Shown here: one piece after another, positions 1 to 64,000 of the stretch | Layout: each line of letters opens with the position of its first letter | Position numbering within the stretch: the stretch's first letter is position 1 | From: Streptomyces sp. NBC_01142 | GTDB taxonomy: Bacteria; Actinomycetota; Actinomycetes; Streptomycetales; Streptomycetaceae | Direction of reading: 5' to 3' | Assembly (NCBI RefSeq): GCF_026341125.1 | Contig: NZ_JAPEOR010000001.1 | Coordinates: forward strand, 496,001-560,000 | DNA: 64,000 bases | The notes under the pieces: model-generated | Told to the model about the DNA's origin: nothing | Database searches by the model: none | What the model saw: the letters and a program-made list of their open reading frames with translations, nothing else | Translations under genes and position numbers: made by a program

Positions 1-452
<452 letters not shown>

Positions 453-478
453 CTCGTATGTGCTGACAGGCATGCGGT

Positions 479-513
479 GAGGGGCGGACCCGGGGATTCC
501 GGGGCCGCCCCTC
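479..513 (+). terminator. Rho-independent-type hairpin after guaB
   Basis: A 9-bp perfect stem (GAGGGGCGG / CCGCCCCTC) lies 27 bases after the guaB stop. There is no U-tract, which is usual for GC-rich actinobacterial terminators. Confidence 0.6.
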
Positions 514-567
514 CCGTGTGTGTCGGGGATACTGGGACGGCAGACGTAGAGGGAAAGGCCACACATC

Positions 568-1692
568 GTGACTGAGATCGAGATCGGGCGCGGCAAGCGC
601 GGCCGCCGGGCGTACGCGTTCGATGACATCGCCGTCGTACCGAGCCGGCGCACCCGCGACCCGAAGGAGGTCTCGATCGCCTGGCAGATCGACGCCTACC
701 GCTTCGAGCTGCCGTTCCTGGCCGCTCCGATGGACTCGGTGGTCTCTCCGCAGACCGCCATCCGCATCGGTGAGCTGGGCGGACTGGGCGTACTGAACCT
801 CGAGGGTCTGTGGACCCGGTACGAGGACCCGCAGCCACTGCTGGACGAGATCGCCGCGCTGGACGAGGCGGCCGCGACCCGTCGTCTGCAGGAGATCTAC
901 GCAGCTCCGATCAAGGAGGAGCTGATCGGGCAGCGCATCAAGGAGGTGCGCGACTCGGGTGTGGTGACGGCCGCCGCGCTCTCCCCGCAGCGCACCGCCG
1001 AGTTCTCGAAGGCCGTCGTGGACGCGGGCGTCGACATCTTCGTCATCCGCGGGACGACCGTCTCCGCCGAGCATGTCTCGGGCGCCGCCGAGCCGCTGAA
1101 CCTGAAGCAGTTCATCTACGAGCTCGACGTCCCGGTCATCGTGGGCGGCTGCGCCACCTACACGGCCGCGCTGCACCTGATGCGCACCGGCGCGGCAGGC
1201 GTGCTGGTCGGCTTCGGCGGCGGAGCCGCGCACACCACGCGCAACGTGCTGGGCATCCAGGTCCCGATGGCGACCGCCGTCGCCGATGTGGCCGCGGCCC
1301 GCCGCGACTACATGGACGAATCCGGCGGCCGGTACGTCCACGTCATCGCGGACGGCGGCGTGGGCTGGTCCGGCGACCTGCCGAAGGCGATCGCGTGCGG
1401 CGCGGACGCGGTGATGATCGGCTCCCCGCTTGCCCGCGCGACGGACGCGCCGGGCAAGGGGCACCACTGGGGCATGGAGGCGGTCCACGAGGACGTGCCG
1501 CGCGGCAAGCTGGTGGATCTGGGCATCGTGGGCACGACCGAGGAGGTCCTCTCCGGTCCCTCGCACAGCCCCGACGGTTCGATGAACTTCTTCGGCGCGC
1601 TGCGCCGGGCGATGGCGACGACGGGCTACAGCGAGCTCAAGGAGTTCCAGCGCGTCGAGGTGACGGTGGCGGACTCGCGGCACCGCCGCTGA
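568..1692 (+). CDS. GuaB3 family IMP dehydrogenase-related protein
   Basis: A 374-residue TIM-barrel protein of the IMPDH/GMP-reductase superfamily, directly downstream of guaB. It starts at GTG 568 behind an AGGGAAAGG ribosome site. It contains the APMDSVVSP segment near residue 50 and glycine-rich phosphate-binding segments (VLVGFGGGAAH near 211; CGADAVMIGSPLA near 275). It is about 125 residues shorter than full IMPDH and has no CBS pair. The canonical IMPDH Cys-containing loop is not recognisable; where it would lie the sequence reads VLVGFGGGAAHTTR. Actinobacteria commonly carry this second GuaB-like gene and its reaction is not settled. It could be a reductase-like or regulatory paralogue. 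It ends in a shared bidirectional terminator at 1698-1748. Confidence 0.9.
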   Translation: MTEIEIGRGKRGRRAYAFDDIAVVPSRRTRDPKEVSIAWQIDAYRFELPFLAAPMDSVVSPQTAIRIGELGGLGVLNLEGLWTRYEDPQPLLDEIAALDEAAATRRLQEIYAAPIKEELIGQRIKEVRDSGVVTAAALSPQRTAEFSKAVVDAGVDIFVIRGTTVSAEHVSGAAEPLNLKQFIYELDVPVIVGGCATYTAALHLMRTGAAGVLVGFGGGAAHTTRNVLGIQVPMATAVADVAAARRDYMDESGGRYVHVIADGGVGWSGDLPKAIACGADAVMIGSPLARATDAPGKGHHWGMEAVHEDVPRGKLVDLGIVGTTEEVLSGPSHSPDGSMNFFGALRRAMATTGYSELKEFQRVEVTVADSRHRR

Positions 1693-1697
1693 CCACG

Positions 1698-1748
1698 CGT
1701 ACGCAGGAGGGGCCCCGCACCGGGTGTGCGGGGCCCCTCCTGCGTACG
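1698..1748. terminator. Bidirectional terminator, 23-bp perfect stem
   Basis: Bases 1698-1720 pair perfectly with 1726-1748 around a 5-base loop. The hairpin sits between two convergent genes, the GuaB3-like gene (+) and the small membrane protein (-), so it can stop transcription from both sides. Confidence 0.8.
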
Positions 1749-1755
1749 GGGCTGT

Positions 1756-2238
1756 CTACTCGGCGGCCTTCTTCGCGCCGGAGAAGGCGGCAAAGCCCGC
1801 CAGCGCGAAGTACAGGAACGTCATGAAGCTCTTGGTCTTGTCCCAGGTGTCGGTCACCATGCTGAAGTCGTCCATCAGGACGTCCGTCACGGAGGTCTTC
1901 CAGACGTCGGCGGCGACCATCGCGATACCGAGCAGCTGGCCGAGGTAGACGGCGACCAGTGCGCAGATGACGCTCACGACGGGCAGGGCGGGGTTGCGTC
2001 CGCCGACCTTGCCCGTGGCGAAGCCGATGAGGAAGCCCACGCCGATGGCCGCCCACCCGATCTCGCGCTCGAGGGCGCCGGATATGCCGCCGTACGCACC
2101 GCCGGCGACGAGCGCGACGACCACGGCGGTCACCAGGCCCAGCCCGACGTTGTCCCGGACGGGCGCGGGCGGTGGAACCGGGGCGTACGGAACACCGGCG
2201 AAGGGATTGCCGGACGGTGGAGGCACGGGCTGGCTCAT
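1756..2238 (-). CDS. Small integral membrane protein, unknown function
   Basis: A 160-residue protein. The N terminus is a proline-rich cytosolic stretch (MSQPVPPPSGNPFAGVPYAP). Four hydrophobic segments follow, near residues 33-55, 63-85, 93-118 and 135-150. The ATG at 2238 has an AGGGGGAA ribosome site 5-6 bases upstream, which fixes the start over the longer open frame reaching 2346. Low-complexity proline heads on small Streptomyces membrane proteins are common. No enzymatic motif is visible and I do not recognise a named family. The gene is convergent with the GuaB3-like gene, shares its terminator, and appears monocistronic. Confidence 0.85.
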   Translation of the reverse strand: MSQPVPPPSGNPFAGVPYAPVPPPAPVRDNVGLGLVTAVVVALVAGGAYGGISGALEREIGWAAIGVGFLIGFATGKVGGRNPALPVVSVICALVAVYLGQLLGIAMVAADVWKTSVTDVLMDDFSMVTDTWDKTKSFMTFLYFALAGFAAFSGAKKAAE

Positions 2239-2389
2239 TGTCTGATTCCCCCTGGAACGCGAGCGTCGCACGAGCGTGCGAGCGGAGGCCCCGGAGACTA
2301 GCAGCCGGGCGGGACAGCGCGGCAGCACGTTATGGAGCCGATGCACCGCCTCGGAGACGTACGCCGCGATCAGGGGCGGTGCGCCGCGG

Positions 2390-3631
2390 TCAGAGGCGGT
2401 GCGCCGCGCCGATCGGAGTGGCTCCCCGTGTGTCGAGCAGGAGTTGCGCCTTGACCGCCAGGCCCTGGAGGTCGTACGTGCGGTGGTGCTGGAGCAGCAC
2501 GGTCAGATCCGCGCTGGCGGCGGCCTCGTACAGGGAGTCCGCACGGGGGACCGGCAGGTCGCGTACGCGCCAGTCCGGGACGTACGGATCGTGGTAGCTG
2601 ACGGCCGCGCCCAGGTCCATCAGGCGGCGGGCGATCTCGTGGGCGGGGGAGCTCTCCAGGTCGGCGAGGTCCGGTTTGTAGGTGATGCCGAGGAGCAGCA
2701 CGCGGGCGCCGCGTGCCGATTTCCCGTGCTCGTTGAGGAGCGTGGCGCAGCGCTGGATCACGTACTGCGGCATCCGGGTGTTGATCTCCTGGGCGAGGCC
2801 GACCATCCGCAGCGGGCGGCCCGGGGTGCGGCCGCTGTGCGGGAGGCAGCTGGGGTCCATGGGGACACCGTGGCCGCCGACGCCGGGGCCGGGGCGGAAG
2901 GCCTGGAAGCCGAAGGGCTTTGTCTCGGCGCAGCGGATGACGTCCCAGAGGTCGACGCCGAGGTCGTGACAGAGCACTGCCATCTCGTTGACCAGGGCGA
3001 TGTTGACATGGCGGAAGTTGGTCTCGAGGACCTTGACGGTCTCGGCCTCGCGCGTGCCGCGTGCCCGGACCACTTTGTCGGTGAGGCGGCCGTAGAAGGC
3101 GGCGGCCGATTCGGTGCAGGCGGGGGTGAGGCCACCGATGACCTTGGGGGTGTTGGCGTAGCCGTGGGTGCGGTTGCCCGGGTCCACGCGGCTGGGGGAG
3201 TAGGCGAGATGGAAATCCCGCCCGGCCCGCAGACCCGATCCTTCCTCGAGGATCGGGCGGAGCACGTTCTCGGTGGTGCCGGGCTGGACGGCCGATTCGA
3301 GCAGCACGGTGGTGTGCGGGCGCAGCCGGGCCGCCAGTGCCCGGGCGGCATCGGTGACCGCCGTGAGGTCGAGCGTGCCGTCCACGCCGAGCGGGGTGGG
3401 GGCGCAGATGGCGGCGGTGCGTACCCGGCCGAGCTCGGCCGGGTCGGTGATGGTTCTGAAGCCCCCCGAGAGCATGCGGCGGATGTCGGCTGGGGTGCGT
3501 CCCGCCGCCGGTTCGGTGAGCTGGTGCGGGTCGGTGTCGTAGCCGATGGTCTCGATGCCGGCGGCCACGGCGGCCTGGGCGAGGGGCAGGCCGAGATTGC
3601 CGAGTCCGATGACGGCGAGATCTGCGGGCAT
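2390..3631 (-). CDS. Nucleotide-sugar dehydrogenase (UDP-ManNAc/UDP-glucose dehydrogenase family), catalytic Cys absent
   Basis: A 413-residue protein with the N-terminal Rossmann motif GLGNLGLPLA (residues 8-17), the central helical segment with the conserved Lys (VKVLETNFRHVNIALVNE, near 195) and a C-terminal UDP-binding-type domain. Members normally oxidise a UDP-sugar twice at C6 with NAD, through a thioester on a Cys in the G-G-H-C-x-P-x-D-P motif. Here the motif reads GVGGHGVPMDPSC: the Cys codon is replaced by GGT (Gly), and a Cys occurs six residues later. The enzyme may therefore stop at the aldehyde, use the displaced Cys, or have another role. It is divergent from glpD. The end carries a 20-bp direct repeat overlapping the stop (2371 and 2391). 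Confidence 0.88.
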   Translation of the reverse strand: MPADLAVIGLGNLGLPLAQAAVAAGIETIGYDTDPHQLTEPAAGRTPADIRRMLSGGFRTITDPAELGRVRTAAICAPTPLGVDGTLDLTAVTDAARALAARLRPHTTVLLESAVQPGTTENVLRPILEEGSGLRAGRDFHLAYSPSRVDPGNRTHGYANTPKVIGGLTPACTESAAAFYGRLTDKVVRARGTREAETVKVLETNFRHVNIALVNEMAVLCHDLGVDLWDVIRCAETKPFGFQAFRPGPGVGGHGVPMDPSCLPHSGRTPGRPLRMVGLAQEINTRMPQYVIQRCATLLNEHGKSARGARVLLLGITYKPDLADLESSPAHEIARRLMDLGAAVSYHDPYVPDWRVRDLPVPRADSLYEAAASADLTVLLQHHRTYDLQGLAVKAQLLLDTRGATPIGAAHRL

Positions 3632-3861
3632 GGCGGTGGCCGTCCTTTCCCATAGCCGGAGGGGACAGAGAGCGCAAGCCCTGTGGGCAGAACGAGCACG
3701 CGCAATGTCAGACTAGGCGTAAATATGACCGATATGCCGCATTGCAAGCGTGTGGCTGTCCGAGTGTTATCCACAGGCGGTGGCTGAAGTCGCCGAGTGC
3801 GGACAGAATCGACGTTGTGAGCCCGACCGCAGGGGACACACGGGGGCGACGGGAGGCAACA
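3632..3861. promoter_or_regulatory. Divergent control region of the sugar dehydrogenase and glpD genes
   Basis: A 230-base spacer that must hold both promoters. It contains a separated inverted repeat GCAATG (3702-3707) / CATTGC (3740-3745) and a perfect 9-mer TTATCCACA at 3767-3775, identical to the E. coli DnaA-box consensus. Assignment of either as an operator is inference. Confidence 0.4.
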
Positions 3862-5568
3862 GTGAGGACAGCGACACTGGGACCCGCGGAGCGCGCCGAG
3901 GCGCTCGCGGGGATGGCCGAGCGTGAACTGGACGTGCTGGTGGTCGGCGCGGGCGTGGTCGGAGCCGGGACCGCGCTGGATGCCGCGACGAGAGGGCTTT
4001 CGACCGGGCTTGTCGAGGCGCGCGACTGGGCTTCGGGTACCTCGAGCCGGTCGAGCAAGCTGATCCACGGCGGGCTGCGCTATCTGGAGATGCTGGACTT
4101 CGCGCTGGTGCGTGAGGCACTGAAGGAGCGGGGGCTGCTGCTGGAGCGGCTGGCCCCGCATCTGGTGAAGCCGGTGCCGTTCCTGTACCCGCTGCAGCAC
4201 AAGGGCTGGGAGCGGCTGTACGCAGGAGCGGGCGTCGCGTTGTACGACGCGATGTCGCTCTCGTCCGGGCACGGGCGCGGTCTGCCCGCCCACCGGCATC
4301 TGTCGAAGCGGCAAGCCCTGCGGGTCGCGCCCGCGCTGAAGAGGGACGCCCTGGTCGGGGCCCTGCAGTACTACGACGCCCAGATGGACGACGCCCGCTA
4401 TGTGGCCACCCTGGTGCGGACGGCCGCGAGCTATGGCGCACAGGTCGCCAGCCGGGCCCGGGTGATCGCCTTTCTGCGGGAGGGCGAGCGGGTGGTCGGC
4501 GCACGGGTCCAGGACGTGGACGCCGGCGGGGAGTACGAGATCAGGGCGCGCCAGATCGTGAACGCCACGGGGGTGTGGACGGACGACACCCAGGCGCTGA
4601 TCGGGGAGCGCGGGCAGTTCCATGTGCGCGCCTCCAAGGGCATCCATCTGGTGGTGCCCAAGGACCGGATCCACTCCACGACCGGGCTGATCCTGAGGAC
4701 CGAGAAGTCGGTGCTGTTCGTCATTCCTTGGGGCCGGCACTGGATCGTGGGCACGACCGACACCGACTGGGACCTCGACAAGGCGCATCCGGCCGCGTCC
4801 AGCGCGGACATCGACTATCTGCTGGAGCACGTCAATTCGGTGCTGGCGGTGCCGCTCACCCGGGACGATGTGGAGGGGGTGTACGCGGGGCTGCGGCCGC
4901 TGCTCGCCGGGGAGTCGGACGCGACCAGCAAACTCTCGCGCGAGCACACGGTCGCCCATCCGGTGCCCGGTCTGGTCGTCGTCGCGGGCGGCAAGTACAC
5001 GACGTACCGCGTGATGGCGAAGGACGCGGTGGACGAGGCGGTGCACGCGCTCGACCAGCGGGTTGCCGCGTGTGTCACGGAGGACATACCGCTGCTCGGG
5101 GCCGAGGGGTACCGGGCCCTGTGGAACTCACGGGCCAGGATCGCTGCACGGACGGGTCTTCATGTGGTGCGCGTGGAGCATCTGTTGAACCGGTACGGCT
5201 CGATGGCCGAGGAACTGCTGGCGCTCATCGCCGCCGACCCGAAGCTCGGTGAGCCCCTTGGGGGTGCGGAAGACTATCTGCGGGCCGAGATCGTCTACGC
5301 GGCCTCGCACGAAGGGGCGCGGCACCTCGACGACGTGCTGACCCGGCGGACGCGGATCTCGATCGAGACGTTCGACCGCGGGACGCGCTGTGCGCGTGAG
5401 TGCGCGGAGCTCATGGCACCCGTGCTGGGCTGGGAGAAGGAGCGCATCGAGAAGGAGGTCGAGCACTACGAGAAGCGGGTGGAGGCGGAGCGCGAGTCGC
5501 AACGGCAACCGGACGATCTGACGGCGGACGCGGCGCGGCTGGGGGCGCCGGACATCGTGCCCATCTGA
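3862..5568 (+). CDS. glpD: Glycerol-3-phosphate dehydrogenase, FAD-dependent
   Basis: A 568-residue membrane-associated flavoprotein that oxidises sn-glycerol 3-phosphate to dihydroxyacetone phosphate and feeds electrons to quinone. The FAD dinucleotide motif VVGAGVVGAGTALDAATRG lies at about residues 27-45. The family signatures SSRSSKLIHGGLRYLE (near 66) and GGKYTTYR (near 377) are present, and the C-terminal DAO-C domain follows. GTG 3862 is chosen because GGGAGG lies 5-6 bases upstream; the longer open frame from 3742 has no ribosome site. No glpF or glpK is adjacent, so this is a stand-alone copy. Confidence 0.93.
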   Translation: MRTATLGPAERAEALAGMAERELDVLVVGAGVVGAGTALDAATRGLSTGLVEARDWASGTSSRSSKLIHGGLRYLEMLDFALVREALKERGLLLERLAPHLVKPVPFLYPLQHKGWERLYAGAGVALYDAMSLSSGHGRGLPAHRHLSKRQALRVAPALKRDALVGALQYYDAQMDDARYVATLVRTAASYGAQVASRARVIAFLREGERVVGARVQDVDAGGEYEIRARQIVNATGVWTDDTQALIGERGQFHVRASKGIHLVVPKDRIHSTTGLILRTEKSVLFVIPWGRHWIVGTTDTDWDLDKAHPAASSADIDYLLEHVNSVLAVPLTRDDVEGVYAGLRPLLAGESDATSKLSREHTVAHPVPGLVVVAGGKYTTYRVMAKDAVDEAVHALDQRVAACVTEDIPLLGAEGYRALWNSRARIAARTGLHVVRVEHLLNRYGSMAEELLALIAADPKLGEPLGGAEDYLRAEIVYAASHEGARHLDDVLTRRTRISIETFDRGTRCARECAELMAPVLGWEKERIEKEVEHYEKRVEAERESQRQPDDLTADAARLGAPDIVPI

Positions 5569-5964
5569 GCCCATGCCTGGCCCTTCCGAGCTGGTTGAAC
5601 CTGTTGAACGCGTTGAACCCGCTGATCCTGTCCGATCCTGGGCGGGGGTGGCGAGGGTGGCGGGCCCGATCCCCGGAGTGGGTGGAAATCGGCCTTTGAG
5701 AAGGCTGGTTCCGTGTGGTTGACCGGGTGAGGGTGTGTGGTAGGGCTGGTTGGGCAGGGCCCCGACCAGCGGAGCGGTGAGCTTTACGTCGAGTAGTGGC
5801 ATTGTGGGTGGTCCCACCCTTCCGGCCCCGTCCTGACCGTCGGCGGACCCGGGAGAAACGCCGGTCCTGGAGTAGGGGACAATGGGGGCTCTGCCAGGGC
5901 GGGTTACCGCATCGCGCGGGAAGCGGCAGGCGCGGGCGAAGATCAGGGATCGCAGAGGGGACGC
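5569..5964 (+). promoter_or_regulatory. 396-base spacer with a likely promoter for the kinase gene
   Basis: No convincing gene. It contains three close GTTGAAC heptamers near 5591-5622 and a sigma70-like promoter candidate: TTGACC at 5719-5724, a 16-base spacer, and TAGGGC at 5741-5746. If used, the leader would be over 200 bases. Confidence 0.35.
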
Positions 5965-8379
5965 ATGTCGAAGGCGGAGCAGTCACGGAAGCCCCAGCCG
6001 GACACGGCCGAGGAGCCCCAGCGGGACGCCGAACAGGATTCCGGGACGGAGCCTCAAAAGGAGTCCCAGGAGCCGGAGAAGAAGCCCGGAACGGAAGCCG
6101 TTCGGGAGCCGACGTCCGAGCCCAAGGCCGGTTCCGAGAAGGTGTCCGAGGCTGGGTCGACGTCCGAGCCCAAGGCCGGTTCCGAGAAGGTGTCCGAGGC
6201 TGGGTCGACGTCCGAGCCCAAGGCCGGTTCCGCGGGTGCCGGTTCAGGGCCCGGGGCCGGTTCCACGAAGGAAGCGGGCAAGGCTGCGGGTAAGGTTCCG
6301 CGCCAGGCGTCCGGGCGCGACTCCGGCGCGGGCTCTGCCAGTGGGGCCGAACGCGGCGCCGGGCAGAAGGCCGAGCCCAAGGCCGGGTCCCAGGCGGCGG
6401 GCTCCAGGGCGGCCGCGTCCGGGTCCGGGAAGGAGCCCGGCAAGGAGCCCGGCAAGGGTTCCGAGCGCGACTCCGGTGCGGGTTCCGCGCGCAAGGGCGA
6501 ACAGGCCTCCGGGCAGGCAGCCGGGCGCGTCTTCGGGCGTGAGGCCGAAGGACGGCTTCTCGCCGGGCGGTACCGGCTTGGCGGGGTGCTCGGCCGTGGA
6601 GGCATGGGCACGGTCTGGCGGGCGGTCGACGAGACCCTCAGCCGCACCGTCGCCGTGAAGGAACTCCGCTTCCCCACCAGCATCGACGAGGAAGAGAAGC
6701 GCCGGCTCATCACGCGTACGCTGCGCGAGGCCAAGGCGATCGCCCGGATCCGCAACAACAGCGCGGTGACGGTGTACGACGTGGTCGACGAGGACGACCG
6801 GCCGTGGATCGTCATGGAGCTCGTCGAGGGCAAGTCCCTGGCCGAAGCCGTGCGCGAGGACGGCACGCTGACGCCGCGACGGGCCGCCGAGGTCGGGCTC
6901 GCGATTCTCGACGTACTGCGCTCCGCGCACCGCGAGGGCATCCTGCACCGCGATGTGAAGCCGTCCAACGTGCTCATCGCCGAGGACGGGCGCGTGGTGC
7001 TCACCGACTTCGGCATCGCGCAGGTCGAGGGCGACCCGTCGATCACCTCCACCGGCATGCTCGTCGGCGCGCCCTCGTACATCTCGCCCGAGCGCGCCCG
7101 CGGCCACAAGCCCGGGCCGGCCGCCGACCTGTGGTCGCTGGGCGGGCTGTTGTACGCGAGCGTCGAGGGCTGCCCGCCGTACGACAAGGGCTCCGCGATC
7201 GCGACGCTGACCGCCGTGATGACCGAGCCGCTCGACCCGCCGAAGAACGCGGGCCCGCTGCTCGAGGAGGTCATCTACGGCCTCCTCGTCAAGGACCCCG
7301 ACCAGAGGCTCGACGACGCAGGGGCGCGGGCGCTGCTCACCAAGGTGCTCAATGCGCCGGAAGCGCGGCCCGTCGAGCCCGCGCCGCCACTCGATGCCAC
7401 CCGGGCCATAGCGCTGCCGCCGGCTCCCCCGGCGCCGCCGCAGGACAAGCCGAAGGATCCGGCGGCCGACCGGGTACGCGGTGCGCTGCGCTCCGTACGG
7501 AACGCGGCTGTCGCCGCGAAGCCGGAACCGAAGCCGCGGCCCACGCCGCAGACGTCCACCGCGCGGTCCGCGCCGGCGCGGGCACCGCTCACCGATGTGG
7601 TGCCCCGCCGCACCCTGGTGATCATCGCGGTCGTCGTCGCGCTGTCCGTGCTCGCCACCGTGCTCTACCTGGTAATGGGTGGCGGCGACGACAAGGGCGG
7701 TCAGGGCAAGCAGAGCAAGACCAAGGGCGACAAGTCCGTTTCGGCCGGGACTGCCGGGAACGCCGGCGGTGACGGCAAGGACACGGACGCCGGCAAGGAC
7801 ACGGGCAAGGACGAGTCCGCCAACGACGACCCCAAGGACGGTCAGGCCAGCACGGGCGGCGAGACCGACGGGAAGCCGTCCGGAGAGGGCAAGACCGACG
7901 ACCCCGCGGGCGGCGACGCGCTGCCCGAGGGATACACAATGGTCTCCAACGACCAGTTCCACTTCACGATGGCGATGCCCAAGGGCTTCAAGCTCGCCGG
8001 CATCGCGGGCCAGAACTCGGGAGGGATCTTCAACGCCACTGGCGGATTCCCGCGCGTCCAGGTCGACTTCAACGCAAGTCCCAAGGACGACGCAGCTTCC
8101 GCCTGGGCAGCCGCGGTGTCGGGGACCCGCGCCGCCAGCAGCGGCTACAAGCACCTGGGGATCGACAAGGTCGAGTACAACGGCTATCCGACCGTCGCCG
8201 ACTGGCAGTTCGAGCGCAATCACGGCGGCGAGCGGGTGCGGGTCCTCAACAGGGGCTTCAAGGTGGATGCCACGCACGGCTACTCGATCATGATCTCGTG
8301 CAGGGTGGGCGAGTGGGAGAGCGCGGAGTGCAAGACGCTGCGCGATACGGCGTTCGCCACGTTCAGGCCCAAGGACTGA
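5965..8379 (+). CDS. Transmembrane Ser/Thr protein kinase with repetitive N-terminal tail
   Basis: An 804-residue Hanks-type kinase. Residues 1-195 are a charged, low-complexity Ser/Glu/Lys/Gly-rich tail containing a 16-residue tandem duplication (bases 6112-6231). The kinase domain starts near residue 200 (RYRLGGVLGRGGMGTVW). Lys231 in VAVKEL, HRDVKPSN near 328 and DFG near 348 are all present, so it should be active. One transmembrane helix lies at about 551-572 (LVIIAVVVALSVLATVLYLV). The outside part has a Gly/Lys/Asp-rich linker and a C-terminal sensor-like domain of about 145 residues, related to that of the next three proteins. The ATG follows AGAGGGG. It is first of four tandem kinase-like genes; in S. 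coelicolor I recall a kinase cluster here linked to spore-wall synthesis. Confidence 0.92.
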   Translation: MSKAEQSRKPQPDTAEEPQRDAEQDSGTEPQKESQEPEKKPGTEAVREPTSEPKAGSEKVSEAGSTSEPKAGSEKVSEAGSTSEPKAGSAGAGSGPGAGSTKEAGKAAGKVPRQASGRDSGAGSASGAERGAGQKAEPKAGSQAAGSRAAASGSGKEPGKEPGKGSERDSGAGSARKGEQASGQAAGRVFGREAEGRLLAGRYRLGGVLGRGGMGTVWRAVDETLSRTVAVKELRFPTSIDEEEKRRLITRTLREAKAIARIRNNSAVTVYDVVDEDDRPWIVMELVEGKSLAEAVREDGTLTPRRAAEVGLAILDVLRSAHREGILHRDVKPSNVLIAEDGRVVLTDFGIAQVEGDPSITSTGMLVGAPSYISPERARGHKPGPAADLWSLGGLLYASVEGCPPYDKGSAIATLTAVMTEPLDPPKNAGPLLEEVIYGLLVKDPDQRLDDAGARALLTKVLNAPEARPVEPAPPLDATRAIALPPAPPAPPQDKPKDPAADRVRGALRSVRNAAVAAKPEPKPRPTPQTSTARSAPARAPLTDVVPRRTLVIIAVVVALSVLATVLYLVMGGGDDKGGQGKQSKTKGDKSVSAGTAGNAGGDGKDTDAGKDTGKDESANDDPKDGQASTGGETDGKPSGEGKTDDPAGGDALPEGYTMVSNDQFHFTMAMPKGFKLAGIAGQNSGGIFNATGGFPRVQVDFNASPKDDAASAWAAAVSGTRAASSGYKHLGIDKVEYNGYPTVADWQFERNHGGERVRVLNRGFKVDATHGYSIMISCRVGEWESAECKTLRDTAFATFRPKD
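6112..6231 (+). repeat. 48-bp in-frame tandem repeat, 2.5 copies
   Basis: Copies start at 6112, 6160 and 6208, the third partial. They encode TSEPKAGSEKVSEAGS repeated inside the N-terminal tail of the kinase. The first two copies are identical at the DNA level, so the duplication is recent. Confidence 0.9.
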
Positions 8380-8510
8380 GCAAGGACACGTATCGTGAGA
8401 GTTCGCGGACGGTACGCAGCCGCAAGGGGCCGCTGAATGACCGGAATTGACGCTTTGGTGCGGTCTCCGGGGCCGTCCCGGGGATGACAGCGCGCTTGTG
8501 GGGAGGCGTC

Positions 8511-11438
8511 GTGGACGACTATGCGGGAAGGGTGCTCGCCGACCGCTACCGCCTGCCGTTGCCGCCCTCCGACGAGTACGAACTGGTCGAGACCCGTGCA
8601 TTCGACACGTACAGCGGGCAGGAAGTCCTGGTGCGGCAGGTGCCGTTACCGGAAGTCGTGGACGCGGAGGTCGTCGACACGGACGGGTCGGCCGGAGCGG
8701 CGGCGCCCAGGGGGACCCAAGGGAATCCGGGTACTCAGGGGCGTACGACGCGGCGGCCCGCGGATCCGGCGGTGCGGCGGGCGGTCGAGGCCGCGCAGGC
8801 TGCCGCACAGATCCCCGACCACCCGCGTCTCGACCAGGTCTTCGACGTGTTCGCCGAGGGCGGCTCGCTCTGGATAGTGAGTGAACGTGTCGCGGCACGC
8901 CCGCTGGCGGCGCTCCTCGCGGAGAAGGTGCTCAGCCCGTACCGGGCGGCAGAAATCGCCTCCGATGTCCTCACCGCGCTGCGCGTGCTCCATGCGCACG
9001 GCTGGACCCACCGGAACATCACCGTCCGTACGGTGCTCGTCTGCGACGACGGGCGGGTGGTCCTGACCGGCCTGGCGTCGGGCGCGGCCGAGGAGGCGCT
9101 GTGCGGGTACGCCCCGGTGCCGGAGGCCGACTACGAAGCGCCGGACCATGAAGCGCCCGGCCATGAAGTGGTCGACCATGAAGAGGTCGATGACGACGAC
9201 TCCGCGTACGACGACTCCGCGTACGGCGAGTCCGCGTACGGCGAGTCCGCGTACGGCGAGTCCGCGTACGACGAGTCCGCGTACGACGAGTCTGCGTACG
9301 ACGAGTTCGGCGACCGCGATCACCAGGTGGGTACGGTGCCGGCGGCGAGGGCCGCGCTCGAGACCACCCACTCGACGGAGGTGGAGGTCGCACTGCCCGG
9401 CAGCGGGGGCGGAAGCGGCAGCGGGGGCGGCGTGCCGGATGTCCGTGCTGCCAGAGCGGGCGCCATCGCCGCGTACCGCGCGGGCGCCCGGGCCGCCGCG
9501 CGCGTCAATGAGGACCAGGGCCAGGGGGGCGCGTCCGGCACCGCCGGGGGCGGCCCCGTGCAGGGCGGCTTCGACCCGGACTGGTGGTCCAGGCCGGCGA
9601 CCGAGCGGCACGCGGGCTTCGATGTGCACGCGGCCGAGGACGACGACGAGGACGCGGAGGAGGACGAGTTCGGCGACGGCGCTTCGGGCGGCTGGCGTCC
9701 GGGCGGCACCGCCCGGCTGGCGGGAACGTGGCACGACGCCCCGCTGCCGGGCCGCGACGGCCCCGGTCCTGTACCGGCGGGCGGCAACACGGATCCGTAC
9801 GGCGGCGAACTGCCGTACGGGTACCGGCGGGCGGCTCCGGACGATGCGTACGGCGGAAGGCCCACAGGGCCCACAGGGCCGGCGGGGCCGGCCCGACCGA
9901 CCAGGCCGGCGAGTACCGCGCGGCCCGCGCTTCCGGCCCCGGCCCCGGCCCCGGCCGCGTCCGCGGGACCGGGCTCCGGCCCCGGTGCTCGGTCCTCCGG
10001 TGGCGGGAGCGGCAGTTGGGAGCGCGGCGCCGGGGGCGGGGAAGCCCTGCGGGCCGACGCTCAGCGCCGGCCCACCGTGGCCGAGGCCAGTGCCCCCACC
10101 GGGCGGTGGGACGAACTTGTCGCGAGCGGCAGCACGCCCGAGTTCCGCGGCCCCGCCACACCGCTGGCCGCCGAGCGCGCCCGGCAGGCCCGGATCGCGG
10201 TCGTCGGCGCCGTCACCGAGCGGTGGGCGCCCGAGCAGGCCGGGCCCGTGCACGAGAACTGGCAGCTGGCAGCCCCGGTGGGACCGGCAACCGATCTGTG
10301 GGCGCTGGGCGCGCTGCTGTACCGGTCCGTGCAGGGCCACGCCCCGTACCCCGAGGAGAGCGCCGCCGAGCTCGTCCAGCTCGTCTGTGCCGAGCCGCCC
10401 GCCTTCGCCGAGGAGTGCGGGCCGCTGCGCCCGGTCGTCGAGTCGCTGCTGCGCCAGGACCCCACGGAGCGCCCGGACTTCGAGGAGCTGCGCGGCTGGC
10501 TGCGTTCGCTCGTACGGTCCGCGCCCGAGCCCGAGGCCGGTATGGACGTCGTGCCGCTGCCGTCGAGTGCCGTCGACGGCACGCGGCTGCCTGTCGTACG
10601 TCGCCGGGGCGAGCTGGTGCGTCGCAAGCGCCGCGGCGGTTCGGCCGAGGTGGTCCACGGCCGCCACCGCCACAAGAAGACCAAGGGCACGCGGGAGCGG
10701 CGCGGGAGTACGAAGCGCGCACCGAGGGCGCTCGGGCGCACCCTCCTGCTGCTGATACTGCTCCTCCTGGTGGCCGCCGTGGCGTACGCCGTGCTGTTCA
10801 TGCCGAAGTCCGAGCAGCGGCAGCAGGAGCAGCCGCAGGGCAAGGGCGGCACTCGTCCGTCGGCGGCCGGTCCGAGCCCGGACCGTACGGCTCCCCAGTC
10901 GCCGGATTCCCCGAAGACGACCCCCGACCCCACCCGCAGCCCGTCCGAGCAGGAGCCCCAGACCTCGGCCCCGGCCAAGAACCTGCCCCACGGCTATGCG
11001 CTGCGTACGGACCCCGAAGGCTTCCAGATCGCCGTCGACAAGACCTGGCAGCGCCGCCCGATCAATGATGTCGGCCAAGTCCGCTATGCCGACGGAGACT
11101 TCACGCTGATCGTTGTCCCCGGCCGCGACAGCGTGACAGCGAACGGCGACGACCCGCTGGTCTATCAGCGTGACAAGGAGCGCGAGCTTCAGCCGTTCCG
11201 GGACTCCTCCTGGGCCGGCGCGACCGGGCTGCGCCGCGTCGAGATCGGTCAGCAGGTCATGGCGGAGGGGCAGTTCACCTGGCAGGACAGCAACGGCCGT
11301 GAGGTGTACGTACGCAATCTCGCCCTGATCGTCAAAGGCAGCTATCACGTCATCCAGGTGATCGGCCCCGAGGACCAGCGCGACAAGGTGGCGGAGATCT
11401 ACCAGCAGGCCACGACCACTTACCGCGCCGCCCGCTGA
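8511..11438 (+). CDS. Membrane-anchored pseudokinase with large insertion and bldA-type TTA codon
   Basis: A 975-residue kinase-fold protein that has lost the catalytic residues. The VAVK lysine is Arg42 (VLVRQV), the HRD aspartate is Asn169 (HRN), and DFG is replaced by Thr186-Gly187-Leu188. About 390 low-complexity residues interrupt the domain before the C lobe resumes near residue 590 (ATDLWALGALLYRSVQG). They include seven (D/G)-(D/E)-S-A-Y repeats. A transmembrane helix follows near 740-765, then an extracellular domain related to its neighbours. GTG 8511 has GGGGAGG four bases upstream; ATG 8484 lacks spacing. Leu46 is encoded by TTA (8646-8648), so translation should need the BldA tRNA. 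A scaffold or regulator of the neighbouring kinases is the likely role. Confidence 0.88.
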   Translation: MDDYAGRVLADRYRLPLPPSDEYELVETRAFDTYSGQEVLVRQVPLPEVVDAEVVDTDGSAGAAAPRGTQGNPGTQGRTTRRPADPAVRRAVEAAQAAAQIPDHPRLDQVFDVFAEGGSLWIVSERVAARPLAALLAEKVLSPYRAAEIASDVLTALRVLHAHGWTHRNITVRTVLVCDDGRVVLTGLASGAAEEALCGYAPVPEADYEAPDHEAPGHEVVDHEEVDDDDSAYDDSAYGESAYGESAYGESAYDESAYDESAYDEFGDRDHQVGTVPAARAALETTHSTEVEVALPGSGGGSGSGGGVPDVRAARAGAIAAYRAGARAAARVNEDQGQGGASGTAGGGPVQGGFDPDWWSRPATERHAGFDVHAAEDDDEDAEEDEFGDGASGGWRPGGTARLAGTWHDAPLPGRDGPGPVPAGGNTDPYGGELPYGYRRAAPDDAYGGRPTGPTGPAGPARPTRPASTARPALPAPAPAPAASAGPGSGPGARSSGGGSGSWERGAGGGEALRADAQRRPTVAEASAPTGRWDELVASGSTPEFRGPATPLAAERARQARIAVVGAVTERWAPEQAGPVHENWQLAAPVGPATDLWALGALLYRSVQGHAPYPEESAAELVQLVCAEPPAFAEECGPLRPVVESLLRQDPTERPDFEELRGWLRSLVRSAPEPEAGMDVVPLPSSAVDGTRLPVVRRRGELVRRKRRGGSAEVVHGRHRHKKTKGTRERRGSTKRAPRALGRTLLLLILLLLVAAVAYAVLFMPKSEQRQQEQPQGKGGTRPSAAGPSPDRTAPQSPDSPKTTPDPTRSPSEQEPQTSAPAKNLPHGYALRTDPEGFQIAVDKTWQRRPINDVGQVRYADGDFTLIVVPGRDSVTANGDDPLVYQRDKERELQPFRDSSWAGATGLRRVEIGQQVMAEGQFTWQDSNGREVYVRNLALIVKGSYHVIQVIGPEDQRDKVAEIYQQATTTYRAAR
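9195..9299 (+). repeat. 15-bp minisatellite, seven copies, encoding (D/G)(D/E)SAY
   Basis: Seven head-to-tail copies of GRCGASTCYGCGTAC lie in frame within the pseudokinase insertion. They give a ladder of Ser-Ala-Tyr triplets between acidic residues, possible phosphorylation targets. Confidence 0.95.
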
Positions 11439-11781
11439 ACGACGGGCGGGACGGGGCGGCGTCAGACGGCCCCCCGGACGACGATCGGGTGCCGTGCCGT
11501 GCCGTGCCGGACGACGATCGAACGACGTGTCGGACGACGACCGCACGACATGTCGGACGGCGAGCGGACGACGTGCCGCACGACTGCTGAACGTCCCTCT
11601 GATCCACCCTCCGTAGCACCAGTTGAGACGAAATCCGCCCGAAACCCCCACAGTGTCACCGAGCGTGGCCGTTCGGACACTCCGCACGCATCACAGTGCG
11701 GTCACTTGAGGCATCCGAGGTTCCTTGCCCGTACTTCCTCTCCGTAACCTGTGATCCCAAGGAACGGGGCGGGGAGCGAAC
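11439..11781. repeat. 343-base spacer with imperfect GACGAC-rich repeats
   Basis: No gene is supported. Bases 11474-11590 are built from imperfect copies of CGGACGACGATCG and (G)TGCCG units. The last 130 bases probably hold the promoter of the next kinase (a TTGCCC...TAACCT pair near 11725-11750 is a weak candidate). Confidence 0.5.
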
Positions 11782-13449
11782 GTGGAAAACTCTCAGAGCA
11801 CGGGCGCGGGTCTTCTGCTTGCCGGGCGCTACCGGTTGAGCGAGACCATCGGCAGCGGTGGCATGGGCAAGGTCTGGCGCGCACACGATGAGGTGCTGCA
11901 CAGAGTTGTCGCGGTCAAGGAGCTGACGGCGGGCCGGTACGCATCAGAGGCGGACCGGATCGTCCTGCATGCCCGCACCCAGAAGGAGGCCCGGGCCGCC
12001 GCCCGGATCAGCCACCCCGGTGTCGTCACCGTCCATGATGTGCTCGAGCATGACGCCCGCCCCTGGATCGTCATGCAGTACGTCGACGGCCCCTCCCTCG
12101 CCGACGCCGCCAAGGAGTCGGGGCGGATCGAGGCCCGTGAGGCCGCCCGGGTCGGTCTGCATGTCCTCGGCGCACTGCGCGCCGCGCACGCCGCGGGTGT
12201 GCTGCACCGGGACGTCAAGCCTGCCAACGTACTGCTCGCCCGCGACGGCCGGGTGCTGATCACCGATTTCGGGATCGCCGCCATCGAGGGCGACTCGACG
12301 ATCACCAGGACCGGCGAAATCGTGGGGTCCATCGACTACTTGGCGCCCGAGCGGGTGCGCGGCGCCGACCCGGGGCCCGCCTCCGACCTGTGGTCGCTCG
12401 GGGCAACGCTCTACACGGCGGTGGAGGGGCAGTCGCCGTTCCGTCGTACGTCGCCTCTCTCCACCATGCAGGCCGTCGTCGGGGAGGAGCCGCCGCCTCC
12501 CGGCAGGGCGGGTCTGCTCGCGCCCGTGATCATGGCGCTGCTGCGCAAGGATCCGGCCGACCGGCCGTCGGCCGTCGAGGCCGAGCGGATGCTGACGGAG
12601 GCGGTGGAGGGGCGGGAGCCGGCGGTGCCGCAGGAGCAGTCGCCGACCCGGCGGCTGCCGAGCGAACCCTCGCCGGGTGAACGGGTGCCGAACCAGCGGT
12701 CGACGCAGCGGATGACCCGGCGGAACGTTCCGCCTGCAACATCCCGTACGGCCGCCCATCCGGCCGCGCCGGGGCCCGACGCGACCGTGCCGGACCCTCT
12801 CCCCGGCGCGGCGCCCGCGGGGGCGTCGGTATCCGCGTCCGGTCGCGGCACACGCCTGCGCAGGGCTGCCATCGTTGTCGTCCTCGCGGCGGTGGTCGGC
12901 GTGGGCGCGGGCCTCGCCGCCATGAAGTACGGCGGCGGCACCGAAGGCGGGGAGCGGACGGGCACGCAGGCGACGCAGCCCGGCAGCAACTCCACCGGAC
13001 GGCCCGGCTGGCACCGCGTCAAGGATCCGGAAGGCTTCAGCCTCCTGGTGCCGGACGGCTGGACGCGCCAGTTGGACGGCGACCAGATCGACTACACGCC
13101 CGACAGCGGTCGCCATCGCATCAGGATCAGCAGCGATACCTCACCCGACTTCGAGAACCCCTATATGCACATGCTGGACATGGAGAAGCGGCTGGGCACG
13201 CGACTGCCCGACTATCTGAGGGTGAAGCTGGGCCCCAATCACTTCCGAGACCAGCCGCAGTCTGCGCTGTGGGAGTTCACCTGGACGGAGAAGCAGAACC
13301 ACCCCGGCAAGCGGCGGGCGATCGACCAGATGTATTTCGAGGACGACGGTACGGAGTACGCGCTCTACATGTCGGGACCCGCTGAGGACTGGGCGAAGAC
13401 CCGGGAGCAGTTCGACATCGTGGTGCAGAGCTGGCGGCCTCCGGCATGA
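11782..13449 (+). CDS. Transmembrane Ser/Thr protein kinase
   Basis: A 555-residue Hanks-type kinase starting at GTG 11782 with GGGGAG six bases upstream. The domain begins at residue 15 (GRYRLSETIGSGGMGKVW). Lys46 in VAVKEL, Asp144 in HRDVKPAN, Asp162 in DFG and the APE of the activation segment (LAPER) are present, so it is predicted active. A proline/arginine-rich juxtamembrane linker spans about 275-360. One membrane helix lies near 362-382 (AAIVVVLAAVVGVGAGLAAM), followed by an extracellular domain beginning GWHRVKDPEGFSLLVPDGW, homologous to the other kinases here. No PASTA repeats are present. Confidence 0.93.
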   Translation: MENSQSTGAGLLLAGRYRLSETIGSGGMGKVWRAHDEVLHRVVAVKELTAGRYASEADRIVLHARTQKEARAAARISHPGVVTVHDVLEHDARPWIVMQYVDGPSLADAAKESGRIEAREAARVGLHVLGALRAAHAAGVLHRDVKPANVLLARDGRVLITDFGIAAIEGDSTITRTGEIVGSIDYLAPERVRGADPGPASDLWSLGATLYTAVEGQSPFRRTSPLSTMQAVVGEEPPPPGRAGLLAPVIMALLRKDPADRPSAVEAERMLTEAVEGREPAVPQEQSPTRRLPSEPSPGERVPNQRSTQRMTRRNVPPATSRTAAHPAAPGPDATVPDPLPGAAPAGASVSASGRGTRLRRAAIVVVLAAVVGVGAGLAAMKYGGGTEGGERTGTQATQPGSNSTGRPGWHRVKDPEGFSLLVPDGWTRQLDGDQIDYTPDSGRHRIRISSDTSPDFENPYMHMLDMEKRLGTRLPDYLRVKLGPNHFRDQPQSALWEFTWTEKQNHPGKRRAIDQMYFEDDGTEYALYMSGPAEDWAKTREQFDIVVQSWRPPA

Positions 13450-13535
13450 TGAACCCCGTCTGAATCAACCGGGGCCGGACCGGGGAGCCGGCCGGGATCG
13501 CACCGGGGTTCGGCCGGGAGTCGAGGGGGAGTTGC

Positions 13536-15182
13536 GTGTCCGAGGAAACGCGCCTGATCGTGGGCCGCTACCGGCTCCTGGACCGGTTGGGCCGCGGGGG
13601 CATGGGCACCGTGTGGCGCGCGGACGACGAACTGCTGGGCCGTCGTGTCGCCGTCAAGGAGCTTCATGTCGACGAGGGCGGCATCGGACGCTCCGCGTCC
13701 CCGTACACCTCTGCCGCCGCACCGCTGCGCGAGGCCCGTGCCGTTGCCCGGGTCAAGCACCCGCACGTCATCGTCGTCCATGACGTGGTGGTGGACGACG
13801 GACTTCCGTACATCGTCATGGAGCTGGTCGACGGCGGCTCGCTCGCCGACCGGATCGCGCGCGGCGGGCCCGTCGATGTGGCCGAGGCCGCGCGGATCGG
13901 GCTCGCGCTGCTGGGCGCGCTGCGGGCCGCCCACGGGCTCGGGGTGCTGCACCGGGACCTGAAGCCCGCCAACGTACTGCTCGAGGAGTCCACCGGGCGC
14001 GTGGTCCTCACCGACTTCGGCATCGCGTACCTCGCCGGGTCCACGACGATCACGGAGTCGGGGTCGTTCGTCGGGTCCCCGGAGTACACCGCGCCGGAGC
14101 GGATGCAGGGCGTCACGGCCGGTCCCGAGTCGGATCTGTGGTCGCTCGGGGTGCTGCTGTGCGCGGTTGTCAGCGGCGAGTCCCCCTTCCGTCGTGACTC
14201 GTTGGGCGGCATTCTGCACGCGGTCGTCGAGGACGAGATCCGGCCGCCCGCCCAGGTCGCGCCCCTGTTGCCGGTCGTGCTGGGGCTGCTGGAGCGGGAC
14301 CCGGCGCGTCGGCTCGGCGCGGCGCAGGCGGAAGAGCTGCTGCGTACGTACGTCACGACGGGTTCCGTACCGGCGGCGGTCGCGGGGCACTACTCGCCCA
14401 CCCAGCAGGACGTGCCCCGCACGCCCGTGCTTCCCGTTGCGGTACCGCCCACGCCCACGCCTGCGCCCACGCCCACACCGCCCACCCCGACCCCCACACC
14501 CAGCCCCGCGCCCGCGTCCCGCCGCCGTGCGCCCCTGCTGGCCGCCGCCGCGCTTGTCGCCGCGCTGGCCGGCGCGGGAGCGGTCACCGCGGTCGTGATG
14601 CAGGGCGGCGGCGACGGGGACGCGGGCAGGAGTACGGATGCCGTGCCGAGCCGGAGCGTCGAGGGCCGTACGCCTGAGGTACGCACGGACCAGTCGCCCG
14701 CCCCGGCCACGACGCCCACCCCCAGGGTCTCCGTGACCGTGCCGGAGGGCTATCGCGCGGTGACCGACCCCGGCGGTTTCGCGCTCGCCGTCCCCGACGG
14801 CTTCGCCCGCTCCCACGACGACAAACGGGTCTACTACATGCCGCCGGACAAGGGCATCAGGATCGGCATCCGCGTCCAGGACCGGGCCCCTGACGGCCCG
14901 CTCGGTGCGATGCGGGGCTCGGACGTCCAAGGCCCCGACACCAACCCCGGCTACCGCGACGGCAAGGTCACGGCGACCACGCACAACGGGCTGCCCGCCG
15001 CGCTCTGGGAGTTCACCTGGAACGGCTTCTCCCGGGCGGAGGGCCCGCGGCGCACCTTGGACATCTGCTGGGACGAGGGCGGGCGGATGTACGACGTGTG
15101 GGTCTCGGCCCCGGTCGGCCGACTGGACGAGGCGCGACGGCACTTCGACACCGTGCTCGACTCCTTCACCGCCGCCGGCTGA
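13536..15182 (+). CDS. Transmembrane Ser/Thr protein kinase
   Basis: A 548-residue Hanks-type kinase starting at GTG 13536 behind GGGGGAG. Catalytic features are intact: the Gly loop LGRGGMGTVW, Lys41, Asp141 in HRDLKPAN, Asp160 in DFG, and APER. A Pro-Thr repeat linker (TPTPAPTPTPPTPTPT) lies near 305-325 and one membrane helix near 332-355. The extracellular domain opens with GYRAVTDPGGFALAVPDGF and contains ALWEFTWNG, matching ALWEFTWTE in the preceding kinase. The two are tandem duplicates that share an outside sensor fold. It is last of the four kinase-like genes. Confidence 0.93.
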   Translation: MSEETRLIVGRYRLLDRLGRGGMGTVWRADDELLGRRVAVKELHVDEGGIGRSASPYTSAAAPLREARAVARVKHPHVIVVHDVVVDDGLPYIVMELVDGGSLADRIARGGPVDVAEAARIGLALLGALRAAHGLGVLHRDLKPANVLLEESTGRVVLTDFGIAYLAGSTTITESGSFVGSPEYTAPERMQGVTAGPESDLWSLGVLLCAVVSGESPFRRDSLGGILHAVVEDEIRPPAQVAPLLPVVLGLLERDPARRLGAAQAEELLRTYVTTGSVPAAVAGHYSPTQQDVPRTPVLPVAVPPTPTPAPTPTPPTPTPTPSPAPASRRRAPLLAAAALVAALAGAGAVTAVVMQGGGDGDAGRSTDAVPSRSVEGRTPEVRTDQSPAPATTPTPRVSVTVPEGYRAVTDPGGFALAVPDGFARSHDDKRVYYMPPDKGIRIGIRVQDRAPDGPLGAMRGSDVQGPDTNPGYRDGKVTATTHNGLPAALWEFTWNGFSRAEGPRRTLDICWDEGGRMYDVWVSAPVGRLDEARRHFDTVLDSFTAAG

Positions 15183-15235
15183 CGCGCGCCGGCTGACACG
15201 CGCCGGTTGACACGCGCCGGTTGACGCGCCGGGGA
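15174..15235. repeat. Short tandem repeats of GACACGCGCCGG(C/T)T
   Basis: Four imperfect 14-base units follow and overlap the kinase stop codon. They contain no ORF of their own; a structural or slippage origin is likely. Confidence 0.7.
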
Positions 15236-15310
15236 CGGGTGTCACCGTCACGGGTCTGCATCCGCTCCCTTGCCGAGGTGGCATCCACCACCACACTTGG
15301 CGGCCAGGAT

Positions 15311-15436
15311 GTGAGCGAGCGCCACACCGTGTTCGTCGAGATGCCCGACGGCGGCAGGGAAGAGGCCGAGGGGCAGGATCTTTTCAAGGGTGTCCAGGAG
15401 CGGCTGAAGCTCGGCAAAGCGGAGACGAGCCCCTGA
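15311..15436 (+). CDS. Possible 41-residue acidic/basic small protein
   Basis: A short frame that would start at GTG 15311 (VSERHTVFVEMPDGG...) with an AGGA close upstream; a longer version could start at 15221. The last 41 residues have protein-like composition (DGGREEAEGQDLFKGVQERLK) and typical third-position GC. The gene lies between the kinase cluster and the dehydrogenase. I do not recognise it, and it may be spurious. Confidence 0.35.
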   Translation: MSERHTVFVEMPDGGREEAEGQDLFKGVQERLKLGKAETSP

Positions 15437-15540
15437 TCAGGGCTTATGCGCCAGTGATCGCTGGCGCGATGGTGAGGGGCTGGTGAAAAGCTGTTACCGA
15501 CGGGTACCCAAAGTTCCGGATGCGGCATACTCTCGCCCCC

Positions 15541-17166
15541 ATGACGGACTCGCAGGCCCCCGCAGCCGCCCCCGCCGCCCTCGGCACCAACCCGACGGCC
15601 GCCGCCCCGGCCGGTGCGCGCACCGCCGCCGACGTGGTGACCCCCGAGGTGGTCGCCCAGCTCACCCGAGGCGTGGTCGGCTCCGGGCGTACCGCGAACC
15701 ACACCCCCTTCACCGGGGAGAAGCTGGCGGACCTGCCCGAGTCGACACCCGAGGACGTGGCGACCGCCTTCGAGCGCGCCCGCGCCGCCCAGCCGCTCTG
15801 GGCCGCCACCCCGGCCCGTGCCCGCGCCGCCGTCCTCCTGCGCTTCCACGACCTGGTCCTGGAGCGCCAGGCCGAGGTCCTCGACCTCATCCAGCTGGAG
15901 ACCGGCAAGGCCCGTCTGCACGCGCACGAAGAGGTCCAGGCGGTCGCCGTCGCCGCCCGCCACTACGGCCGCAAGGCCCCCTCCTACCTCAGGGCGAAGC
16001 GGCACACCGGCGTCGTACCGACCCTCACCAAGGTCACCGAACTGCGCCAGCCGCGCGGTGTCATCGGCCAGATCGCGCCCTGGAACTACCCCCTCGAACT
16101 CTCCGTCGGCGACGCACTGCCCGCCTTTGTCTCCGGCAACGCCGTGGTGATGAAGCCCGACACCGAGACCGCGCTCACGGCGCTGTGGGCCCGCGACCTG
16201 CTCATCGAGGCCGGACTCCCCGCCGAGGTCTTCCAGGTCGTCATCGGTGAGGGCCCGGTCGTGGGCCCCGAGGTCGTCAAGCACGCGGACTATGTCTCCT
16301 TCACCGGCTCCACCCGCACCGGCCGCGAGGTCGCCCAGGGCGCGGCGGCCCGCCTGATCGGCGTGTCCCTCGAACTCGGCGGCAAGAACGCCATGCTGGT
16401 GCTGCACGACGCCGACGTGGAGAAGGCCGCCGCCGGTGCGGTCCGGGCCTGCTTCTCCTCCGCCGGTCAGCTCTGCATCTCCATCGAGCGGCTGTATGTC
16501 CACGATTCGATCGCCGACGACTTCGTCGAGCGGTTCGCGGCCCGGACGAAGGCGATGCGCCTCGGCAACTCCCTGGCTTACGGCGCCGACATGGGCTCAC
16601 TGGTGGGCGATCGCCAGCTGGAGACCGTCACCCGCCATGTCGAGGAGGCCGTCGCCAAGGGCGCCACGCTCGTCGCGGGCGGCGTCGCGCGCCCCGACAT
16701 CGGCCCGCTCTTCTACGAGCCCACGATCCTCGACGGCGTCGAGGCGCCGATGGCCGTGTGCACCGAGGAGACCTTCGGCCCGGTCGTCTCCCTCTACCGC
16801 TTCACGGACGAGGACAAGGTCGTCGAGCAGGCCAACGCCACCCCGTACGGCCTGAACTCCAGCGTCTGGACCAAGGACGGCAAGCGTGGCCATGCGGTCG
16901 CGGCGAAGCTGCGCACCGGCACGGTCAACATCAATGAGGGGTACGCACCGGCGTACGGCAGTGTCCAGTCCCCGATGGGCGGCATGAAGGACTCCGGCCT
17001 CAGCCGGCGCCACGGCTCCGAGGGCATCCTCAAGTACACCGAGGCCCAGACGGTCGCCCAGCAGCGGCTGATCCCGCTGGCCCCGTCCTTCGGTATGGAC
17101 GACGAGAAGTACGCGGCGTTCATGAGCCGCAGCCTGAAGGCGATGAAGGCCCTGCGCCTGCGCTAG
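15541..17166 (+). CDS. NAD(P)-dependent succinate-semialdehyde dehydrogenase (GabD2-like)
   Basis: A 541-residue aldehyde dehydrogenase. The catalytic residues are Glu278 in LELGGKN and Cys312 in SSAGQLCIS; the coenzyme-binding FTGSTRTGR segment is at about 256-264. An Ala/Pro-rich N-terminal extension of about 40 residues precedes the core. It oxidises succinate semialdehyde to succinate, connecting GABA and related catabolism with the TCA cycle. The assignment rests on overall similarity to the actinobacterial GabD2 type, and another aldehyde is possible. It is followed after 27 bases by a GMC oxidoreductase, probably in one transcript. Confidence 0.85.
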   Translation: MTDSQAPAAAPAALGTNPTAAAPAGARTAADVVTPEVVAQLTRGVVGSGRTANHTPFTGEKLADLPESTPEDVATAFERARAAQPLWAATPARARAAVLLRFHDLVLERQAEVLDLIQLETGKARLHAHEEVQAVAVAARHYGRKAPSYLRAKRHTGVVPTLTKVTELRQPRGVIGQIAPWNYPLELSVGDALPAFVSGNAVVMKPDTETALTALWARDLLIEAGLPAEVFQVVIGEGPVVGPEVVKHADYVSFTGSTRTGREVAQGAAARLIGVSLELGGKNAMLVLHDADVEKAAAGAVRACFSSAGQLCISIERLYVHDSIADDFVERFAARTKAMRLGNSLAYGADMGSLVGDRQLETVTRHVEEAVAKGATLVAGGVARPDIGPLFYEPTILDGVEAPMAVCTEETFGPVVSLYRFTDEDKVVEQANATPYGLNSSVWTKDGKRGHAVAAKLRTGTVNINEGYAPAYGSVQSPMGGMKDSGLSRRHGSEGILKYTEAQTVAQQRLIPLAPSFGMDDEKYAAFMSRSLKAMKALRLR

Positions 17167-17193
17167 TTGACACGTTTCGCACCGAGGAGAGCC

Positions 17194-19065
17194 ATGCCCG
17201 AGGTACCCCCTGCCCAGAATCAGGCTGCCCAGGACCAGGTTGCCCAGAGCCGGGCGGCCCAGAGTCAGGATGAATCCGCCCACGACTACGACTACGACTA
17301 CGACGTCATCGTCGTCGGCTCGGGCTTCGGTGGCTCGGTCTCCGCGCTGCGGCTGACCGAGAAGGGCTACCGGGTCGGTGTCCTGGAGGCGGGCCGCCGC
17401 TTCACGCGCGACACCCTCCCCAAGAACTCCTGGGACATCAAGAACTACCTCTGGGCCCCGGCGCTCGGCCTCTTCGGCATCCAGCGCGTGCATCTGCTGG
17501 CCAAGGTGATGGTGCTGGCCGGAGCGGGTGTCGGCGGCGGCTCCCTCAACTACGCCAACACCCTGTACGTACCGCCCACTCCGTTCTTCGAGGACCGTCA
17601 GTGGGCGTCCATCACCGACTGGAAGTCGGAGCTGGCGCCGTACTACGACCAGGCCAGGCGGATGCTGGGCGTACGGCTCAACCCGACGACCACCCCCTCC
17701 GACGTGCATCTGAAGGCGACGGCGCAGGCGATGGGCGTCGGCGACAGTTTCCATATGGCGCCGGTCGGTGTCTTCTTCGGGGACGGCAGGGACGCCGTCG
17801 GCGAGGACGGAGTCGGCACGGCGAAGGCCAGGCCGGGAGCCACGGTGGACGACCCGTACTTCGGTGGCGTGGGCCCGTCCCGCAAGGCGTGCACCGAGTG
17901 CGGGGAGTGCATGACGGGCTGCCGTCACGGCGCGAAGAACACCCTCAACGAGAACTATCTCTACCTCGCCGAGAAGGCCGGCGCGGTCATCCACCCCATG
18001 ACGACGGTCTCCGCGATCAGCGAGGACCCGCAGGGCGGCTACCACGTCACCACTGTGCCGACCGATGCGCGCAAGAAGGGCCCGAGGAAGGTGCTGCGGG
18101 CCCGGAAGGTCGTCGTCGCGGCGGGGACGTACGGCACCCAGACCCTGCTGCACACCATGAAGGACCGCGGTCTGCTGCCGCGTATCTCGTCCCGGCTGGG
18201 CGAGCTGACCCGTACGAACTCCGAGGCGGTGGTGGGTGCGCAGACCAGCGAACGCCGCTACCGCAAGCGGCACGGAGGGACGAAGGCCGACTTCACCCGG
18301 GGTGTCGCCATCACGTCCTCGATCCACCCGAACGACAACACCCACATCGAGCCCGTCCGCTACGGCAAGGGCTCCAACGCGATGGGCGCGATGTCCATCC
18401 TCCAGGTGCCGTACGGGAGCCGCAGGGTGCTGGGCTGGCTCGGCCATGCGGCCAGGCACCCGCTGATGCTGGCCCGGTCGTTGTCCAACCGCCGCTGGTC
18501 GGAGCGGACGATCATCGGGCTGGTCATGCAGTCGCTGGACAACTCCCTGACCACGTACCGCAAGCCGGGCGGCATCGGCAAGGGACTGCTGCACGCCCGA
18601 CAGGGGCACGGCAGCCCCAACCCGATGCAGATCGCCGAGGCGACACAGGCGGCGACTCTGCTGGCACAGGAGATCAACGGCTTCGCGGGCAGCAATGTCG
18701 GCGAGCTCATCGGTACGCCGCTGACCGCGCACTTCCTGGGCGGCTGCGCGATCGGCGCCTCGGCCCAGGACGGCGTGATCGACCCGTACCACCGGCTGTA
18801 CGGCCACCCCGGCATCTCGGTTGTCGACGGCGCGGCGGTCTCGGCGAACCTCGGCGTGAACCCGTCCCTGACGATCACGGCGCAGGCGGAGCGGGCGATG
18901 TCGTTCTGGCCCAACAAGGGCGAGGAGGACCCGCGTCCGCAGCAGGGAGCGGCGTACGAACGTCTCGCGGCGGTCGAGCCGAAGTCCCCGGCGGTCCCGG
19001 CGGAGGCGTTCGGCGCGCTGAAGCTGCCGTTCCTGGGCATCCCGGCGGTCCCCCCGAAGGAGTAG
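17194..19065 (+). CDS. GMC family oxidoreductase, FAD-dependent (cholesterol oxidase-like)
   Basis: A 623-residue flavoprotein with GAGGAG six bases before ATG 17194. An Asp/Tyr-rich head (HDYDYDYDYD) leads into the FAD motif VIVVGSGFGGSVSALRLTEKG. A Cys-rich insertion CTECGECMTGCRHGAKNT lies near residue 231, and the C-terminal GMC segment has HFLGGC and GVNPSLTITA near 555-575. The layout is that of sterol/alcohol oxidoreductases of actinobacteria. The Cys cluster recalls a ferredoxin-like motif, but whether it binds Fe-S is unknown. No signal peptide is seen. It probably shares a transcript with the preceding dehydrogenase, suggesting alcohol-to-aldehyde-to-acid oxidation. It ends at a strong terminator. 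Confidence 0.85.
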   Translation: MPEVPPAQNQAAQDQVAQSRAAQSQDESAHDYDYDYDVIVVGSGFGGSVSALRLTEKGYRVGVLEAGRRFTRDTLPKNSWDIKNYLWAPALGLFGIQRVHLLAKVMVLAGAGVGGGSLNYANTLYVPPTPFFEDRQWASITDWKSELAPYYDQARRMLGVRLNPTTTPSDVHLKATAQAMGVGDSFHMAPVGVFFGDGRDAVGEDGVGTAKARPGATVDDPYFGGVGPSRKACTECGECMTGCRHGAKNTLNENYLYLAEKAGAVIHPMTTVSAISEDPQGGYHVTTVPTDARKKGPRKVLRARKVVVAAGTYGTQTLLHTMKDRGLLPRISSRLGELTRTNSEAVVGAQTSERRYRKRHGGTKADFTRGVAITSSIHPNDNTHIEPVRYGKGSNAMGAMSILQVPYGSRRVLGWLGHAARHPLMLARSLSNRRWSERTIIGLVMQSLDNSLTTYRKPGGIGKGLLHARQGHGSPNPMQIAEATQAATLLAQEINGFAGSNVGELIGTPLTAHFLGGCAIGASAQDGVIDPYHRLYGHPGISVVDGAAVSANLGVNPSLTITAQAERAMSFWPNKGEEDPRPQQGAAYERLAAVEPKSPAVPAEAFGALKLPFLGIPAVPPKE

Positions 19066-19083
19066 GACCGGCTCCGGACACAC

Positions 19084-19121
19084 GAAGGCCGCTGCACCCC
19101 CCTCCGAGTGCAGCGGCCTTC
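19084..19121. terminator. Convergent terminator, 14-bp stem
   Basis: GAAGGCCGCTGCAC pairs with GTGCAGCGGCCTTC around a 10-base C-rich loop. It lies between the GMC oxidoreductase (+) and the LAETG surface protein (-) and can serve both. Confidence 0.8.
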
Positions 19122-19150
19122 TGGCGTGTGAGGCCTTGTGGAGCTGTGTG

Positions 19151-20134
19151 TTACGCGGTGGCGTCGCTGCTGCGGCGACGCTTCATCGCGAAGACGACAC
19201 CGGCACCGGCGACCACGGCGATACCGCCGGCGATGCCGATGGTCGGGACCATGGAGTCGGAACCGGTCTCGGCGAGGTTGCCGGTGACCGGAAGGTCCTT
19301 CAGGCCACCCTGCGGGCCGGGCTTGTTGACGCCCTTGCCCGGCTTGCCCTTCGCGTCGTCGACCTTGCCGGGCTTGCTGCCCGCCGCGAGGATCTCGAAC
19401 TCGAAGATGTTCGTCTCGCCGAACTCGCAGTTGCCCTTGCCGTCGACGTGCACGCCTGCCGTGAAGGCGGCGCCGTAGCCGGCCGGGGCCTTGCCGTCGA
19501 CCTTCAGACGCAGCTTGGCGTCGGCGTACTCACCGGGCTCGAGCTTCTCGGTGTTGCCGAAGTAGCCGTCCTCGACGTCGATGGGCTCCCACGCGCCATC
19601 GACCTGCCACTCAAGGGTGAGGAAGTCGGAGGTGTCCTCGAACTCCTCGCCGTCGACCGAGATGGCGGCCACGTAGGTCTCGACCGACTGCATGACCTTC
19701 TTGGACTTGTTGGTCACGCGGTAGGTGAAGTCGACCCAGCCGGAGCCGGCGACAACCTTCGAGGGCAGTCCGCGGAGCTCGGAAACGACCTTCGTGCTGT
19801 CCGAGTAGGTCTCGCACTCGGCGGGCTCGTCGGAGGGCGAGGTGGACGGCGCCGGCGTGGTGGCCGAGTTGCTCGGCGACGGCGACGTGGTGGCCGTCGC
19901 GGACGGCGACGGGGAGACGGTGGCCGTCTCGGAGGGCGACGGGGACGTGGTGGCCGTCTCCGTCGGGGCCGCGGGCGAGGTGCTGGCGCCCGGCTCCGGC
20001 GCTGTCGGCGTGGCGGTGACCTCGCTGCTGGGCGTCGGGGTTTCCGTCGCGTACGCGGCCGGAGCCGACAGGAACGCGGCGGGGGCTATGACGGCGGTCG
20101 CGGCAGCGACAGCCATGGCGCGGCGAAGCTTCAT
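19151..20134 (-). CDS. Cell-wall-anchored surface protein with LAETG sorting signal
   Basis: A 327-residue exported protein. The signal peptide is at residues 1-29 (MKLRRAMAVAAATAVIAPAA...), with cleavage expected after AYA. A Thr/Ser/Pro-rich stalk (TATTSPSPSETATVSPSPS) covers about 30-100 and a beta-rich domain about 105-265. A Lys/Gly/Pro linker leads to LAETG near 287, a hydrophobic helix and the RRRSSDATA tail. LAETG is the class E sortase signal of Streptomyces, so the protein should be linked to peptidoglycan in aerial or vegetative hyphae. ATG 20134 has GAGG upstream. The stalk DNA is a GC-rich imperfect repeat. The ligand is unknown. Confidence 0.88.
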   Translation of the reverse strand: MKLRRAMAVAAATAVIAPAAFLSAPAAYATETPTPSSEVTATPTAPEPGASTSPAAPTETATTSPSPSETATVSPSPSATATTSPSPSNSATTPAPSTSPSDEPAECETYSDSTKVVSELRGLPSKVVAGSGWVDFTYRVTNKSKKVMQSVETYVAAISVDGEEFEDTSDFLTLEWQVDGAWEPIDVEDGYFGNTEKLEPGEYADAKLRLKVDGKAPAGYGAAFTAGVHVDGKGNCEFGETNIFEFEILAAGSKPGKVDDAKGKPGKGVNKPGPQGGLKDLPVTGNLAETGSDSMVPTIGIAGGIAVVAGAGVVFAMKRRRSSDATA

Positions 20135-20418
20135 GAAAGACCTCAACGAAGTCTGGGTACCGCTCGCGCGGTACGGAGTCTGGGTGGGCCTTCCGAGGTG
20201 GGGGTACACGGGTGAGGCCGTTGTTTCGCATTGCATGACCTGTGACCCGTGGGAATGGTTGTACCGGACCTCACAGAATCCTTATGTGGCGTACGTCACG
20301 GCCGGGCTGGAGGAGCAGCCGATCGTGTGGCACGGCCCCGAGCGAGGCATGTGAGGGTCTGCGCGAACTGAGGGCGTGAGCCCCAGAGCGACACAGAGCA
20401 ACACGGAGCAACACAGAG

Positions 20419-20455
20419 CAAGGGCCCCGCGGGTGCGTGACGCGCGGGGCCCTTG
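20419..20455. terminator. Strong hairpin, 13-bp stem
   Basis: CAAGGGCCCCGCG pairs with CGCGGGGCCCTTG. No supported gene ends immediately before it on either strand, so it may terminate an unannotated transcript such as the structured element at 20582-20694 read leftward. Confidence 0.55.
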
Positions 20456-20581
20456 GCGGTCAGCACCGACGTCAGGGCAGCGCCGGTGCCGAGGCGCGGC
20501 GCTGGGGGGTAGCGCCGCGTGGGGGAGGTCGCCGACCCGGCGCACATGGGGCGCACAAGTGGTATCGACCTTTGGCAATGT

Positions 20582-20694
20582 GGTTGCGCAGAAGCGGGAC
20601 TGGCCTTGTCCCGCATCGTGCTGGACGGGCTGCGGCCTGCGCAACCGTTCGGACCGGATGCGGTCGGCCCCGGGCGTCCCCGGAAGCCGACCGC
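20582..20694. ncRNA. Candidate structured non-coding RNA, orientation unknown
   Basis: Two nested structures stand side by side. An outer 10-bp perfect stem GGTTGCGCAG / CTGCGCAACC (20582-20591 with 20637-20646) encloses a 7-bp hairpin GCGGGAC / GTCCCGC (20594-20614). It is followed by a 9-bp stem GCGGTCGGC / GCCGACCGC (20660-20668 with 20686-20694) with an inner CCGGG/CCCGG pair. Nested perfect stems in a gene-free stretch suggest a folded RNA. No known family is recognised and no clear promoter is visible. Confidence 0.3.
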
Positions 20695-20901
20695 TCTTGG
20701 GGTGACCGGGCTGCTGTCCCCTGCCGACCGGTCACGGGCGCTGGAGGCGAGGTCCCACGACGTACCTGCGTACGTCACACGCCCCAGCGGAGCCCACGCG
20801 TGGTTTCCTTCGAGGCCCGCCCCTGGCTGGCACGGACATCGGGACCAACGAACCCCCGCGGCCCGCGGTCACGCGCCGTACGGGTGAGGATGTGCCCGAA
20901 C

Positions 20902-21222
20902 TCAGATACGGCCCCGGCACAGCTCCAGCAGCGTCATCGCGAGTGTCGTTCCCGGCTTGCCCAGCGCGTCCCTGTAGTGGCTGAGCACCTCCATCTCGCG
21001 CGTCAGGTTCACCCGGCGGCCGCCGGAGGAGATCCGGGCGTCCTGGATGACGGCCGACACCGCCGTGCGTTCCTGGATGAGGCCGATGATGCGGTCGTCG
21101 AGCGCGTCGATCCGCTCGCGGGCGCCGCTGATCACATCGGCGGCCGTTTCGGTGCGGGCGCCGCCCGCAGCGGCAGCTGCTGACGTCTGCGTCTCGGTGG
21201 TGACGGTGGTGGTGACGGTCAT
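20902..21222 (-). CDS. Chorismate mutase (AroQ type)
   Basis: A 106-residue all-helical enzyme converting chorismate to prephenate at the entry to Phe and Tyr synthesis. The core ARERIDALDDRIIGLIQERT (residues 34-53) is followed by the AroQ pattern with Arg residues and the second and third helices. A Thr/Ala-rich N-terminal 28 residues precede it. The ATG at 21222 has GGAGCT upstream. It is a stand-alone mutase, not fused to prephenate dehydratase or dehydrogenase. A short reading frame with Phe-Phe-Tyr codons and competing hairpins precedes it, suggesting attenuation by aromatic amino acids. Confidence 0.88.
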   Translation of the reverse strand: MTVTTTVTTETQTSAAAAAGGARTETAADVISGARERIDALDDRIIGLIQERTAVSAVIQDARISSGGRRVNLTREMEVLSHYRDALGKPGTTLAMTLLELCRGRI

Positions 21223-21260
21223 GTCCGTAGCTCCTTGCAGGGGGGTGGCCCCCGGAGCGG

Positions 21261-21308
21261 CAAGGCCCGGAAATGACAGAACGCCCCGGGCCTTGTCGGC
21301 CCGGGGCG
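21261..21308 (-). promoter_or_regulatory. Attenuator-like alternative hairpins before chorismate mutase
   Basis: Read on the minus strand, arm 1 (21308-21299) pairs with arm 2 (21295-21282) in a GC-rich hairpin (CCCCGGGCC / GGCCCGGGG). Arm 2 can instead pair over 10 bp with arm 3 (21270-21261, CCGGGCCTTG), nearer the ribosome site. A further hairpin, TGCTTG/CAAGCA, overlaps the leader-peptide stop (about 21321-21338). The three mutually exclusive pairings resemble ribosome-mediated attenuation. Confidence 0.5.
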
Positions 21309-21332
21309 CCTGGGAAGTTGCTTGTCAGTGGC

Positions 21333-21404
21333 TCAAGCAGCACGACCATGGCAGCCGGACGGGCCGGTGCCATAGGTAAAGACGAAGGTCAGGTGCTTGT
21401 GCAT
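21333..21404 (-). CDS. Putative aromatic leader peptide, 23 codons
   Basis: A short frame upstream of chorismate mutase. It opens MHKHLTFVFTYGTG, with Phe at codons 7 and 9 and Tyr at codon 11, and ends with TGA inside a hairpin. A -10-like CATACT about seven bases upstream and no ribosome site suggest a leaderless transcript beginning at the ATG. Translation slowed at the Phe/Tyr codons would decide which downstream hairpin forms. The function is inferred from position, codons and secondary structure. Confidence 0.5.
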   Translation of the reverse strand: MHKHLTFVFTYGTGPSGCHGRAA

Positions 21405-21536
21405 GGGCACAGTATGGACCAGCCGGTGTGGCCGGAGCCAAAGCGGGTTCGGATGGTGAGACGAAAAGCGGCCCCGGCGCGCCGGTAGAATCGACAGAAC
21501 AAGCTCCCGCTCTCATCACCGCCGGAAGGCCGCCCC

Positions 21537-23129
21537 GTGCCAGCAGCACCCTCCGCCGCCCCCGACAGCAGCCCGGACGTCGTCCTCGTTGTCGACTTCG
21601 GCGCGCAGTACGCCCAGCTCATCGCCCGCCGCGTCCGCGAGGCCCGGGTCTACAGCGAGATCGTCCCGTCCACGATGCCCGTGGCCGAGATGCTGGCCAG
21701 GAATCCCAAGGCGATCATCCTCTCCGGCGGCCCCTCCTCCGTGTACGCGGAGAACGCACCGCGCCTCGACCGTGCGATCTTCGAGGCCGGGGTCCCCGTC
21801 TTCGGTATGTGCTACGGCTTCCAGCTGATGGCGACGACCCTCGGCGGGACCGTCGACAACACGGGTGCACGGGAGTACGGCCGTACTCCGCTGCATGTCT
21901 CCAAGGTCGGCTCCACGCTCTTCGAGGGCACCCCGGCCGAGCAGCCCGTGTGGATGTCCCACGGCGACGCCTGCTCCGCCGCTCCCGAGGGCTTCACCGT
22001 CACCGCGTCCACGGACGTCGTGCCGGTCGCGGCCTTCGAGAACGACGAGAAGAAGCTGTACGGCGTCCAGCACCACCCCGAGGTGATGCACTCCACGTAC
22101 GGCCAGCAGGTCCTGGAGCACTTCCTCTACCGGGGCGCCGGCATCGAGCCGACCTGGACCACGACCAATGTCGTCGAGGAGCAGGTCGCGCTGATCCGCG
22201 AGCAGGTCGGCACCAAGCGCGCCATCTGCGGTCTGTCGGGCGGCGTGGACTCCGCCGTCGCGGCCGCCCTCGTCCAGAAGGCCATCGGCTCCCAGCTGAC
22301 CTGCGTGTACGTCGACCACGGTCTGATGCGCAAGGGCGAGACCGAGCAGGTCGAGAAGGACTTCGTCGCCGCGACCGGCGTCCAGCTGAAGGTCGTCGAC
22401 GCCGCCGACCGCTTCCTGAACGCCCTCGCCGGGGTCTCCGACCCCGAGGAGAAGCGGAAGATCATCGGACGCGAGTTCATCCGGGTCTTCGAGCAGGCGC
22501 AGGCCGAGATCGTGGCGGAGGCCGCGTCCGGCGAGGACGTCGCCTTCCTCGTACAGGGCACGCTCTACCCCGACGTGGTCGAGTCCGGTGGCGGTACCGG
22601 CACCGCCAACATCAAGTCCCACCACAATGTGGGCGGCCTGCCCGAGGACCTCGAGTTCGAGCTCGTCGAGCCGTTGCGGAAGCTGTTCAAGGACGAGGTC
22701 CGGATGGTCGGCCAGGAGCTGGGTCTGCCGGACGAGATCGTCCAGCGCCAGCCCTTCCCGGGCCCGGGCCTCGGTATCCGTATCGTCGGCGAGGTCACCA
22801 AGGACCGCCTCGACCTGCTGCGCGAGGCGGACGTGATCGCTCGCGAGGAGCTCACGGCGGCCGGCCTGGACCGTGACATCTGGCAGTGCCCGGTCGTGCT
22901 GCTCGCGGACGTGCGCAGCGTCGGCGTGCAGGGCGACGGCCGCACCTACGGCCACCCGATCGTGCTCCGTCCGGTCTCCTCGGAGGACGCGATGACGGCC
23001 GACTGGACGCGGATGCCGTACGACGTGCTGGCCAAGATCTCGACCCGGATCACCAACGAGGTCGCTGACGTCAACCGCGTGGTTCTCGATGTGACGTCCA
23101 AGCCGCCGGGCACCATCGAGTGGGAGTGA
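21537..23129 (+). CDS. guaA: GMP synthase, glutamine-hydrolysing
   Basis: A 530-residue two-domain enzyme that aminates XMP to GMP. The N-terminal class I amidotransferase domain has the nucleophile Cys92 in GMCYGFQLM, with His and Glu in the HHPEV segment near 180. The ATP-pyrophosphatase domain has the P-loop [12 protein letters not shown] near 235, and the C-terminal dimerisation domain ends KPPGTIEWE, the invariant tail. GTG 21537 follows GGAAGG. A -10-like TAGAAT lies at 21486-21491. A hairpin terminator follows at 23153. Confidence 0.97.
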
Positions 23130-23152
23130 CCTCCCGCCCGACTCCGGACACC

Positions 23153-23187
23153 GGCGCCGCCGCTCACCCCGTGTGAGCGGCGGCGCC
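23153..23187. terminator. Convergent terminator, 15-bp stem
   Basis: GGCGCCGCCGCTCAC pairs with GTGAGCGGCGGCGCC around a 5-base loop, between guaA (+) and the cupin gene (-). Confidence 0.8.
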
Positions 23188-23239
23188 GCCGTATCCAGGG
23201 GCCGTATCCGAGGTATCCGAGGTATGCAGGGGCCGGCGG

Positions 23240-23698
23240 CTAGGGCTGCTCCAGCGTGAAGTCGTCGAAGTGGAAGCCCGGCGCGACGATGCACGTCACC
23301 AGGACCGGTTCGTCGCCCGCGGGTTCCGCCGACTGCCAGGCATCCGCGGGGACCAGGAGCTGTGGCTGCTCGCCGGATTCCACGGCCGGGCCCAGGGTGA
23401 GTGTCTCGGTCGCGGAGGGGCTCTCGCCCGTGCCGCCCAGGTGCAGATGCAGCGGGCCGCCGCGGTGCCAGAGCCAGAGTTCGTCGGAGCGTACGCGGTG
23501 CCAGCGCGACTTCTCGCCCGGGTGGAGCAGGAAGTAGATGCCGGTTGCATACGCGCGCGGGCCGCTGTAGCCGGGCGGGGCCGTGGAGCCCTTCGTCTTC
23601 CAGGTCTCCCTGAACCAGCCGCCCTCGATATGCGGTTCGAGGCCGAGGAGCGGGATCAGCGGGGACGTCGGTTCCGGTGTGGGCGTCATGGGCGTCAT
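23240..23698 (-). CDS. Cupin-fold protein, DUF985 type
   Basis: A 152-residue single-domain cupin with the DUF985 pattern: HIEGGWFRETW near residue 25, GIYFLLHPGEKSRWHRVRSDELW near 55, and PGFHFDDFTL at the end. Family members resemble yeast YML079w, whose ligand is not known. The His and Glu residues in the second block could bind metal or a nucleotide-sugar-like ligand. The start at ATG 23698 is the most upstream consistent with homologue-like length; no good ribosome site is visible and the gene may be leaderless. It is divergent from the class II aldolase gene. Confidence 0.8.
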   Translation of the reverse strand: MTPMTPTPEPTSPLIPLLGLEPHIEGGWFRETWKTKGSTAPPGYSGPRAYATGIYFLLHPGEKSRWHRVRSDELWLWHRGGPLHLHLGGTGESPSATETLTLGPAVESGEQPQLLVPADAWQSAEPAGDEPVLVTCIVAPGFHFDDFTLEQP

Positions 23699-23778
23699 GG
23701 GTGCATTCTCGTGGAAGCCGTGCGCGAGGCGAGTGACGTCTCTGGCCAGTTGCGGTACCCGGAGGTAGCTTCCGTGCC

Positions 23779-24567
23779 ATGACCGATACACCCGAGCCCC
23801 TCCCCGTCGAGCAGCTGCAGTTCGCGATGCCGCCGGTGCACGACTCCGTGGTGGACGAGCGGGCATACCGCAAGGAGCGGCTCGCCGGGGCGCTGCGCCT
23901 CTTCGGGCGTTTCGGGTTCGAGGACGGGGTGTCCGGTCACATCACCGCCCGGGACCCGGAGTTCACCGACTGCTTCTGGGTGAACCCCTTCGGCGTACCT
24001 TTCGCGCATGTCACGGCCGGCGGTCTGGTCCTCGTCAACGGCGACGGACAGGTCGTCGTCGGGCGATATCACGTCAACCAGGCGGCGTTCGCCGTCCACG
24101 CCCAGGTGCACGCTGCCCGGCCCGATGTCGTCGCCGTCGCGCACACCCACTCCGTGCACGGGCGGGCGCTGTCCGCCCTCGGCGAGCTGATCGAGCCGAT
24201 CACCCAGGAAGCCTGCGGCTTCTACGAGGACCATGCGCTGGTCGACCGCTACACCGGCGTGATCGTCGACGAGGCGGAGGGGCGGCGGATCGCGGGCGCC
24301 CTCGGCGCGTACAAGGCCGTCATCCTGCGCAACCACGGGCTGCTCACAGTCGGCGACTCGGTCGACGCGGCAGCCTGGTGGTTCATCGCCATGGAACGCT
24401 GCGCCCACGTGCAGCTCACGGCCCGGGCAGCGGGCAAGCCCGTGCTGATCGCGCACAAGGAGGCGGTGGCCACCCGTGAGCAGCTCGGCAGCGACCTGGT
24501 CGCGTGGATCACCTACCAGCCCCTGTGGCGGCAGATCAGCCGGGCGGAACCCGACCTCCTGAAGTAG
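23779..24567 (+). CDS. Class II aldolase/adducin family protein
   Basis: A 262-residue cytosolic enzyme of the fuculose-1-phosphate aldolase fold. Zinc-ligand motifs are visible: HTHS near residue 121 and NHGLLTVG near 190. Gly-rich phosphate-binding residues (DGVSGHIT) are near 53. This family covers sugar-phosphate aldolases, epimerases and adducin-like proteins. With no kinase or isomerase next to it, the substrate cannot be assigned. The ATG at 23779 is close to the divergent cupin gene, sharing an 80-base control region. Confidence 0.85.
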   Translation: MTDTPEPLPVEQLQFAMPPVHDSVVDERAYRKERLAGALRLFGRFGFEDGVSGHITARDPEFTDCFWVNPFGVPFAHVTAGGLVLVNGDGQVVVGRYHVNQAAFAVHAQVHAARPDVVAVAHTHSVHGRALSALGELIEPITQEACGFYEDHALVDRYTGVIVDEAEGRRIAGALGAYKAVILRNHGLLTVGDSVDAAAWWFIAMERCAHVQLTARAAGKPVLIAHKEAVATREQLGSDLVAWITYQPLWRQISRAEPDLLK

Positions 24568-24705
24568 ACGGCAGTCAATCCGGCGGTGGCAGAATCACCC
24601 CCTCTGGCCGCCGGCACCCCGGCGCGCGCCCCGTTCGTACGGCACAATTCCCATGCATCACAAGGAAGTTCACTCGGTGCGGGGCGGGGAAGGTGGCGTT
24701 CGGTC

Positions 24706-25944
24706 GTGGCGGTGCAAGAGGCCAGACAGTGCGATGAATGCACGCACGGGGCGCGCGAAGGGCATCGGCGCGCCGTGGCCGCGTTCCTTACCAAGCGGGA
24801 CGAGCTGGCTGCCGGTCAGGGGTTACCGGCGGCCGTCGCGCACTCGCCGGGTGCCTCGCGCCAGTGGGTGTCCGACGAGCTGACCCAGTCGGCACGCACC
24901 GTCGCCGACCGCAGCCGCGAGGCGGGCGACTCCTGGCTCCACGTGGTCTGGTGGCGTTCGCTGCTGGTGGTCTGGGCGGGCGTGCTGGCCCTGGTGCTCG
25001 GCCAGACGGTCACCGCCATCGGCAGCGGATGGACCGGCGCACGTACGGCGGGGCTGCTCGCCGCGCTGGTGATGGGCGGTCTGCTGACCGCCTGCGCCCG
25101 GCTCCACCGGGCGCGCGGCGGCCTCCTCGCACCGCTGATCGGCGACGACAACCGCCTCTCCACCTCGCGCGCCGTCGCCACCGCATGGGTGCTGCTCGTC
25201 GCCTTCGCCGTACTGGTCCTGACCTTCCAGCTGGCGTGGGCCTCCGCCGCCGAACGGCACGCGCTGACCGACGGCCTCGGCCTCGGCGGTGGCGCGGGAA
25301 CGCTGTCCGTCCTCGCGCTCGTCTGCGCCGTCGCTGTCCTCGTACGCCGTGTGGTCGCCGTACGCGTGCTGGGCCAGCGGCTGCAGAAGCTGCGGGCCGA
25401 CCGCCCGCGCCTTGCGGACCTGCTCTGTGACGACGGCGGGCGCGGCAGCTTTGCGGATGTGCAGTACGCCCTGTTCAGCGTCGTCGCGATGGTCTTCGCG
25501 CTGATACGGCTCGCCGGTCGGCCCGGGCAGCTGCCCGATCTGCCGTGGGGACTCGCGCTGCTGGTCGCGGTCTCGGCGGCGACGTACTGCGCCGGGAAGT
25601 ACGCGGAGGGCGGCCGGCCCGTCGTGCTGTCGGTCGTCCGGGTCCGCGAGGCCGGTGACCTGGACGGACCCATCCGTATGGGTGACGACATCGAGATCCG
25701 TGGCGTCGGCTTCGTCCCGCCGGGCGCCGCCGACGCCGACCGCCTCGCCCGGATGGTCGTGCGCATCGGAGTGGTTCACGTTCATGTCCCGCTGATCCCG
25801 GTGCCGGGCGGCTTCGCCAACCCGACGGACACCGTGCTCACCGTGCCCGTCCCGGTGGATGTCGAGCCCGGGCCGGTGGACATCCAGGTGGTGACGGCCG
25901 CGGGCGTGGAGAGCAACTGCTGTCTCATCGAGGTGACGGACTGA
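24706..25944 (+). CDS. Polytopic membrane protein with C-terminal IPT/TIG-like domain; contains TTA codon
   Basis: About 412 residues from GTG 24706 (GTG 24712 is equally possible; GGGGAAGG lies upstream). A soluble head with a CDEC motif is followed by about six membrane helices between residues 85 and 300, and a beta-rich C-terminal domain of about 100 residues (VVLSVVRVREAGD... GDDIEIRGVGF) like IPT/TIG folds. A TTA leucine codon at 24823-24825 near the N terminus means translation should depend on the BldA tRNA, typical of development or antibiotic genes. Function unknown. Confidence 0.75.
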   Translation: MAVQEARQCDECTHGAREGHRRAVAAFLTKRDELAAGQGLPAAVAHSPGASRQWVSDELTQSARTVADRSREAGDSWLHVVWWRSLLVVWAGVLALVLGQTVTAIGSGWTGARTAGLLAALVMGGLLTACARLHRARGGLLAPLIGDDNRLSTSRAVATAWVLLVAFAVLVLTFQLAWASAAERHALTDGLGLGGGAGTLSVLALVCAVAVLVRRVVAVRVLGQRLQKLRADRPRLADLLCDDGGRGSFADVQYALFSVVAMVFALIRLAGRPGQLPDLPWGLALLVAVSAATYCAGKYAEGGRPVVLSVVRVREAGDLDGPIRMGDDIEIRGVGFVPPGAADADRLARMVVRIGVVHVHVPLIPVPGGFANPTDTVLTVPVPVDVEPGPVDIQVVTAAGVESNCCLIEVTD

Positions 25945-26108
25945 CCGGGGTGACGGGCCGACTCGACAGCTCACGGACCGACTTTCAGGACTGACGCAGG
26001 GGTCCTCCTGCGCCTCTCGTGTCACAGAGTGCGCCGCAAGCCTGGTGAGCGGCGCGCCGCAGTCGTACGTATGGTCAGTTGACGGGTCGACCGAAGGCGG
26101 GACCAGCG

Positions 26109-26630
26109 ATGACACACACGTACAGGACGACATCGAACTACGGCACGGTCGACGGCGGGCGTGGCGGCTGGAAGGAGCGGGCGAATTCCTACGCCCTGCT
26201 GCCGCTGCGGATCTTCCTCGGCGTGACCTTCATCTACGCGGGCATGGACAAGCTCATGGACAGCCAGTTCATGGCGGCCAGTGGACCCGGTTCCGTCGGC
26301 GACCTGATGCGCGGCGTGCGCGACAGCTCCGCCGTACCCGCCCTGGTGGACCTGGCGCTCAAGAACCCCGAGGGATTCGGCCACGCGATCGCCCTCGGTG
26401 AGCTCGCCGTCGGCATAGGCATCCTGGTGGGCCTGCTCGCCCGGCTCGCCGCGTTCGGCGGAGCCCTCATCTCGCTGAGCCTGTGGCTGACCGTGAGCTG
26501 GCAGACGGAGCCGTACTACTACGGCAACGACCTCATCTACCTGATGGCCTGGCTGCCGCTGCTGCTCGCCGGCGCCTCGGTGTTCTCCCTCGACGCGCTC
26601 CTCGCGGAACGGCGGCGCCGGAGGCGGTAG
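26109..26630 (+). CDS. DoxX family membrane protein
   Basis: A 173-residue protein with the DoxX layout of four helices. The first contains RIFLGVTFIYAGMDKLMD (near residue 33), then GHAIALGELAVGIGILVGLLARLAAFGGA and a final YLMAWLPLLLAGA helix. DoxX-type proteins associate with thiol or sulfur redox and membrane oxidoreductases. The ATG at 26109 follows a GGCGGGA element. The last 94 bases overlap a convergent gene on the other strand. Confidence 0.85.
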   Translation: MTHTYRTTSNYGTVDGGRGGWKERANSYALLPLRIFLGVTFIYAGMDKLMDSQFMAASGPGSVGDLMRGVRDSSAVPALVDLALKNPEGFGHAIALGELAVGIGILVGLLARLAAFGGALISLSLWLTVSWQTEPYYYGNDLIYLMAWLPLLLAGASVFSLDALLAERRRRRR

Positions 26631-26908
26631 TGCGCCCAGGTCACCGCGCCGGCCAGGAACAGACCGCCGAAGACGACGGGGAACACCACGAACCACGGTG
26701 TCTGCCAGGAACCGGCCGCGTCACCCGCGTAGAGCAGTGTCGCCGTCAGAACGGCGAGGGCCGCGATCAGCTTGGGCGGGCGGAAGCCGTGCCGGAATTC
26801 ACGACGCGGAGGATGAGGATTACGACGCCGGAGGTCGGGGCGCGGAAGGTCCGGGCGTCGCAGGTCCGGGCGCGGAAGGTCGGGACCGGGGAAGTCAGGA
26901 CGCGGCAC
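26537..26908 (-). CDS. Small two-helix membrane protein with RPDL repeats
   Basis: A 123-residue protein starting at GTG 26908, overlapping the end of the PspC gene by 14 bases, so it is likely translated from the same message. The N terminus is a repeat of P-R-P-D-L/R-R-P-D-L units (residues 2-28). Two membrane helices follow (LIAALAVLTATLLYAG near 48-63; FVVFPVVFGGLFLAGAV near 73-90) and a basic Ser-rich tail. The 3' end runs antisense into the DoxX gene by 94 bases. No family recognised. Confidence 0.7.
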   Translation of the reverse strand: MPRPDFPGPDLPRPDLRRPDLPRPDLRRRNPHPPRREFRHGFRPPKLIAALAVLTATLLYAGDAAGSWQTPWFVVFPVVFGGLFLAGAVTWAHYRLRRRRSARSASRENTEAPASSSGSQAIR

Positions 26909-28202
26909 GGGTCACCTCCACCTGTCCGATGCCCACTTCGAGATGCAGCTCCAGTGTGCCGGACGGCTTTGCGCCGGCCGGAGGGGGCAGGGTCCGTTGC
27001 CGGTCCTGCTCGGGGGAGACGTCGATGTCGTTCGCCGCGTCGTCCGGGAGGCTGATGTCGCCGAGACCCGCCTCCGCGTGCAGCACCACCGGGGCCTCCT
27101 TCGGTACGACGACCTTGAGCTGACCGGCCCCCAGTTCCACCGTCGTCCTCACCTTCTCCCCCTTGGGGACGGTGAGGGAGGAGAGATCGAGGGTCGCGAT
27201 GCCGGACCCGTGTGCGTACCGCGGCTGGACGGCAGCGACCGAGGCCGGCTTCCAGTTGGTCCGCTGCCACTGGGTGCTGATGTCCTTCGGTACTGCCGCC
27301 GCCCCCGCCAGCAGCACCGCCGTGATCATCGTCATCATGACCGTCCCGAAGCCCGTGCGGCCCAGGAACGAGCTGACCAGCAGTCCGAGTCCGAACACCC
27401 CCAGCGCACCGACCAGACCGATCTGCAGGCTCGTGCCCATGGGATGGCCGTCCCAGCTGAGCACGGTGCCGAGCCCGCCCGCGAGCAGCGCGAGAAGAAA
27501 GACGGTGCCGCCGATTCCGCGCGGCCCCCGCACCTGCGGGGGAGCGGTGTACGTACGGCGCGGGCGCGGGGACGCCTCCTCGGCCGTCGCCCCCTCGGGG
27601 CCCCACAGATATCCGGTGGGCACCGGCCCCGTCGTTCCGTCCTTGATGATCGGGTCGCGCCACCACGAAGGGCTGTCGGGGACGGGCGGCGCCTTCGTCT
27701 CGGGCGGGGCCTCGGCCACCGCGTGTGCCGTCGCCGGATCGAGCGGGGCGCCGTCGGGCGCGACGACACGGCGGCGCTGTGACCACACGGCGGCCCCGGC
27801 GACGGCGAGCGAGAGCAGTGCGGCGAAGGAGAGGGTCCCGCCGTTGCTCATCATGGTCAGGAAGAGTCCGCAGCCGATGAGGGCGAGGAGTACGGCGGTC
27901 AGCGACGCGCCCTCGACCCTTCCCGAGAGCAGTCGGCGGGCCTCGTTCTCCTCCTCGTCCTCGGCCGGGATCAGCAGCCAGGCGAAGCCGTAGAAGATCA
28001 GGCCGACGCCGCCGGTCACCGAGAGCACGCCGATGACGATCCGGAAGATCACCGGGTCGACGTCGCAGTACCGGCCGAGCCCGCCGCAGACCCCGGCCAC
28101 GACTTTCTGGCGGGGCGTACGGCGCAGCTGCTGCACCTCGGGGTGCACGTCCGGCGGCGCGTCGGGCTGCGCGTCGGCCGGCGGGCTGGTCGGCTGTGTC
28201 AT
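26895..28202 (-). CDS. PspC-domain membrane protein with LiaF-like C terminus
   Basis: A 435-residue protein. The PspC domain lies at about residues 24-85 (VVAGVCGGLGRYCDVDPVIFRI..., IFYGFAWLLIPAE). Several more helices follow, then a beta-helical LiaF-type (cell-wall-active antibiotic response) domain at about 340-435. ATG 28202 has GGAGG five bases away. PspC and LiaF proteins report envelope stress to LiaRS-type systems. The gene is divergent from a PspC-containing histidine kinase, which supports the same job. Confidence 0.88.
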   Translation of the reverse strand: MTQPTSPPADAQPDAPPDVHPEVQQLRRTPRQKVVAGVCGGLGRYCDVDPVIFRIVIGVLSVTGGVGLIFYGFAWLLIPAEDEEENEARRLLSGRVEGASLTAVLLALIGCGLFLTMMSNGGTLSFAALLSLAVAGAAVWSQRRRVVAPDGAPLDPATAHAVAEAPPETKAPPVPDSPSWWRDPIIKDGTTGPVPTGYLWGPEGATAEEASPRPRRTYTAPPQVRGPRGIGGTVFLLALLAGGLGTVLSWDGHPMGTSLQIGLVGALGVFGLGLLVSSFLGRTGFGTVMMTMITAVLLAGAAAVPKDISTQWQRTNWKPASVAAVQPRYAHGSGIATLDLSSLTVPKGEKVRTTVELGAGQLKVVVPKEAPVVLHAEAGLGDISLPDDAANDIDVSPEQDRQRTLPPPAGAKPSGTLELHLEVGIGQVEVTRAAS

Positions 28203-28356
28203 GCCTCCATGGTGACGGGCGCCGGGCCGCTGTGGCACCGTCGCCGACCCTGGCCGTTCCCTGATATCCCGGTGCCGGCCGTCACCCGGGCTTTCAGGGT
28301 CGGTTTAAGGGACGACCCTGATACCGCGGCCCGGCCCCACATGTGACGATCGGGGC

Positions 28357-29643
28357 ATGCCAGTCGCCGCGCCCCGATCCGCCGGACCCTCCCGCGCCTC
28401 CGTGCCCGAGGAGCAGCCGCTGCGCAAGCTGTACCGCAGCGCCGACGGCCGGATGCTCGGCGGTGTCGCGCGCGGTCTCGCCGGACATCTGGGACTGCCC
28501 GTCATCTGGGTACGTCTCGTCTTCCTCGGCCTCTTCATGGCCGACGGCCTCGGCGTGCTGGTGTACGCCGTCTTCTGGATCGTCGTACCGCTCGGCATCG
28601 GCGGCAGGACCAGCGAGCCGCGCTCGGTCTTCGAGACGACGCCCGACGGCCGGCGCCGGTTGCGCAAGCCCGACAAGGGACAGCTCTTCGCGGTGCTCGC
28701 GCTGCTCTTCGGCGCCACCATCTTCATCGGCAATGTCGACACGGGCGGCAACACCAACTACGTCTGGCCGATGCTGCTGATCGGCGCCGGTGTGGTGCTG
28801 GTGTGGCGGCAGACGGACAACGCCCGCCGCGCCCGATGGAGCGAGGTCGGCCGCCGCCGCAGGCTGCTCCAGCTGGGGCGCGCCGTGGCGGGCGTGGCGT
28901 TGGTCGGCATGGGCCTGACCGTGTTCATGGTGGTACGCGGCTCGGCCGCCCAGCTCGGCAACGTACTGACCGCCGCGGTCGCCGTCATCGCCGGTGTCGC
29001 CCTGCTCGCCGGACCGTGGCTGGTACGGATGACGCAGGACCTCTCCGAGGAACGGACGATGCGCATCCGGGCCCAGGAGCGTGCCGAAGTCGCGGCGCAC
29101 GTCCACGACTCCGTACTGCACACCCTCACCCTGATCCAGCGGAACGCCGACGACGTGGGCGAGGTGCGCCGGCTGGCCCGCGCCCAGGAGCGTGAACTGC
29201 GGAACTGGCTCTACAAGCCCGAGGGCACGGGCAAGGACGAGGACGAGGAGCCGGACACGCTCGCGGAGGCGGTGAAGAAGTCCGCCGCCGAGGTCGAGGA
29301 CAAGCACGGCGTCCCGCTGGAGGTCGTGGTCGTCGGCGACTGCCCGCTCGACGAGAAACTGACCGCGCAGATGCAAGCCGCACGCGAGGCGATGGTCAAT
29401 GCCGCCAAGTACGGTGGCGAGGGCGGGGCGGTCCAGGTCTACGCGGAGGTCGAGGGACGCACGGTTTTCGTGTCCGTACGGGACAGGGGGCCCGGGTTCG
29501 ATCCGGACTCGGTGCCACAGGACCGCATGGGCGTAAGAGAATCGATCATCGGCCGGATGCAGCGCCACGGCGGGACGGCGCGGCTGCGTTCCGTGCCGGG
29601 CGGAGGCACCGAGGTCGAGCTGGAGATGGAGCGGTCCGAGTGA
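28357..29643 (+). CDS. PspC-containing sensor histidine kinase (LiaS/NarX class)
   Basis: A 428-residue membrane kinase. A PspC domain (residues 23-85, YRSADGRMLGGVARGLAGHLGLP) is fused ahead of further helices (about 108-225). The dimerisation helix has the phospho-acceptor His in AHVHDSVLHTL near 249, typical of the HisKA_3 class. The ATPase domain has MVNAAKYGG near 346 and DRGPGFDPD near 375. It should phosphorylate the adjacent LuxR-type regulator. The fused PspC domain suggests sensing of membrane or wall stress, perhaps through contact with the divergent PspC/LiaF-like protein. Confidence 0.92.
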   Translation: MPVAAPRSAGPSRASVPEEQPLRKLYRSADGRMLGGVARGLAGHLGLPVIWVRLVFLGLFMADGLGVLVYAVFWIVVPLGIGGRTSEPRSVFETTPDGRRRLRKPDKGQLFAVLALLFGATIFIGNVDTGGNTNYVWPMLLIGAGVVLVWRQTDNARRARWSEVGRRRRLLQLGRAVAGVALVGMGLTVFMVVRGSAAQLGNVLTAAVAVIAGVALLAGPWLVRMTQDLSEERTMRIRAQERAEVAAHVHDSVLHTLTLIQRNADDVGEVRRLARAQERELRNWLYKPEGTGKDEDEEPDTLAEAVKKSAAEVEDKHGVPLEVVVVGDCPLDEKLTAQMQAAREAMVNAAKYGGEGGAVQVYAEVEGRTVFVSVRDRGPGFDPDSVPQDRMGVRESIIGRMQRHGGTARLRSVPGGGTEVELEMERSE

Positions 29644-29740
29644 CCGCGGCGCGAGAACGCTTTGCTGCCACACTTGTTGCCGTACTTGTTGCCACAGCTT
29701 TGCCGAGCACACCGAGCACACCGAGAACGAGGGGCAGACG

Positions 29741-30430
29741 ATGACCGAGGCTGCTGCAGAGACCACCGAGCGGCGCGTACGGGTTGTGCTCGTCGACGAC
29801 CACCGGATGTTCCGCACCGGAGTGCAGGCCGAGATCGGCCAGACCGACCGCACCGGCGTCGAAGTGGTCGGCGAGGCCGCCGACGTCGACCAGGCGGTCA
29901 CCGTGATCACGGCGACCCGTCCCGAGGTCGTCCTGCTGGATGTGCACCTGCCCGGCGGCGGCGGGGTGGAGGTACTGCGCCGCTGCGCCACGCTGATGGC
30001 GGCGGCCGAGAACCCCGTCCGTTTCCTGGCGCTGTCCGTCTCGGACGCGGCGGAGGACGTGATCGGCGTGATCCGGGGCGGCGCCCGGGGCTATGTCACC
30101 AAGACGATCACCGGCACGGACCTGGTCGACTCGATCTTCCGGGTCCAGGAGGGCGACGCGGTCTTCTCGCCGCGGCTGGCGGGCTTCGTACTCGACGCGT
30201 TCGCCTCGACGGACGCGCCGCCGGTGGACGAGGACCTGGACCGGCTCACGCAGCGCGAGCGGGAGGTCCTGAGGCTGATCGCGCGGGGTTACGCGTACAA
30301 GGAGATCGCCAAGCAGCTCTTCATCTCGGTGAAGACCGTCGAGTCGCATGTCTCGGCGGTGCTGCGCAAGCTGCAGCTCTCCAACCGCCATGAGCTGACG
30401 CGGTGGGCGACGGCTCGTCGTCTGGTCTAG
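29741..30430 (+). CDS. LuxR/NarL-type response regulator
   Basis: A 229-residue protein. The receiver domain has the acidic pair DD at 19-20, the phospho-Asp in VVLLDVHLPG near 67 and Lys in GYVTKTITG near 119. The LuxR HTH is at about 166-225 (LTQREREVLRLIARGYAYKEIAKQ, SVKTVESHVS). It lies 97 bases after the kinase gene with a run of GAGCACACC repeats between. Partner of the PspC-histidine kinase. The divergent PspC/LiaF gene is the obvious first target. Confidence 0.93.
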   Translation: MTEAAAETTERRVRVVLVDDHRMFRTGVQAEIGQTDRTGVEVVGEAADVDQAVTVITATRPEVVLLDVHLPGGGGVEVLRRCATLMAAAENPVRFLALSVSDAAEDVIGVIRGGARGYVTKTITGTDLVDSIFRVQEGDAVFSPRLAGFVLDAFASTDAPPVDEDLDRLTQREREVLRLIARGYAYKEIAKQLFISVKTVESHVSAVLRKLQLSNRHELTRWATARRLV

Positions 30431-30526
30431 GGCAACCGCTTGTCGTGTGGTCCGGACGTCGGAGACAGGAAGCCGGACACGAAACCGGACGGGGCGCCGG
30501 ACGGGGAGCCGGATCGGGAGCGCCTC

Positions 30527-31597
30527 TCAGACGGGGCGGGTCGCGCCGGCGAACGGCATCTGGTCGATCGGGGCGATGCGGACGGGCGCGCCGGGACGCG
30601 GTGCGTGGATCATGTTGCCGCCGCCGATGTAGAGGCCGACATGCGTGACACCCGAGTAGAAGAACACCAGGTCCCCCGGGGCGAGCTGAGAGCGGGAGAC
30701 GCGCCCGCCCGCGCTGATCTGGGTGTACGTCGTGCGGGGCAGCGACACTCCGGCGGAGCGCCAGGCGGCCTGGGTGAGGCCTGAGCAGTCGTACGAACTC
30801 GGTCCGGTCGCGCCCCAGACGTAGGGCTTGCCGAGCGCTCCGTAGGCGTACGCAATGGCTTGCTCGGCACGGGCGTTGGGGGCCCTGAGGGAGCCGCGGA
30901 GGGTGGCGGAGCGGCTGGCGCGTACGTCGTAGGGGGCTTCGGTGCCGCCTTGAGAGGAGTCGTACGCGGTGCGCTGCTCGGCGGTCATCCGGGCCAGCAG
31001 ACGCTCGGCGCCCGCGAGCTTCTCCTGGACGGTGGACTTGTGCCTGGCCAGCTCGCTCTGCCGGACCGTGAGGTCGTTCATCCGCTCGTCGGCCTCGGCC
31101 CTCAACTGCGCGATGTCCACCAGCTGCTGGCGCACTCCGGCGACGGCGGCCGCCTGCCGCTCGCCGACCCGGTCGGCGAGCGCGGCCCGCTCCAGGTACT
31201 CGTCGGGGTCCGAGGTGAGTGCGATCTGCACACCGGGGTCGATGCTCCCGGCGCGGTACTGGGCCGTGGCGATCGAACCGAGGGCGTTCCGTGAGGTGTT
31301 GAGCCGCTCGGTTCTGCGGGCGGCCTCGTCGCGCAGTGAGTTCAGAGATGTGCGTAAGCCGGCGGTCTGCTCCTTGACCCCGTTGTACTTCTCGGTGGCG
31401 GCCTCCGCCTCCTGGTACAGCTTGTCGACCTTGGCCTTGATCTGGGCGGGGGTGAGACCGGGGTCGGCGTAACCGGTGCCTTCGAATCCGGTGGCGGTCG
31501 CCGCGCCGGCGAGCGCGAGGGTGGCGGCGGTACGGGCGGCAGGCCCGGTGAGCGGATGCTGCTTGCGTTTCCGGTGCGCTGCCACGAGGGCGTCCAC
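30527..31597 (-). CDS. Secreted coiled-coil NlpC/P60 peptidoglycan hydrolase; contains TTA codon
   Basis: 356 residues. The N-terminal export signal (RKRKQHPLTG... AATLALAGAATATG) is followed by a long coiled coil (about 45-205) and a C-terminal NlpC/P60 domain. The catalytic Cys is in SSYDCSGLTQ near 267, with HVGLYIGGGNMIHAP supplying His. It resembles RipA/CwlO-type D,L-endopeptidases that cut stem peptides. GTG 31597 is used, but GTG 31585 aligns better with the MAAHRK-type start of paralogues. A TTA codon at 31355-31357 makes it BldA-dependent. A structured leader precedes it but lacks ydaO hallmarks. Confidence 0.9.
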   Translation of the reverse strand: MDALVAAHRKRKQHPLTGPAARTAATLALAGAATATGFEGTGYADPGLTPAQIKAKVDKLYQEAEAATEKYNGVKEQTAGLRTSLNSLRDEAARRTERLNTSRNALGSIATAQYRAGSIDPGVQIALTSDPDEYLERAALADRVGERQAAAVAGVRQQLVDIAQLRAEADERMNDLTVRQSELARHKSTVQEKLAGAERLLARMTAEQRTAYDSSQGGTEAPYDVRASRSATLRGSLRAPNARAEQAIAYAYGALGKPYVWGATGPSSYDCSGLTQAAWRSAGVSLPRTTYTQISAGGRVSRSQLAPGDLVFFYSGVTHVGLYIGGGNMIHAPRPGAPVRIAPIDQMPFAGATRPV

Positions 31598-31943
31598 GTC
31601 CTTCCGTCTTCCCCGCGTACCCGTGTCCGGGTCCGGCGACGGACCGCACAGGGGAGCGGCCCGCCGCCGGATCTCTCGGCGGTGGCGACCGACTGCCGCC
31701 CGGAAGCTCGACGGCGGTGGGGAGAGTCGGCCACCTGAGGGAGGACGCTAAACCTGGGGGTCACGGGGCTGCGGTGCAAGGATCGCTATTGCCCAAAGGT
31801 GGACACGCGGATGCGCTTTGTGAGAGCCGGTCCCGTGGCCCCGGACCGCATACCCGCGCCTTCCCGCACCGCTGTGACCGATGCGGCGAATGAGGCAGCC
31901 CTGCCCGGAGAGCGGTGGTATGGGGAGGGCTAGGCTCCGCCCC
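31598..31943. promoter_or_regulatory. Divergent control region; structured leader of the NlpC gene
   Basis: Bases 31598-31750 (minus strand) form GC-rich hairpins (CCGCCGG/CGGCGG and GGCGG/CCGCC pairs). A TAGCGT-N7-TCAGGTGG block (31719-31752 region) resembles the promoter/leader start of the second NlpC gene (TAGCGTGCTCGATCAGGTGG). The right part holds the promoter of the small membrane protein (TAGGCT at 31931). Confidence 0.4.
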
Positions 31944-32297
31944 ATGGACGTACTCATCAATGTCTTCGTCGCCCTGCACATCATCGGCATCGCGTCACTC
32001 CTCGGCGGCTTCCTGACGCAGATGAAGGCGATGGGGGCGGGAACTGCGCGGTTCACGCCCGCGATGCTGCACGGCGCGCTGACCATGCTGATCACGGGCG
32101 TGGCACTGGTGGGACTGAACCAGGCCGACGACCAGGCGGTGAACAACCTCAAGATCGGCATCAAGCTGGCGGTCCTGGTGGTGATTCTGGGCCTGGTGTA
32201 CGTCAAGCGGGACGAGGAGAAGGTGGAGAAGGCGCTCTTCGGGGCGGTGGGCGGGCTGACGATCGCCAACATCTTCATCGCGACGCTCTGGACCTGA
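31944..32297 (+). CDS. Small four-helix membrane protein, unknown function
   Basis: A 117-residue protein that is nearly all membrane: helices near 3-25, 38-55, 70-85 and 98-115. The motif NVFVALHIIGIASLLGGF at the start, with a conserved His, recalls small membrane subunits of the DUF2269/SdpI-like kind, but no family is certain. ATG 31944 lies eight bases after a TAGGCT -10-like box, so the message may be leaderless. It is followed by a cluster of 15-16-bp tandem repeats. Confidence 0.75.
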   Translation: MDVLINVFVALHIIGIASLLGGFLTQMKAMGAGTARFTPAMLHGALTMLITGVALVGLNQADDQAVNNLKIGIKLAVLVVILGLVYVKRDEEKVEKALFGAVGGLTIANIFIATLWT

Positions 32298-32384
32298 TGC
32301 CGGCGCGGGGTCCCGGTGCTCCGTCGGTCGTGGACTGCGCGTCGACGACAGGGAGTACGACGTCGACCGGAGCCGCAGCCGACC

Positions 32385-32480
32385 GGGTACGGCCGAACCG
32401 GGGTACGGCCGAACCGGGGTACGGCCGACAGGGGTACGGCCGACAGGGGTACGGCCGAACCGAGGTACGGCCGAACCGGG
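32385..32480. repeat. Six tandem copies of a 15-16-bp unit
   Basis: GGGGTACGGCCGAACC-like units occur with TACGGCCGA at 32388, 32404, 32420, 32435, 32450 and 32466. They fill the gap between two convergent genes and do not encode a convincing protein. Confidence 0.9.
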
Positions 32481-32560
32481 CGGGATGTGGTCGGCGCCGA
32501 GTGCGGAGCGCAGCTCCTGACCCTGCTTGTCCTGACCTTGCTTGTTTGTCCTGACCTCGC

Positions 32561-33664
32561 TTACGACCGCGTCGCGGTTCCGCACCCTTCGTCCGCGGCC
32601 TCCATCCGCTCGGCCATCGACGTGCTGCGGTCGTAGGGGTCGACCTCGGGGCCGCCACCCGCCCCGGTGGCCGGCTCTTCGGCGGCGAACTCCGGGGTGA
32701 GGTAGCCGGTGACGGTGTCGCAGCCGCCGTTGGTCGTGTCGACCTTGTACGAGACGAGGGAGAAGGTTCCCGGCTCGGTGATCACCTTCGCGGGATCGTC
32801 CCAGTTCAGCACCACCTCGCGCCGCACGATCGTGCGCGCGACCTCGTCGCTGCTCGTCGCCGCCCGCGCGACTGGGTACACGTAAGTGACATCGGCGGTC
32901 ACTTGGAGGGCACCGCGCTCGCCCTCCCGGTACGTGATCCGGCCTCGGGTCTTGACGACGTCCCCGACGAGGCGCGTGTGCGCCTTGTCGAAGCGGCTGA
33001 AGAGCAGCAGCGGGTCGTTCTTCCTGCTCGGTGCGCGGAACGCGATCGACAGAAAGTCCTGGACGTCCTGCTGATGCGGGTTGATCAGCGCGATCGCCTT
33101 GCCGGGGTGCTCGCCCCGCAGCACCCCCGGATCCAGGCTGGCCGCGGCGAGGAAGTCCCGGCTCCGACGGAGAGCCCCTTCCACCTGCGCCGTGCTCATC
33201 CACCCGGTCGCTCTGGCCGCGGGCACCGTGATCCCGGCCGTGCCGCTCACCCAGCGCGCCGCGGGCGACCCCTTGAACGGTTCGTCGAGCGTGGGCCGTC
33301 GGGCAGGCTCCATGGGGGGCGGTTGGTCCGGGCGTTCCGATTCCGCGGCGAGCGGCCCCCCGGCCTCGCCGCCACCGCCGAACCATCCGATCACCCGCCC
33401 CGGATCCAGCGCCACGACCAGCAGGGCGAGTGAGACCAGCAGCCCGACCGCGTACCAGCCTTTCTTCCGCCTCGGCCGGGGCGGCGCGTACGTGCGCCAT
33501 GCCTCTGGCCTCGTGGGCTCCTCGCGCAGCCGCCGCGCCACGACTCGGGCCCGCGCCGACGGCTCCTTGGGCGCGTCAGGCTTGCCGTCCGCCGACTCCC
33601 GGAGGAACCGCTCCCACTCCTCGTCAGACACGGACGAACCGCTCTGCTCCCCACCCGCGTTCAC
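32561..33664 (-). CDS. Single-pass membrane protein, unknown function
   Basis: A 367-residue protein starting at GTG 33664, with GAGGAG eight bases upstream. A charged cytosolic head contains VSDEEWERFLRESADG, an anti-sigma-like or tail motif common in Streptomyces membrane proteins. One helix lies near 75-92 (KGWYAVGLLVSLALLVVALDP), followed by an extracytoplasmic domain of about 250 residues (beta-rich, VTYVYPVARA, VVLNWDDPAKV). No enzyme motif is recognised. It lies downstream of an NlpC gene on the same strand, which hints at an envelope role. Confidence 0.8.
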   Translation of the reverse strand: MNAGGEQSGSSVSDEEWERFLRESADGKPDAPKEPSARARVVARRLREEPTRPEAWRTYAPPRPRRKKGWYAVGLLVSLALLVVALDPGRVIGWFGGGGEAGGPLAAESERPDQPPPMEPARRPTLDEPFKGSPAARWVSGTAGITVPAARATGWMSTAQVEGALRRSRDFLAAASLDPGVLRGEHPGKAIALINPHQQDVQDFLSIAFRAPSRKNDPLLLFSRFDKAHTRLVGDVVKTRGRITYREGERGALQVTADVTYVYPVARAATSSDEVARTIVRREVVLNWDDPAKVITEPGTFSLVSYKVDTTNGGCDTVTGYLTPEFAAEEPATGAGGGPEVDPYDRSTSMAERMEAADEGCGTATRS

Positions 33665-33829
33665 ACTGAACTCCTCACATCGACCACCGAAATGGCCCCT
33701 CCCCAGGGTCATCGACCGCATGATCGCACAGCGGCTCCTGGGCCGGCCGCCCAGCTCAGGAACTCTTTGCCCACTCGTCGCGGCAGGTGAGTGAGTGGGA
33801 TGAAAGACGGGTGAAGCCCCCGGCAGATG

Positions 33830-33849
33830 GGTTCTCGGCCAAGAGAACC
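33830..33849. terminator. Possible terminator hairpin after the NlpC gene
   Basis: GGTTCTC pairs with GAGAACC around a 6-base loop, about 95 bases past the stop of the upstream NlpC gene (read leftward). Confidence 0.4.
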
Positions 33850-33942
33850 GTCTCCACCAGAGGCTTCGCGCGGTCGTTCACCCGTCCGGCCGGGACGTGT
33901 CCAGCTCTGCTCGCCGCTTCCTGTCCCGCCCCGCGGTCGGCC

Positions 33943-35133
33943 TCAGGCCGGGCGCACGCTGCCGTAGATCGGCATGTAGTAGATCGATTCCTCGCGGACG
34001 TTCGTGCCCGGCTTGGGCGCGTGGATCATCTTGCCGTCGCCGATGTATATCCCGACGTGGCTGATGTCGTCGTAGAAGAAGACCAGGTCCCCGGGAAGCA
34101 GATCCTTCGTGGCGACCCGCTTGCCGACCTCCACCTGGTCCCAGGTGGTACGCGGCAGGTCCACGCCCGCCTCCTTCCAGGCGCCCTGGGTCAGACCCGA
34201 GCAGTCGTACGAACTCGGGCCGGTCGCGCCCCAGACGTACGGCTTGCCGATCTGGGCGCGGGCGAAGGAGAGGACCTTGGCAGCCTTGGCCGCGTACGTA
34301 CTGTCCTCGGTGGAGCCCGAACCTGCTCCCGTGCCGGTGCCGGTGCCGGTGCCGGTTCCCGTGTCCGTACCGCCGCCCTGGTTCTGCTCGCGCTCCGTCT
34401 CCTGGCGTCGGCGCTCGGCCTCGGCCTCCTCTTTGGCCTTCGCCTCGGCCTTGCGGCGGGCCGCTTCCTCCTTCTTGCGCTCGATCTCCGCGAACCGCGC
34501 CTTCTCCTCGGCGGTCAGCTTCGACAGCAGCGTGCGCGCCTCGGCCAGCTTGGTCTGGACGTCCTGCTTGCTGGTGCGCAGGGCCTTCTGGGAGGCCGTG
34601 AGCGACTCAAGGCTCTTGGTCGCCTCCGTGCGCTGCTCGGCTGCCGCGGCCCGTTCGGTCTCGTAGTCGGCGATGACGCTGCGCTGACGGTCGGTCATCC
34701 GGTCCATCAGCTGTGTCTGGTCGAAGTACGACTCCGGGCTGTCCGCGAACAGCAGCGCGGCGGTCGGGGTGACCGCACCCGTCCGGTACTGCGCGGACGC
34801 GTAGTTGCCGAGCGCGCGACGGGACTCGTTGAGCTTTTCCGTGCGCTTCGCGGCGTCGTCGAGCATCCCCTCGACCTCGCGCCGCTTCTCGGCGGTGGCC
34901 TCTTGCGCCTTGTTGTACCTCTGCGTCTCGGAGCCGGCCTGCCGGTACAGGTCGTCGACCTTCTTCTGTACCTCTTCTACGGATGGCTTGGGCTCGGCGG
35001 GCGCGGCGTCGGCGCTCTGCGTCGACAGCAGGGTGACGGAGGCAAGAGCTGCCGTCGTGAACCCGACGGCGGGGGAATTGCTGCGTAGTCCGGCCATTCC
35101 GGTACGGGTACGCGACTTGCGATGCGACGCCAA
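33943..35133 (-). CDS. Secreted coiled-coil NlpC/P60 peptidoglycan hydrolase
   Basis: 396 residues from TTG 35133. AAGGAG lies nine bases upstream of the TTG, but directly touches ATG 35142, which is therefore unlikely as a start although usually called. A signal segment (about 15-45) precedes a coiled coil (about 50-240, with an Arg/Glu/Ala-rich KKEEAARRKAEAKAKEEAE stretch). A Gly-Thr repeat linker (TGTGTGTGTG) follows, then the NlpC/P60 domain with catalytic Cys in SSYDCSGLTQ and His in HVGIYIGDGKMIHAP. It cuts peptidoglycan stem peptides during growth or sporulation. It is under a c-di-AMP riboswitch. Confidence 0.92.
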   Translation of the reverse strand: MASHRKSRTRTGMAGLRSNSPAVGFTTAALASVTLLSTQSADAAPAEPKPSVEEVQKKVDDLYRQAGSETQRYNKAQEATAEKRREVEGMLDDAAKRTEKLNESRRALGNYASAQYRTGAVTPTAALLFADSPESYFDQTQLMDRMTDRQRSVIADYETERAAAAEQRTEATKSLESLTASQKALRTSKQDVQTKLAEARTLLSKLTAEEKARFAEIERKKEEAARRKAEAKAKEEAEAERRRQETEREQNQGGGTDTGTGTGTGTGTGAGSGSTEDSTYAAKAAKVLSFARAQIGKPYVWGATGPSSYDCSGLTQGAWKEAGVDLPRTTWDQVEVGKRVATKDLLPGDLVFFYDDISHVGIYIGDGKMIHAPKPGTNVREESIYYMPIYGSVRPA

Positions 35134-35159
35134 GGCCGACATCTCCTTCTTCCGTGGAC

Positions 35160-35345
35160 CGCCTACCGGGTTAGCTGTCGGGTTCGGGCGGAACGGAAGG
35201 TCGCCCTACGGACCGAGTGGGGCACGGTCCGATTCACCCCGGTTGTGCATAGTGGGTCCCCGGTTCCGAACTTCCCTACAGGAAGCCCGAATTCGGCGCA
35301 GATGGCCCGATTGGCGTGGTTCGCCATGGGGGTACGGGTCCACCT
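35160..35345 (-). promoter_or_regulatory. ydaO-yuaA (cyclic di-AMP) riboswitch
   Basis: Read on the minus strand, the leader contains the family landmarks in order: GGAACCGGGGACCCA, CCGGGGTGAATCGG, GTCCGTAGGG, and GACAGCTAACCCGGTAGGC ending at about 35161. These are the most conserved blocks of the ydaO aptamer. In Streptomyces it controls wall hydrolases, where c-di-AMP binding lowers expression. It lies just upstream of the NlpC/P60 gene's ribosome site. Confidence 0.85.
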
Positions 35346-35709
35346 GATCGAGCACGCTAGCCAATTCGTGTGCCTGCTGTGAAGGTTGATGGTCGATATG
35401 CCTGATACATTTTCGTGACCTTTTTCGTGACCGTGTTTCAGGGACACGTTCGCGGGCATGATTTGGATCTTCACGATCGAGGTCGGATCCGGTCTGATCG
35501 AGGCTGGGCGGCGCGCCGGTGGCGCCCTGAGCTGCTCGGGGCCGCTCAGGCCGCTCTGATGTGCGGATGACCTGCGGGCGCTTGCGTATCCGCCCGGGCG
35601 CGGAGCGTGATCAGGGTCCATGGGGCGAGTGGCGGTGACGGGATCGGTGCACGGGATCGGTGGCCCGATCGGTGGCGGGACTGGCGGCGTATCCCGATGC
35701 GGCCGCAGG
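35346..35709. repeat. Gene-free spacer with GATCGGTG repeats
   Basis: The left part is the promoter side of the NlpC gene (TAGCGT near 35360; two TTTTCGTGACC copies near 35410-35440). At 35641-35682 GATCGGTG occurs three times in tandem 15-base units. No gene is supported. Confidence 0.5.
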
Positions 35710-35732
35710 CTGTCAGTGCGGCGGCCTAGACT
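35710..35732 (+). promoter_or_regulatory. PafBC/RecA-NDp-type DNA-damage promoter of pcrA
   Basis: CTGTCAGTG, eight bases, then TAGACT matches the actinobacterial LexA-independent damage promoter pattern TTGTCRGTG-N8-TANNNT with one mismatch. The helicase ATG lies nine bases after the -10 box, so the message has almost no leader. Confidence 0.65.
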
Positions 35733-35741
35733 CGTAAAGCG

Positions 35742-38195
35742 ATGAGCAGCCTCTTTGACGACAGCTTCCTGGCGGACCTCCAGCCCACGGCTGACGAGCA
35801 CCCGCCGCCGCCCGAGGAATCGACTCCGGAGCAGATTCCGGACGACCTCTTCCAGGGCACGTTCGACGTGCCCCCGGCCCGGGACCCGTACCACCGTGAC
35901 GGCGCCCCGCGCACCGTCGTGGATCCCGTCGCCCTGCTCGAGGGGCTGAACGAGCAGCAGCGCGCCGCCGTCGTGCACACCGGGTCGCCGCTGCTCATCG
36001 TGGCCGGGGCCGGGTCCGGCAAGACCCGTGTCCTGACCCACCGGATCGCGCATCTGCTGGGGACCCGCAGTGTCCACCCCGGCCAGATACTGGCGATCAC
36101 CTTCACCAACAAGGCCGCCGGCGAGATGAAGGAGCGCGTCGAGCAGCTGGTCGGCCCGCGCGCCAACGCCATGTGGGTGATGACCTTCCACAGTGCGTGC
36201 GTCCGCATTCTGCGCCGGGAGTCCAAGAGGCTCGGCTTCACCTCGTCGTTCTCGATCTACGACGCCGCCGACTCCAAGCGGCTCATGGCCCTGGTCTGCC
36301 GCGACCTGGACCTCGACCCCAAGAAGTTCCCTCCGAAGTCCTTCAGCGCGAAGATCTCCAATCTCAAGAACGAGCTGGTCGACGAGGAGACCTTCGCCGA
36401 CCAGGCGGTCGACGGCTTCGAGAAGACGCTCGCCGAGGCGTACCGCATGTACCAGGCACGGCTGCGCGAGGCCAATGCCCTGGACTTCGACGACATCATC
36501 ATGACCACCGTCCACCTGCTCCAGGCCTTCCCGGACGTCGCCGAGCACTACCGGCGCCGCTTCCGCCACGTCCTGGTGGACGAGTACCAGGACACCAACC
36601 ACGCTCAGTACACACTCGTGCGCGAGCTGGTGGGCCCCCATGGCGGCGAGGGCGACGACCCGGCCGAGCTCTGCGTCGTCGGTGACGCCGACCAGTCGAT
36701 CTACGCCTTCCGCGGCGCGACCATCCGCAACATCCTCCAGTTCGAGGAGGACTACCCGGACGCGACGACGATCCTGCTGGAGCAGAACTACCGCTCGACG
36801 CAGACGATCCTCTCCGCCGCCAACGCCGTCATCGAGCGGAACGAAAGCCGCCGTCCCAAGAACCTGTGGACGAACGCCGGCGCGGGTGCGCAGATCACCG
36901 GCTATGTGGCGGACACCGAGCACGATGAGGCCCAGTTCGTCGCCGACGAGATCGACCGGCTGACGGACGCGGGCGACGCGAAGGCCGGCGACGTCGCCAT
37001 CTTCTACCGTACGAATGCCCAGTCCCGTGTCTTCGAAGAGATCTTCATCCGGGTCGGGCTGCCGTACAAGGTCGTCGGCGGAGTGCGCTTCTACGAGCGC
37101 AAGGAGGTCCGGGACGTCCTCGCGTATCTGCGTGTCCTCGCGAACCCCGAGGACACGGTTCCACTGCGCCGGATCCTCAATGTCCCCAAGCGCGGCATCG
37201 GCGACCGCGCGGAGGCGATGATCGACGCGCTCTCGCTGCGCGAGAAGATCACCTTCCCGCAGGCGCTGCGACGCGTGGACGAGGCGTACGGCATGGCGGC
37301 CCGCTCCGCGAACGCCGTGAAGCGCTTCAACGTGCTGATGGAGGAGCTGCGCACGATCGTCGACTCGGGCGCCGGCCCCGCGGTGGTGCTGGAAGCCGTA
37401 CTCGAACGGACCGGCTATCTCGCCGAGCTGCAGGCCTCGACCGACCCGCAGGACGAGACCCGCATCGAGAACCTTCAGGAACTGGCCGCTGTGGCACTCG
37501 AGTTCGAGCAGGAGCGCGGCGAGGAGGAGGGGACGGGGACACTCGCCGAATTCCTCGAGAAGGTGGCGCTGGTCGCCGACTCCGACCAGATCCCGGACGA
37601 GGACGAGGACGGCTCGGGTGTCATCACGCTGATGACGCTGCACACCGCCAAGGGCCTCGAGTTCCCCGTGGTGTTCCTGACGGGCATGGAGGACGGCGTC
37701 TTCCCGCACATGCGCGCGCTCGGCCAGTCGAAGGAGCTCGAGGAGGAGCGGCGGCTGGCGTACGTCGGCATTACGCGTGCCCGCGAGCGCCTGTATCTGA
37801 CCCGCTCGTCGATGCGGAGTGCGTGGGGCCAGCCCTCGTACAACCCGCCGTCGCGGTTCCTTGAGGAGATCCCGGGCCACCACCTGGAGTGGAAGCGGAC
37901 GGGGCCGATGGCCGCGCCCGCGGGGCCCACGTCGGGCATCTCGTCGTCGCTGTCGTCCTCGCGCGCGCGGTCGGGCGGGGCGGGCGGCGGTGCGTCGGGC
38001 TTCGCCACGCGGCGCGCGAGCGACAAGCCGGTGATCTCGCTGGTGGTCGGAGACCGGGTCACGCACGACCAGTTCGGCCTGGGGACCGTGGTGGAGGTGA
38101 CGGGGTCGGGCGCGGACGGGCAGGCGACGATCGACTTCGGGGACACCAAGCCGAAGCGCCTGCTGCTGCGGTACGCGCCGGTCGAGAAGCTCTGA
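35742..38195 (+). CDS. pcrA: ATP-dependent DNA helicase PcrA/UvrD type
   Basis: An 817-residue superfamily 1A helicase working in nucleotide excision repair, replication-fork processing and removal of RecA filaments. An acidic N-terminal head of about 60 residues is followed by motif I GAGSGKTRVL near 88, Ia AITFTNKAAGEMKER near 115, II VDEYQDTNH near 282, III GDADQSIYAFRGA near 315, IV QNYRST near 349, V LMTLHTAKGLEFPVVF near 633, VI YVGITRARERLYL near 675, and a C-terminal Tudor-like VVGDRVTHDQFGLGTV near 768. The start is fixed by the promoter immediately upstream, whose sequence suggests induction by DNA damage through PafBC. Confidence 0.95.
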   Translation: MSSLFDDSFLADLQPTADEHPPPPEESTPEQIPDDLFQGTFDVPPARDPYHRDGAPRTVVDPVALLEGLNEQQRAAVVHTGSPLLIVAGAGSGKTRVLTHRIAHLLGTRSVHPGQILAITFTNKAAGEMKERVEQLVGPRANAMWVMTFHSACVRILRRESKRLGFTSSFSIYDAADSKRLMALVCRDLDLDPKKFPPKSFSAKISNLKNELVDEETFADQAVDGFEKTLAEAYRMYQARLREANALDFDDIIMTTVHLLQAFPDVAEHYRRRFRHVLVDEYQDTNHAQYTLVRELVGPHGGEGDDPAELCVVGDADQSIYAFRGATIRNILQFEEDYPDATTILLEQNYRSTQTILSAANAVIERNESRRPKNLWTNAGAGAQITGYVADTEHDEAQFVADEIDRLTDAGDAKAGDVAIFYRTNAQSRVFEEIFIRVGLPYKVVGGVRFYERKEVRDVLAYLRVLANPEDTVPLRRILNVPKRGIGDRAEAMIDALSLREKITFPQALRRVDEAYGMAARSANAVKRFNVLMEELRTIVDSGAGPAVVLEAVLERTGYLAELQASTDPQDETRIENLQELAAVALEFEQERGEEEGTGTLAEFLEKVALVADSDQIPDEDEDGSGVITLMTLHTAKGLEFPVVFLTGMEDGVFPHMRALGQSKELEEERRLAYVGITRARERLYLTRSSMRSAWGQPSYNPPSRFLEEIPGHHLEWKRTGPMAAPAGPTSGISSSLSSSRARSGGAGGGASGFATRRASDKPVISLVVGDRVTHDQFGLGTVVEVTGSGADGQATIDFGDTKPKRLLLRYAPVEKL

Positions 38196-38207
38196 GGTTC
38201 GGTTCCT

Positions 38208-38238
38208 GCGCCCGGGCCCGTTCCGCCGGGCCGGGCGC
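38208..38238. terminator. Convergent terminator hairpin
   Basis: GCGCCCGG(G)CCCG pairs with CGGGCCGGGCGC with a one-base bulge, directly after pcrA and facing the M23 peptidase gene. Confidence 0.6.
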
Positions 38239-38284
38239 GGGCCGGATCGAGGTCTGCTGCGTCGGGTCGGCGTAGGGGCGGCCC

Positions 38285-38375
38285 GCTGTGTCGGGGTCGG
38301 CCGAGGGGGCTGCTGTGTCGGGGTCGGCCGAGGGGGCCGCTGCGTCGGATCGGCCGAGGGGGCCGCTACGTCGGG
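38285..38375. repeat. Three tandem 26-27-bp units reaching into the M23 gene
   Basis: Units at 38285, 38312 and 38339 (27, 27, 26 bp; core GTCGGCCGAGGGGGC) and a partial copy at 38365. The partial copy includes the stop codon of the M23 peptidase gene, so the array expanded from the 3' end of that gene. Confidence 0.9.
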
Positions 38376-39880
38376 TTGAGGCCGTGGCTGCGAAGCCAGG
38401 GGAGCGGGTCGATCGCCGAGCCGCCGCCGGGTCGTACCTCGAAGTGGAGGTGCGGTCCGGTGGAGTTACCGGAATTGCCGGAGTACGCGATGACGTCGCC
38501 GGCCTTGACCGAACCGGAGCGGATCTTGGTGCTGCTGAGGTGGCAGTACCAGGTCTCGGTGCCGTCGGCGGCGGTCACGATGGCCATGTTGCCGTAGGCG
38601 CTGTTCCACTGCGTACGGACGGTGCCGTCGGTCGCCGCCATGACCTCGGTGCCGTACGACACGGGGAAGTCGATGCCGGTGTGGACGGACATCCAGTTGA
38701 CGCCGGCCTGGCCGTAGTACGCGCTGAGGCCGTCCTGCTTCACCGGCAGCATGAACTTGGGGCGAAGTGCCTCGCGGCGCTCGGCCTCTTCCTCGCGCTT
38801 CTTCTTCTCCGCCGCCTGGCGCGCCTTCAGATCGATGCGCTCCTGGGTGCGGGAGGCGCGGTCGCCGAAGTCGCGGGCGTCGGCGCTGAGGTTGGCGAGC
38901 TGGGTGTCCATCTTGTTGTTCGCCGCGACCGGCTTGACGGAGGCCGGATCGGCGGCCGCCAGGCTGGTCGTCTCGTCCTTGGTCTCGCCGCCAGTGGCGC
39001 CGAGACCACCGACGGAGGCGGCGGCGATGCCGGCGACGCCCATCACGCAGGCCGAGGGCACGGCGACGGTGAGGAGGGCCGAGCGCTTGGCTGGGGTACG
39101 GCGTCGGCCGCGGCTTCCGCCGGAACGGCGGACCGGCCGGGGAGTGACAGGGACGGCGGCGGTGAGGAGCTCCACCTCGGGGCCCGAATCGGCCTCGGGT
39201 TCCGGTTCGGATTCCGGTTCGTGCTCCGCCGCGCTCTCGTACTCGAACTCGTACTCGTTCTGGCACTCGTTCTGGTACTCGAACTCGGGCTGAGGATCTG
39301 CCTGAAGGTCCGTGCCCTGGAACTCCGCCGCGCTCTCGTACCCGGCGTCGGCCACGAACTCGGTGCTGAACTCGGTGGTGAAGTCGGTTGCCGCGGACTC
39401 GGGAGAGGGGATGAACTCCTGCTCCGGCGTGAACTGGTGCGGTACGACGGCTTCGTTGTACGCGGACTGGTAGCCGCTCTCCGCGCCCGAGTTCCAGGCG
39501 GTGGCGTCATACGCGCCGGTCTCGAAGGTGGGCGCCGCCCACTGTCCGGTCGTGTCGTACGCGAACGTTGCCGCGGCCGTCTCGTACTGGCCCGTCTGCG
39601 TCGTCTGGTTCCAGGCGTCGGCGTCCCACTGGCCAGTGGTGTCGTACTGCGGCTGTTGTGCCTGCTGAGTCGACTGTTCCTGCTGCGCGGCGTAGACGTC
39701 GGAGCCGGAGCCGGCGGTCTGGTGGGAACCGGTGCCCCACTGGCTCGCGTCGTACTGACCGCTGTGGCCCGCTTCGTAACTGCCCGGAAGGGCACCGAAG
39801 AGCGGGTCGGTGTCGAAGCTGCCAGTGGAGTACCCGTCGTATCCGACGTACCCGGCGTGGGCGTGCTGGTCGTTCACCAA
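38366..39880 (-). CDS. M23 family metallopeptidase with long cytosolic Gln/Tyr-rich head
   Basis: A 504-residue protein from GTG 39880. Residues 1-230 are low complexity, rich in Tyr, Gln, Ser, Thr and acidic residues (QYDASQWGTGSHQ, TTGQWDADAWNQTTQTGQYE). A basic stretch and a membrane helix follow near 268-295 (LLTVAVPSACVMGVAGIAAASV), then a coiled coil near 320-365. The C-terminal LytM/M23 domain has HTGIDFP and HLHFEV zinc-binding motifs. The domain faces outside and should hydrolyse peptidoglycan cross-bridges or act as an amidase activator. The large prion-like cytosolic head is unusual. Confidence 0.88.
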   Translation of the reverse strand: MVNDQHAHAGYVGYDGYSTGSFDTDPLFGALPGSYEAGHSGQYDASQWGTGSHQTAGSGSDVYAAQQEQSTQQAQQPQYDTTGQWDADAWNQTTQTGQYETAAATFAYDTTGQWAAPTFETGAYDATAWNSGAESGYQSAYNEAVVPHQFTPEQEFIPSPESAATDFTTEFSTEFVADAGYESAAEFQGTDLQADPQPEFEYQNECQNEYEFEYESAAEHEPESEPEPEADSGPEVELLTAAVPVTPRPVRRSGGSRGRRRTPAKRSALLTVAVPSACVMGVAGIAAASVGGLGATGGETKDETTSLAAADPASVKPVAANNKMDTQLANLSADARDFGDRASRTQERIDLKARQAAEKKKREEEAERREALRPKFMLPVKQDGLSAYYGQAGVNWMSVHTGIDFPVSYGTEVMAATDGTVRTQWNSAYGNMAIVTAADGTETWYCHLSSTKIRSGSVKAGDVIAYSGNSGNSTGPHLHFEVRPGGGSAIDPLPWLRSHGLNPT

Positions 39881-40117
39881 CTTCTCTCTCGCCTCGGCAG
39901 CAGGACCTGGGGTCTGGGGCCCCGGAAATACGAAGGGAGGGGTCCCAGAGGAAAGCAGTGGCCGCGACTGTACCCGGCGGTATGCGACGGCGACAATCTT
40001 CGGTTGGTTTTACGCAATCAGGAAACGGGCATTCGGCGGTCTTTCGGCGGACTGCGGGCACAGCCTTGGCCGTACGTTCGAAATATGTTCGACGGGCCGG
40101 GTGGGTGGAGCAACGGA

Positions 40118-41041
40118 TCAGGCGACGGAGACGACTCCCGAGGCGCCTGCTGCCGACTCGCTCGACTCGAGCGCCTGCCGGATCCCGGCTGCGACGGCAG
40201 GGTGTACGGGAAGGGCCAGATGTCCGATTCCGCTCACGCGCACGTTCTGTGCGACGAGATCGGGGTGGTCGATGCAGGCCGTCTCGATCGGGATCATCAG
40301 CTGGTCGAGATCGCTCCAGAAACTCACGAACCGGGTGCGGCACCCGGGGGCGGGCCTGCGCAGCTCCTCGATCACGGCGGAGCCCGGGCGCATCTGGCGC
40401 ACGATGGGGTGCGCGCTGGCGAGCGGGGCGACCGTGGTGCCGGAGTGCGGGGTGCCGAGGGTGACCAGGGTGCGCACCCGCTGATCGCCGCCGAGTCGCT
40501 GTACGTAATAGCGCGCGATCAGGCCGCCGAGGCTGTGCCCGACGATGTCGACCTCTCGGTGGCCCGTACGCGTACAGATCTCCTCGATGTGCCTGCCGAG
40601 CAGCTCGGCGGCGGTACGGATGTCGCACGTGAGGGGGGAGTAGTTCAGGCACTCGAGGTGGCGCCAGCCGTGCCGGGCGAGGGAGCGGCGGAGCAGTACG
40701 AAGACGGAGCGGTTGTCGACGAAGCCGTGTAGCAGTACGACGGGAGGGTGGGCCGGGCTGCCGGTCGGCAGGGTGGTGGTGTCGGCAGGCACGGCCTCGT
40801 GGAGCGGGGACGCGCGGCGCTCCGGACTCGGACTCGGACTCGGACTCGGGTTGAGGCTCGGGTTCGGGTTCGGTTGCGGGCGGCCGGGGCCGCGGCGCTC
40901 GGAGGCGAGGCCGGAAGGGTAGAGAAGCAGGTGCCCGGCGAGAATTGCCAGCTCGAGGGCGGTGGCCCGCAGCAGCACGGCGGAGAGTCTCAGGTCTCGG
41001 GCAGGGCGCAGGCACTGTGGAATGAAGGGAAGAACCTTCAT
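40118..41041 (-). CDS. Secreted or membrane-attached alpha/beta-hydrolase (triacylglycerol lipase/esterase)
   Basis: A 307-residue hydrolase. An N-terminal hydrophobic segment (about 20-45) is followed by an Asn/Pro/Ser repeat linker (PNPNPSLNPSPSPSPSP) and the catalytic domain. The oxyanion segment PPVVLLHGF is near 97 and the nucleophile elbow VGHSLGG near 163; the Asp (SDLDQLMIP) and His (GIGHLALP) complete the triad. It resembles Streptomyces LipA/EstA lipases. ATG 41041 has GGAGG six bases upstream. The product is likely extracellular. Confidence 0.87.
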   Translation of the reverse strand: MKVLPFIPQCLRPARDLRLSAVLLRATALELAILAGHLLLYPSGLASERRGPGRPQPNPNPSLNPSPSPSPSPERRASPLHEAVPADTTTLPTGSPAHPPVVLLHGFVDNRSVFVLLRRSLARHGWRHLECLNYSPLTCDIRTAAELLGRHIEEICTRTGHREVDIVGHSLGGLIARYYVQRLGGDQRVRTLVTLGTPHSGTTVAPLASAHPIVRQMRPGSAVIEELRRPAPGCRTRFVSFWSDLDQLMIPIETACIDHPDLVAQNVRVSGIGHLALPVHPAVAAGIRQALESSESAAGASGVVSVA

Positions 41042-41416
41042 GGCCGACCTCCGAACGGCACCGCGGAGACGGCTCCGTCCCCCGTGCCCTCATGGGTGCC
41101 ACTCAGGCCGTGGCCAGCCCTGCGCCCGATTCCGGGCCAATGCGGGCGGTGCCGCACCACCGTGCCGCGCGGCTGACGGCACGGTGGTACGACCACCTGT
41201 AGCGGCTCCCTTGCGACGGACCACACCGCGGCTTGTCTGCCGCCCGGTGCGGGTACGACGCATAGCGAACATGTCCCACGTGTGATTTCCCCCTCGCTAT
41301 CCACCGTGAAACGGCGGGTTGCGGGATGCTGGAGATAACGTTCGTTCACTCGCCCCGGATCTGATGGATGCGGGGACCCGTGCCCATGGCGGCGCAGTCG
41401 GTAGGTGGAGGCAGTG
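41042..41416. promoter_or_regulatory. Divergent spacer between lipase and icmB with strong inverted repeat
   Basis: A 375-base gap. A 12-bp perfect hairpin, ACCACCGTGCCG / CGGCACGGTGGT, lies at 41155-41187 within a possible 60-codon frame on the minus strand (41090-41272, MFAMRRTRTG...) that has a GAGGGGGA site upstream. An attenuator/leader for the lipase or a small unrecognised gene are both possible. Confidence 0.35.
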
Positions 41417-41830
41417 ATGGGTGTGACTGGTCCGATCCGCGTGGTGGTGGCCAAGCCGGGTCTCGACGGCCACGATCGCGGGGCCAAGGTGATCGCGCGG
41501 GCGCTGCGCGACGCGGGCATGGAGGTCATTTACACCGGGCTCCACCAGACTCCCGAGCAGATCGTGGACACGGCGATCCAGGAGGACGCCGACGCGATCG
41601 GCCTCTCGATCCTCTCCGGCGCGCACAACACGCTCTTCGCGAAGGTGATCGAGCTGCTCAAGGAGCGCGACGCGGACGACATCAAGGTCTTCGGCGGCGG
41701 CATCATCCCGGAGGCGGACATCGCTCCGCTGAAGGAGAAGGGTGTCGCGGAGATCTTCACCCCGGGCGCGACGACGGTCTCGATCGTCGAGTGGGTCAAC
41801 GCGAACGTCCGCCAGCCCGCGGGAGCGTAG
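41417..41830 (+). CDS. icmB: Isobutyryl-CoA mutase small, B12-binding subunit
   Basis: A 137-residue cobalamin-binding domain protein. The His-on motif DGHDRGAKV lies near residue 18; the Ser/Gly motifs [10 protein letters not shown] near 65 and GGGIIP near 93 complete the base-off/His-on site. It is the separate small subunit that pairs with a large IcmA to interconvert isobutyryl-CoA and n-butyryl-CoA, feeding polyketide starter units. It is nearly identical to the IcmB sequence I recall from Streptomyces. The large subunit is not in this window. GGAGG precedes ATG 41417 by six bases. Confidence 0.9.
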
Positions 41831-42429
41831 CCCCGCCTCGAGCCGGGGGAGCCGAGCGCCCTGAGAAGCCGCCACCGGGACGCCCCGTGGTGAGGTCGGC
41901 GGGCTTCCCTGCCTCCGCCCTGCGCGGGCAGTCGGCACCACCCCGGCCTTGTGCGGCGGCCCGCATGTTCGGGACCGCCGCCGCTGATCTCGCCCGGAGC
42001 AACCCGCCACGGACCCGGCGGGCACAAGCATCACGCCGCTGCACGCACGGCACGGTGACCGTGCGCCCGCGCTTGTCCGCTGCGCGGTGAGGGGGCGTTG
42101 TGGTCGGCTGCCCCGGCGCCGTTTGCGCGGCCTACGGCGCGCCCGGGGGCCGTGCCCGGGAGCCGGGCTCAGCCGGTTTCGCCCGGAGCCATCAGTGCTG
42201 GAGTCATCAGTGGCGGACTCCGCCGGCACAACCGTCCCGTCCCGCCCCGCCCGGTACGGCGCGTGCTGGGTGCCCGTGCCCCGCGCTTCTTTCCGGATGC
42301 CCCCCGCCCGCTGCGCGGCCCACGGCGTGAGGCCAGGGGCCCTGGCGTGAGGCCGGGACCGTCCCTGCCGGGTTCGCGGGCTGTCCACAGGGCCCGCGGC
42401 GTGCAAGCCGGCGCCCGGGGGCTGGGGCG
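41831..42429. other. 599-base gap between convergent genes, no supported gene
   Basis: A GAAGCC/GGCTTC-type imperfect hairpin (41864-41907) may terminate icmB. GTGAGGCC repeats lie near 42326-42352. Open frames on the plus strand have Pro/Arg/Cys-rich shadow-like composition, and none has a ribosome site. The stretch may hold decayed sequence. Confidence 0.4.
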
Positions 42430-44094
42430 TCAGCCCCCCGCTTCGGGGAGGGGCGGGACGGGGGAAGCACCCCCCAGCTCCACCCGCATCGCCGCCCGCA
42501 GCCTCAGCGTCGACACCAACCGCTGAAACGCCTCGGACCAGTAACCCCCCGCCCCCGGTGACGCCCCCTCCGTTTCGTCCGGTGTTGCCGTGAGGATCTC
42601 CAGGCGGCCGGCCTCGCTCGGGTCCAGGCAGCGTTCCGCCAGGCCCATCACACCGCTGAAGCTCCACGGGTAACTCCCCGCGTCCCGCGCGATGTCGAGC
42701 GCGTCGACCACCGCCCGGCCGAGCGGCTCCGCCCACGGCACCGCGCAGACCCCGAGCAGCTGGAACGCCTCCGACAGCCCGTGAGCCGCGATGAACTCCG
42801 CGACCCAGTCGGCCCGTTCGTCGTCCGGCAACGTGGCCAGCAGCTTTGCCCGCTCGGCCAGCGAGGTCGTACCGGGTCCGGTCGCCGGCGGGATGCCGGG
42901 CGCGCCGAGCAGGGCGCGGGACCACTCCGCGTCCCGCTGCCGCACTGCCGCCCGGCACCACGCCGCGTGCAGCTCGTCCCCCCAGTCGTCCACGACGGGC
43001 AGGCCGACGATTTCCTCGGCCGTACGCCCACCGAGCCGCCGCGGCCAGATGGACAGCGGGGTTGCCTCCACCAACTGGCCGAGCCACCAGGATCGTTCGC
43101 CGCGCCCGCCCGGCGGGCTCGGCACCACTCCGTCGCGCTGCATGTCCGCATCGCATTCGTGCGGCGCCTCCACGGCTATCGCCGCTTTCCCGCTGTCGGT
43201 GCCGTCGCGGTCGCCGCTGCGGTCCAGTCCGACGCACGACGCCGCCCGCGCCGCCATCCGCCCGGCGAGCGCTGAGTGCGGCAGCGCGGAGAGCAGCTCG
43301 GCCGCCGTGGCGCGGACATTACGGCTGCGGTCGGACAGCGCCTGCTCCAGGAACGGCTCGTCCGCGTCGGACAGTCCGGCCCGCAGTGAGTCGAGGAACA
43401 TCAACCGGTCCTCGGCCCGCTCCGTGGCCCAGCTCGCGGCCAGCAGCGCGAGTGCAGCGCCCGCATCCTGCGCCCGTACGGCCGCCAGCAGCGCGACCCG
43501 TTCCGCGAACAGCCCCTCCTCCCACAGGCGCCGGACAGCTTCCGCGTCGCCCACGTCCGGCAGCAGGGAGCCGCCGGACGCGCCGCGCAGCGCGTATTTC
43601 CACTCCGGGTTGAGCCGGGCCAGCCACAGCCCGCGGGGTCCGGCGAAGGCGAGGGCCTGCGGCCGCAGATCGGTACGGGCCCGGGCGGCGTCCAGCAGGG
43701 CGGGCAGTACGGACGGCGGTGCCTGGTAACCGCGTTCGTTGGCCGCGGCCAGCCACTGGGGGAGCAGCTCGGTCAGATCGGGTGCCGCACTCCGCCGGCC
43801 GCCGGTGTTCGACGGTGCGGACCGGTCGGCCAGCAGCTGGCCGAGCCGGCGCCTGGCGGCGGCCGGCAGCCGGGGGCGGGCATCGTGCGGCGCGGGCTCC
43901 GGCCGGTCGGCGGCCGGCGCGGGCAGCAGTCCTGCCCTGCGCCGTACGGTGTGCAGCGCCGCGGCGTCCAGCAGAGCGGCCGGCGCGTCCTTGCCCGGGG
44001 GCACGAGGTCGGTCGGCGGTGTGCGGCGGTCGGTGCCGAGAAGCGCCGAGGTGACGAGCTCTTCCCAGGGCGAGGTGCTGGTGGTGCTGGTCAT
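42430..44094 (-). CDS. DUF5691-like protein, partner of the SWIM/MoxR cluster
   Basis: A 554-residue cytosolic protein, rich in Leu/Ala and mostly helical. The head (SPWEELVTSALLGTDRRTPP) and internal helix pairs near 230-300 (ALLAASWATERAEDRLMFLDSL, EQALSDRSRNVRATAAELLSALP) look like HEAT-type repeats that follow damage or modification factors. ATG 44094 has GGAGG five bases upstream, and the gene starts 17 bases after the SWIM gene stop, so they form one operon. I recall such proteins being encoded beside SWIM, MoxR and VWA genes in many bacteria. Exact role unknown. Confidence 0.8.
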   Translation of the reverse strand: MTSTTSTSPWEELVTSALLGTDRRTPPTDLVPPGKDAPAALLDAAALHTVRRRAGLLPAPAADRPEPAPHDARPRLPAAARRRLGQLLADRSAPSNTGGRRSAAPDLTELLPQWLAAANERGYQAPPSVLPALLDAARARTDLRPQALAFAGPRGLWLARLNPEWKYALRGASGGSLLPDVGDAEAVRRLWEEGLFAERVALLAAVRAQDAGAALALLAASWATERAEDRLMFLDSLRAGLSDADEPFLEQALSDRSRNVRATAAELLSALPHSALAGRMAARAASCVGLDRSGDRDGTDSGKAAIAVEAPHECDADMQRDGVVPSPPGGRGERSWWLGQLVEATPLSIWPRRLGGRTAEEIVGLPVVDDWGDELHAAWCRAAVRQRDAEWSRALLGAPGIPPATGPGTTSLAERAKLLATLPDDERADWVAEFIAAHGLSEAFQLLGVCAVPWAEPLGRAVVDALDIARDAGSYPWSFSGVMGLAERCLDPSEAGRLEILTATPDETEGASPGAGGYWSEAFQRLVSTLRLRAAMRVELGGASPVPPLPEAGG

Positions 44095-44110
44095 GACGTC
44101 CTCCGTACGT

Positions 44111-45454
44111 TCAGATGAGCGGGACCGTCTCGGACGCGTCCTCCGGCCAGGCCGCGAGCGGGGTGAAGCCCTGGTGGCCGCACTCGCCGAAGACGGTGAC
44201 CGGGCGGCCGCCCGAGAGCGCCGCGAGCCTCCACAGCCCCGGGCGGGAGAGTGCGGCGGGGGCGATGGGCAGCGCGGACTTGCCGTCCGCATCGGCCAGT
44301 TGCCAGCCGTCACCGGCCGGGACGGGTATGACGCCGCTGAGCGTCACCGGCCAGGAGTCCAGCCAGGGGTCGTCCCGCAAGGCCTGTCCGTATGCCTCCA
44401 CGGCAGCCTCGGGCGGTCCCCCCGGCGGCGGCGCCCCGATCGGAACGGGGGCGCCGAACTGCCCACCCAGGTCCGCCCGCAGTTGCCCCGCGCCCGCGTA
44501 CGGAGTGAGCTCGGCGTCGATCATCAGCCCCACCGGCAGCGCCAGTTGCGGTGAACGGCCCGCCACCCCGAACGCCAGCAGCAGTGCCGTGCGCCCGGAT
44601 TCCCGCCCGTACAGCCAGATTCGGCGGGTGGTGATCTTGCCGTCGGAGGAGTCGTACTGGGCCAGGATCAGCCAGTGGTCCCGGATCGGCGCGCCCTCGG
44701 CGGGCTGGGTGAGGCCGACCCTGGTGCGGACCGTCGCGGCCAGCGGCTCCGGCAGCCGGTCGATCCCGAGCCACGCCGAGTCCAGCAGATGGATCAGCGC
44801 GCACTCCTCCAGCAGCCGCACCGGCCAGCCGGGCCCGGAGCCCGGTATCGCCCCCAGTTCCCGTACCCGGCCCGCCAGTCCCGGCGCCTGGGCGTCGACC
44901 ATGCGGGCCGCGGTCTCCTCCCACAGCCCGTACCCCGCCTGCTCGGCCGCCGCCAGGCCGCCGCGCAACAGATCCGCCAGCCGCTGCTCCAGCTCCGTGG
45001 CCCCGGCGGTGATCCGCCCCGCCCGGCGCTCGGCCCGGCGCCGGGCCGCCTCCGGGTCGGCGGTCTTCGCGGACGCTCCCGCGTCGCCCTGTTCCTTGTC
45101 CGTGGCGCGCTTCCTGCGCCCCTCCAGCCACTCCTCGGCCCAGTCCGGCGTGGCGGAGTCCTGCAGGGCCTCCTCGTCCGTCGCCCAGAGCAGCAGCAGC
45201 CCCAGCGCGTGCTTGCACGGGAACTTCCGGCTCGGGCAACTGCACTTGTAGGCCGGGCCCGTAGTGTCGATGACGGTTTGGTACGGCTTGCTGCCCGAGC
45301 CCTTGCACAGGCCCCACACGGCCCCCGAGCCGCTGCTGCCCGCGCCGGACCACGGCCCGGCCGCACCCAGTTTGTTTCCCGCTCTGCGTGACGCATCGTC
45401 AGGAGCCAAGGCCAGCACCTGTTCCGACGTCCAGCGCACCCCCTGCTGATTCAT
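44111..45454 (-). CDS. SWIM zinc-finger protein
   Basis: A 447-residue protein with the SWIM zinc site Cys71-x-Cys73-x6-Cys80-x-His82 (KCSCPSRKFPCKH), a motif that binds zinc and is used for DNA or protein binding. A linker and a long helical C-terminal region without a known enzyme fold follow. ATG 45454 lies eight bases after the -10 box (TAGCGT) of a damage-type promoter, so the message is leaderless and the longer frame from 45484 is ruled out. It heads an operon with the DUF5691-like gene and is divergent from the MoxR/DUF5682/VWA operon. Confidence 0.85.
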   Translation of the reverse strand: MNQQGVRWTSEQVLALAPDDASRRAGNKLGAAGPWSGAGSSGSGAVWGLCKGSGSKPYQTVIDTTGPAYKCSCPSRKFPCKHALGLLLLWATDEEALQDSATPDWAEEWLEGRRKRATDKEQGDAGASAKTADPEAARRRAERRAGRITAGATELEQRLADLLRGGLAAAEQAGYGLWEETAARMVDAQAPGLAGRVRELGAIPGSGPGWPVRLLEECALIHLLDSAWLGIDRLPEPLAATVRTRVGLTQPAEGAPIRDHWLILAQYDSSDGKITTRRIWLYGRESGRTALLLAFGVAGRSPQLALPVGLMIDAELTPYAGAGQLRADLGGQFGAPVPIGAPPPGGPPEAAVEAYGQALRDDPWLDSWPVTLSGVIPVPAGDGWQLADADGKSALPIAPAALSRPGLWRLAALSGGRPVTVFGECGHQGFTPLAAWPEDASETVPLI

Positions 45455-45461
45455 GGTGAGG

Positions 45462-45484
45462 ACGCTACGGGGCACCACTGACAA
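45462..45484 (-). promoter_or_regulatory. PafBC/RecA-NDp-type DNA-damage promoter of the SWIM operon
   Basis: On the minus strand TTGTCAGTG, eight bases, then TAGCGT: an exact match to the LexA-independent damage promoter TTGTCRGTG-N8-TANNNT. Transcription should begin at or next to the SWIM ATG. Confidence 0.75.
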
Positions 45485-45582
45485 TCAGCTCTGACGCGTA
45501 AATAGCAGCAGGTCAGGGTGGGTGTGGGCAGGACTGGGTGCCCGGTGGCCGTGGAGGGCTGCCGGGTGTTCGGGGCTGTCGG

Positions 45583-46826
45583 TCAGGCTGCGTTCTCCCT
45601 CGGGTTGAGGGTGACGGTGTAGCCGAGCTGGTTGAGCTGGGTGATGGCTCGGCGGGTGGCGCGTTCGGGGTCGCGTTGGGTGAAGTAGGTGCCGCCGAGT
45701 TCCTGGTAGGCGACGTTGTCGGTGAGCATGTGCCAGATCGCGGTGATGATCGAGTGCTCGACGGCGACCAGTGCCCGGAGCGGGCCGCGGCGGGCGGTCA
45801 GCCGCTTGTAACGGGCCTGCAGGTAGGTGTCCTTGGTTCTCACAGCGCCGAATGCCGCGAGGCCGAGGGCGCCTTTGAGATAGGGGTTGCCGGGCCGGAC
45901 CTTCGTGTTCTTGGTACGGCCGGCGGACTCGTGGTGGCCGGGGCAGACCCCGGCCCAGGACGCGAGGTGTTTGGCGGAGGCGAACCGGGTCATGTCCCCG
46001 CCGGTCTCCGCGATGATCACTTCGGCGGTGGCCTGGTTGATGCCGGGGATGGTGTCGAGGAGGTCGAGGGCGCCACGAAAGGGGCCATCGCCTCCTCGAT
46101 GCGTCCGGTGAGCTGGTCGATCATCGTGGTGAGCTGGTCGTACTGATCCAGATACAGTCGGGCCAGGAACGCGTGGTGCTCGCGGAACCGTCCGGTCAGG
46201 GCCTCGGTGAGTTCGGGGATCTTGTTGCGGAGCTTGCGTTTGGCCAGGTCCGCGAGGACCCGCGGGTCGGCTTCGCCGCGGATGAGGGCTTCGAGCATGG
46301 CCCGGCCGGAGACGCCCATGATGTCGGAGGCGACCGCGGAGAGTTTGATGCCGGTGTCCTCCAGGAGTTTCTCCAGCCGCTGGACCACACGGCCGCGTTC
46401 ACGGGTGGCGGTGGTCCGGGCCCGGGTCAGGTCGCGCAGTTCGCGGACCGGCTCGGGCGGCACGAAGGAGGGCCTGACCAGGCCGTGGGCGCCGAGCTGG
46501 GCCAGCCAGGCCGCGTCCGAGACGTCCGTCTTGCGGCCGGGTAGGTTCTTGACCTGCCGCGCGTTGACCAGGACCACGTCCAGGCCCTCGGTCAGCACGT
46601 AGTAGAAGGGCTTCCAGTAGTCACTGGTCGCCTCGATCACTACCAGCGTCACCTGTGCGGCGAGCAGATGGTCCCGCAGATCCAGGACCGCGTTCGTCGT
46701 TGATCCCCACGTCGTGGTCTCGGTCGTGAAGGACCCCCGCCGCTTCGTACTCGGGGTGCGGACGCAGACCTTGGCGTCCTTCTTGCTGATGTCGAGGCCG
46801 GCGCAGCGTTCGTGCAGTACGTCCAC
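45583..46826 (-). pseudogene. IS110-family transposase, frameshifted
   Basis: The start GTG 46826 follows GGGAGGG. The N-terminal RuvC-like DEDD domain is intact: Asp in AGLDISKKDAKV, Glu in VVIEATSDYWKPF, and Asp-Asp in RKTDVSDAAWLAQL. The C-terminal domain (IPGINQATAEVIIAETGG... ESAGRTKNTK) continues in another frame. The shift lies near 46071-46074: TTCGTGGCGCCCTCGAC is one base shorter than needed (restoring one G gives FVAALDLLD). A sequencing error is possible, otherwise the transposase is inactive. IS110 enzymes are guided by a bridge RNA. Confidence 0.85.
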
Positions 46827-47147
46827 GGCCTTGCTCCCTCCCTGGCGGACGGACCCGTCGTACGCCGTTCCGGGAGGACCAGGGTGGATCAGGAATTCTG
46901 ACGCACGTGCTTCGCAGCAACACTCCACGGTTCCCGTGGACGGTCCCCAGCACCACGCTGACCTGCGAGCTCACCGGCATCACAGAGGCATCGGTTTCGG
47001 CCGGAACGAACCGCTCCAGCATCCCGGACCGGCATCAGCCCACGTCAGGGCAGACAGAAGCACCTCCGGCGCACGCCACGGCATTTACCACGCCCCCGGC
47101 GCGCACCGAAGGTGCGCTGGATCGCTGACCTGCGCTTTCGAGCCCCC
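46827..47147 (-). ncRNA. Candidate bridge-RNA region of the IS110 element
   Basis: This is the non-coding stretch 5' of the IS110 recombinase. In this family the bridge RNA, which pairs with target and donor DNA, is encoded in such a region. Local hairpins include GCGCACC/GGTGCGC (near 47100-47118) and CCACGG/CCGTGG (near 46930-46945). The exact RNA ends cannot be read by eye. Confidence 0.4.
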
Positions 47148-47148
47148 G

Positions 47149-47388
47149 CGACAACTCCGCTCCATCCGCGCCGCCGTCTGCGCCGTTGCCGTCACCGGCC
47201 TCACGCTCGGCCTCTCCTCCTGCTCCGAGGCCGTCGACACCGTCGACAAGGCCACGAACGAGACGTACGAGGTCACGTACGAGGTCACCTGCAAGATCAC
47301 GTACAAGGGCAAGGTCATCAAGGAGGAGAAGGGCCAGGGCCTGGTCACCGCCGCCGGCTGCATCGCCGTCTCCCCGATCGTGGAGTAA
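47149..47388 (+). pseudogene. Small lipoprotein gene truncated at its start by the IS element
   Basis: Reads RQLRSIRAAVCAVAVTGLTLGLSSC, a complete lipoprotein signal peptide with lipobox GLSSC, followed by about 55 residues (EAVDTVDKATNETYEVTYEV..., CKITYKGKVIKEEKG) ending at 47388. The codon just before the first Arg is CCG and no ATG, GTG or TTG precedes it sensibly. CCG at 47146 probably replaces ATG: only the last G survives at the IS junction. The gene is therefore likely silent. Its neighbours are the damage-regulated operons, so it may have belonged to them. Confidence 0.6.
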
Positions 47389-47437
47389 CTCCCCGCGAAG
47401 CCTGGCTATTTAGGCTCTGACCTGCGGCAACGGTCGA

Positions 47438-47460
47438 TTGTCAGTGGCATGGTGCACGGT
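47438..47460 (+). promoter_or_regulatory. PafBC/RecA-NDp-like promoter of the MoxR operon
   Basis: TTGTCAGTG, eight bases, then CACGGT: the -35 part is exact, the -10 has one mismatch to TANNNT. It mirrors the SWIM promoter 2 kb away across the IS; the ATGs of the two operons were once near-neighbours. Confidence 0.6.
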
Positions 47461-47498
47461 GGATCCCACATCGGGTCGAACGATCTGGAGGGGGATCC

Positions 47499-48647
47499 AT
47501 GACCGTGTCCGAAACCGCCACAGCGAGCACCGCGGCCACCGCAACCACCGCAGTCACCGGCGCCGACACCGAGGCCCTGCGGCCGCACGCCGAGGACGCT
47601 TTCGCCGACGAGCTCAAGGCGCTTGCCGCGGCCGACGACCGGCCGCGGCCTGTCAGATGGCAGCTGTCGCCCTGGGCCGTCGCCACCTATCTGCTCGGCG
47701 GCACCCTGCCCGACGGGACGGTGATCACGCCCAAGTACGTGGGGCCGCGCCGGATCGTCGAGGTCGCCGTCACCACACTCGCCACCGATCGGGCGCTGCT
47801 GCTCCTCGGTGTGCCGGGCACCGCCAAGACCTGGGTCTCCGAGCATCTCGCCGCGGCCGTCAGCGGTGACTCCACCCTGCTCGTGCAGGGCACCGCGGGC
47901 ACGCCCGAGGAGGCCATCCGCTACGGCTGGAACTACGCCCAGTTGCTCGCCCATGGCCCCAGCCGCGACGCGCTGGTGCCCAGTCCTGTCATGCGCGCCA
48001 TGTCCGAGGGAATGACGGCGCGGGTCGAGGAACTCACCCGTATCCCGGCCGACGTACAGGACTCACTGATCACGATCCTGTCCGAGAAGACGCTGCCCGT
48101 CCCGGAGCTGGGGCAGGAGGTGCAGGCCGTCCGCGGCTTCAATCTCATCGCCACCGCCAACGACCGTGACCGCGGGGTCAACGACCTCTCCAGCGCGCTG
48201 CGCCGCCGCTTCAACACGGTCGTACTGCCGCTGCCGGCCACGCCGGAGGCCGAGGTCGACATCGTGTCGCGGCGCGTCGACCAGATCGGGCGCTCGCTCG
48301 ATCTGCCGGCCGTACCGGAGGGCCTCGAGGAGATTCGCCGTGTGGTCACCGTCTTCCGGGAGCTGCGGGACGGTATCTCGACCGACGGCCGCACCAAGCT
48401 CAAGTCGCCCTCGGGGACGCTCTCCACGGCCGAGGCGATCTCCGTCGTCACGGGCGGCCTCGCCCTCGCCGCGCACTTCGGTGACGGCGTGCTGCGCTCC
48501 GGCGATGTCGCGGCCGGGATTCTCGGCGCCGTCGTCCGCGACCCGGCGGCGGACCGTGTGATCTGGCAGGAGTACCTGGAAACGGTGGTCCGCGAGCGGG
48601 ACGGCTGGAAGGACTTCTACCGCGCCTGCCGCGAGGTGAGCGCATGA
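47499..48647 (+). CDS. MoxR-type AAA+ ATPase
   Basis: A 382-residue ATPase. A Thr/Ala-rich head (1-25) is followed by an AAA domain with Walker A GVPGTAKT near 108, a Walker B-position segment with Glu-Glu (ARVEELTRIP), sensor 1 LIATANDRDRG near 221 and the arginine-finger region RRRFN near 240. The usual Asp-Glu pair of Walker B reads Glu-Glu, as may be normal for this subfamily. MoxR ATPases act as chaperones that load or activate VWA-domain partners. It is the first gene of an operon with the DUF5682-like and VWA genes (ATGA overlap with the next gene). Confidence 0.9.
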   Translation: MTVSETATASTAATATTAVTGADTEALRPHAEDAFADELKALAAADDRPRPVRWQLSPWAVATYLLGGTLPDGTVITPKYVGPRRIVEVAVTTLATDRALLLLGVPGTAKTWVSEHLAAAVSGDSTLLVQGTAGTPEEAIRYGWNYAQLLAHGPSRDALVPSPVMRAMSEGMTARVEELTRIPADVQDSLITILSEKTLPVPELGQEVQAVRGFNLIATANDRDRGVNDLSSALRRRFNTVVLPLPATPEAEVDIVSRRVDQIGRSLDLPAVPEGLEEIRRVVTVFRELRDGISTDGRTKLKSPSGTLSTAEAISVVTGGLALAAHFGDGVLRSGDVAAGILGAVVRDPAADRVIWQEYLETVVRERDGWKDFYRACREVSA

Positions 48648-51067
48648 CCGGCCCCCTGCTGCTCGGTGTCCGCCACCACGGGCCGGGCTCGGCGCGGGCG
48701 GTGCGGGCCGCGCTGGAGGCGGCGTCGCCCCCGGCCGTGCTGATCGAGGGACCGCCGGAAGGGGACGCGCTGATCGCGCTCGCCGCGGACGAGCAGATGC
48801 GCCCGCCGGTCGCGCTGCTCGCCCACGCGGTGGACGACCCGAGCCGGGCGGCGTTCTGGCCGCTGGCCGAGTTCTCCCCGGAGTGGGTCGCCATCCGCTG
48901 GGCGCTCGGCCGCGGAGTCCCGGTGCGGTTCATCGACCTGCCGGCGGCGCATTCGCTGGCGCAGACCGCGCAGGCCGCGCACAAGGAGACGGTGGGCGCG
49001 CCGGGGCTGCCGCGAGACCCGCTGGGAGAAGCGCCGGATTCGCCCGCCCGGGGCGGTGGTTCGGGAGAGGGCGAGGGCAGCGAGGACGAAGCGGCAGGGG
49101 CAGCCGGGCACGGCGGGGGCGAGGGGAAGCCCGACGTGGGCGGGTTGCGGATCGATCCCATCGCCGTGCTTGCCGAAGCCGCCGGGTACGACGACCCCGA
49201 GCGGTGGTGGGAGGACGTCGTCGAGCATCGCGGCGCGGGGGACGACGCTGCGGATCCGTGTGCTCCGTTCGCGGCGCTCGGGGAGGCCATGGCCGCGCTG
49301 CGCGAGACGTACGGACACGGCGGGCACGACCGCGATCTCATCCGCGAAGCCCATATGCGGCTTCAACTGCGCGCAGCGAGCAAGGAGTTCGGGGACGGCG
49401 TCGCAGTCGTCTGCGGCGCGTGGCATGTGCCCGCGCTCGAGGAGAGGACCACCGTCGCCGCCGACAAGGCCCTCCTCAAAGGCCTGCCCAAGGTCAAGAC
49501 CGAGATGACCTGGGTGCCCTGGACGCATCGCAGGCTCGCCCGGCACAGCGGTTACGGCGCGGGCATCGACTCTCCCGGCTGGTACGGGCATCTCTTCGGC
49601 GCGACCGACCGCCCCGTCGAGCGCTGGATGACCAAGGTCGCGGGTCTCCTGCGGGACGAGGACCGGATGGTCTCGTCCGCGCATGTCATCGAGGCCGTCC
49701 GCCTCGCCGAGACCCTCGCCGCCATGCGCGGCCGGCCCCTCGCCGGACTGACCGAGACGACCGACGCCATACGGGCCGTGATGTGCGAGGGCTCCGATGT
49801 GCCGCTCGATCTCATCCGGGACCGGCTCGTCGTCGGGGACGTGCTCGGCGAGGTGCCGGACGCCGCGCCCGCCGTGCCCCTCCAGCGCGATCTGACCCGG
49901 CTCCAGCGCAGTCTGCGGCTCAAGCCCGAAGCGCTGGAGCGCGAGTTGGAGCTCGACCTGCGCAAGGAGAGCGACGCGGCCAAGAGCCGGCTGCTGCACC
50001 GGCTGCGGCTGCTCTCGATCGGCTGGGGCGAACCCGTCACGGGGCGGGGGAGCACCGGTACGTTCCGCGAGAGCTGGCGACTGCGCTGGGAGCCGGAGCT
50101 TTTCGTCCGGGTCGCGGAGGCCGGGGTGTGGGGCACCACCGTGCTCTCCGCCGCCACGGCGAAGGCCGAGTCGAACGCCCTCTCCGTGAACGCCCTCGCC
50201 GAGGTGACCGCGCTCGCCGAGCAGTGCCTGCTGGCCGAACTGCCTGACGCGCTGCCCGTGGTGATGAGGGCCCTCGCCGACCGGGCCGCGCTCGACGCGG
50301 ACGTCGGCCATCTCGCCCAGGCGCTGCCCGCCCTCGCCCGCTCCCTGCGGTACGGGGATGTGCGGTCCACGGACACGGCCGCGCTCGGGGAGGTCGCGGC
50401 CGGGCTCGCCGAACGCATCTGCGTCGGACTGCCGCCCGCGTGCACGGGACTCGACGCGGACGGCGCGGCCGAGATGCGGGGCCATCTGGACGGGGTGCAC
50501 ACCGCGATCGGGCTGCTGCCGAAAGCCCGGGAGCTGGGTCAGCGTTGGGGCTCGGTGCTGCTCCGGCTCGCGGACCGGGACACCGTGCCCGGGGTGATAC
50601 GCGGCCGGGCCGCCCGGCTGCTGCTGGACGACGGGCGGCTCGAGGAGGACGAGGCCGCGCGGCTGATGGGACTCGCGCTCTCTCCCGGTACACCGCCCGC
50701 CGAGGCGGCGGCCTGGATCGAGGGGTTCGTCGGCGGCGCGTCCGGAGGGGGAATGCTCCTGGTCCACGACGAGCGCCTGCTCGGGCTCGTCGACGCCTGG
50801 CTCACCGGCGTGCCCCCGGACGCCTTCACGGACGTACTGCCGCTGCTGCGCCGCACGTTCTCCGCCTACGAGCCGGGTGTGCGGCGCACGCTGGGTGAGT
50901 TGGTCCGGCGAGGACCCGCCACCCCGTCCGGCCATGCGGCGCACGCCGAGTCCACGATGCCCGGCTTCGGCGCCGGCCTCGACGGGCCGCGGGCGGACGC
51001 GGTGCTGCCGGTGCTGCAGCTGCTGCTCGGAATCGACGACAACGACCTTGCGGGGGTGGCCCGATGA
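48644..51067 (+). CDS. DUF5682-like large protein of the MoxR/VWA operon
   Basis: An 807-residue protein beginning MTGPLLLGVRHHGPGSARAV, with the GVRHHGPG motif (residues 8-15) at the head of an alpha/beta domain (VLIEGPPEGDALIALAAD). The middle carries VVCGAWHVPAL and the Gly/Glu/Ala-rich loop (residues 125-165) is variable. The C-terminal half is helical. The start ATG overlaps the ATPase stop (ATGA), and its own stop overlaps the VWA start, so all three are co-translated. The His-rich motif suggests a metal or nucleotide site; no reaction is known to me. Confidence 0.85.
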   Translation: MTGPLLLGVRHHGPGSARAVRAALEAASPPAVLIEGPPEGDALIALAADEQMRPPVALLAHAVDDPSRAAFWPLAEFSPEWVAIRWALGRGVPVRFIDLPAAHSLAQTAQAAHKETVGAPGLPRDPLGEAPDSPARGGGSGEGEGSEDEAAGAAGHGGGEGKPDVGGLRIDPIAVLAEAAGYDDPERWWEDVVEHRGAGDDAADPCAPFAALGEAMAALRETYGHGGHDRDLIREAHMRLQLRAASKEFGDGVAVVCGAWHVPALEERTTVAADKALLKGLPKVKTEMTWVPWTHRRLARHSGYGAGIDSPGWYGHLFGATDRPVERWMTKVAGLLRDEDRMVSSAHVIEAVRLAETLAAMRGRPLAGLTETTDAIRAVMCEGSDVPLDLIRDRLVVGDVLGEVPDAAPAVPLQRDLTRLQRSLRLKPEALERELELDLRKESDAAKSRLLHRLRLLSIGWGEPVTGRGSTGTFRESWRLRWEPELFVRVAEAGVWGTTVLSAATAKAESNALSVNALAEVTALAEQCLLAELPDALPVVMRALADRAALDADVGHLAQALPALARSLRYGDVRSTDTAALGEVAAGLAERICVGLPPACTGLDADGAAEMRGHLDGVHTAIGLLPKARELGQRWGSVLLRLADRDTVPGVIRGRAARLLLDDGRLEEDEAARLMGLALSPGTPPAEAAAWIEGFVGGASGGGMLLVHDERLLGLVDAWLTGVPPDAFTDVLPLLRRTFSAYEPGVRRTLGELVRRGPATPSGHAAHAESTMPGFGAGLDGPRADAVLPVLQLLLGIDDNDLAGVAR

Positions 51068-52236
51068 CAGCGACCGAGTACGACGAGCGGCTGCGGCGGT
51101 GGCGACTGGTGCTCGGGGGCGAGGCCGCCGAGGGGACCGGCTGCGCGCTCTCCGGGACGGACGCGGCGATGGACGGAGCCCTGTCCGCCCTCTACGACAC
51201 CGGCAAGAGCGGAACCGAGGGCCGTCGCGGCGGCAACCGCTCGGCCGGGCTCGGGGCGTCCGTGCCGTCCGTCGCGCGCTGGCTCGGCGACATCCGTACG
51301 TACTTCCCCAGCTCCGTCGTCCAGGTCATGCAGCGTGACGCGATCGAACGTCTCGGCCTCTCGACCCTGCTGCTCGAGCCGGAGATGCTGGAGGCCGTGG
51401 AGGCGGACGTCCATCTCGTCGGCACCCTGCTCTCGCTGAACAAGGCGATGCCGGAGACGACCAAGGAGACGGCCAGGGCTGTCGTACGCAAGGTCGTCGA
51501 CGACCTCGAGAAGCGGCTCGCCACCCGTACCAGGTCCACCCTCACCGGGGCGCTCGACCGGTCGGCGAAGATAAACCGGCCGCGCCACCGCGACATCGAC
51601 TGGGACCGCACGATCCGGGCCAACCTCAAGAACTACCTTCCCGAGTTCAACACCGTCGTGCCCGAGCGGCTCATCGGATACGGCAGGGCGTCCCAGTCGG
51701 TGAAGAAGGATGTGGTGCTCTGCATCGACCAGTCGGGGTCGATGGCGGCGTCCGTCGTCTACGCCTCCGTCTTCGGCGCGGTCCTGGCGTCGATGCGTTC
51801 CATCGCCACCCGCCTCGTCGTCTTCGACACCGCCGTCGTCGACCTGACCGACCAGCTCGACGACCCGGTCGACGTTCTTTTCGGCACCCAGCTCGGCGGC
51901 GGCACCGACATCAACAGGGCGCTCGCCTACTGCCAGTCGCAGATCACCCGTCCTGCCGACACCGTCGTCGTGCTGATCAGCGATCTGTACGAAGGCGGCA
52001 TACGGGACGAGATGCTGAAGCGGGTCGCGGCGATGAAGGCATCGGGCGTGCAGTTCGTGGCGCTGCTGGCGCTCTCCGACGAGGGGACGCCGGCGTACGA
52101 CCGCGAGCATGCGGCGGCTCTCGCGGCGCTGGGCGCACCGGCCTTCGCCTGCACGCCGGACCTCTTCCCGGACGTCATGGCAGCGGCAATCGAGAAGCGG
52201 CCCCTGCCCATACCGGACATGGCCACCCATCAGTAA
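51064..52236 (+). CDS. VWA domain protein (CoxE-like)
   Basis: A 390-residue protein. An N-terminal helical part (residues 1-210) includes a conserved RSAKINRPRHRDIDWDRTI-like segment. The VWA domain (about 215-380) has the MIDAS residues DQSGSM (DxSxS) near 222, Thr in GGGTDINRAL near 283, and Asp in LISDLYEGG near 306. MIDAS proteins bind a metal and a protein partner, usually loaded by a MoxR ATPase, here two genes upstream. It ends the operon. Confidence 0.9.
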   Translation: MTATEYDERLRRWRLVLGGEAAEGTGCALSGTDAAMDGALSALYDTGKSGTEGRRGGNRSAGLGASVPSVARWLGDIRTYFPSSVVQVMQRDAIERLGLSTLLLEPEMLEAVEADVHLVGTLLSLNKAMPETTKETARAVVRKVVDDLEKRLATRTRSTLTGALDRSAKINRPRHRDIDWDRTIRANLKNYLPEFNTVVPERLIGYGRASQSVKKDVVLCIDQSGSMAASVVYASVFGAVLASMRSIATRLVVFDTAVVDLTDQLDDPVDVLFGTQLGGGTDINRALAYCQSQITRPADTVVVLISDLYEGGIRDEMLKRVAAMKASGVQFVALLALSDEGTPAYDREHAAALAALGAPAFACTPDLFPDVMAAAIEKRPLPIPDMATHQ

Positions 52237-52330
52237 CGTAGGACTTGCGTCCCCCCGGGAGGCTCGTGCGAGCATCGTCCCGATCCCCGCGGAAGGTCCG
52301 CTTCCGCCAACCGGGAAGGTCTCTCCCACC

Positions 52331-53281
52331 GTGACTGCCGCAGCTGCTCGTTCCGCTGCCGTTCTGTGCGCTCTGCGCCGGGCGGCTGCCGGGCGTCGCG
52401 TGCTGCAGGCGTTGCTGTTTCTCGGGGGTCTGCTGACGCTCGGCCTTCTCTGCGGCGGTCAGGCCCACGCGGCGGAGTCGCCGGTACGTGTGCCCGCGGT
52501 CTCGCACGGTGTCGACGTGACCGGCACGCCTCCGTCGGACCACTTGCCGAACCGCTCCGCCCCGGTGGAGGAACTGCGCCGCGTGGCAACGGATTCCGTG
52601 GAGTCGGTGGGCTCCGTGGATTCGGTACGCACGGCGACGCAATTGGTGACGCGACCGGTTGCGCGATCGGTGACGGTGACGACATCGGCAACGGCGTCCG
52701 TGAAGGCGTCCGTGACGAAGGCGATCACCGATCCGGTCACGGACATCGTCCTGAATGTCACCCGGCCGCTGACCGAGCCGCTGGCCGAGTCGCTGGCCAA
52801 GACCGTTCCGGCACCGCTGACGCCGCAGGCCGGTGGCGACGCGGCACAAGCCCGTACGCCGAAGCTCCCCGCGGACCTGTCCGTGGACGACTCCGGTGCG
52901 GCCTCCGCGGCCACAGGCCGGCCGACGGCCGTCAGCCCGGGCAAGAGCTCCGACCGGGACGGCCTCGGGCCGGCGTTCCCCCCGACGGACAGCCGCGGCT
53001 TTTCCCACCGGGTGCCCGGCTACGGGGGTTCGTACGACCGGGAGCGGCTCGACGCACGATACGAGCGGCCCGTACCCGCCCCGGCGCCCAGCGCGCCCTG
53101 CAACTCCGCGCACGGCGCGGTGCAGCAGTCCGGCGAGACGCACACACCACGCAAGAAAGACCAGCACGCCGCGACGCTCGCGGACGGCTCGCCGTTCGCG
53201 CTCGCGTCCGGCGCCGGCTGCGTGTCGGCCCAGGCGCCGACCCGCGAAAGGCCCCGCGAAATCCTCGAATTCCCCGGCTAG
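52331..53281 (+). CDS. Secreted protein of unknown function
   Basis: A 316-residue exported protein from GTG 52331, with GGAAGG twelve bases before (spacing long). A signal peptide is at residues 20-50 (VLQALLFLGGLLTLGLLCGGQAHA). The mature part has no clear domain: a Thr/Val/Ala-rich stretch (TTSATASVKASVTKAITDPVTDIV, about 118-145) and a Pro/Ser-rich C-terminal half with two isolated Cys (near 255 and 300). It lies just upstream of another secreted protein on the same strand, 106 bases away. Confidence 0.7.
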   Translation: MTAAAARSAAVLCALRRAAAGRRVLQALLFLGGLLTLGLLCGGQAHAAESPVRVPAVSHGVDVTGTPPSDHLPNRSAPVEELRRVATDSVESVGSVDSVRTATQLVTRPVARSVTVTTSATASVKASVTKAITDPVTDIVLNVTRPLTEPLAESLAKTVPAPLTPQAGGDAAQARTPKLPADLSVDDSGAASAATGRPTAVSPGKSSDRDGLGPAFPPTDSRGFSHRVPGYGGSYDRERLDARYERPVPAPAPSAPCNSAHGAVQQSGETHTPRKKDQHAATLADGSPFALASGAGCVSAQAPTRERPREILEFPG

Positions 53282-53387
53282 GGCAGTCCTTTCCCCGCTC
53301 AAGACCTGCCACGCGGGGGTGGGTCAGGTCTGCCCGCCAACCGGATAGTTCCGGACAGCCGAACGCATTCGAAGGATTGACACAAGC

Positions 53388-54488
53388 ATGCACAAGAACA
53401 TTCGCCGTTCCATAGCCGTCGCCGCCACGGCCACCGGTATGTGGGCCCTCGGGACCGCCGCGGCCAGCGCCGACGAGCTGCCCGTCTCCGTACCGCTGTC
53501 GACTCCCGACCAGGCGGCCGATGCGGTCGAGGACGTCAAGGGCGTCGACCTCGGCGCTGTCACGGACCTCGGTGTGGTCAAGGAGCTCGGTGGCGCCGTC
53601 CACGGCGTCCAGGGCGTCACGTCCGACGTGCAGGGCAAGGCCGCCGGTACGGCCGACCGGGCCAAGGGTGCCGCGCACGGCGCCACGCAGAACGTCGACG
53701 CCGTTCAGGGCGTCCAGGGCGTTCAGGGTGCCCAGAATGTCCAGGGCCTCGGCGCTTTCCAGGCCGTGGAGCAGAACGACGTGCGGGCCGTTGCCGACCA
53801 GGCCCGTCAGTACGCCGAGGGCAAGCTGGCGGCGTACGACGTGGCGGCCGGCGTCTCCGACGTGGCCGACACCCAGGGCGAGATCGACTACCTCTTCGGC
53901 CCGCTCTCCGCTTTCGCGCCCGAGCTCGAGCAGGCGCCCGGCCACGCGCAGGCCGGCATTCAGGACGGGGTCACCACCGCCACTCCGGTCGTCGACGCCG
54001 CCGCGCAGGACGTCCTGCCGCCCGTCGCCGGCCGTGCTGTCGACGGTGTGCTCCCGGTCGCCGGTCAGGCGGTCGGCGACGTCGGCGGCCTCGCCCAGGG
54101 CGTGGTCGGCGATGTGACGCCGTTCGCGGGCGGTGTCGTGTCCGAGGTCCAGCCGTTCGCCGGTGGTGTCGTCTCCGAGGTGCAGCCGTTCGTCGGCGGC
54201 GTCGGCGGCGCGGTCCAGCCGCTCGTCGAGACCGTCGTCGACCACGTCCAGCCGGTCGTCCACGGCGTCGGCGGCAGCGCCGGCACCCTCGCGCAGGGCG
54301 TCGTCGGCGATGTGACGCCGTTCGCCGGTGGTGTCGTCTCCGAGGTCCAGCCGTTCGCGCAGGATCTGTCGGGCACGGTCACGGCGACCCCGCTCGCCGG
54401 TAACGCCGTCATCGGCGCCCAGGGCGCGGCCACCTCGGTCACCCCGGGCTACGCGTCGCACCTGACGCAGGGAATCGCGGGTATCTGA
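53388..54488 (+). CDS. Secreted Val/Gly-rich repetitive protein
   Basis: A 366-residue exported protein with a signal peptide at 1-28 (MHKNIRRSIAVAATATGMWA...AAASA). The mature protein is low in aromatics and built of imperfect repeats: VQGVQGVQGAQNVQG near 107, and DVTPFAGGVVSEVQPF, once near 240 and again near 305. The repetitive, alternating Val/Gly pattern fits a fibrous or surface protein. I do not recognise it as a chaplin or rodlin. It ends in a strong terminator. Confidence 0.75.
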   Translation: MHKNIRRSIAVAATATGMWALGTAAASADELPVSVPLSTPDQAADAVEDVKGVDLGAVTDLGVVKELGGAVHGVQGVTSDVQGKAAGTADRAKGAAHGATQNVDAVQGVQGVQGAQNVQGLGAFQAVEQNDVRAVADQARQYAEGKLAAYDVAAGVSDVADTQGEIDYLFGPLSAFAPELEQAPGHAQAGIQDGVTTATPVVDAAAQDVLPPVAGRAVDGVLPVAGQAVGDVGGLAQGVVGDVTPFAGGVVSEVQPFAGGVVSEVQPFVGGVGGAVQPLVETVVDHVQPVVHGVGGSAGTLAQGVVGDVTPFAGGVVSEVQPFAQDLSGTVTATPLAGNAVIGAQGAATSVTPGYASHLTQGIAGI

Positions 54489-54535
54489 CGCGGGAATCTC
54501 ACACAGGGCATCCGACTGGCGGGTCCGATGCTGCA

Positions 54536-54570
54536 CGGGCGGTCCTCATTGGGGTGGGGACCGCCCGGTT
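54536..54570 (+). terminator. Hairpin terminator with T-rich tail
   Basis: CGGGCGGTCC pairs with GGACCGCCCG around a 12-base loop and is followed by GTTCCGTTT, about 50 bases after the secreted-protein stop. Confidence 0.75.
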
Positions 54571-54897
54571 CCGTTTGTGGCCCGTCCGGCCCTGCTCCGG
54601 CCCGGCCTCGGGCTCGGCCTCCGGCCCCTTCTCCCGCCCCGCTCCGGCTCGGAGTCCGGTGCGATCCGGCACCCCCACCGAGACAGTCTGTGACCGTTAT
54701 CACCGCCCAGGTGTGATCTGCGATTTAGGGACCTACGTTTCTCGGGGATAACCTGCGAGACGGACATGCCGCGTCCACGGTCACCGTGTACGCCTCCCTT
54801 GTGACAGCGCAGTCACGTTGCCCTTCGCGGCACGCCCACGCAGACATAAACCGCGGATCACTAACTGCGACGATGAGAAGCAAAGGGACGGACGCGC
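54571..54897 (+). promoter_or_regulatory. sucC upstream region with two palindromes
   Basis: ATCAC-N9-GTGAT (54699-54717) and GTGAC-N6-GTCAC (54801-54816) are separate inverted repeats in the leader/promoter of sucCD. They are candidate operators for a regulator of the TCA cycle; the spacing does not fit CRP. The remaining bases show no gene. Confidence 0.4.
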
Positions 54898-56079
54898 GTG
54901 GACCTGTTCGAGTACCAGGCGAGGGACCTCTTCGCCAAGCACGGTGTACCGGTGCTGGCCGGTGAAGTCATCGAAACGCCTGAGGCGGCGCGCGAGGCCA
55001 CTGAACGCCTTGGCGGCAAGTCGGTCGTCAAGGCGCAGGTGAAGGTCGGCGGCCGCGGCAAGGCCGGTGGCGTGAAGCTGGCCGCCACCCCGGACGAGGC
55101 CGTCGCCCGCGCGACGGACATTCTCGGCATGGACATCAAGGGCCACACGGTCCACAAGGTGATGATCGCCGAGACCGCTCCCGAGATCGCCGAGGAGTAC
55201 TACGTTTCGTACCTCCTCGACCGCACCAACCGGACCTTCCTGGCCATGGCGTCGGTCCAGGGCGGCATGGACATCGAGGAGGTCGCGGAGAAGACCCCCG
55301 AGGCCCTCGCGAAGGTCCCGGTCAACGCCGTTGACGGCGTGACCATCGAGAAGGCCCGCGAGATCGTCGCGCAGGCGAAGTTCCCGGCCGAGGTCGCCGA
55401 GCAGGTCGCCGAGGTCCTGGTGACGCTGTGGGACACCTTCGTGGCCGAGGACGCGCTCCTCGTCGAGGTCAACCCGCTCGCCAAGGTTGCCGACGGCCGC
55501 ATCATCGCGCTGGACGGCAAGGTGTCTCTCGACGAGAACGCCGACTTCCGTCAGCCCGAGCACGAGGCCCTCGAGGACAAGGCCGCAGCCAACCCGCTCG
55601 AGGCTGCCGCCAAGGCCAAGAACCTCAACTACGTCAAGCTCGACGGCGAGGTCGGCATCATCGGCAACGGCGCGGGTCTGGTCATGTCGACCCTCGACGT
55701 CGTCGCGTACGCCGGTGAGAACCACGGCAACGTCAAGCCCGCCAACTTCCTCGACATCGGTGGCGGCGCCTCCGCCGAGGTCATGGCGAACGGCCTCGAG
55801 ATCATCCTCGGCGACCCGGACGTCAAGTCCGTCTTCGTCAACGTCTTCGGTGGCATCACCGCGTGTGACGAGGTCGCCAACGGCATCGTCCAGGCTCTGG
55901 CGCTGCTCAAGTCCAAGGGCGAGGACGTCACCAAGCCGCTGGTCGTGCGTCTCGACGGCAACAACGCGGAGCTGGGTCGCAAGATCCTTTCCGACGCGAA
56001 CCACCCGCTTGTGCAGCGCGTGGACACCATGGACGGCGCGGCCGACAAGGCCGCCGAGCTCGCCGCGGCTGCGAAGTAA
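54898..56079 (+). CDS. sucC: Succinyl-CoA synthetase, beta subunit
   Basis: A 393-residue ADP/GDP-forming synthetase subunit that makes succinate and nucleoside triphosphate from succinyl-CoA. It has the ATP-grasp fold. [19 protein letters not shown] is the conserved N terminus, [15 protein letters not shown] lies near 43, and [10 protein letters not shown] near 189 is in the magnesium/nucleotide site. [12 protein letters not shown] near 260 is the C-terminal CoA-ligase segment. GTG 54898 is used. The gene ends 21 bases before sucD. Confidence 0.96.
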
Positions 56080-56099
56080 GGGACGAGGACTCCACAACC

Positions 56100-56984
56100 A
56101 TGGCTATCTTCCTCACCAAGGACAGCAAGGTCATCGTCCAGGGCATGACCGGTGCCACGGGCATGAAGCACACCAAGCTCATGCTGGCTGACGGCACGAA
56201 CATCGTCGGTGGCGTGAACCCGCGCAAGGCCGGTACGTCCGTCGACATCGACGGCACCGAGGTCCCGGTCTTCGGTTCCGTCAAGGAAGCGATGGAGAAG
56301 ACGGGCGCCGACGTGTCCGTCCTCTTCGTGCCGCCGGCCTTCGCCAAGGCCGCCGTCGTCGAGGCGATCGACGCCGAGATCGGTCTCGCCGTCGTGATCA
56401 CCGAGGGCATCGCCGTCCACGACTCGGCCGCCTTCTGGGCGTACGCCGGCGCGAAGGGCAACAAGACCCGGATCATCGGTCCGAACTGCCCCGGTCTGAT
56501 CACCCCCGGCCAGTCCAACGCGGGCATCATCCCGGGCGACATCACCAAGCCCGGCCGTATCGGTCTCGTGTCCAAGTCCGGCACGCTGACCTACCAGATG
56601 ATGTACGAGCTCCGTGACATCGGCTTCTCCTCGGCCGTCGGCATCGGTGGCGACCCGGTCATCGGCACGACGCACATCGACGCCCTCGCGGCGTTCGAGG
56701 CCGACCCCGAGACCGACCTGATCGTGATGATCGGCGAGATCGGCGGCGACGCCGAGGAGCGTGCGGCGGACTTCATCGCCAAGAACGTGACCAAGCCGGT
56801 CGTCGGCTACGTCGCGGGCTTCACCGCGCCCGAGGGCAAGACCATGGGCCACGCCGGCGCCATCGTCTCGGGCTCTTCCGGCACCGCGCAGGCGAAGAAG
56901 GAGGCCCTCGAGGCCGCGGGCGTCAAGGTCGGCAAGACGCCGACCGAGACGGCCAAGCTGGCGCGCGAGATCCTCGCAGGCTGA
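56100..56984 (+). CDS. sucD: Succinyl-CoA synthetase, alpha subunit
   Basis: A 294-residue partner of SucC. The CoA-binding motif [12 protein letters not shown] lies near residue 15 and the C-terminal ligase domain contains GHAGAIVSG, whose His (near 251) is the phosphorylated catalytic residue. IGPNCPGLI is near 124. It is in one operon with sucC. A strong terminator follows. Confidence 0.97.
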
Positions 56985-57011
56985 CCTTCGGCAGCACGCG
57001 CGTACGCGTAC

Positions 57012-57050
57012 GAGTGGGCCCGCACCTCTTCGTGAGGTGCGGGCCCACTC
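57012..57050. terminator. Convergent terminator, 17-bp stem
   Basis: GAGTGGGCCCGCACCTC pairs with GAGGTGCGGGCCCACTC around a 5-base loop, between sucD (+) and the XRE/sigma-like gene (-). Short GAGAGCCGA repeats follow at 57063-57088. Confidence 0.85.
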
Positions 57051-57103
57051 GCGTGTCCGGGCCGAGAGCCGAGAGCCGAGAGCCGAGGGCGGTGGGCTGA
57101 GGG

Positions 57104-58579
57104 TCAGCGAATCTGCGGGACCAGGCGCTCGGGGCCGTGTACCGGCTCGGAGAGGAGCTTCGTGCGCAGCTTGCTGTCCTGCGGGGTCAGCCGCAGCGGG
57201 CCGGGCTGCGCCGGTACGCCGGCGACCTGCTCGCCCGGCGGCGGCTGCGGTCGGTACCGCGTCGGCGCGGTGGCCGCGGTGAAAACCGTGGCGCCGATGA
57301 TCAGCGCGGTGACGGCGATGGTGGTCCGCGTCCAGAACCGGGCACGGCGCTCGCTGCCGGTCCGTACGGTGCGGGCGGGCGTCAGATGCGAGACCGGCTG
57401 GGAGCTCGCGAGCGCCATGAGCCGGTCGTGCAGCACCTCCGTCTCGCTCAGTTCCGGCAGCCGCTCGGTGATGGCGGCCCGCGCATGGAGCACCCGGTTC
57501 GCGGTGGCCGGGGTGCTCGCCTCGGTCTCGGCCGCCGTTTCGGGCAGGTCCAGGCCGAGGCCGTCGTAGAGCAGCAGCGTGCGGCGGTACGAAGGGGGCA
57601 GCTCGAGCAGCGCGTCGAGCAGCGCACGGCGATGCGGCTCCATGGCAGATTCGTCGGTCTGCTGGTGGACGCGCCGCAGCCGGTGCCAGGGGGACACGGC
57701 GTACTCGTACGCGGCGGCTCGCACCCAGCCCACGGGGTCGCGGTCGACGGCGACCTCGGGCCAGTTCTGCCAGGCGAGGTGGAAGGCGCGCTCGACCGAC
57801 TCCTCGGAGAGCCGACGCAGGCCGGTGAGCACGAAGGTCTGGCGTACGAGAGCGGGGGCGGCGTACGAGTACAGCGCGTCGAACGCCTCTTCGGCGGTGA
57901 GCGCGGCGGGCGGTTCCGTGGTCGCCGTGGTCTCTGTGGTCTGTGCCGTCTCCGTGGCCTCCGCCGACTTGTGGCTCCGCTGCGCACGGGTCTTGCGGGA
58001 CGGTGGGGCGGTCGTTCCGGAGTGCGGAGAGGCCGGGGCCGGGCCGATGCTGACGGTGGTCATCGCCCGGACCATCTTGGCGGGCACGGCCGAGGTGACC
58101 GCCGCGGACGGCTTGGCCGCTCGTTTGACGGCGGGCATGGGCCGGGTGTTCGCGCCGCCGGACTCCTTGGTACGGGAGGTACGGGACAGGGGTGCGGGCT
58201 TGGTGTGGGCCGGGGGGTCGGCCGACGGTGCGGACGCAGGTGCGGGTTCGGGGCCGGGTTCGGGGCCGGGCGCAGGTCCTGGCGCGGGTGTGCGTGCGGG
58301 TTCCGGTTCGGCGGAGGCCTCACAGGGCGGTTCTTCCTCGCCGGCGGACGATTGCCCGAGTTCCGCCGCGATGTCGGCCAGCAGCTTCGCGTACGCCTCG
58401 CGCTTGCGCCCCCGCGGGCTGGTGCGGCCGGCCTCCCATGACCTGACCGTCGCCCGCGTGACGCCGATCGCCGTCGCGACCTGCTCCTCGCTGAGTGGCT
58501 TCGCCTCGCGCAGCCGACGCCGCTCCTTGGGGGAGGGAAGGGGGATGCCGGAAGCGGAGTGTGTCGTGCTCTGCGTCAT
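57104..58579 (-). CDS. XRE-type HTH fused to ECF-sigma-like regions and a membrane helix
   Basis: A 491-residue chimeric regulator. The HTH (EEQVATAIGVTRATVRSWEAG, near 27-47) is at the N terminus. A Pro/Ala/Glu-rich linker spans about 75-215. A sigma region 2-like domain (FDALYSYAAPALVRQTFVL... DPVGWVRAAAYEYA) is near 235-310 and a sigma region 4-like domain (ALLELPPSYRRTLLLYDGLGLDLPETA) near 320-378. A single membrane helix lies near 419-438 (TTIAVTALIIGATVFTAATA), with about 55 residues outside. ATG 58579 follows GGAGCCCCTC. Such a fusion should be a membrane-tethered transcription factor. It is divergent from a DUF6350-like protein. Confidence 0.82.
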   Translation of the reverse strand: MTQSTTHSASGIPLPSPKERRRLREAKPLSEEQVATAIGVTRATVRSWEAGRTSPRGRKREAYAKLLADIAAELGQSSAGEEEPPCEASAEPEPARTPAPGPAPGPEPGPEPAPASAPSADPPAHTKPAPLSRTSRTKESGGANTRPMPAVKRAAKPSAAVTSAVPAKMVRAMTTVSIGPAPASPHSGTTAPPSRKTRAQRSHKSAEATETAQTTETTATTEPPAALTAEEAFDALYSYAAPALVRQTFVLTGLRRLSEESVERAFHLAWQNWPEVAVDRDPVGWVRAAAYEYAVSPWHRLRRVHQQTDESAMEPHRRALLDALLELPPSYRRTLLLYDGLGLDLPETAAETEASTPATANRVLHARAAITERLPELSETEVLHDRLMALASSQPVSHLTPARTVRTGSERRARFWTRTTIAVTALIIGATVFTAATAPTRYRPQPPPGEQVAGVPAQPGPLRLTPQDSKLRTKLLSEPVHGPERLVPQIR

Positions 58580-58695
58580 GAGGGGCTCCTGGCAGCACTG
58601 CACTCGGCAGAAAAGTACATAACCGTATATTGAGCGACACAGCGGCTATTCGCCTGTTACGCGATTAAAGAGCGTGTCGTTGGCAGCATGGCGCC
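58580..58695. promoter_or_regulatory. Divergent promoter region
   Basis: A 116-base AT-richer spacer containing ACCGTATATTGAGCG and GTTACGCGATTAAAGAGC, between the HTH/sigma-like gene (-) and the membrane protein (+). The two genes may share control. Confidence 0.4.
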
Positions 58696-60483
58696 GTGAC
58701 CCAATTGACCGATCACAGCCCCTCGACGTCGCAGGCCCCGGTAGCCGTGCAAGGGTGCCGTCCTGCCACGTCGGCCACCTTCGTCGTGCGCGGTGCGATC
58801 GCGGCGGGGCTCGGGCTCGGTGCGGTCGCCGTCCTGGTGATGGTGATGTGGATCAGCTCCCCGTCCCCGGACAACGGTCCGAGCGGGGCGCTGCACGTCG
58901 CCGCCGGGCTGTGGCTGCTGGCGCACGGCACGGAGCTCGTACGGGCCGACACGCTCTCCGGGAGCCCGGCGCCGATGGGGGTCGTACCGCTGCTGTTCGT
59001 CGTGCTGCCCGCCGTGCTGGTGCACCGGGCGGCGGCGCGCGATGCGCGCGAACCCGACGAAGGGCAGCCCAGACTGTCGGTGCGGGCCGCCGTGTGCGCC
59101 GTCACCACCGGATATCTGCTGGTCGGTGGGTGTGTCGTGTTCTATGCCGCGGGTGGTCCGCTCGCGGCGAACCCTCTCAGCGCGCTGTTCCACCTGCCGG
59201 TGACGACCGGTGCCGCGGCGGCGGCCGGGGTGTGGACGGCGAGCGGCCGGCCGCTCGGGCCGCTGCCGGCCCGGCTGCCCGAGCGGCTACGGGTGGAGCT
59301 CGCCCGCACCCGGGTGGCCGTGGCGCTGCGGTCGGCCGTCGCGGCGGCGCTCGCGCTGCTCGGTGGGGGCGCGCTGCTGGTGGTGGTGTCGCTGGTGTGG
59401 CACGCGGAGGCGGCGCAGGAATCGCTCGTGCACCTCTCGGACGGGTGGTCGGGCCGGTTCGCGGTGCTGCTGCTGGCGCTTGCGCTGCTGCCGAACGCGG
59501 TGGTGTGGGGCACGGCGTACGGACTCGGTCCCGGGTTCGCGCTCGGCACGGGGTCGACGGCGACGCCGCTGGCCCTGACCGGGACCCCGGCGCTGCCGCA
59601 CTTCCCGCTGCTCGCCGCGGTCCCGGCGGAGGGGGACGGGACGCCGCTGAACTGGGCGGTGGTGGTGCCTGTGGCCGCGGCGGCGATGATCGCGTGGTTC
59701 ACGGCACGGACGGCGGCGCCGAAGCACGGAGCGCGGGAAGAGGCGTGGGACCCGCGCGAGACGGCGCTCACGGCGCTTCTGGGAGCGGTGGGCTGTGCGC
59801 TCCTGACGACGCTCCTGGCGGCCGTGGCGGGTGGCCCGCTCGGGACCGGGGACCTGGCGGCGTTCGGTCCGGTGTGGTGGCTGACGGGGCCGGCGGCGCT
59901 GGTGTGGTCGGCGGGACTGGGGGTGCCGGGGGCGCTCGGGGTGCGGGCATGGCGGCTGCGGACATGGCGACTGCCTGCGTGCCGGCTGCGGGCGTGGCGA
60001 CTGCCGGGGTGGCGGCTGTGGACATGGCGGCTGCCGGCGTGGCGCCTCCCGGCGTGGCGGCTGTCGGGGCGCCGGGACGATGGCGTGGCTTCCGCGCCCG
60101 ATCCCGTGGACCCGGATCCTGGCCCGGCCCTGGCCCCGACCCCGGACGGAGATCCGGACTTCGAGGCGTACGACTTCCTGCCGGCCGGCTCGTGGAGCGA
60201 GAGGGGTGCGTGGGGCGCGCGGGGCGCACGGGAGGCACGGGAGGCGCGGCGGGCGGCGCTCAAGGAGGCGTCGGGTGGCTTGATGGCGGCGTTTCCGCCG
60301 GCATCTCCGCGGGCGTTTCCGCCGGCGTCTCCCAGGGCCGAGGCGCCCGCGGCGGCGGGCCCGGAGAAGCCTGCGTACCCAGCGGCCCCGGAAGGCGCGG
60401 CGGAGCCCCCGGCACCGCCCCTTCCAGGAACTGGGGGCGGCCTCCCGGACACCCTCCCCGGGGAAGAGAAACGCGCGGACTGA
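58696..60483 (+). CDS. DUF6350-like polytopic membrane protein with WRLxx repeats
   Basis: A 595-residue protein starting at GTG 58696 with about nine to ten membrane helices up to residue 415. There is a cytosolic C terminus. Eight pentapeptide repeats W/C-R-L-x-x (residues 419-458; bases 59950-60069) are followed by acidic and Ala/Pro-rich stretches. DUF6350 is assigned from the layout and neighbours. The gene runs toward purN and lies divergent from the HTH/sigma-like gene. No transporter motif is seen. Confidence 0.75.
59950..60069 (+). repeat. Eight in-frame 15-bp repeats encoding WRLxx
   Basis: TGGCGGCTGnnnnnn units are repeated eight times without a gap; the third begins with TGC (Cys). 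Trp and Arg alternate at fixed spacing directly after the last helix, so the segment may lie on the membrane surface. Confidence 0.9.
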
Positions 60484-60541
60484 ACGCCCCCACCTCCATG
60501 GCGGCAGAGCTTCGCGCCGCCGGGCCCCGCGGACCGGGGCG

Positions 60542-61327
60542 CTACTCCTTGACGCCGATCACTCCGCGGAGCGGGTCCGGGAGCAGCTCGTTGCAGGACA
60601 GCTGGCCTGTCTTCGTCAGGGCGTCGTTCACGCACGTGTAGTAGTCGCGGTAGACGAGCTGCGCCGTGAACGACCCTGCCACGATCACCAGCGCGATGCT
60701 CGCCATCACCAGTCCGGTCACCGCCGCGGTGATCTGCGGCTTGCCCGAGGACGGAGGTGTCGTGGGCATCGGAGGGGGTGTGGCGGATGTCACATTGGCG
60801 GCCGGGCGGCGCTGGGGCTTGGCGCGCAGGGAGCTGATGCTCCAGTACAGCGCCAGCGCGCCCAGCAGCAGGGCGACCTCCGGGAAGTCGAACAGCGCGA
60901 AGAAGAACGCCCACATGCCGGAGAGCAGTGCGTACCGGGCGCGGCGCTGGGCCGGGTCCGTCGGGTCCCACTTCAGGCCGCCGCCGGAGCCGCCGTCAGG
61001 ACCCTTCTGACCGCCGCCGCCGTTCTGGCCGTTCTGGCCGTTCTGGCCGCCGGGGCGGCCGCCGAAGCCGCCGCCCGAGGAGCGTCCCGGCTGTCGGCTG
61101 CTCCACTGGCTGCCCCAGCCGGAGCGGTCGCCGGAGGAGCCCGAGGGGTCGGAGGAACCTGAGGAGGACGACGAGGAGTCGTCGGAGGAGCCGTCGTTCG
61201 CCGGGCGGCGCGGGTGCCAGGGCTGGTCGGGCCTGCCCTCCGGGGGCGGCGCGAAGGGGTTGTTGTCGTCCGTGGACTGGCGTTCCCGCGGCAACAGGAG
61301 GTCCGTACGGTGGCGTCGGTCCGGCAT
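60542..61327 (-). CDS. Membrane protein with Ser/Gly/Gln-rich head, unknown function
   Basis: A 261-residue protein. Residues 1-120 are low complexity (SSDDSSSSSSGSSDPSGSSG, GGQNGQNGQNGGGGQ). Two short helices lie near 133-165 (ALLSGMWAFFFALFDFPEVALLLGALALYW) and a third near 205-230. The C terminus has two Cys (YYTCVNDALTKTGQLSCNELL) in an exported segment. The ATG at 61327 has a weak ribosome site. Convergent with the DUF6350-like gene and divergent from purN. Confidence 0.75.
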   Translation of the reverse strand: MPDRRHRTDLLLPRERQSTDDNNPFAPPPEGRPDQPWHPRRPANDGSSDDSSSSSSGSSDPSGSSGDRSGWGSQWSSRQPGRSSGGGFGGRPGGQNGQNGQNGGGGQKGPDGGSGGGLKWDPTDPAQRRARYALLSGMWAFFFALFDFPEVALLLGALALYWSISSLRAKPQRRPAANVTSATPPPMPTTPPSSGKPQITAAVTGLVMASIALVIVAGSFTAQLVYRDYYTCVNDALTKTGQLSCNELLPDPLRGVIGVKE

Positions 61328-61568
61328 TTGGTGAACGTCTTCCCCTCAGACCCAGCACATGTGGGGTCTTGTGTCGTCGTGCCCGTCGGGGGACGGGTCC
61401 TGTCCCCAGACGCTACCTCCCGGCCACGCCCCCGTCCCGTGGGGGCCGTTCTGTGTGCCGGTATCGTTGCTGACGGTCGGCTCCTTCGTAGAGTTCCCCG
61501 TATTGAGGGGCGCGATTCGTTCGTACGACCACACAAAGCCGCACAGCAACGCGAGAAAGAGACCCGCC

Positions 61569-62204
61569 GTGGCCTCCCCGCCCCCCTCCGCCCGAACCGC
61601 CCGCCTTGTGGTGCTGGTCTCCGGCTCCGGTACGAATCTCCAGGCCCTGCTCGATGCGATCGCCGCCGACCCGCACGGCTTCGGCGCCGAGATCGTGGCC
61701 GTCGGGGCCGACCGGGACGGGATCGCCGGTCTGGAGCGTGCCGAGCGCGCCGGACTCCCCACCTTCGTGTGCAGGGTGAAGGACTACGCGACCCGCGAGG
61801 CGTGGGACGCGGCACTCACCGAGGCGACGGCCGTGTACGCACCGGATCTGGTGGTCTCGGCCGGCTTCATGAAGATCGTGGGGAAGGAATTCCTCGCACG
61901 GTTCGGCGGGCGTTTCGTCAACACGCACCCCGCCCTGCTGCCCAGCTTTCCCGGGGCCCACGGTGTACGCGACGCGCTCGCGTACGGCGCGAAGGTCACC
62001 GGCTGCACCGTCCACTTCGTCGACGACGGCGTCGACACCGGGCCGATCATCGCGCAGGGCGTGATCGAGGTCCGGGACGAGGACGACGAAGCCGCTCTGC
62101 ACGAGCGCATCAAGGAAATCGAGCGACAGCTGCTCGTCGATGTCGTGGGGCGTCTGGCCCGTAACGGCTACCGCATTGAGGGACGAAAGGTAGTTATCCC
62201 GTGA
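61569..62204 (+). CDS. purN: Phosphoribosylglycinamide formyltransferase
   Basis: A 211-residue enzyme that adds a formyl group from 10-formyl-THF to GAR, the third step of de novo purine synthesis. [16 protein letters not shown] lies near residue 13. [21 protein letters not shown] is near 119-139, with the catalytic His and Asn in NTHPALL, and Asp in VDDGVDTGP near 155. GTG 61569 is chosen to match the family length; the open frame extends further upstream. The stop overlaps the purH start by four bases. Confidence 0.94.
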
Positions 62205-63769
62205 CCGCCGAATCCATGAAGCGGCCCATCCGGCGCGCGCTGGTCAGCGTCTACGACAAGACGGGTCTCGAGGAGCTCGCCCGCGGCCTCCACGAGGCGG
62301 GCGTCGAGCTCGTCTCGACCGGCTCGACCGCCGCGAAGATCGCCGCGGCCGGGGTGCCGGTCACCAAGGTCGAGGAGCTGACGGGCTTCCCCGAGTGCCT
62401 GGACGGCCGGGTCAAGACGCTGCACCCCCGCGTGCACGCGGGAATCCTCGCCGACCTGCGGCTCGAGGATCACCAGCGGCAGCTCGCCGAGCTGGGCGTG
62501 GAGCCGTTCGGCCTGGTGGTCGTGAACCTGTATCCGTTCAAGGAGACGGTCCAGTCGGGGGCCACCCCCGACGAGTGCGTCGAGCAGATCGACATCGGCG
62601 GCCCCTCGATGGTCCGCGCCGCCGCCAAGAACCACCCCTCGGTGGCCGTGGTGACCAGCCCGAAGCGGTACGCCGACGTGCTGGCAGCGGTCAAGGGGGG
62701 CGGCTTCGATCTGACCGCCCGCAAGCGGCTGGCCGCGGAAGCGTTCCAGCACACCGCCGCGTACGACGTGGCGGTGGCGAGCTGGTTCACCAACGTGTAC
62801 GCCGCCGACGAGGACGCGGACCTGCCCGAGTTCCTCGGCAAGACCTGGGAGCGCAAGTCCTCCCTCCGCTACGGCGAGAACCCGCACCAGGGCGCGGCCC
62901 TGTACACCGACGGTCTGCGGGGCGGTCTCGCCAACGCCGAGCAGCTGCACGGCAAGGAGATGTCCTTCAACAACTACGTGGACACCGAGGCCGCCCGCCG
63001 CGCCTCCTTCGACCACGACGAGCCGTGCGTCGCGATCATCAAGCACGCCAACCCGTGCGGCATCGCGATCGGCGCGGACGTCGCCGAGGCGCACCGCAAG
63101 GCGCACGCCTGCGACCCGCTGTCCGCGTTCGGCGGCGTCATCGCCGTCAACCGCCCCGTCTCCAAGGAGATGGCCGAGCAGGTCGCGGAGATCTTCACCG
63201 AGGTCATCGCCGCACCCGACTACGAGGACGGCGCGGTCGAGATCCTCGCCCGCAAGAAGAACATCCGGGTCCTGAAGGTCGAGGGCTTCCCGGTCGCGAT
63301 GATCGACGACATCAAGCCGGTCTCCGGTGGCGCGGTCGTCCAGCACCCCGATGTCTTCCAGGCCGAGGGCGACGACCCGGCGGACTGGACGCTCGCGACC
63401 GGCGAGGCGCTGTCGGCCGACGAGCTGAAGGAGCTCGCCTTCGCCTGGCGCGCCTGTCGCGCGGTCAAGTCCAACGCGATCCTGCTCGCCAAGGGCGGCG
63501 CGTCCGTGGGCGTCGGCATGGGCCAGGTCAACCGCGTCGACTCCGCGAAGCTCGCGGTGGAGCGCGCAGGCGCGGAGCGCGCCCAGGGCTCGTACGCCGC
63601 GTCGGACGCGTTCTTCCCCTTCCCGGACGGCCTGGAGATCCTGGTTGCCGCGGGCATCAAGGCCGTGGTGCAGCCGGGCGGTTCGGTCCGTGACGAGCTG
63701 GTCGTCGAGGCCGCGAAGAAGGCGGGCGTGACCATGTACTTCACCGGGACGCGGCACTTCTTCCACTGA
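62201..63769 (+). CDS. purH: AICAR transformylase / IMP cyclohydrolase
   Basis: A 522-residue bifunctional enzyme that completes IMP synthesis. The N-terminal MGS-like cyclohydrolase domain has the [19 protein letters not shown] start and [11 protein letters not shown] near 71. The transformylase domain has [11 protein letters not shown] near 283 (active-site Lys-His) and ends FTGTRHFFH, the invariant tail. GTG 62201 lies inside the purN stop (GTGA), so translation is coupled. It connects with guaB and guaA in this window: IMP made here is their substrate. Confidence 0.96.
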
Positions 63770-63807
63770 GCGGTGCCGGCCGGCGCCGGCGACGTACCGT
63801 CCTGAAC

Positions 63808-63852
63808 GCAAGGGGCGTTCCCCGGAGCTCACCTCCGGGGAACGCCCCTTGC
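63808..63852 (+). terminator. Terminator after purH, 19-bp stem
   Basis: Bases 63808-63826 pair with 63834-63852 around a 7-base loop. It closes the purNH operon. The last 148 bases of the window beyond it show no gene. Confidence 0.85.
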
Positions 63853-64000
63853 GCTGTTGAGCACGGGCCTTGAGGACTCCTCGGCCGAGGGGTGGCCGTT
63901 GTTCCCGCTCGGCGGGCCCGTCGTGGAGGGGGCGGCTGCTCGTTCCGGCAGTGGCCTGGGTGTGCGGTGCAGTTGCGCGAGGGTACGTGCAAGGCGGGTG

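Follow-up and report, generated by a model that had tools for sequence, protein, structure and literature searches.

The PafBC/RecA-NDp regulon is known from mycobacteria, and recA-type promoters are known from Streptomyces; the mycobacterial consensus consists of a TTGTCRGTG box, an N8 spacer, and a TANNNT-like −10 element. The UV-inducible recA promoter of S. rimosus has the same box form (PMC2375139). According to a 2022 publication, an initial search suggested that the PafBC motif of M. smegmatis is not conserved in S. venezuelae, and the same text notes that a RecA/LexA-independent damage response in Streptomyces “remains to be shown” (PMC9380542). With respect to the encoded proteins, the E. 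coli operon yehI-yehK-yehL-yehM-yehP-yehQ is among the closest counterparts: it shares with the locus described here genes for a MoxR ATPase (YehL), a DUF5682 protein (YehM, 331 bits), a VWA_CoxE protein (YehP), and a SWIM protein (YehQ), which in E. coli stand in this order. It also includes a DUF4132 protein (YehI) and has the WGR gene yehF upstream, and DUF5691 was not found in it.

The locus occupies positions 42430..52236 of the window, which is the whole 64,000-nt stretch analyzed from Streptomyces sp. NBC_01142 (NZ_JAPEOR010000001.1, positions 496,001–560,000). All five gene families named in an earlier note on this DNA were confirmed by Pfam matches and intact motifs. The plus-strand arm encodes a MoxR-type AAA+ ATPase (47499..48647; 382 aa; AAA_5, 128 bits), a DUF5682 protein (48644..51067; 807 aa; DUF5682, 1002 bits), and a CoxE-type VWA protein (51064..52236; VWA_CoxE, 206 bits), and the ATGA-coupled overlaps claimed for this arm are present at 48644 and 51064. 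The minus-strand arm encodes a SWIM zinc-finger protein (44111..45454; 447 aa; PF04434, 25.5 bits) with CSCPSRKFPCKH at residue 71, followed by a DUF5691 protein (42430..44094; 554 aa); the starts of these two genes were revised to 45454 and 44094, respectively. The DUF5691 match (PF18944, 588 bits) was obtained with the longer ORF 42430–44313, in which a HEAT match was weak (16 bits, below the HEAT cut-off). The two arms had been described as facing operons, which is incorrect: SWIM-DUF5691 (−) and MoxR-DUF5682-VWA (+) are divergent. The SWIM CxCx6CxH, the VWA MIDAS DxSxS, and the Walker A, sensor 1, and Arg finger of MoxR are intact, and the MoxR-clade AAA+ gene adjoins that of the MIDAS-bearing VWA protein, as in the chaperone pairs RavA-ViaA, NorQ-NorD, and CoxD-CoxE. 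The solved structures nearest to MoxR in sequence include midasin and NorQ. Profile searches of solved-structure sequences returned no credible relative of the VWA protein (best E value, 0.017) or of the DUF5682 protein, and all matches in an NCBIfam scan were below the NCBIfam cut-offs.

Both arms had been proposed to start from promoters matching the PafBC-type box. In a motif search, the SWIM-arm promoter, TTGTCAGTG-N8-TAGCGT (45462..45484, minus strand), was an exact match, and its −10 element ends 8 nt from the ATG; therefore, a leaderless mRNA is predicted. The MoxR-arm promoter, TTGTCAGTG-N8-CACGGT (47438..47460, plus strand), has C for T at −12. The earlier reading of this base as a mismatch has to be revised, as the C is a conserved variant: the genome of NBC_01142 contains 26 CANNNT box sites compared with 1 for the reversed pattern. 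Unlike the TANNNT of the PafBC/RecA-NDp regulon, the CANNNT of the MoxR arm has TG directly before the C at −12, as observed in 76 of 76 exact sites of the Streptomyces sample, with the spacer ending in TGGTG in 71 of them, whereas TG preceded the TANNNT of the SWIM arm in none of 76 exact sites. When one mismatch was tolerated, the whole window contained three box sites, compared with 0.01 expected from shuffles. The third site, at 35710 and with one mismatch, starts 32 bp upstream of a UvrD/PcrA helicase gene.

Conservation of the boxes was analyzed together with 80 other A-type Streptomyces loci; 14 of 94 genomes were left out, either for a match near a contig end or because the sample was set at 80. 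TTGTCRGTG-N8-YANNNT was found on both arms in 81 of 81 loci with at most one mismatch, and exact matches numbered 152, compared with 0 for the reversed pattern. These site counts are used in place of base-by-base conservation, because the pattern used to pick the sites already prescribes most box positions, and invariance inside the box would arise partly by construction. As judged from the DNA sequence, a recA-type box stands before both arms throughout the Streptomyces sample, each of the divergent arms having its own. In related families outside Streptomyces, one operon contains all the genes, in the order SWIM-DUF5691-MoxR-DUF5682-VWA, with the SWIM gene first (of the class sample, 40 of 52 non-Streptomyces A-type genomes were taken, one of them without SWIM as its contig ends). 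There, the loci that keep the box belong mainly to one other family, and many loci lack it. Conservation of the motif at orthologous operons had been set beforehand as a test of the proposal; the motif is conserved in Streptomyces, and the result outside the genus is mixed. Relatives of the DUF5682 and DUF5691 genes were found across several phyla. In NBC_01142, an IS110-family transposase that is outside the system (45583..46826, minus strand, two ORF pieces; Pfam DEDD_Tnp_IS110 and Transposase_20) separates the two promoters, bringing the inter-arm gap to 2044 bp; the intergenic DNA of relatives is alignable only outside it. The gap in the 80 other loci was 79–332 bp in 67, 625–969 bp in 10, and negative by extrapolation in 3.

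The own genome also contains 28 TANNNT box sites, compared with 1 for the reversed pattern. The box occurs upstream of recA, ruvC, ung, polA, dinB, and further repair genes, and at least 12 of the 20 downstream genes scanned with Pfam encode DNA repair or replication proteins. This share is not an unbiased estimate, because the first ten of the 20 genes (from 39 downstream of own-genome sites) were chosen for repair- or replication-like N-termini; of the 26 CANNNT loci, 20 were read. A pafB-pafC pair is present as adjacent genes, one with PafC-HTH/WYL/WCX and the other with WYL/WCX. Box, spacing, −10 element, repair genes, and the pafB-pafC pair are alike in NBC_01142 and in the PafBC/RecA-NDp regulon. 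The abundance of the motif in this genome and its position at repair genes bear on the statement quoted above from PMC9380542. The genes of this locus may already be among the 67 that the PMC2375139 supplement lists for S. coelicolor.

Members of the Tiki superfamily share a His in a first GX2H-like motif, a Glu after strand 2, an Arg helix, and the His of a second GX2H. The DUF5682 N-domain (about residues 1–305; 48644..49558, plus strand) was folded alone, because a fold search with the full-length protein was filled by its C-terminal helical repeat (about residues 410–796). In the fold model and a 48-member alignment, the N-domain shows the fold of the Tiki/TraB/ChaN/erythromycin-esterase superfamily and its His/Glu/Arg/His pattern. 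R10, H11, E35, D98, R220, R234, E235, and H261 are invariant in the alignment; H11, E35, R234, E235, G258, and H261 were each found in 48 of 48 members, and the first motif begins with G in 19 members and with P in 29. Recurrent weak Pfam matches among the 48 N-domains were to ChaN, TraB, and Ere, with ChaN the commonest (best E value, 0.0083). Other families matched one to three members each. Two of these had better E values than ChaN, namely PI3_PI4_kinase (3.1e-5, 2 of 48) and NESP55 (4.3e-6, 1 of 48), and were read as products of chance or composition; the assignment rests on ChaN, TraB, and Ere matching repeatedly. The model predicts what looks like a Tiki/ChaN/Ere-like fold on a helical-repeat scaffold. 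Unlike the described superfamily members, DUF5682 is joined to a helical repeat and encoded in an AAA+ operon. Active members have been described with a 2His/2Glu set (PMC6254334); in DUF5682 this set is incomplete by sequence, as the first catalytic Glu is not present. No paper naming DUF5682 or DUF5691 was found in the literature searched.

The earlier proposal of an ATPase–MIDAS machine, which named no substrate, still holds, and the Tiki-superfamily-like domain adds to it. With close to even confidence, we suggest that the five genes encode one machine belonging to a PafBC-type, LexA-independent damage regulon, which is predicted to remodel a client for the Tiki domain of DUF5682. The reading that we tentatively prefer, at much the same level, is a putatively PafBC-induced MoxR-VWA remodeller with a Tiki-fold enzyme, guided by the SWIM protein. 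After damage, PafBC activated by single-stranded DNA would transcribe both arms together with the housekeeping sigma factor. MoxR would form an ATP-driven ring with the MIDAS-bearing VWA protein as adaptor, and the SWIM protein, joined in a sister system by a WGR protein, may guide this assembly to a client or to nucleic acid. A scaffolding role is proposed for DUF5691. The ring would then remodel the client for the Tiki domain, most likely for hydrolysis of a protein held on damaged DNA. Such a role would point to a branch of the bacterial response to DNA damage that handles proteins and has been overlooked. It would also give a context to DUF5682 and DUF5691 genes without an assigned role, now tied to a Streptomyces damage promoter and a predicted enzyme-like core.

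The main rival, possible but improbable, holds that the machine is a chaperone for cofactor insertion or enzyme maturation, of the NorQ-NorD/CoxD-CoxE kind, with a client that happens to be needed after damage; the Tiki-like domain would bind a ligand or metal and cleave nothing. The proximity of NorQ to MoxR and the CoxE type of the VWA protein are consistent with it, and ChaN, to which the majority of DUF5682 N-domains have a weak Pfam match, is haem-binding. Molybdoenzyme neighbours lend this rival some weight: in two loci of one genus (L142 and L147), a nitrilase-family gene and a xanthine-dehydrogenase-type molybdoenzyme lie downstream of the operon. A historical link to molybdate also exists for the E. 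coli sister operon (molR, as cited in PMC8533742). However, the molybdoenzyme was found in only 2 of 221 loci queried with that sequence, the flanks being limited, and the share of repair and replication genes behind the own-genome boxes also argues against this explanation.

An anti-phage role, in which the damage promoter would signal infection, appears unlikely. Ternary MoxR-vWA systems (VMAP, iSTAND, FtsH, beta-propeller) have the same MoxR and vWA core with a third protein and variable effectors, and are proposed as biological-conflict systems strongly tied to multicellular bacteria (VMAP in 694 of 716 organisms; PMC7159879). The presence of up to four related systems in Streptomyces genomes, of which B, C, and D are patchy, favors this role. 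In contrast, the A-type system is near-universal and slowly evolving (in 95 of 101 genomes, MoxR identity is at least 85%), and the VWA protein of the window has no added effector domain in Pfam. PADLOC matches were at chance level only, and PMC7159879 contains no mention of SWIM, WGR, or DUF4132. The locus differs from the ternary systems in its third partner, DUF5682, accompanied by SWIM and DUF5691, and MoxR matched bpMoxR below the cut-off. When the five proteins were scanned with the general Pfam and PADLOC profiles, no VMAP, iSTAND, FtsH, or beta-propeller component was seen. It is far less probable still that the boxes are ordinary housekeeping promoters of constitutive genes that merely resemble the PafBC box. 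The S. venezuelae search mentioned in PMC9380542 would favor this, but the box is identical to that of the own-genome recA and of the UV-inducible S. rimosus recA promoter, and it is enriched at fixed spacing and associated with repair genes.

LexA/SOS control in other lineages was considered and is not used as support. In 61 non-actinobacterial loci, GAACN4GTTC, CTGTN8ACAG, and GTTCN7GTTC occurred 7, 20, and 8 times, compared with 14, 4, and 8 for control patterns. The count for CTGTN8ACAG exceeds two of the controls; 6 of its 20 sites represent one conserved coding stretch near the DUF5682 start, and no consistent position at operon starts was apparent for the sites viewed as a group. SOS boxes in L140 and L143 precede neighbouring genes; when the outgroups were checked for mutasome neighbours, an IMS-domain match was obtained only in L140, and the L143 candidates gave none. 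PMC8533742 speaks of membership of E. coli yeh in a LexA regulon; in the 20-kb yeh stretch, no exact LexA box was found, and one-mismatch boxes were near chance (10 vs 6.0 expected).

The three sister MoxR/VWA systems of Streptomyces (B, C, and D) often have the box too. In the box scan, the C type was represented by 30 of its 37 genomes and the D type by 12 of 22, D loci being included only if the first-gene start was covered. A broader generalization, which we regard as doubtful, would be a new type of damage-induced AAA+ protease or hydrolase, with a MoxR-VWA ring and a Tiki-fold enzyme targeted by SWIM/WGR proteins, of which up to four versions have all been recruited to the PafBC regulon, clearing or remodelling proteins trapped on damaged DNA, and of which E. 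coli yeh is a distant counterpart. One sister system resembles E. coli yehI-L-M-P-Q, a WGR protein is also part of a sister system, and the B system encodes a YehQ homologue.

Pfam assigned the five genes of the A-type system in the window to DUF5691, SWIM, AAA_5 (MoxR-type), DUF5682 and VWA_CoxE, in agreement with the families named in the earlier note, and the ATGA coupling described there was found at both the MoxR/DUF5682 and DUF5682/VWA junctions. The arms had been described as facing operons, but they diverge, with SWIM and DUF5691 on the minus strand and MoxR, DUF5682 and VWA on the plus strand. Between them lies an IS110-family transposase (45583–46826; Pfam) that is not found in the aligned intergenic DNA of relatives; both arm promoters lie outside it and are intact. 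The intergenic stretch at about 47157–47390, which recurs in relatives whose arms are 600–970 bp apart, could represent a small gene or a remnant.

The PafBC-type (RecA-NDp) box of the SWIM arm (45462–45484) reads TTGTCAGTG-N8-TAGCGT, and that of the MoxR arm (47438–47460) reads TTGTCAGTG-N8-CACGGT. The latter −10 element had been taken as carrying one mismatch, which is incorrect; CANNNT is a regular variant, since it occurs at 26 sites in the 10.1-Mb genome of Streptomyces sp. NBC_01142 versus one for the reversed control pattern. The TANNNT form occurs at 28 sites versus one. All but one of these 28 are intergenic, and 26 have a gene start, as called by a simple gene caller, within 400 bp downstream; for the CANNNT form, the corresponding values were 16 and 13 of the 20 loci examined. 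Twenty of the 39 genes downstream of boxes were analyzed with Pfam. The first ten, a biased sample because they were chosen by looks, comprised RecA, a RadA-like protein, a DEAD helicase, RuvC, O6-methylguanine methyltransferase, DNA polymerase III alpha, DnaX, uracil-DNA glycosylase, ribosomal protein S6 and DNA polymerase I. The second ten included YjbR, PrsW, a family-A polymerase, Lhr, topoisomerase IV A and DinB, and four were not identified by Pfam. A third box in the window, with one mismatch (35710–35732, plus strand), starts 32 bp upstream of the gene for a UvrD/PcrA helicase (35742–38195, plus strand). The genome, whose proteins find their best matches in Streptomyces, also contains a PafC-HTH/WYL gene adjoining a WYL gene. 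We consider it very likely that the box is a functional PafBC-type promoter. A strict box also precedes a gene (L006:402–1460) whose product resembles a solo VWA domain at its N-terminus, with no Pfam match at 1e-4. The YjbR-family gene of NBC_01142 follows a strict box (L010:1559–1942), and a distant relative has another YjbR gene within its A-type locus (L140:11377–11718).

A MoxR orthologue with at least 85% identity was present in 95 of 101 Streptomyces genomes, and 80 of the other 94 A-type loci were retrieved, giving 81 with the window. The order DUF5691 and SWIM (minus), then MoxR, DUF5682 and VWA (plus) was kept in 79 of the 81. A box preceded MoxR in 76 loci, always as CANNNT, and SWIM in 73, as TANNNT; the 13 loci without one exact site had one box per strand once one mismatch was allowed. 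Exact boxes numbered 152 in the 979,041 bases of these loci (two in 71 loci, one in 10) versus none for the reversed pattern. The motif is thus conserved at the orthologous operons within Streptomyces, with both boxes in all 81 loci at no more than one mismatch. In the exact CANNNT sites, the C at −12 is directly preceded by TG in 76/76, and the spacer ends in TGGTG in 71; in the exact TANNNT sites, the T at −12 is preceded by TG in 0/76. In the window, the last −10 base of the SWIM box is 8 nt from the ATG. Because the box starts 29 or 30 nt before the extrapolated ATG in 59 of the 81 loci, a leaderless, damage-induced SWIM mRNA is predicted from sequence.

Outside Streptomyces, this conservation held only in part. 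The A-type MoxR was found in 91 of 394 genomes of the class sample, 52 of them non-Streptomyces, and 38 of the 40 non-Streptomyces loci retrieved carried a single co-directional five-gene operon with SWIM first; one exception was without DUF5691, and the other had lost SWIM to the contig end. Scoring with a weight matrix built from 46 other sites of the NBC_01142 genome (threshold 4) placed the best site at positions −20 to −22 relative to the SWIM start in 22 of 39 loci (21 with scores above 4); windows above 4 totaled 23/39 in the sense versus 3/39 in the antisense orientation. Matches centered on one family (21/31 loci); elsewhere 2/8 loci exceeded 4, one only marginally, and no box was found in a further eight A-type loci of the phylum sample. 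Since sites recur at the SWIM start in non-Streptomyces loci, the SWIM box probably predates Streptomyces. The divergent arrangement was confined to Streptomyces in the samples examined, and there the MoxR arm has its own box; the sequence of these changes is an inference. In an outgroup locus (L140:1655–3956), an IMS-domain (ImuB-like) gene lies close to the operon, and the neighbor of this gene has a LexA-type box immediately upstream.

Three sister MoxR systems, B, C and D, occurred in 10, 37 and 22 of the 101 Streptomyces genomes, respectively. System B comprises WGR-DUF4132, MoxR, DUF5682, VWA and a gene without a Pfam SWIM match; as this gene is a homologue of Escherichia coli YehQ (42% identity over the first 100 residues), B corresponds to the E. 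coli yeh operon. System C combines a short DUF4132 protein and a large protein that matches no Pfam family with MoxR and a DUF5682-VWA fusion. In D, VWA and MoxR are accompanied by a protein that bears a CHHSPA motif and likewise matches no Pfam family. A box lay between −350 and +120 of the extrapolated first-gene start in 8/10 (B), 16/30 (C) and 12/12 (D) loci scanned. Three of the eight B boxes sit 57–88 nt past that start, so these proteins must begin later. The C-type subgroup L179–L190 (except L181) differs from its relatives in lacking a TTGTCRGT core in the 350 bp ahead of the first gene. Among the best 80 matches, B-like systems occurred in Actinobacteria, Proteobacteria, Firmicutes, Planctomycetes and others; of the 19 actinobacterial loci, a box preceded the DUF4132 gene in two of three from Streptomyces and, with the first base changed, in two of 16 others (Promicromonospora and Antribacter). 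LexA-type boxes had no consistent position in the E. coli yeh stretch or the 61 non-actinobacterial loci. In Deinococcus, a DUF4132 operon, along with a WGR gene, is strongly upregulated on depletion of the damage repressor DdrO, according to an excerpt of PMC8533742; this may be an independent parallel to the present systems.

In mycobacteria, ssDNA-activated PafBC lets the housekeeping polymerase use such promoters (PMC11804915, in excerpt). Together with the gene anatomy, this points to a damage-induced MoxR-VWA machine, in which damage would induce the MoxR ring with VWA as adaptor, SWIM (or WGR) proteins would target the ring, and the ring would present clients to a Tiki-fold enzyme. Hydrolysis of a DNA-held client is a doubtful step. 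The chief alternative is that the system matures a cofactor enzyme. In two loci from a single outgroup genus (L142:11845–15411 and L147:12848–17748), the genes downstream include one of the nitrilase family and one for a xanthine-dehydrogenase-type molybdoenzyme, and operon and neighborhood are reminiscent of MoxR/VWA maturation pairs. However, a search of 221 loci, whose flanks are short, recovered the molybdoenzyme only in these two. Among the solved structures compared, the predicted DUF5682 N-domain was most like a Tetrahymena mitochondrial complex IV subunit (PDB 8b6h_DQ, 7w5z_E).

The literature searched gave no mention of DUF5682 or DUF5691, and only strain or genome papers for two or more of yehL/M/P/Q together. 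Papers that mention any two of PafBC, RecA-NDp, MoxR, SWIM zinc finger, WGR domain and DUF4132 comprised the PafBC papers, a meeting report, a Leptospira paper, the Deinococcus paper and PMC5656591, in which MoxR1, MoxR2 and a VWA protein share one proteomics table. The Streptomyces recA-type motif has been in print since 2002–2008 (PMC2375139, excerpt). A 2022 statement on its apparent lack of conservation in S. venezuelae (PMC9380542, excerpt) does not fit the genome of NBC_01142, another species.
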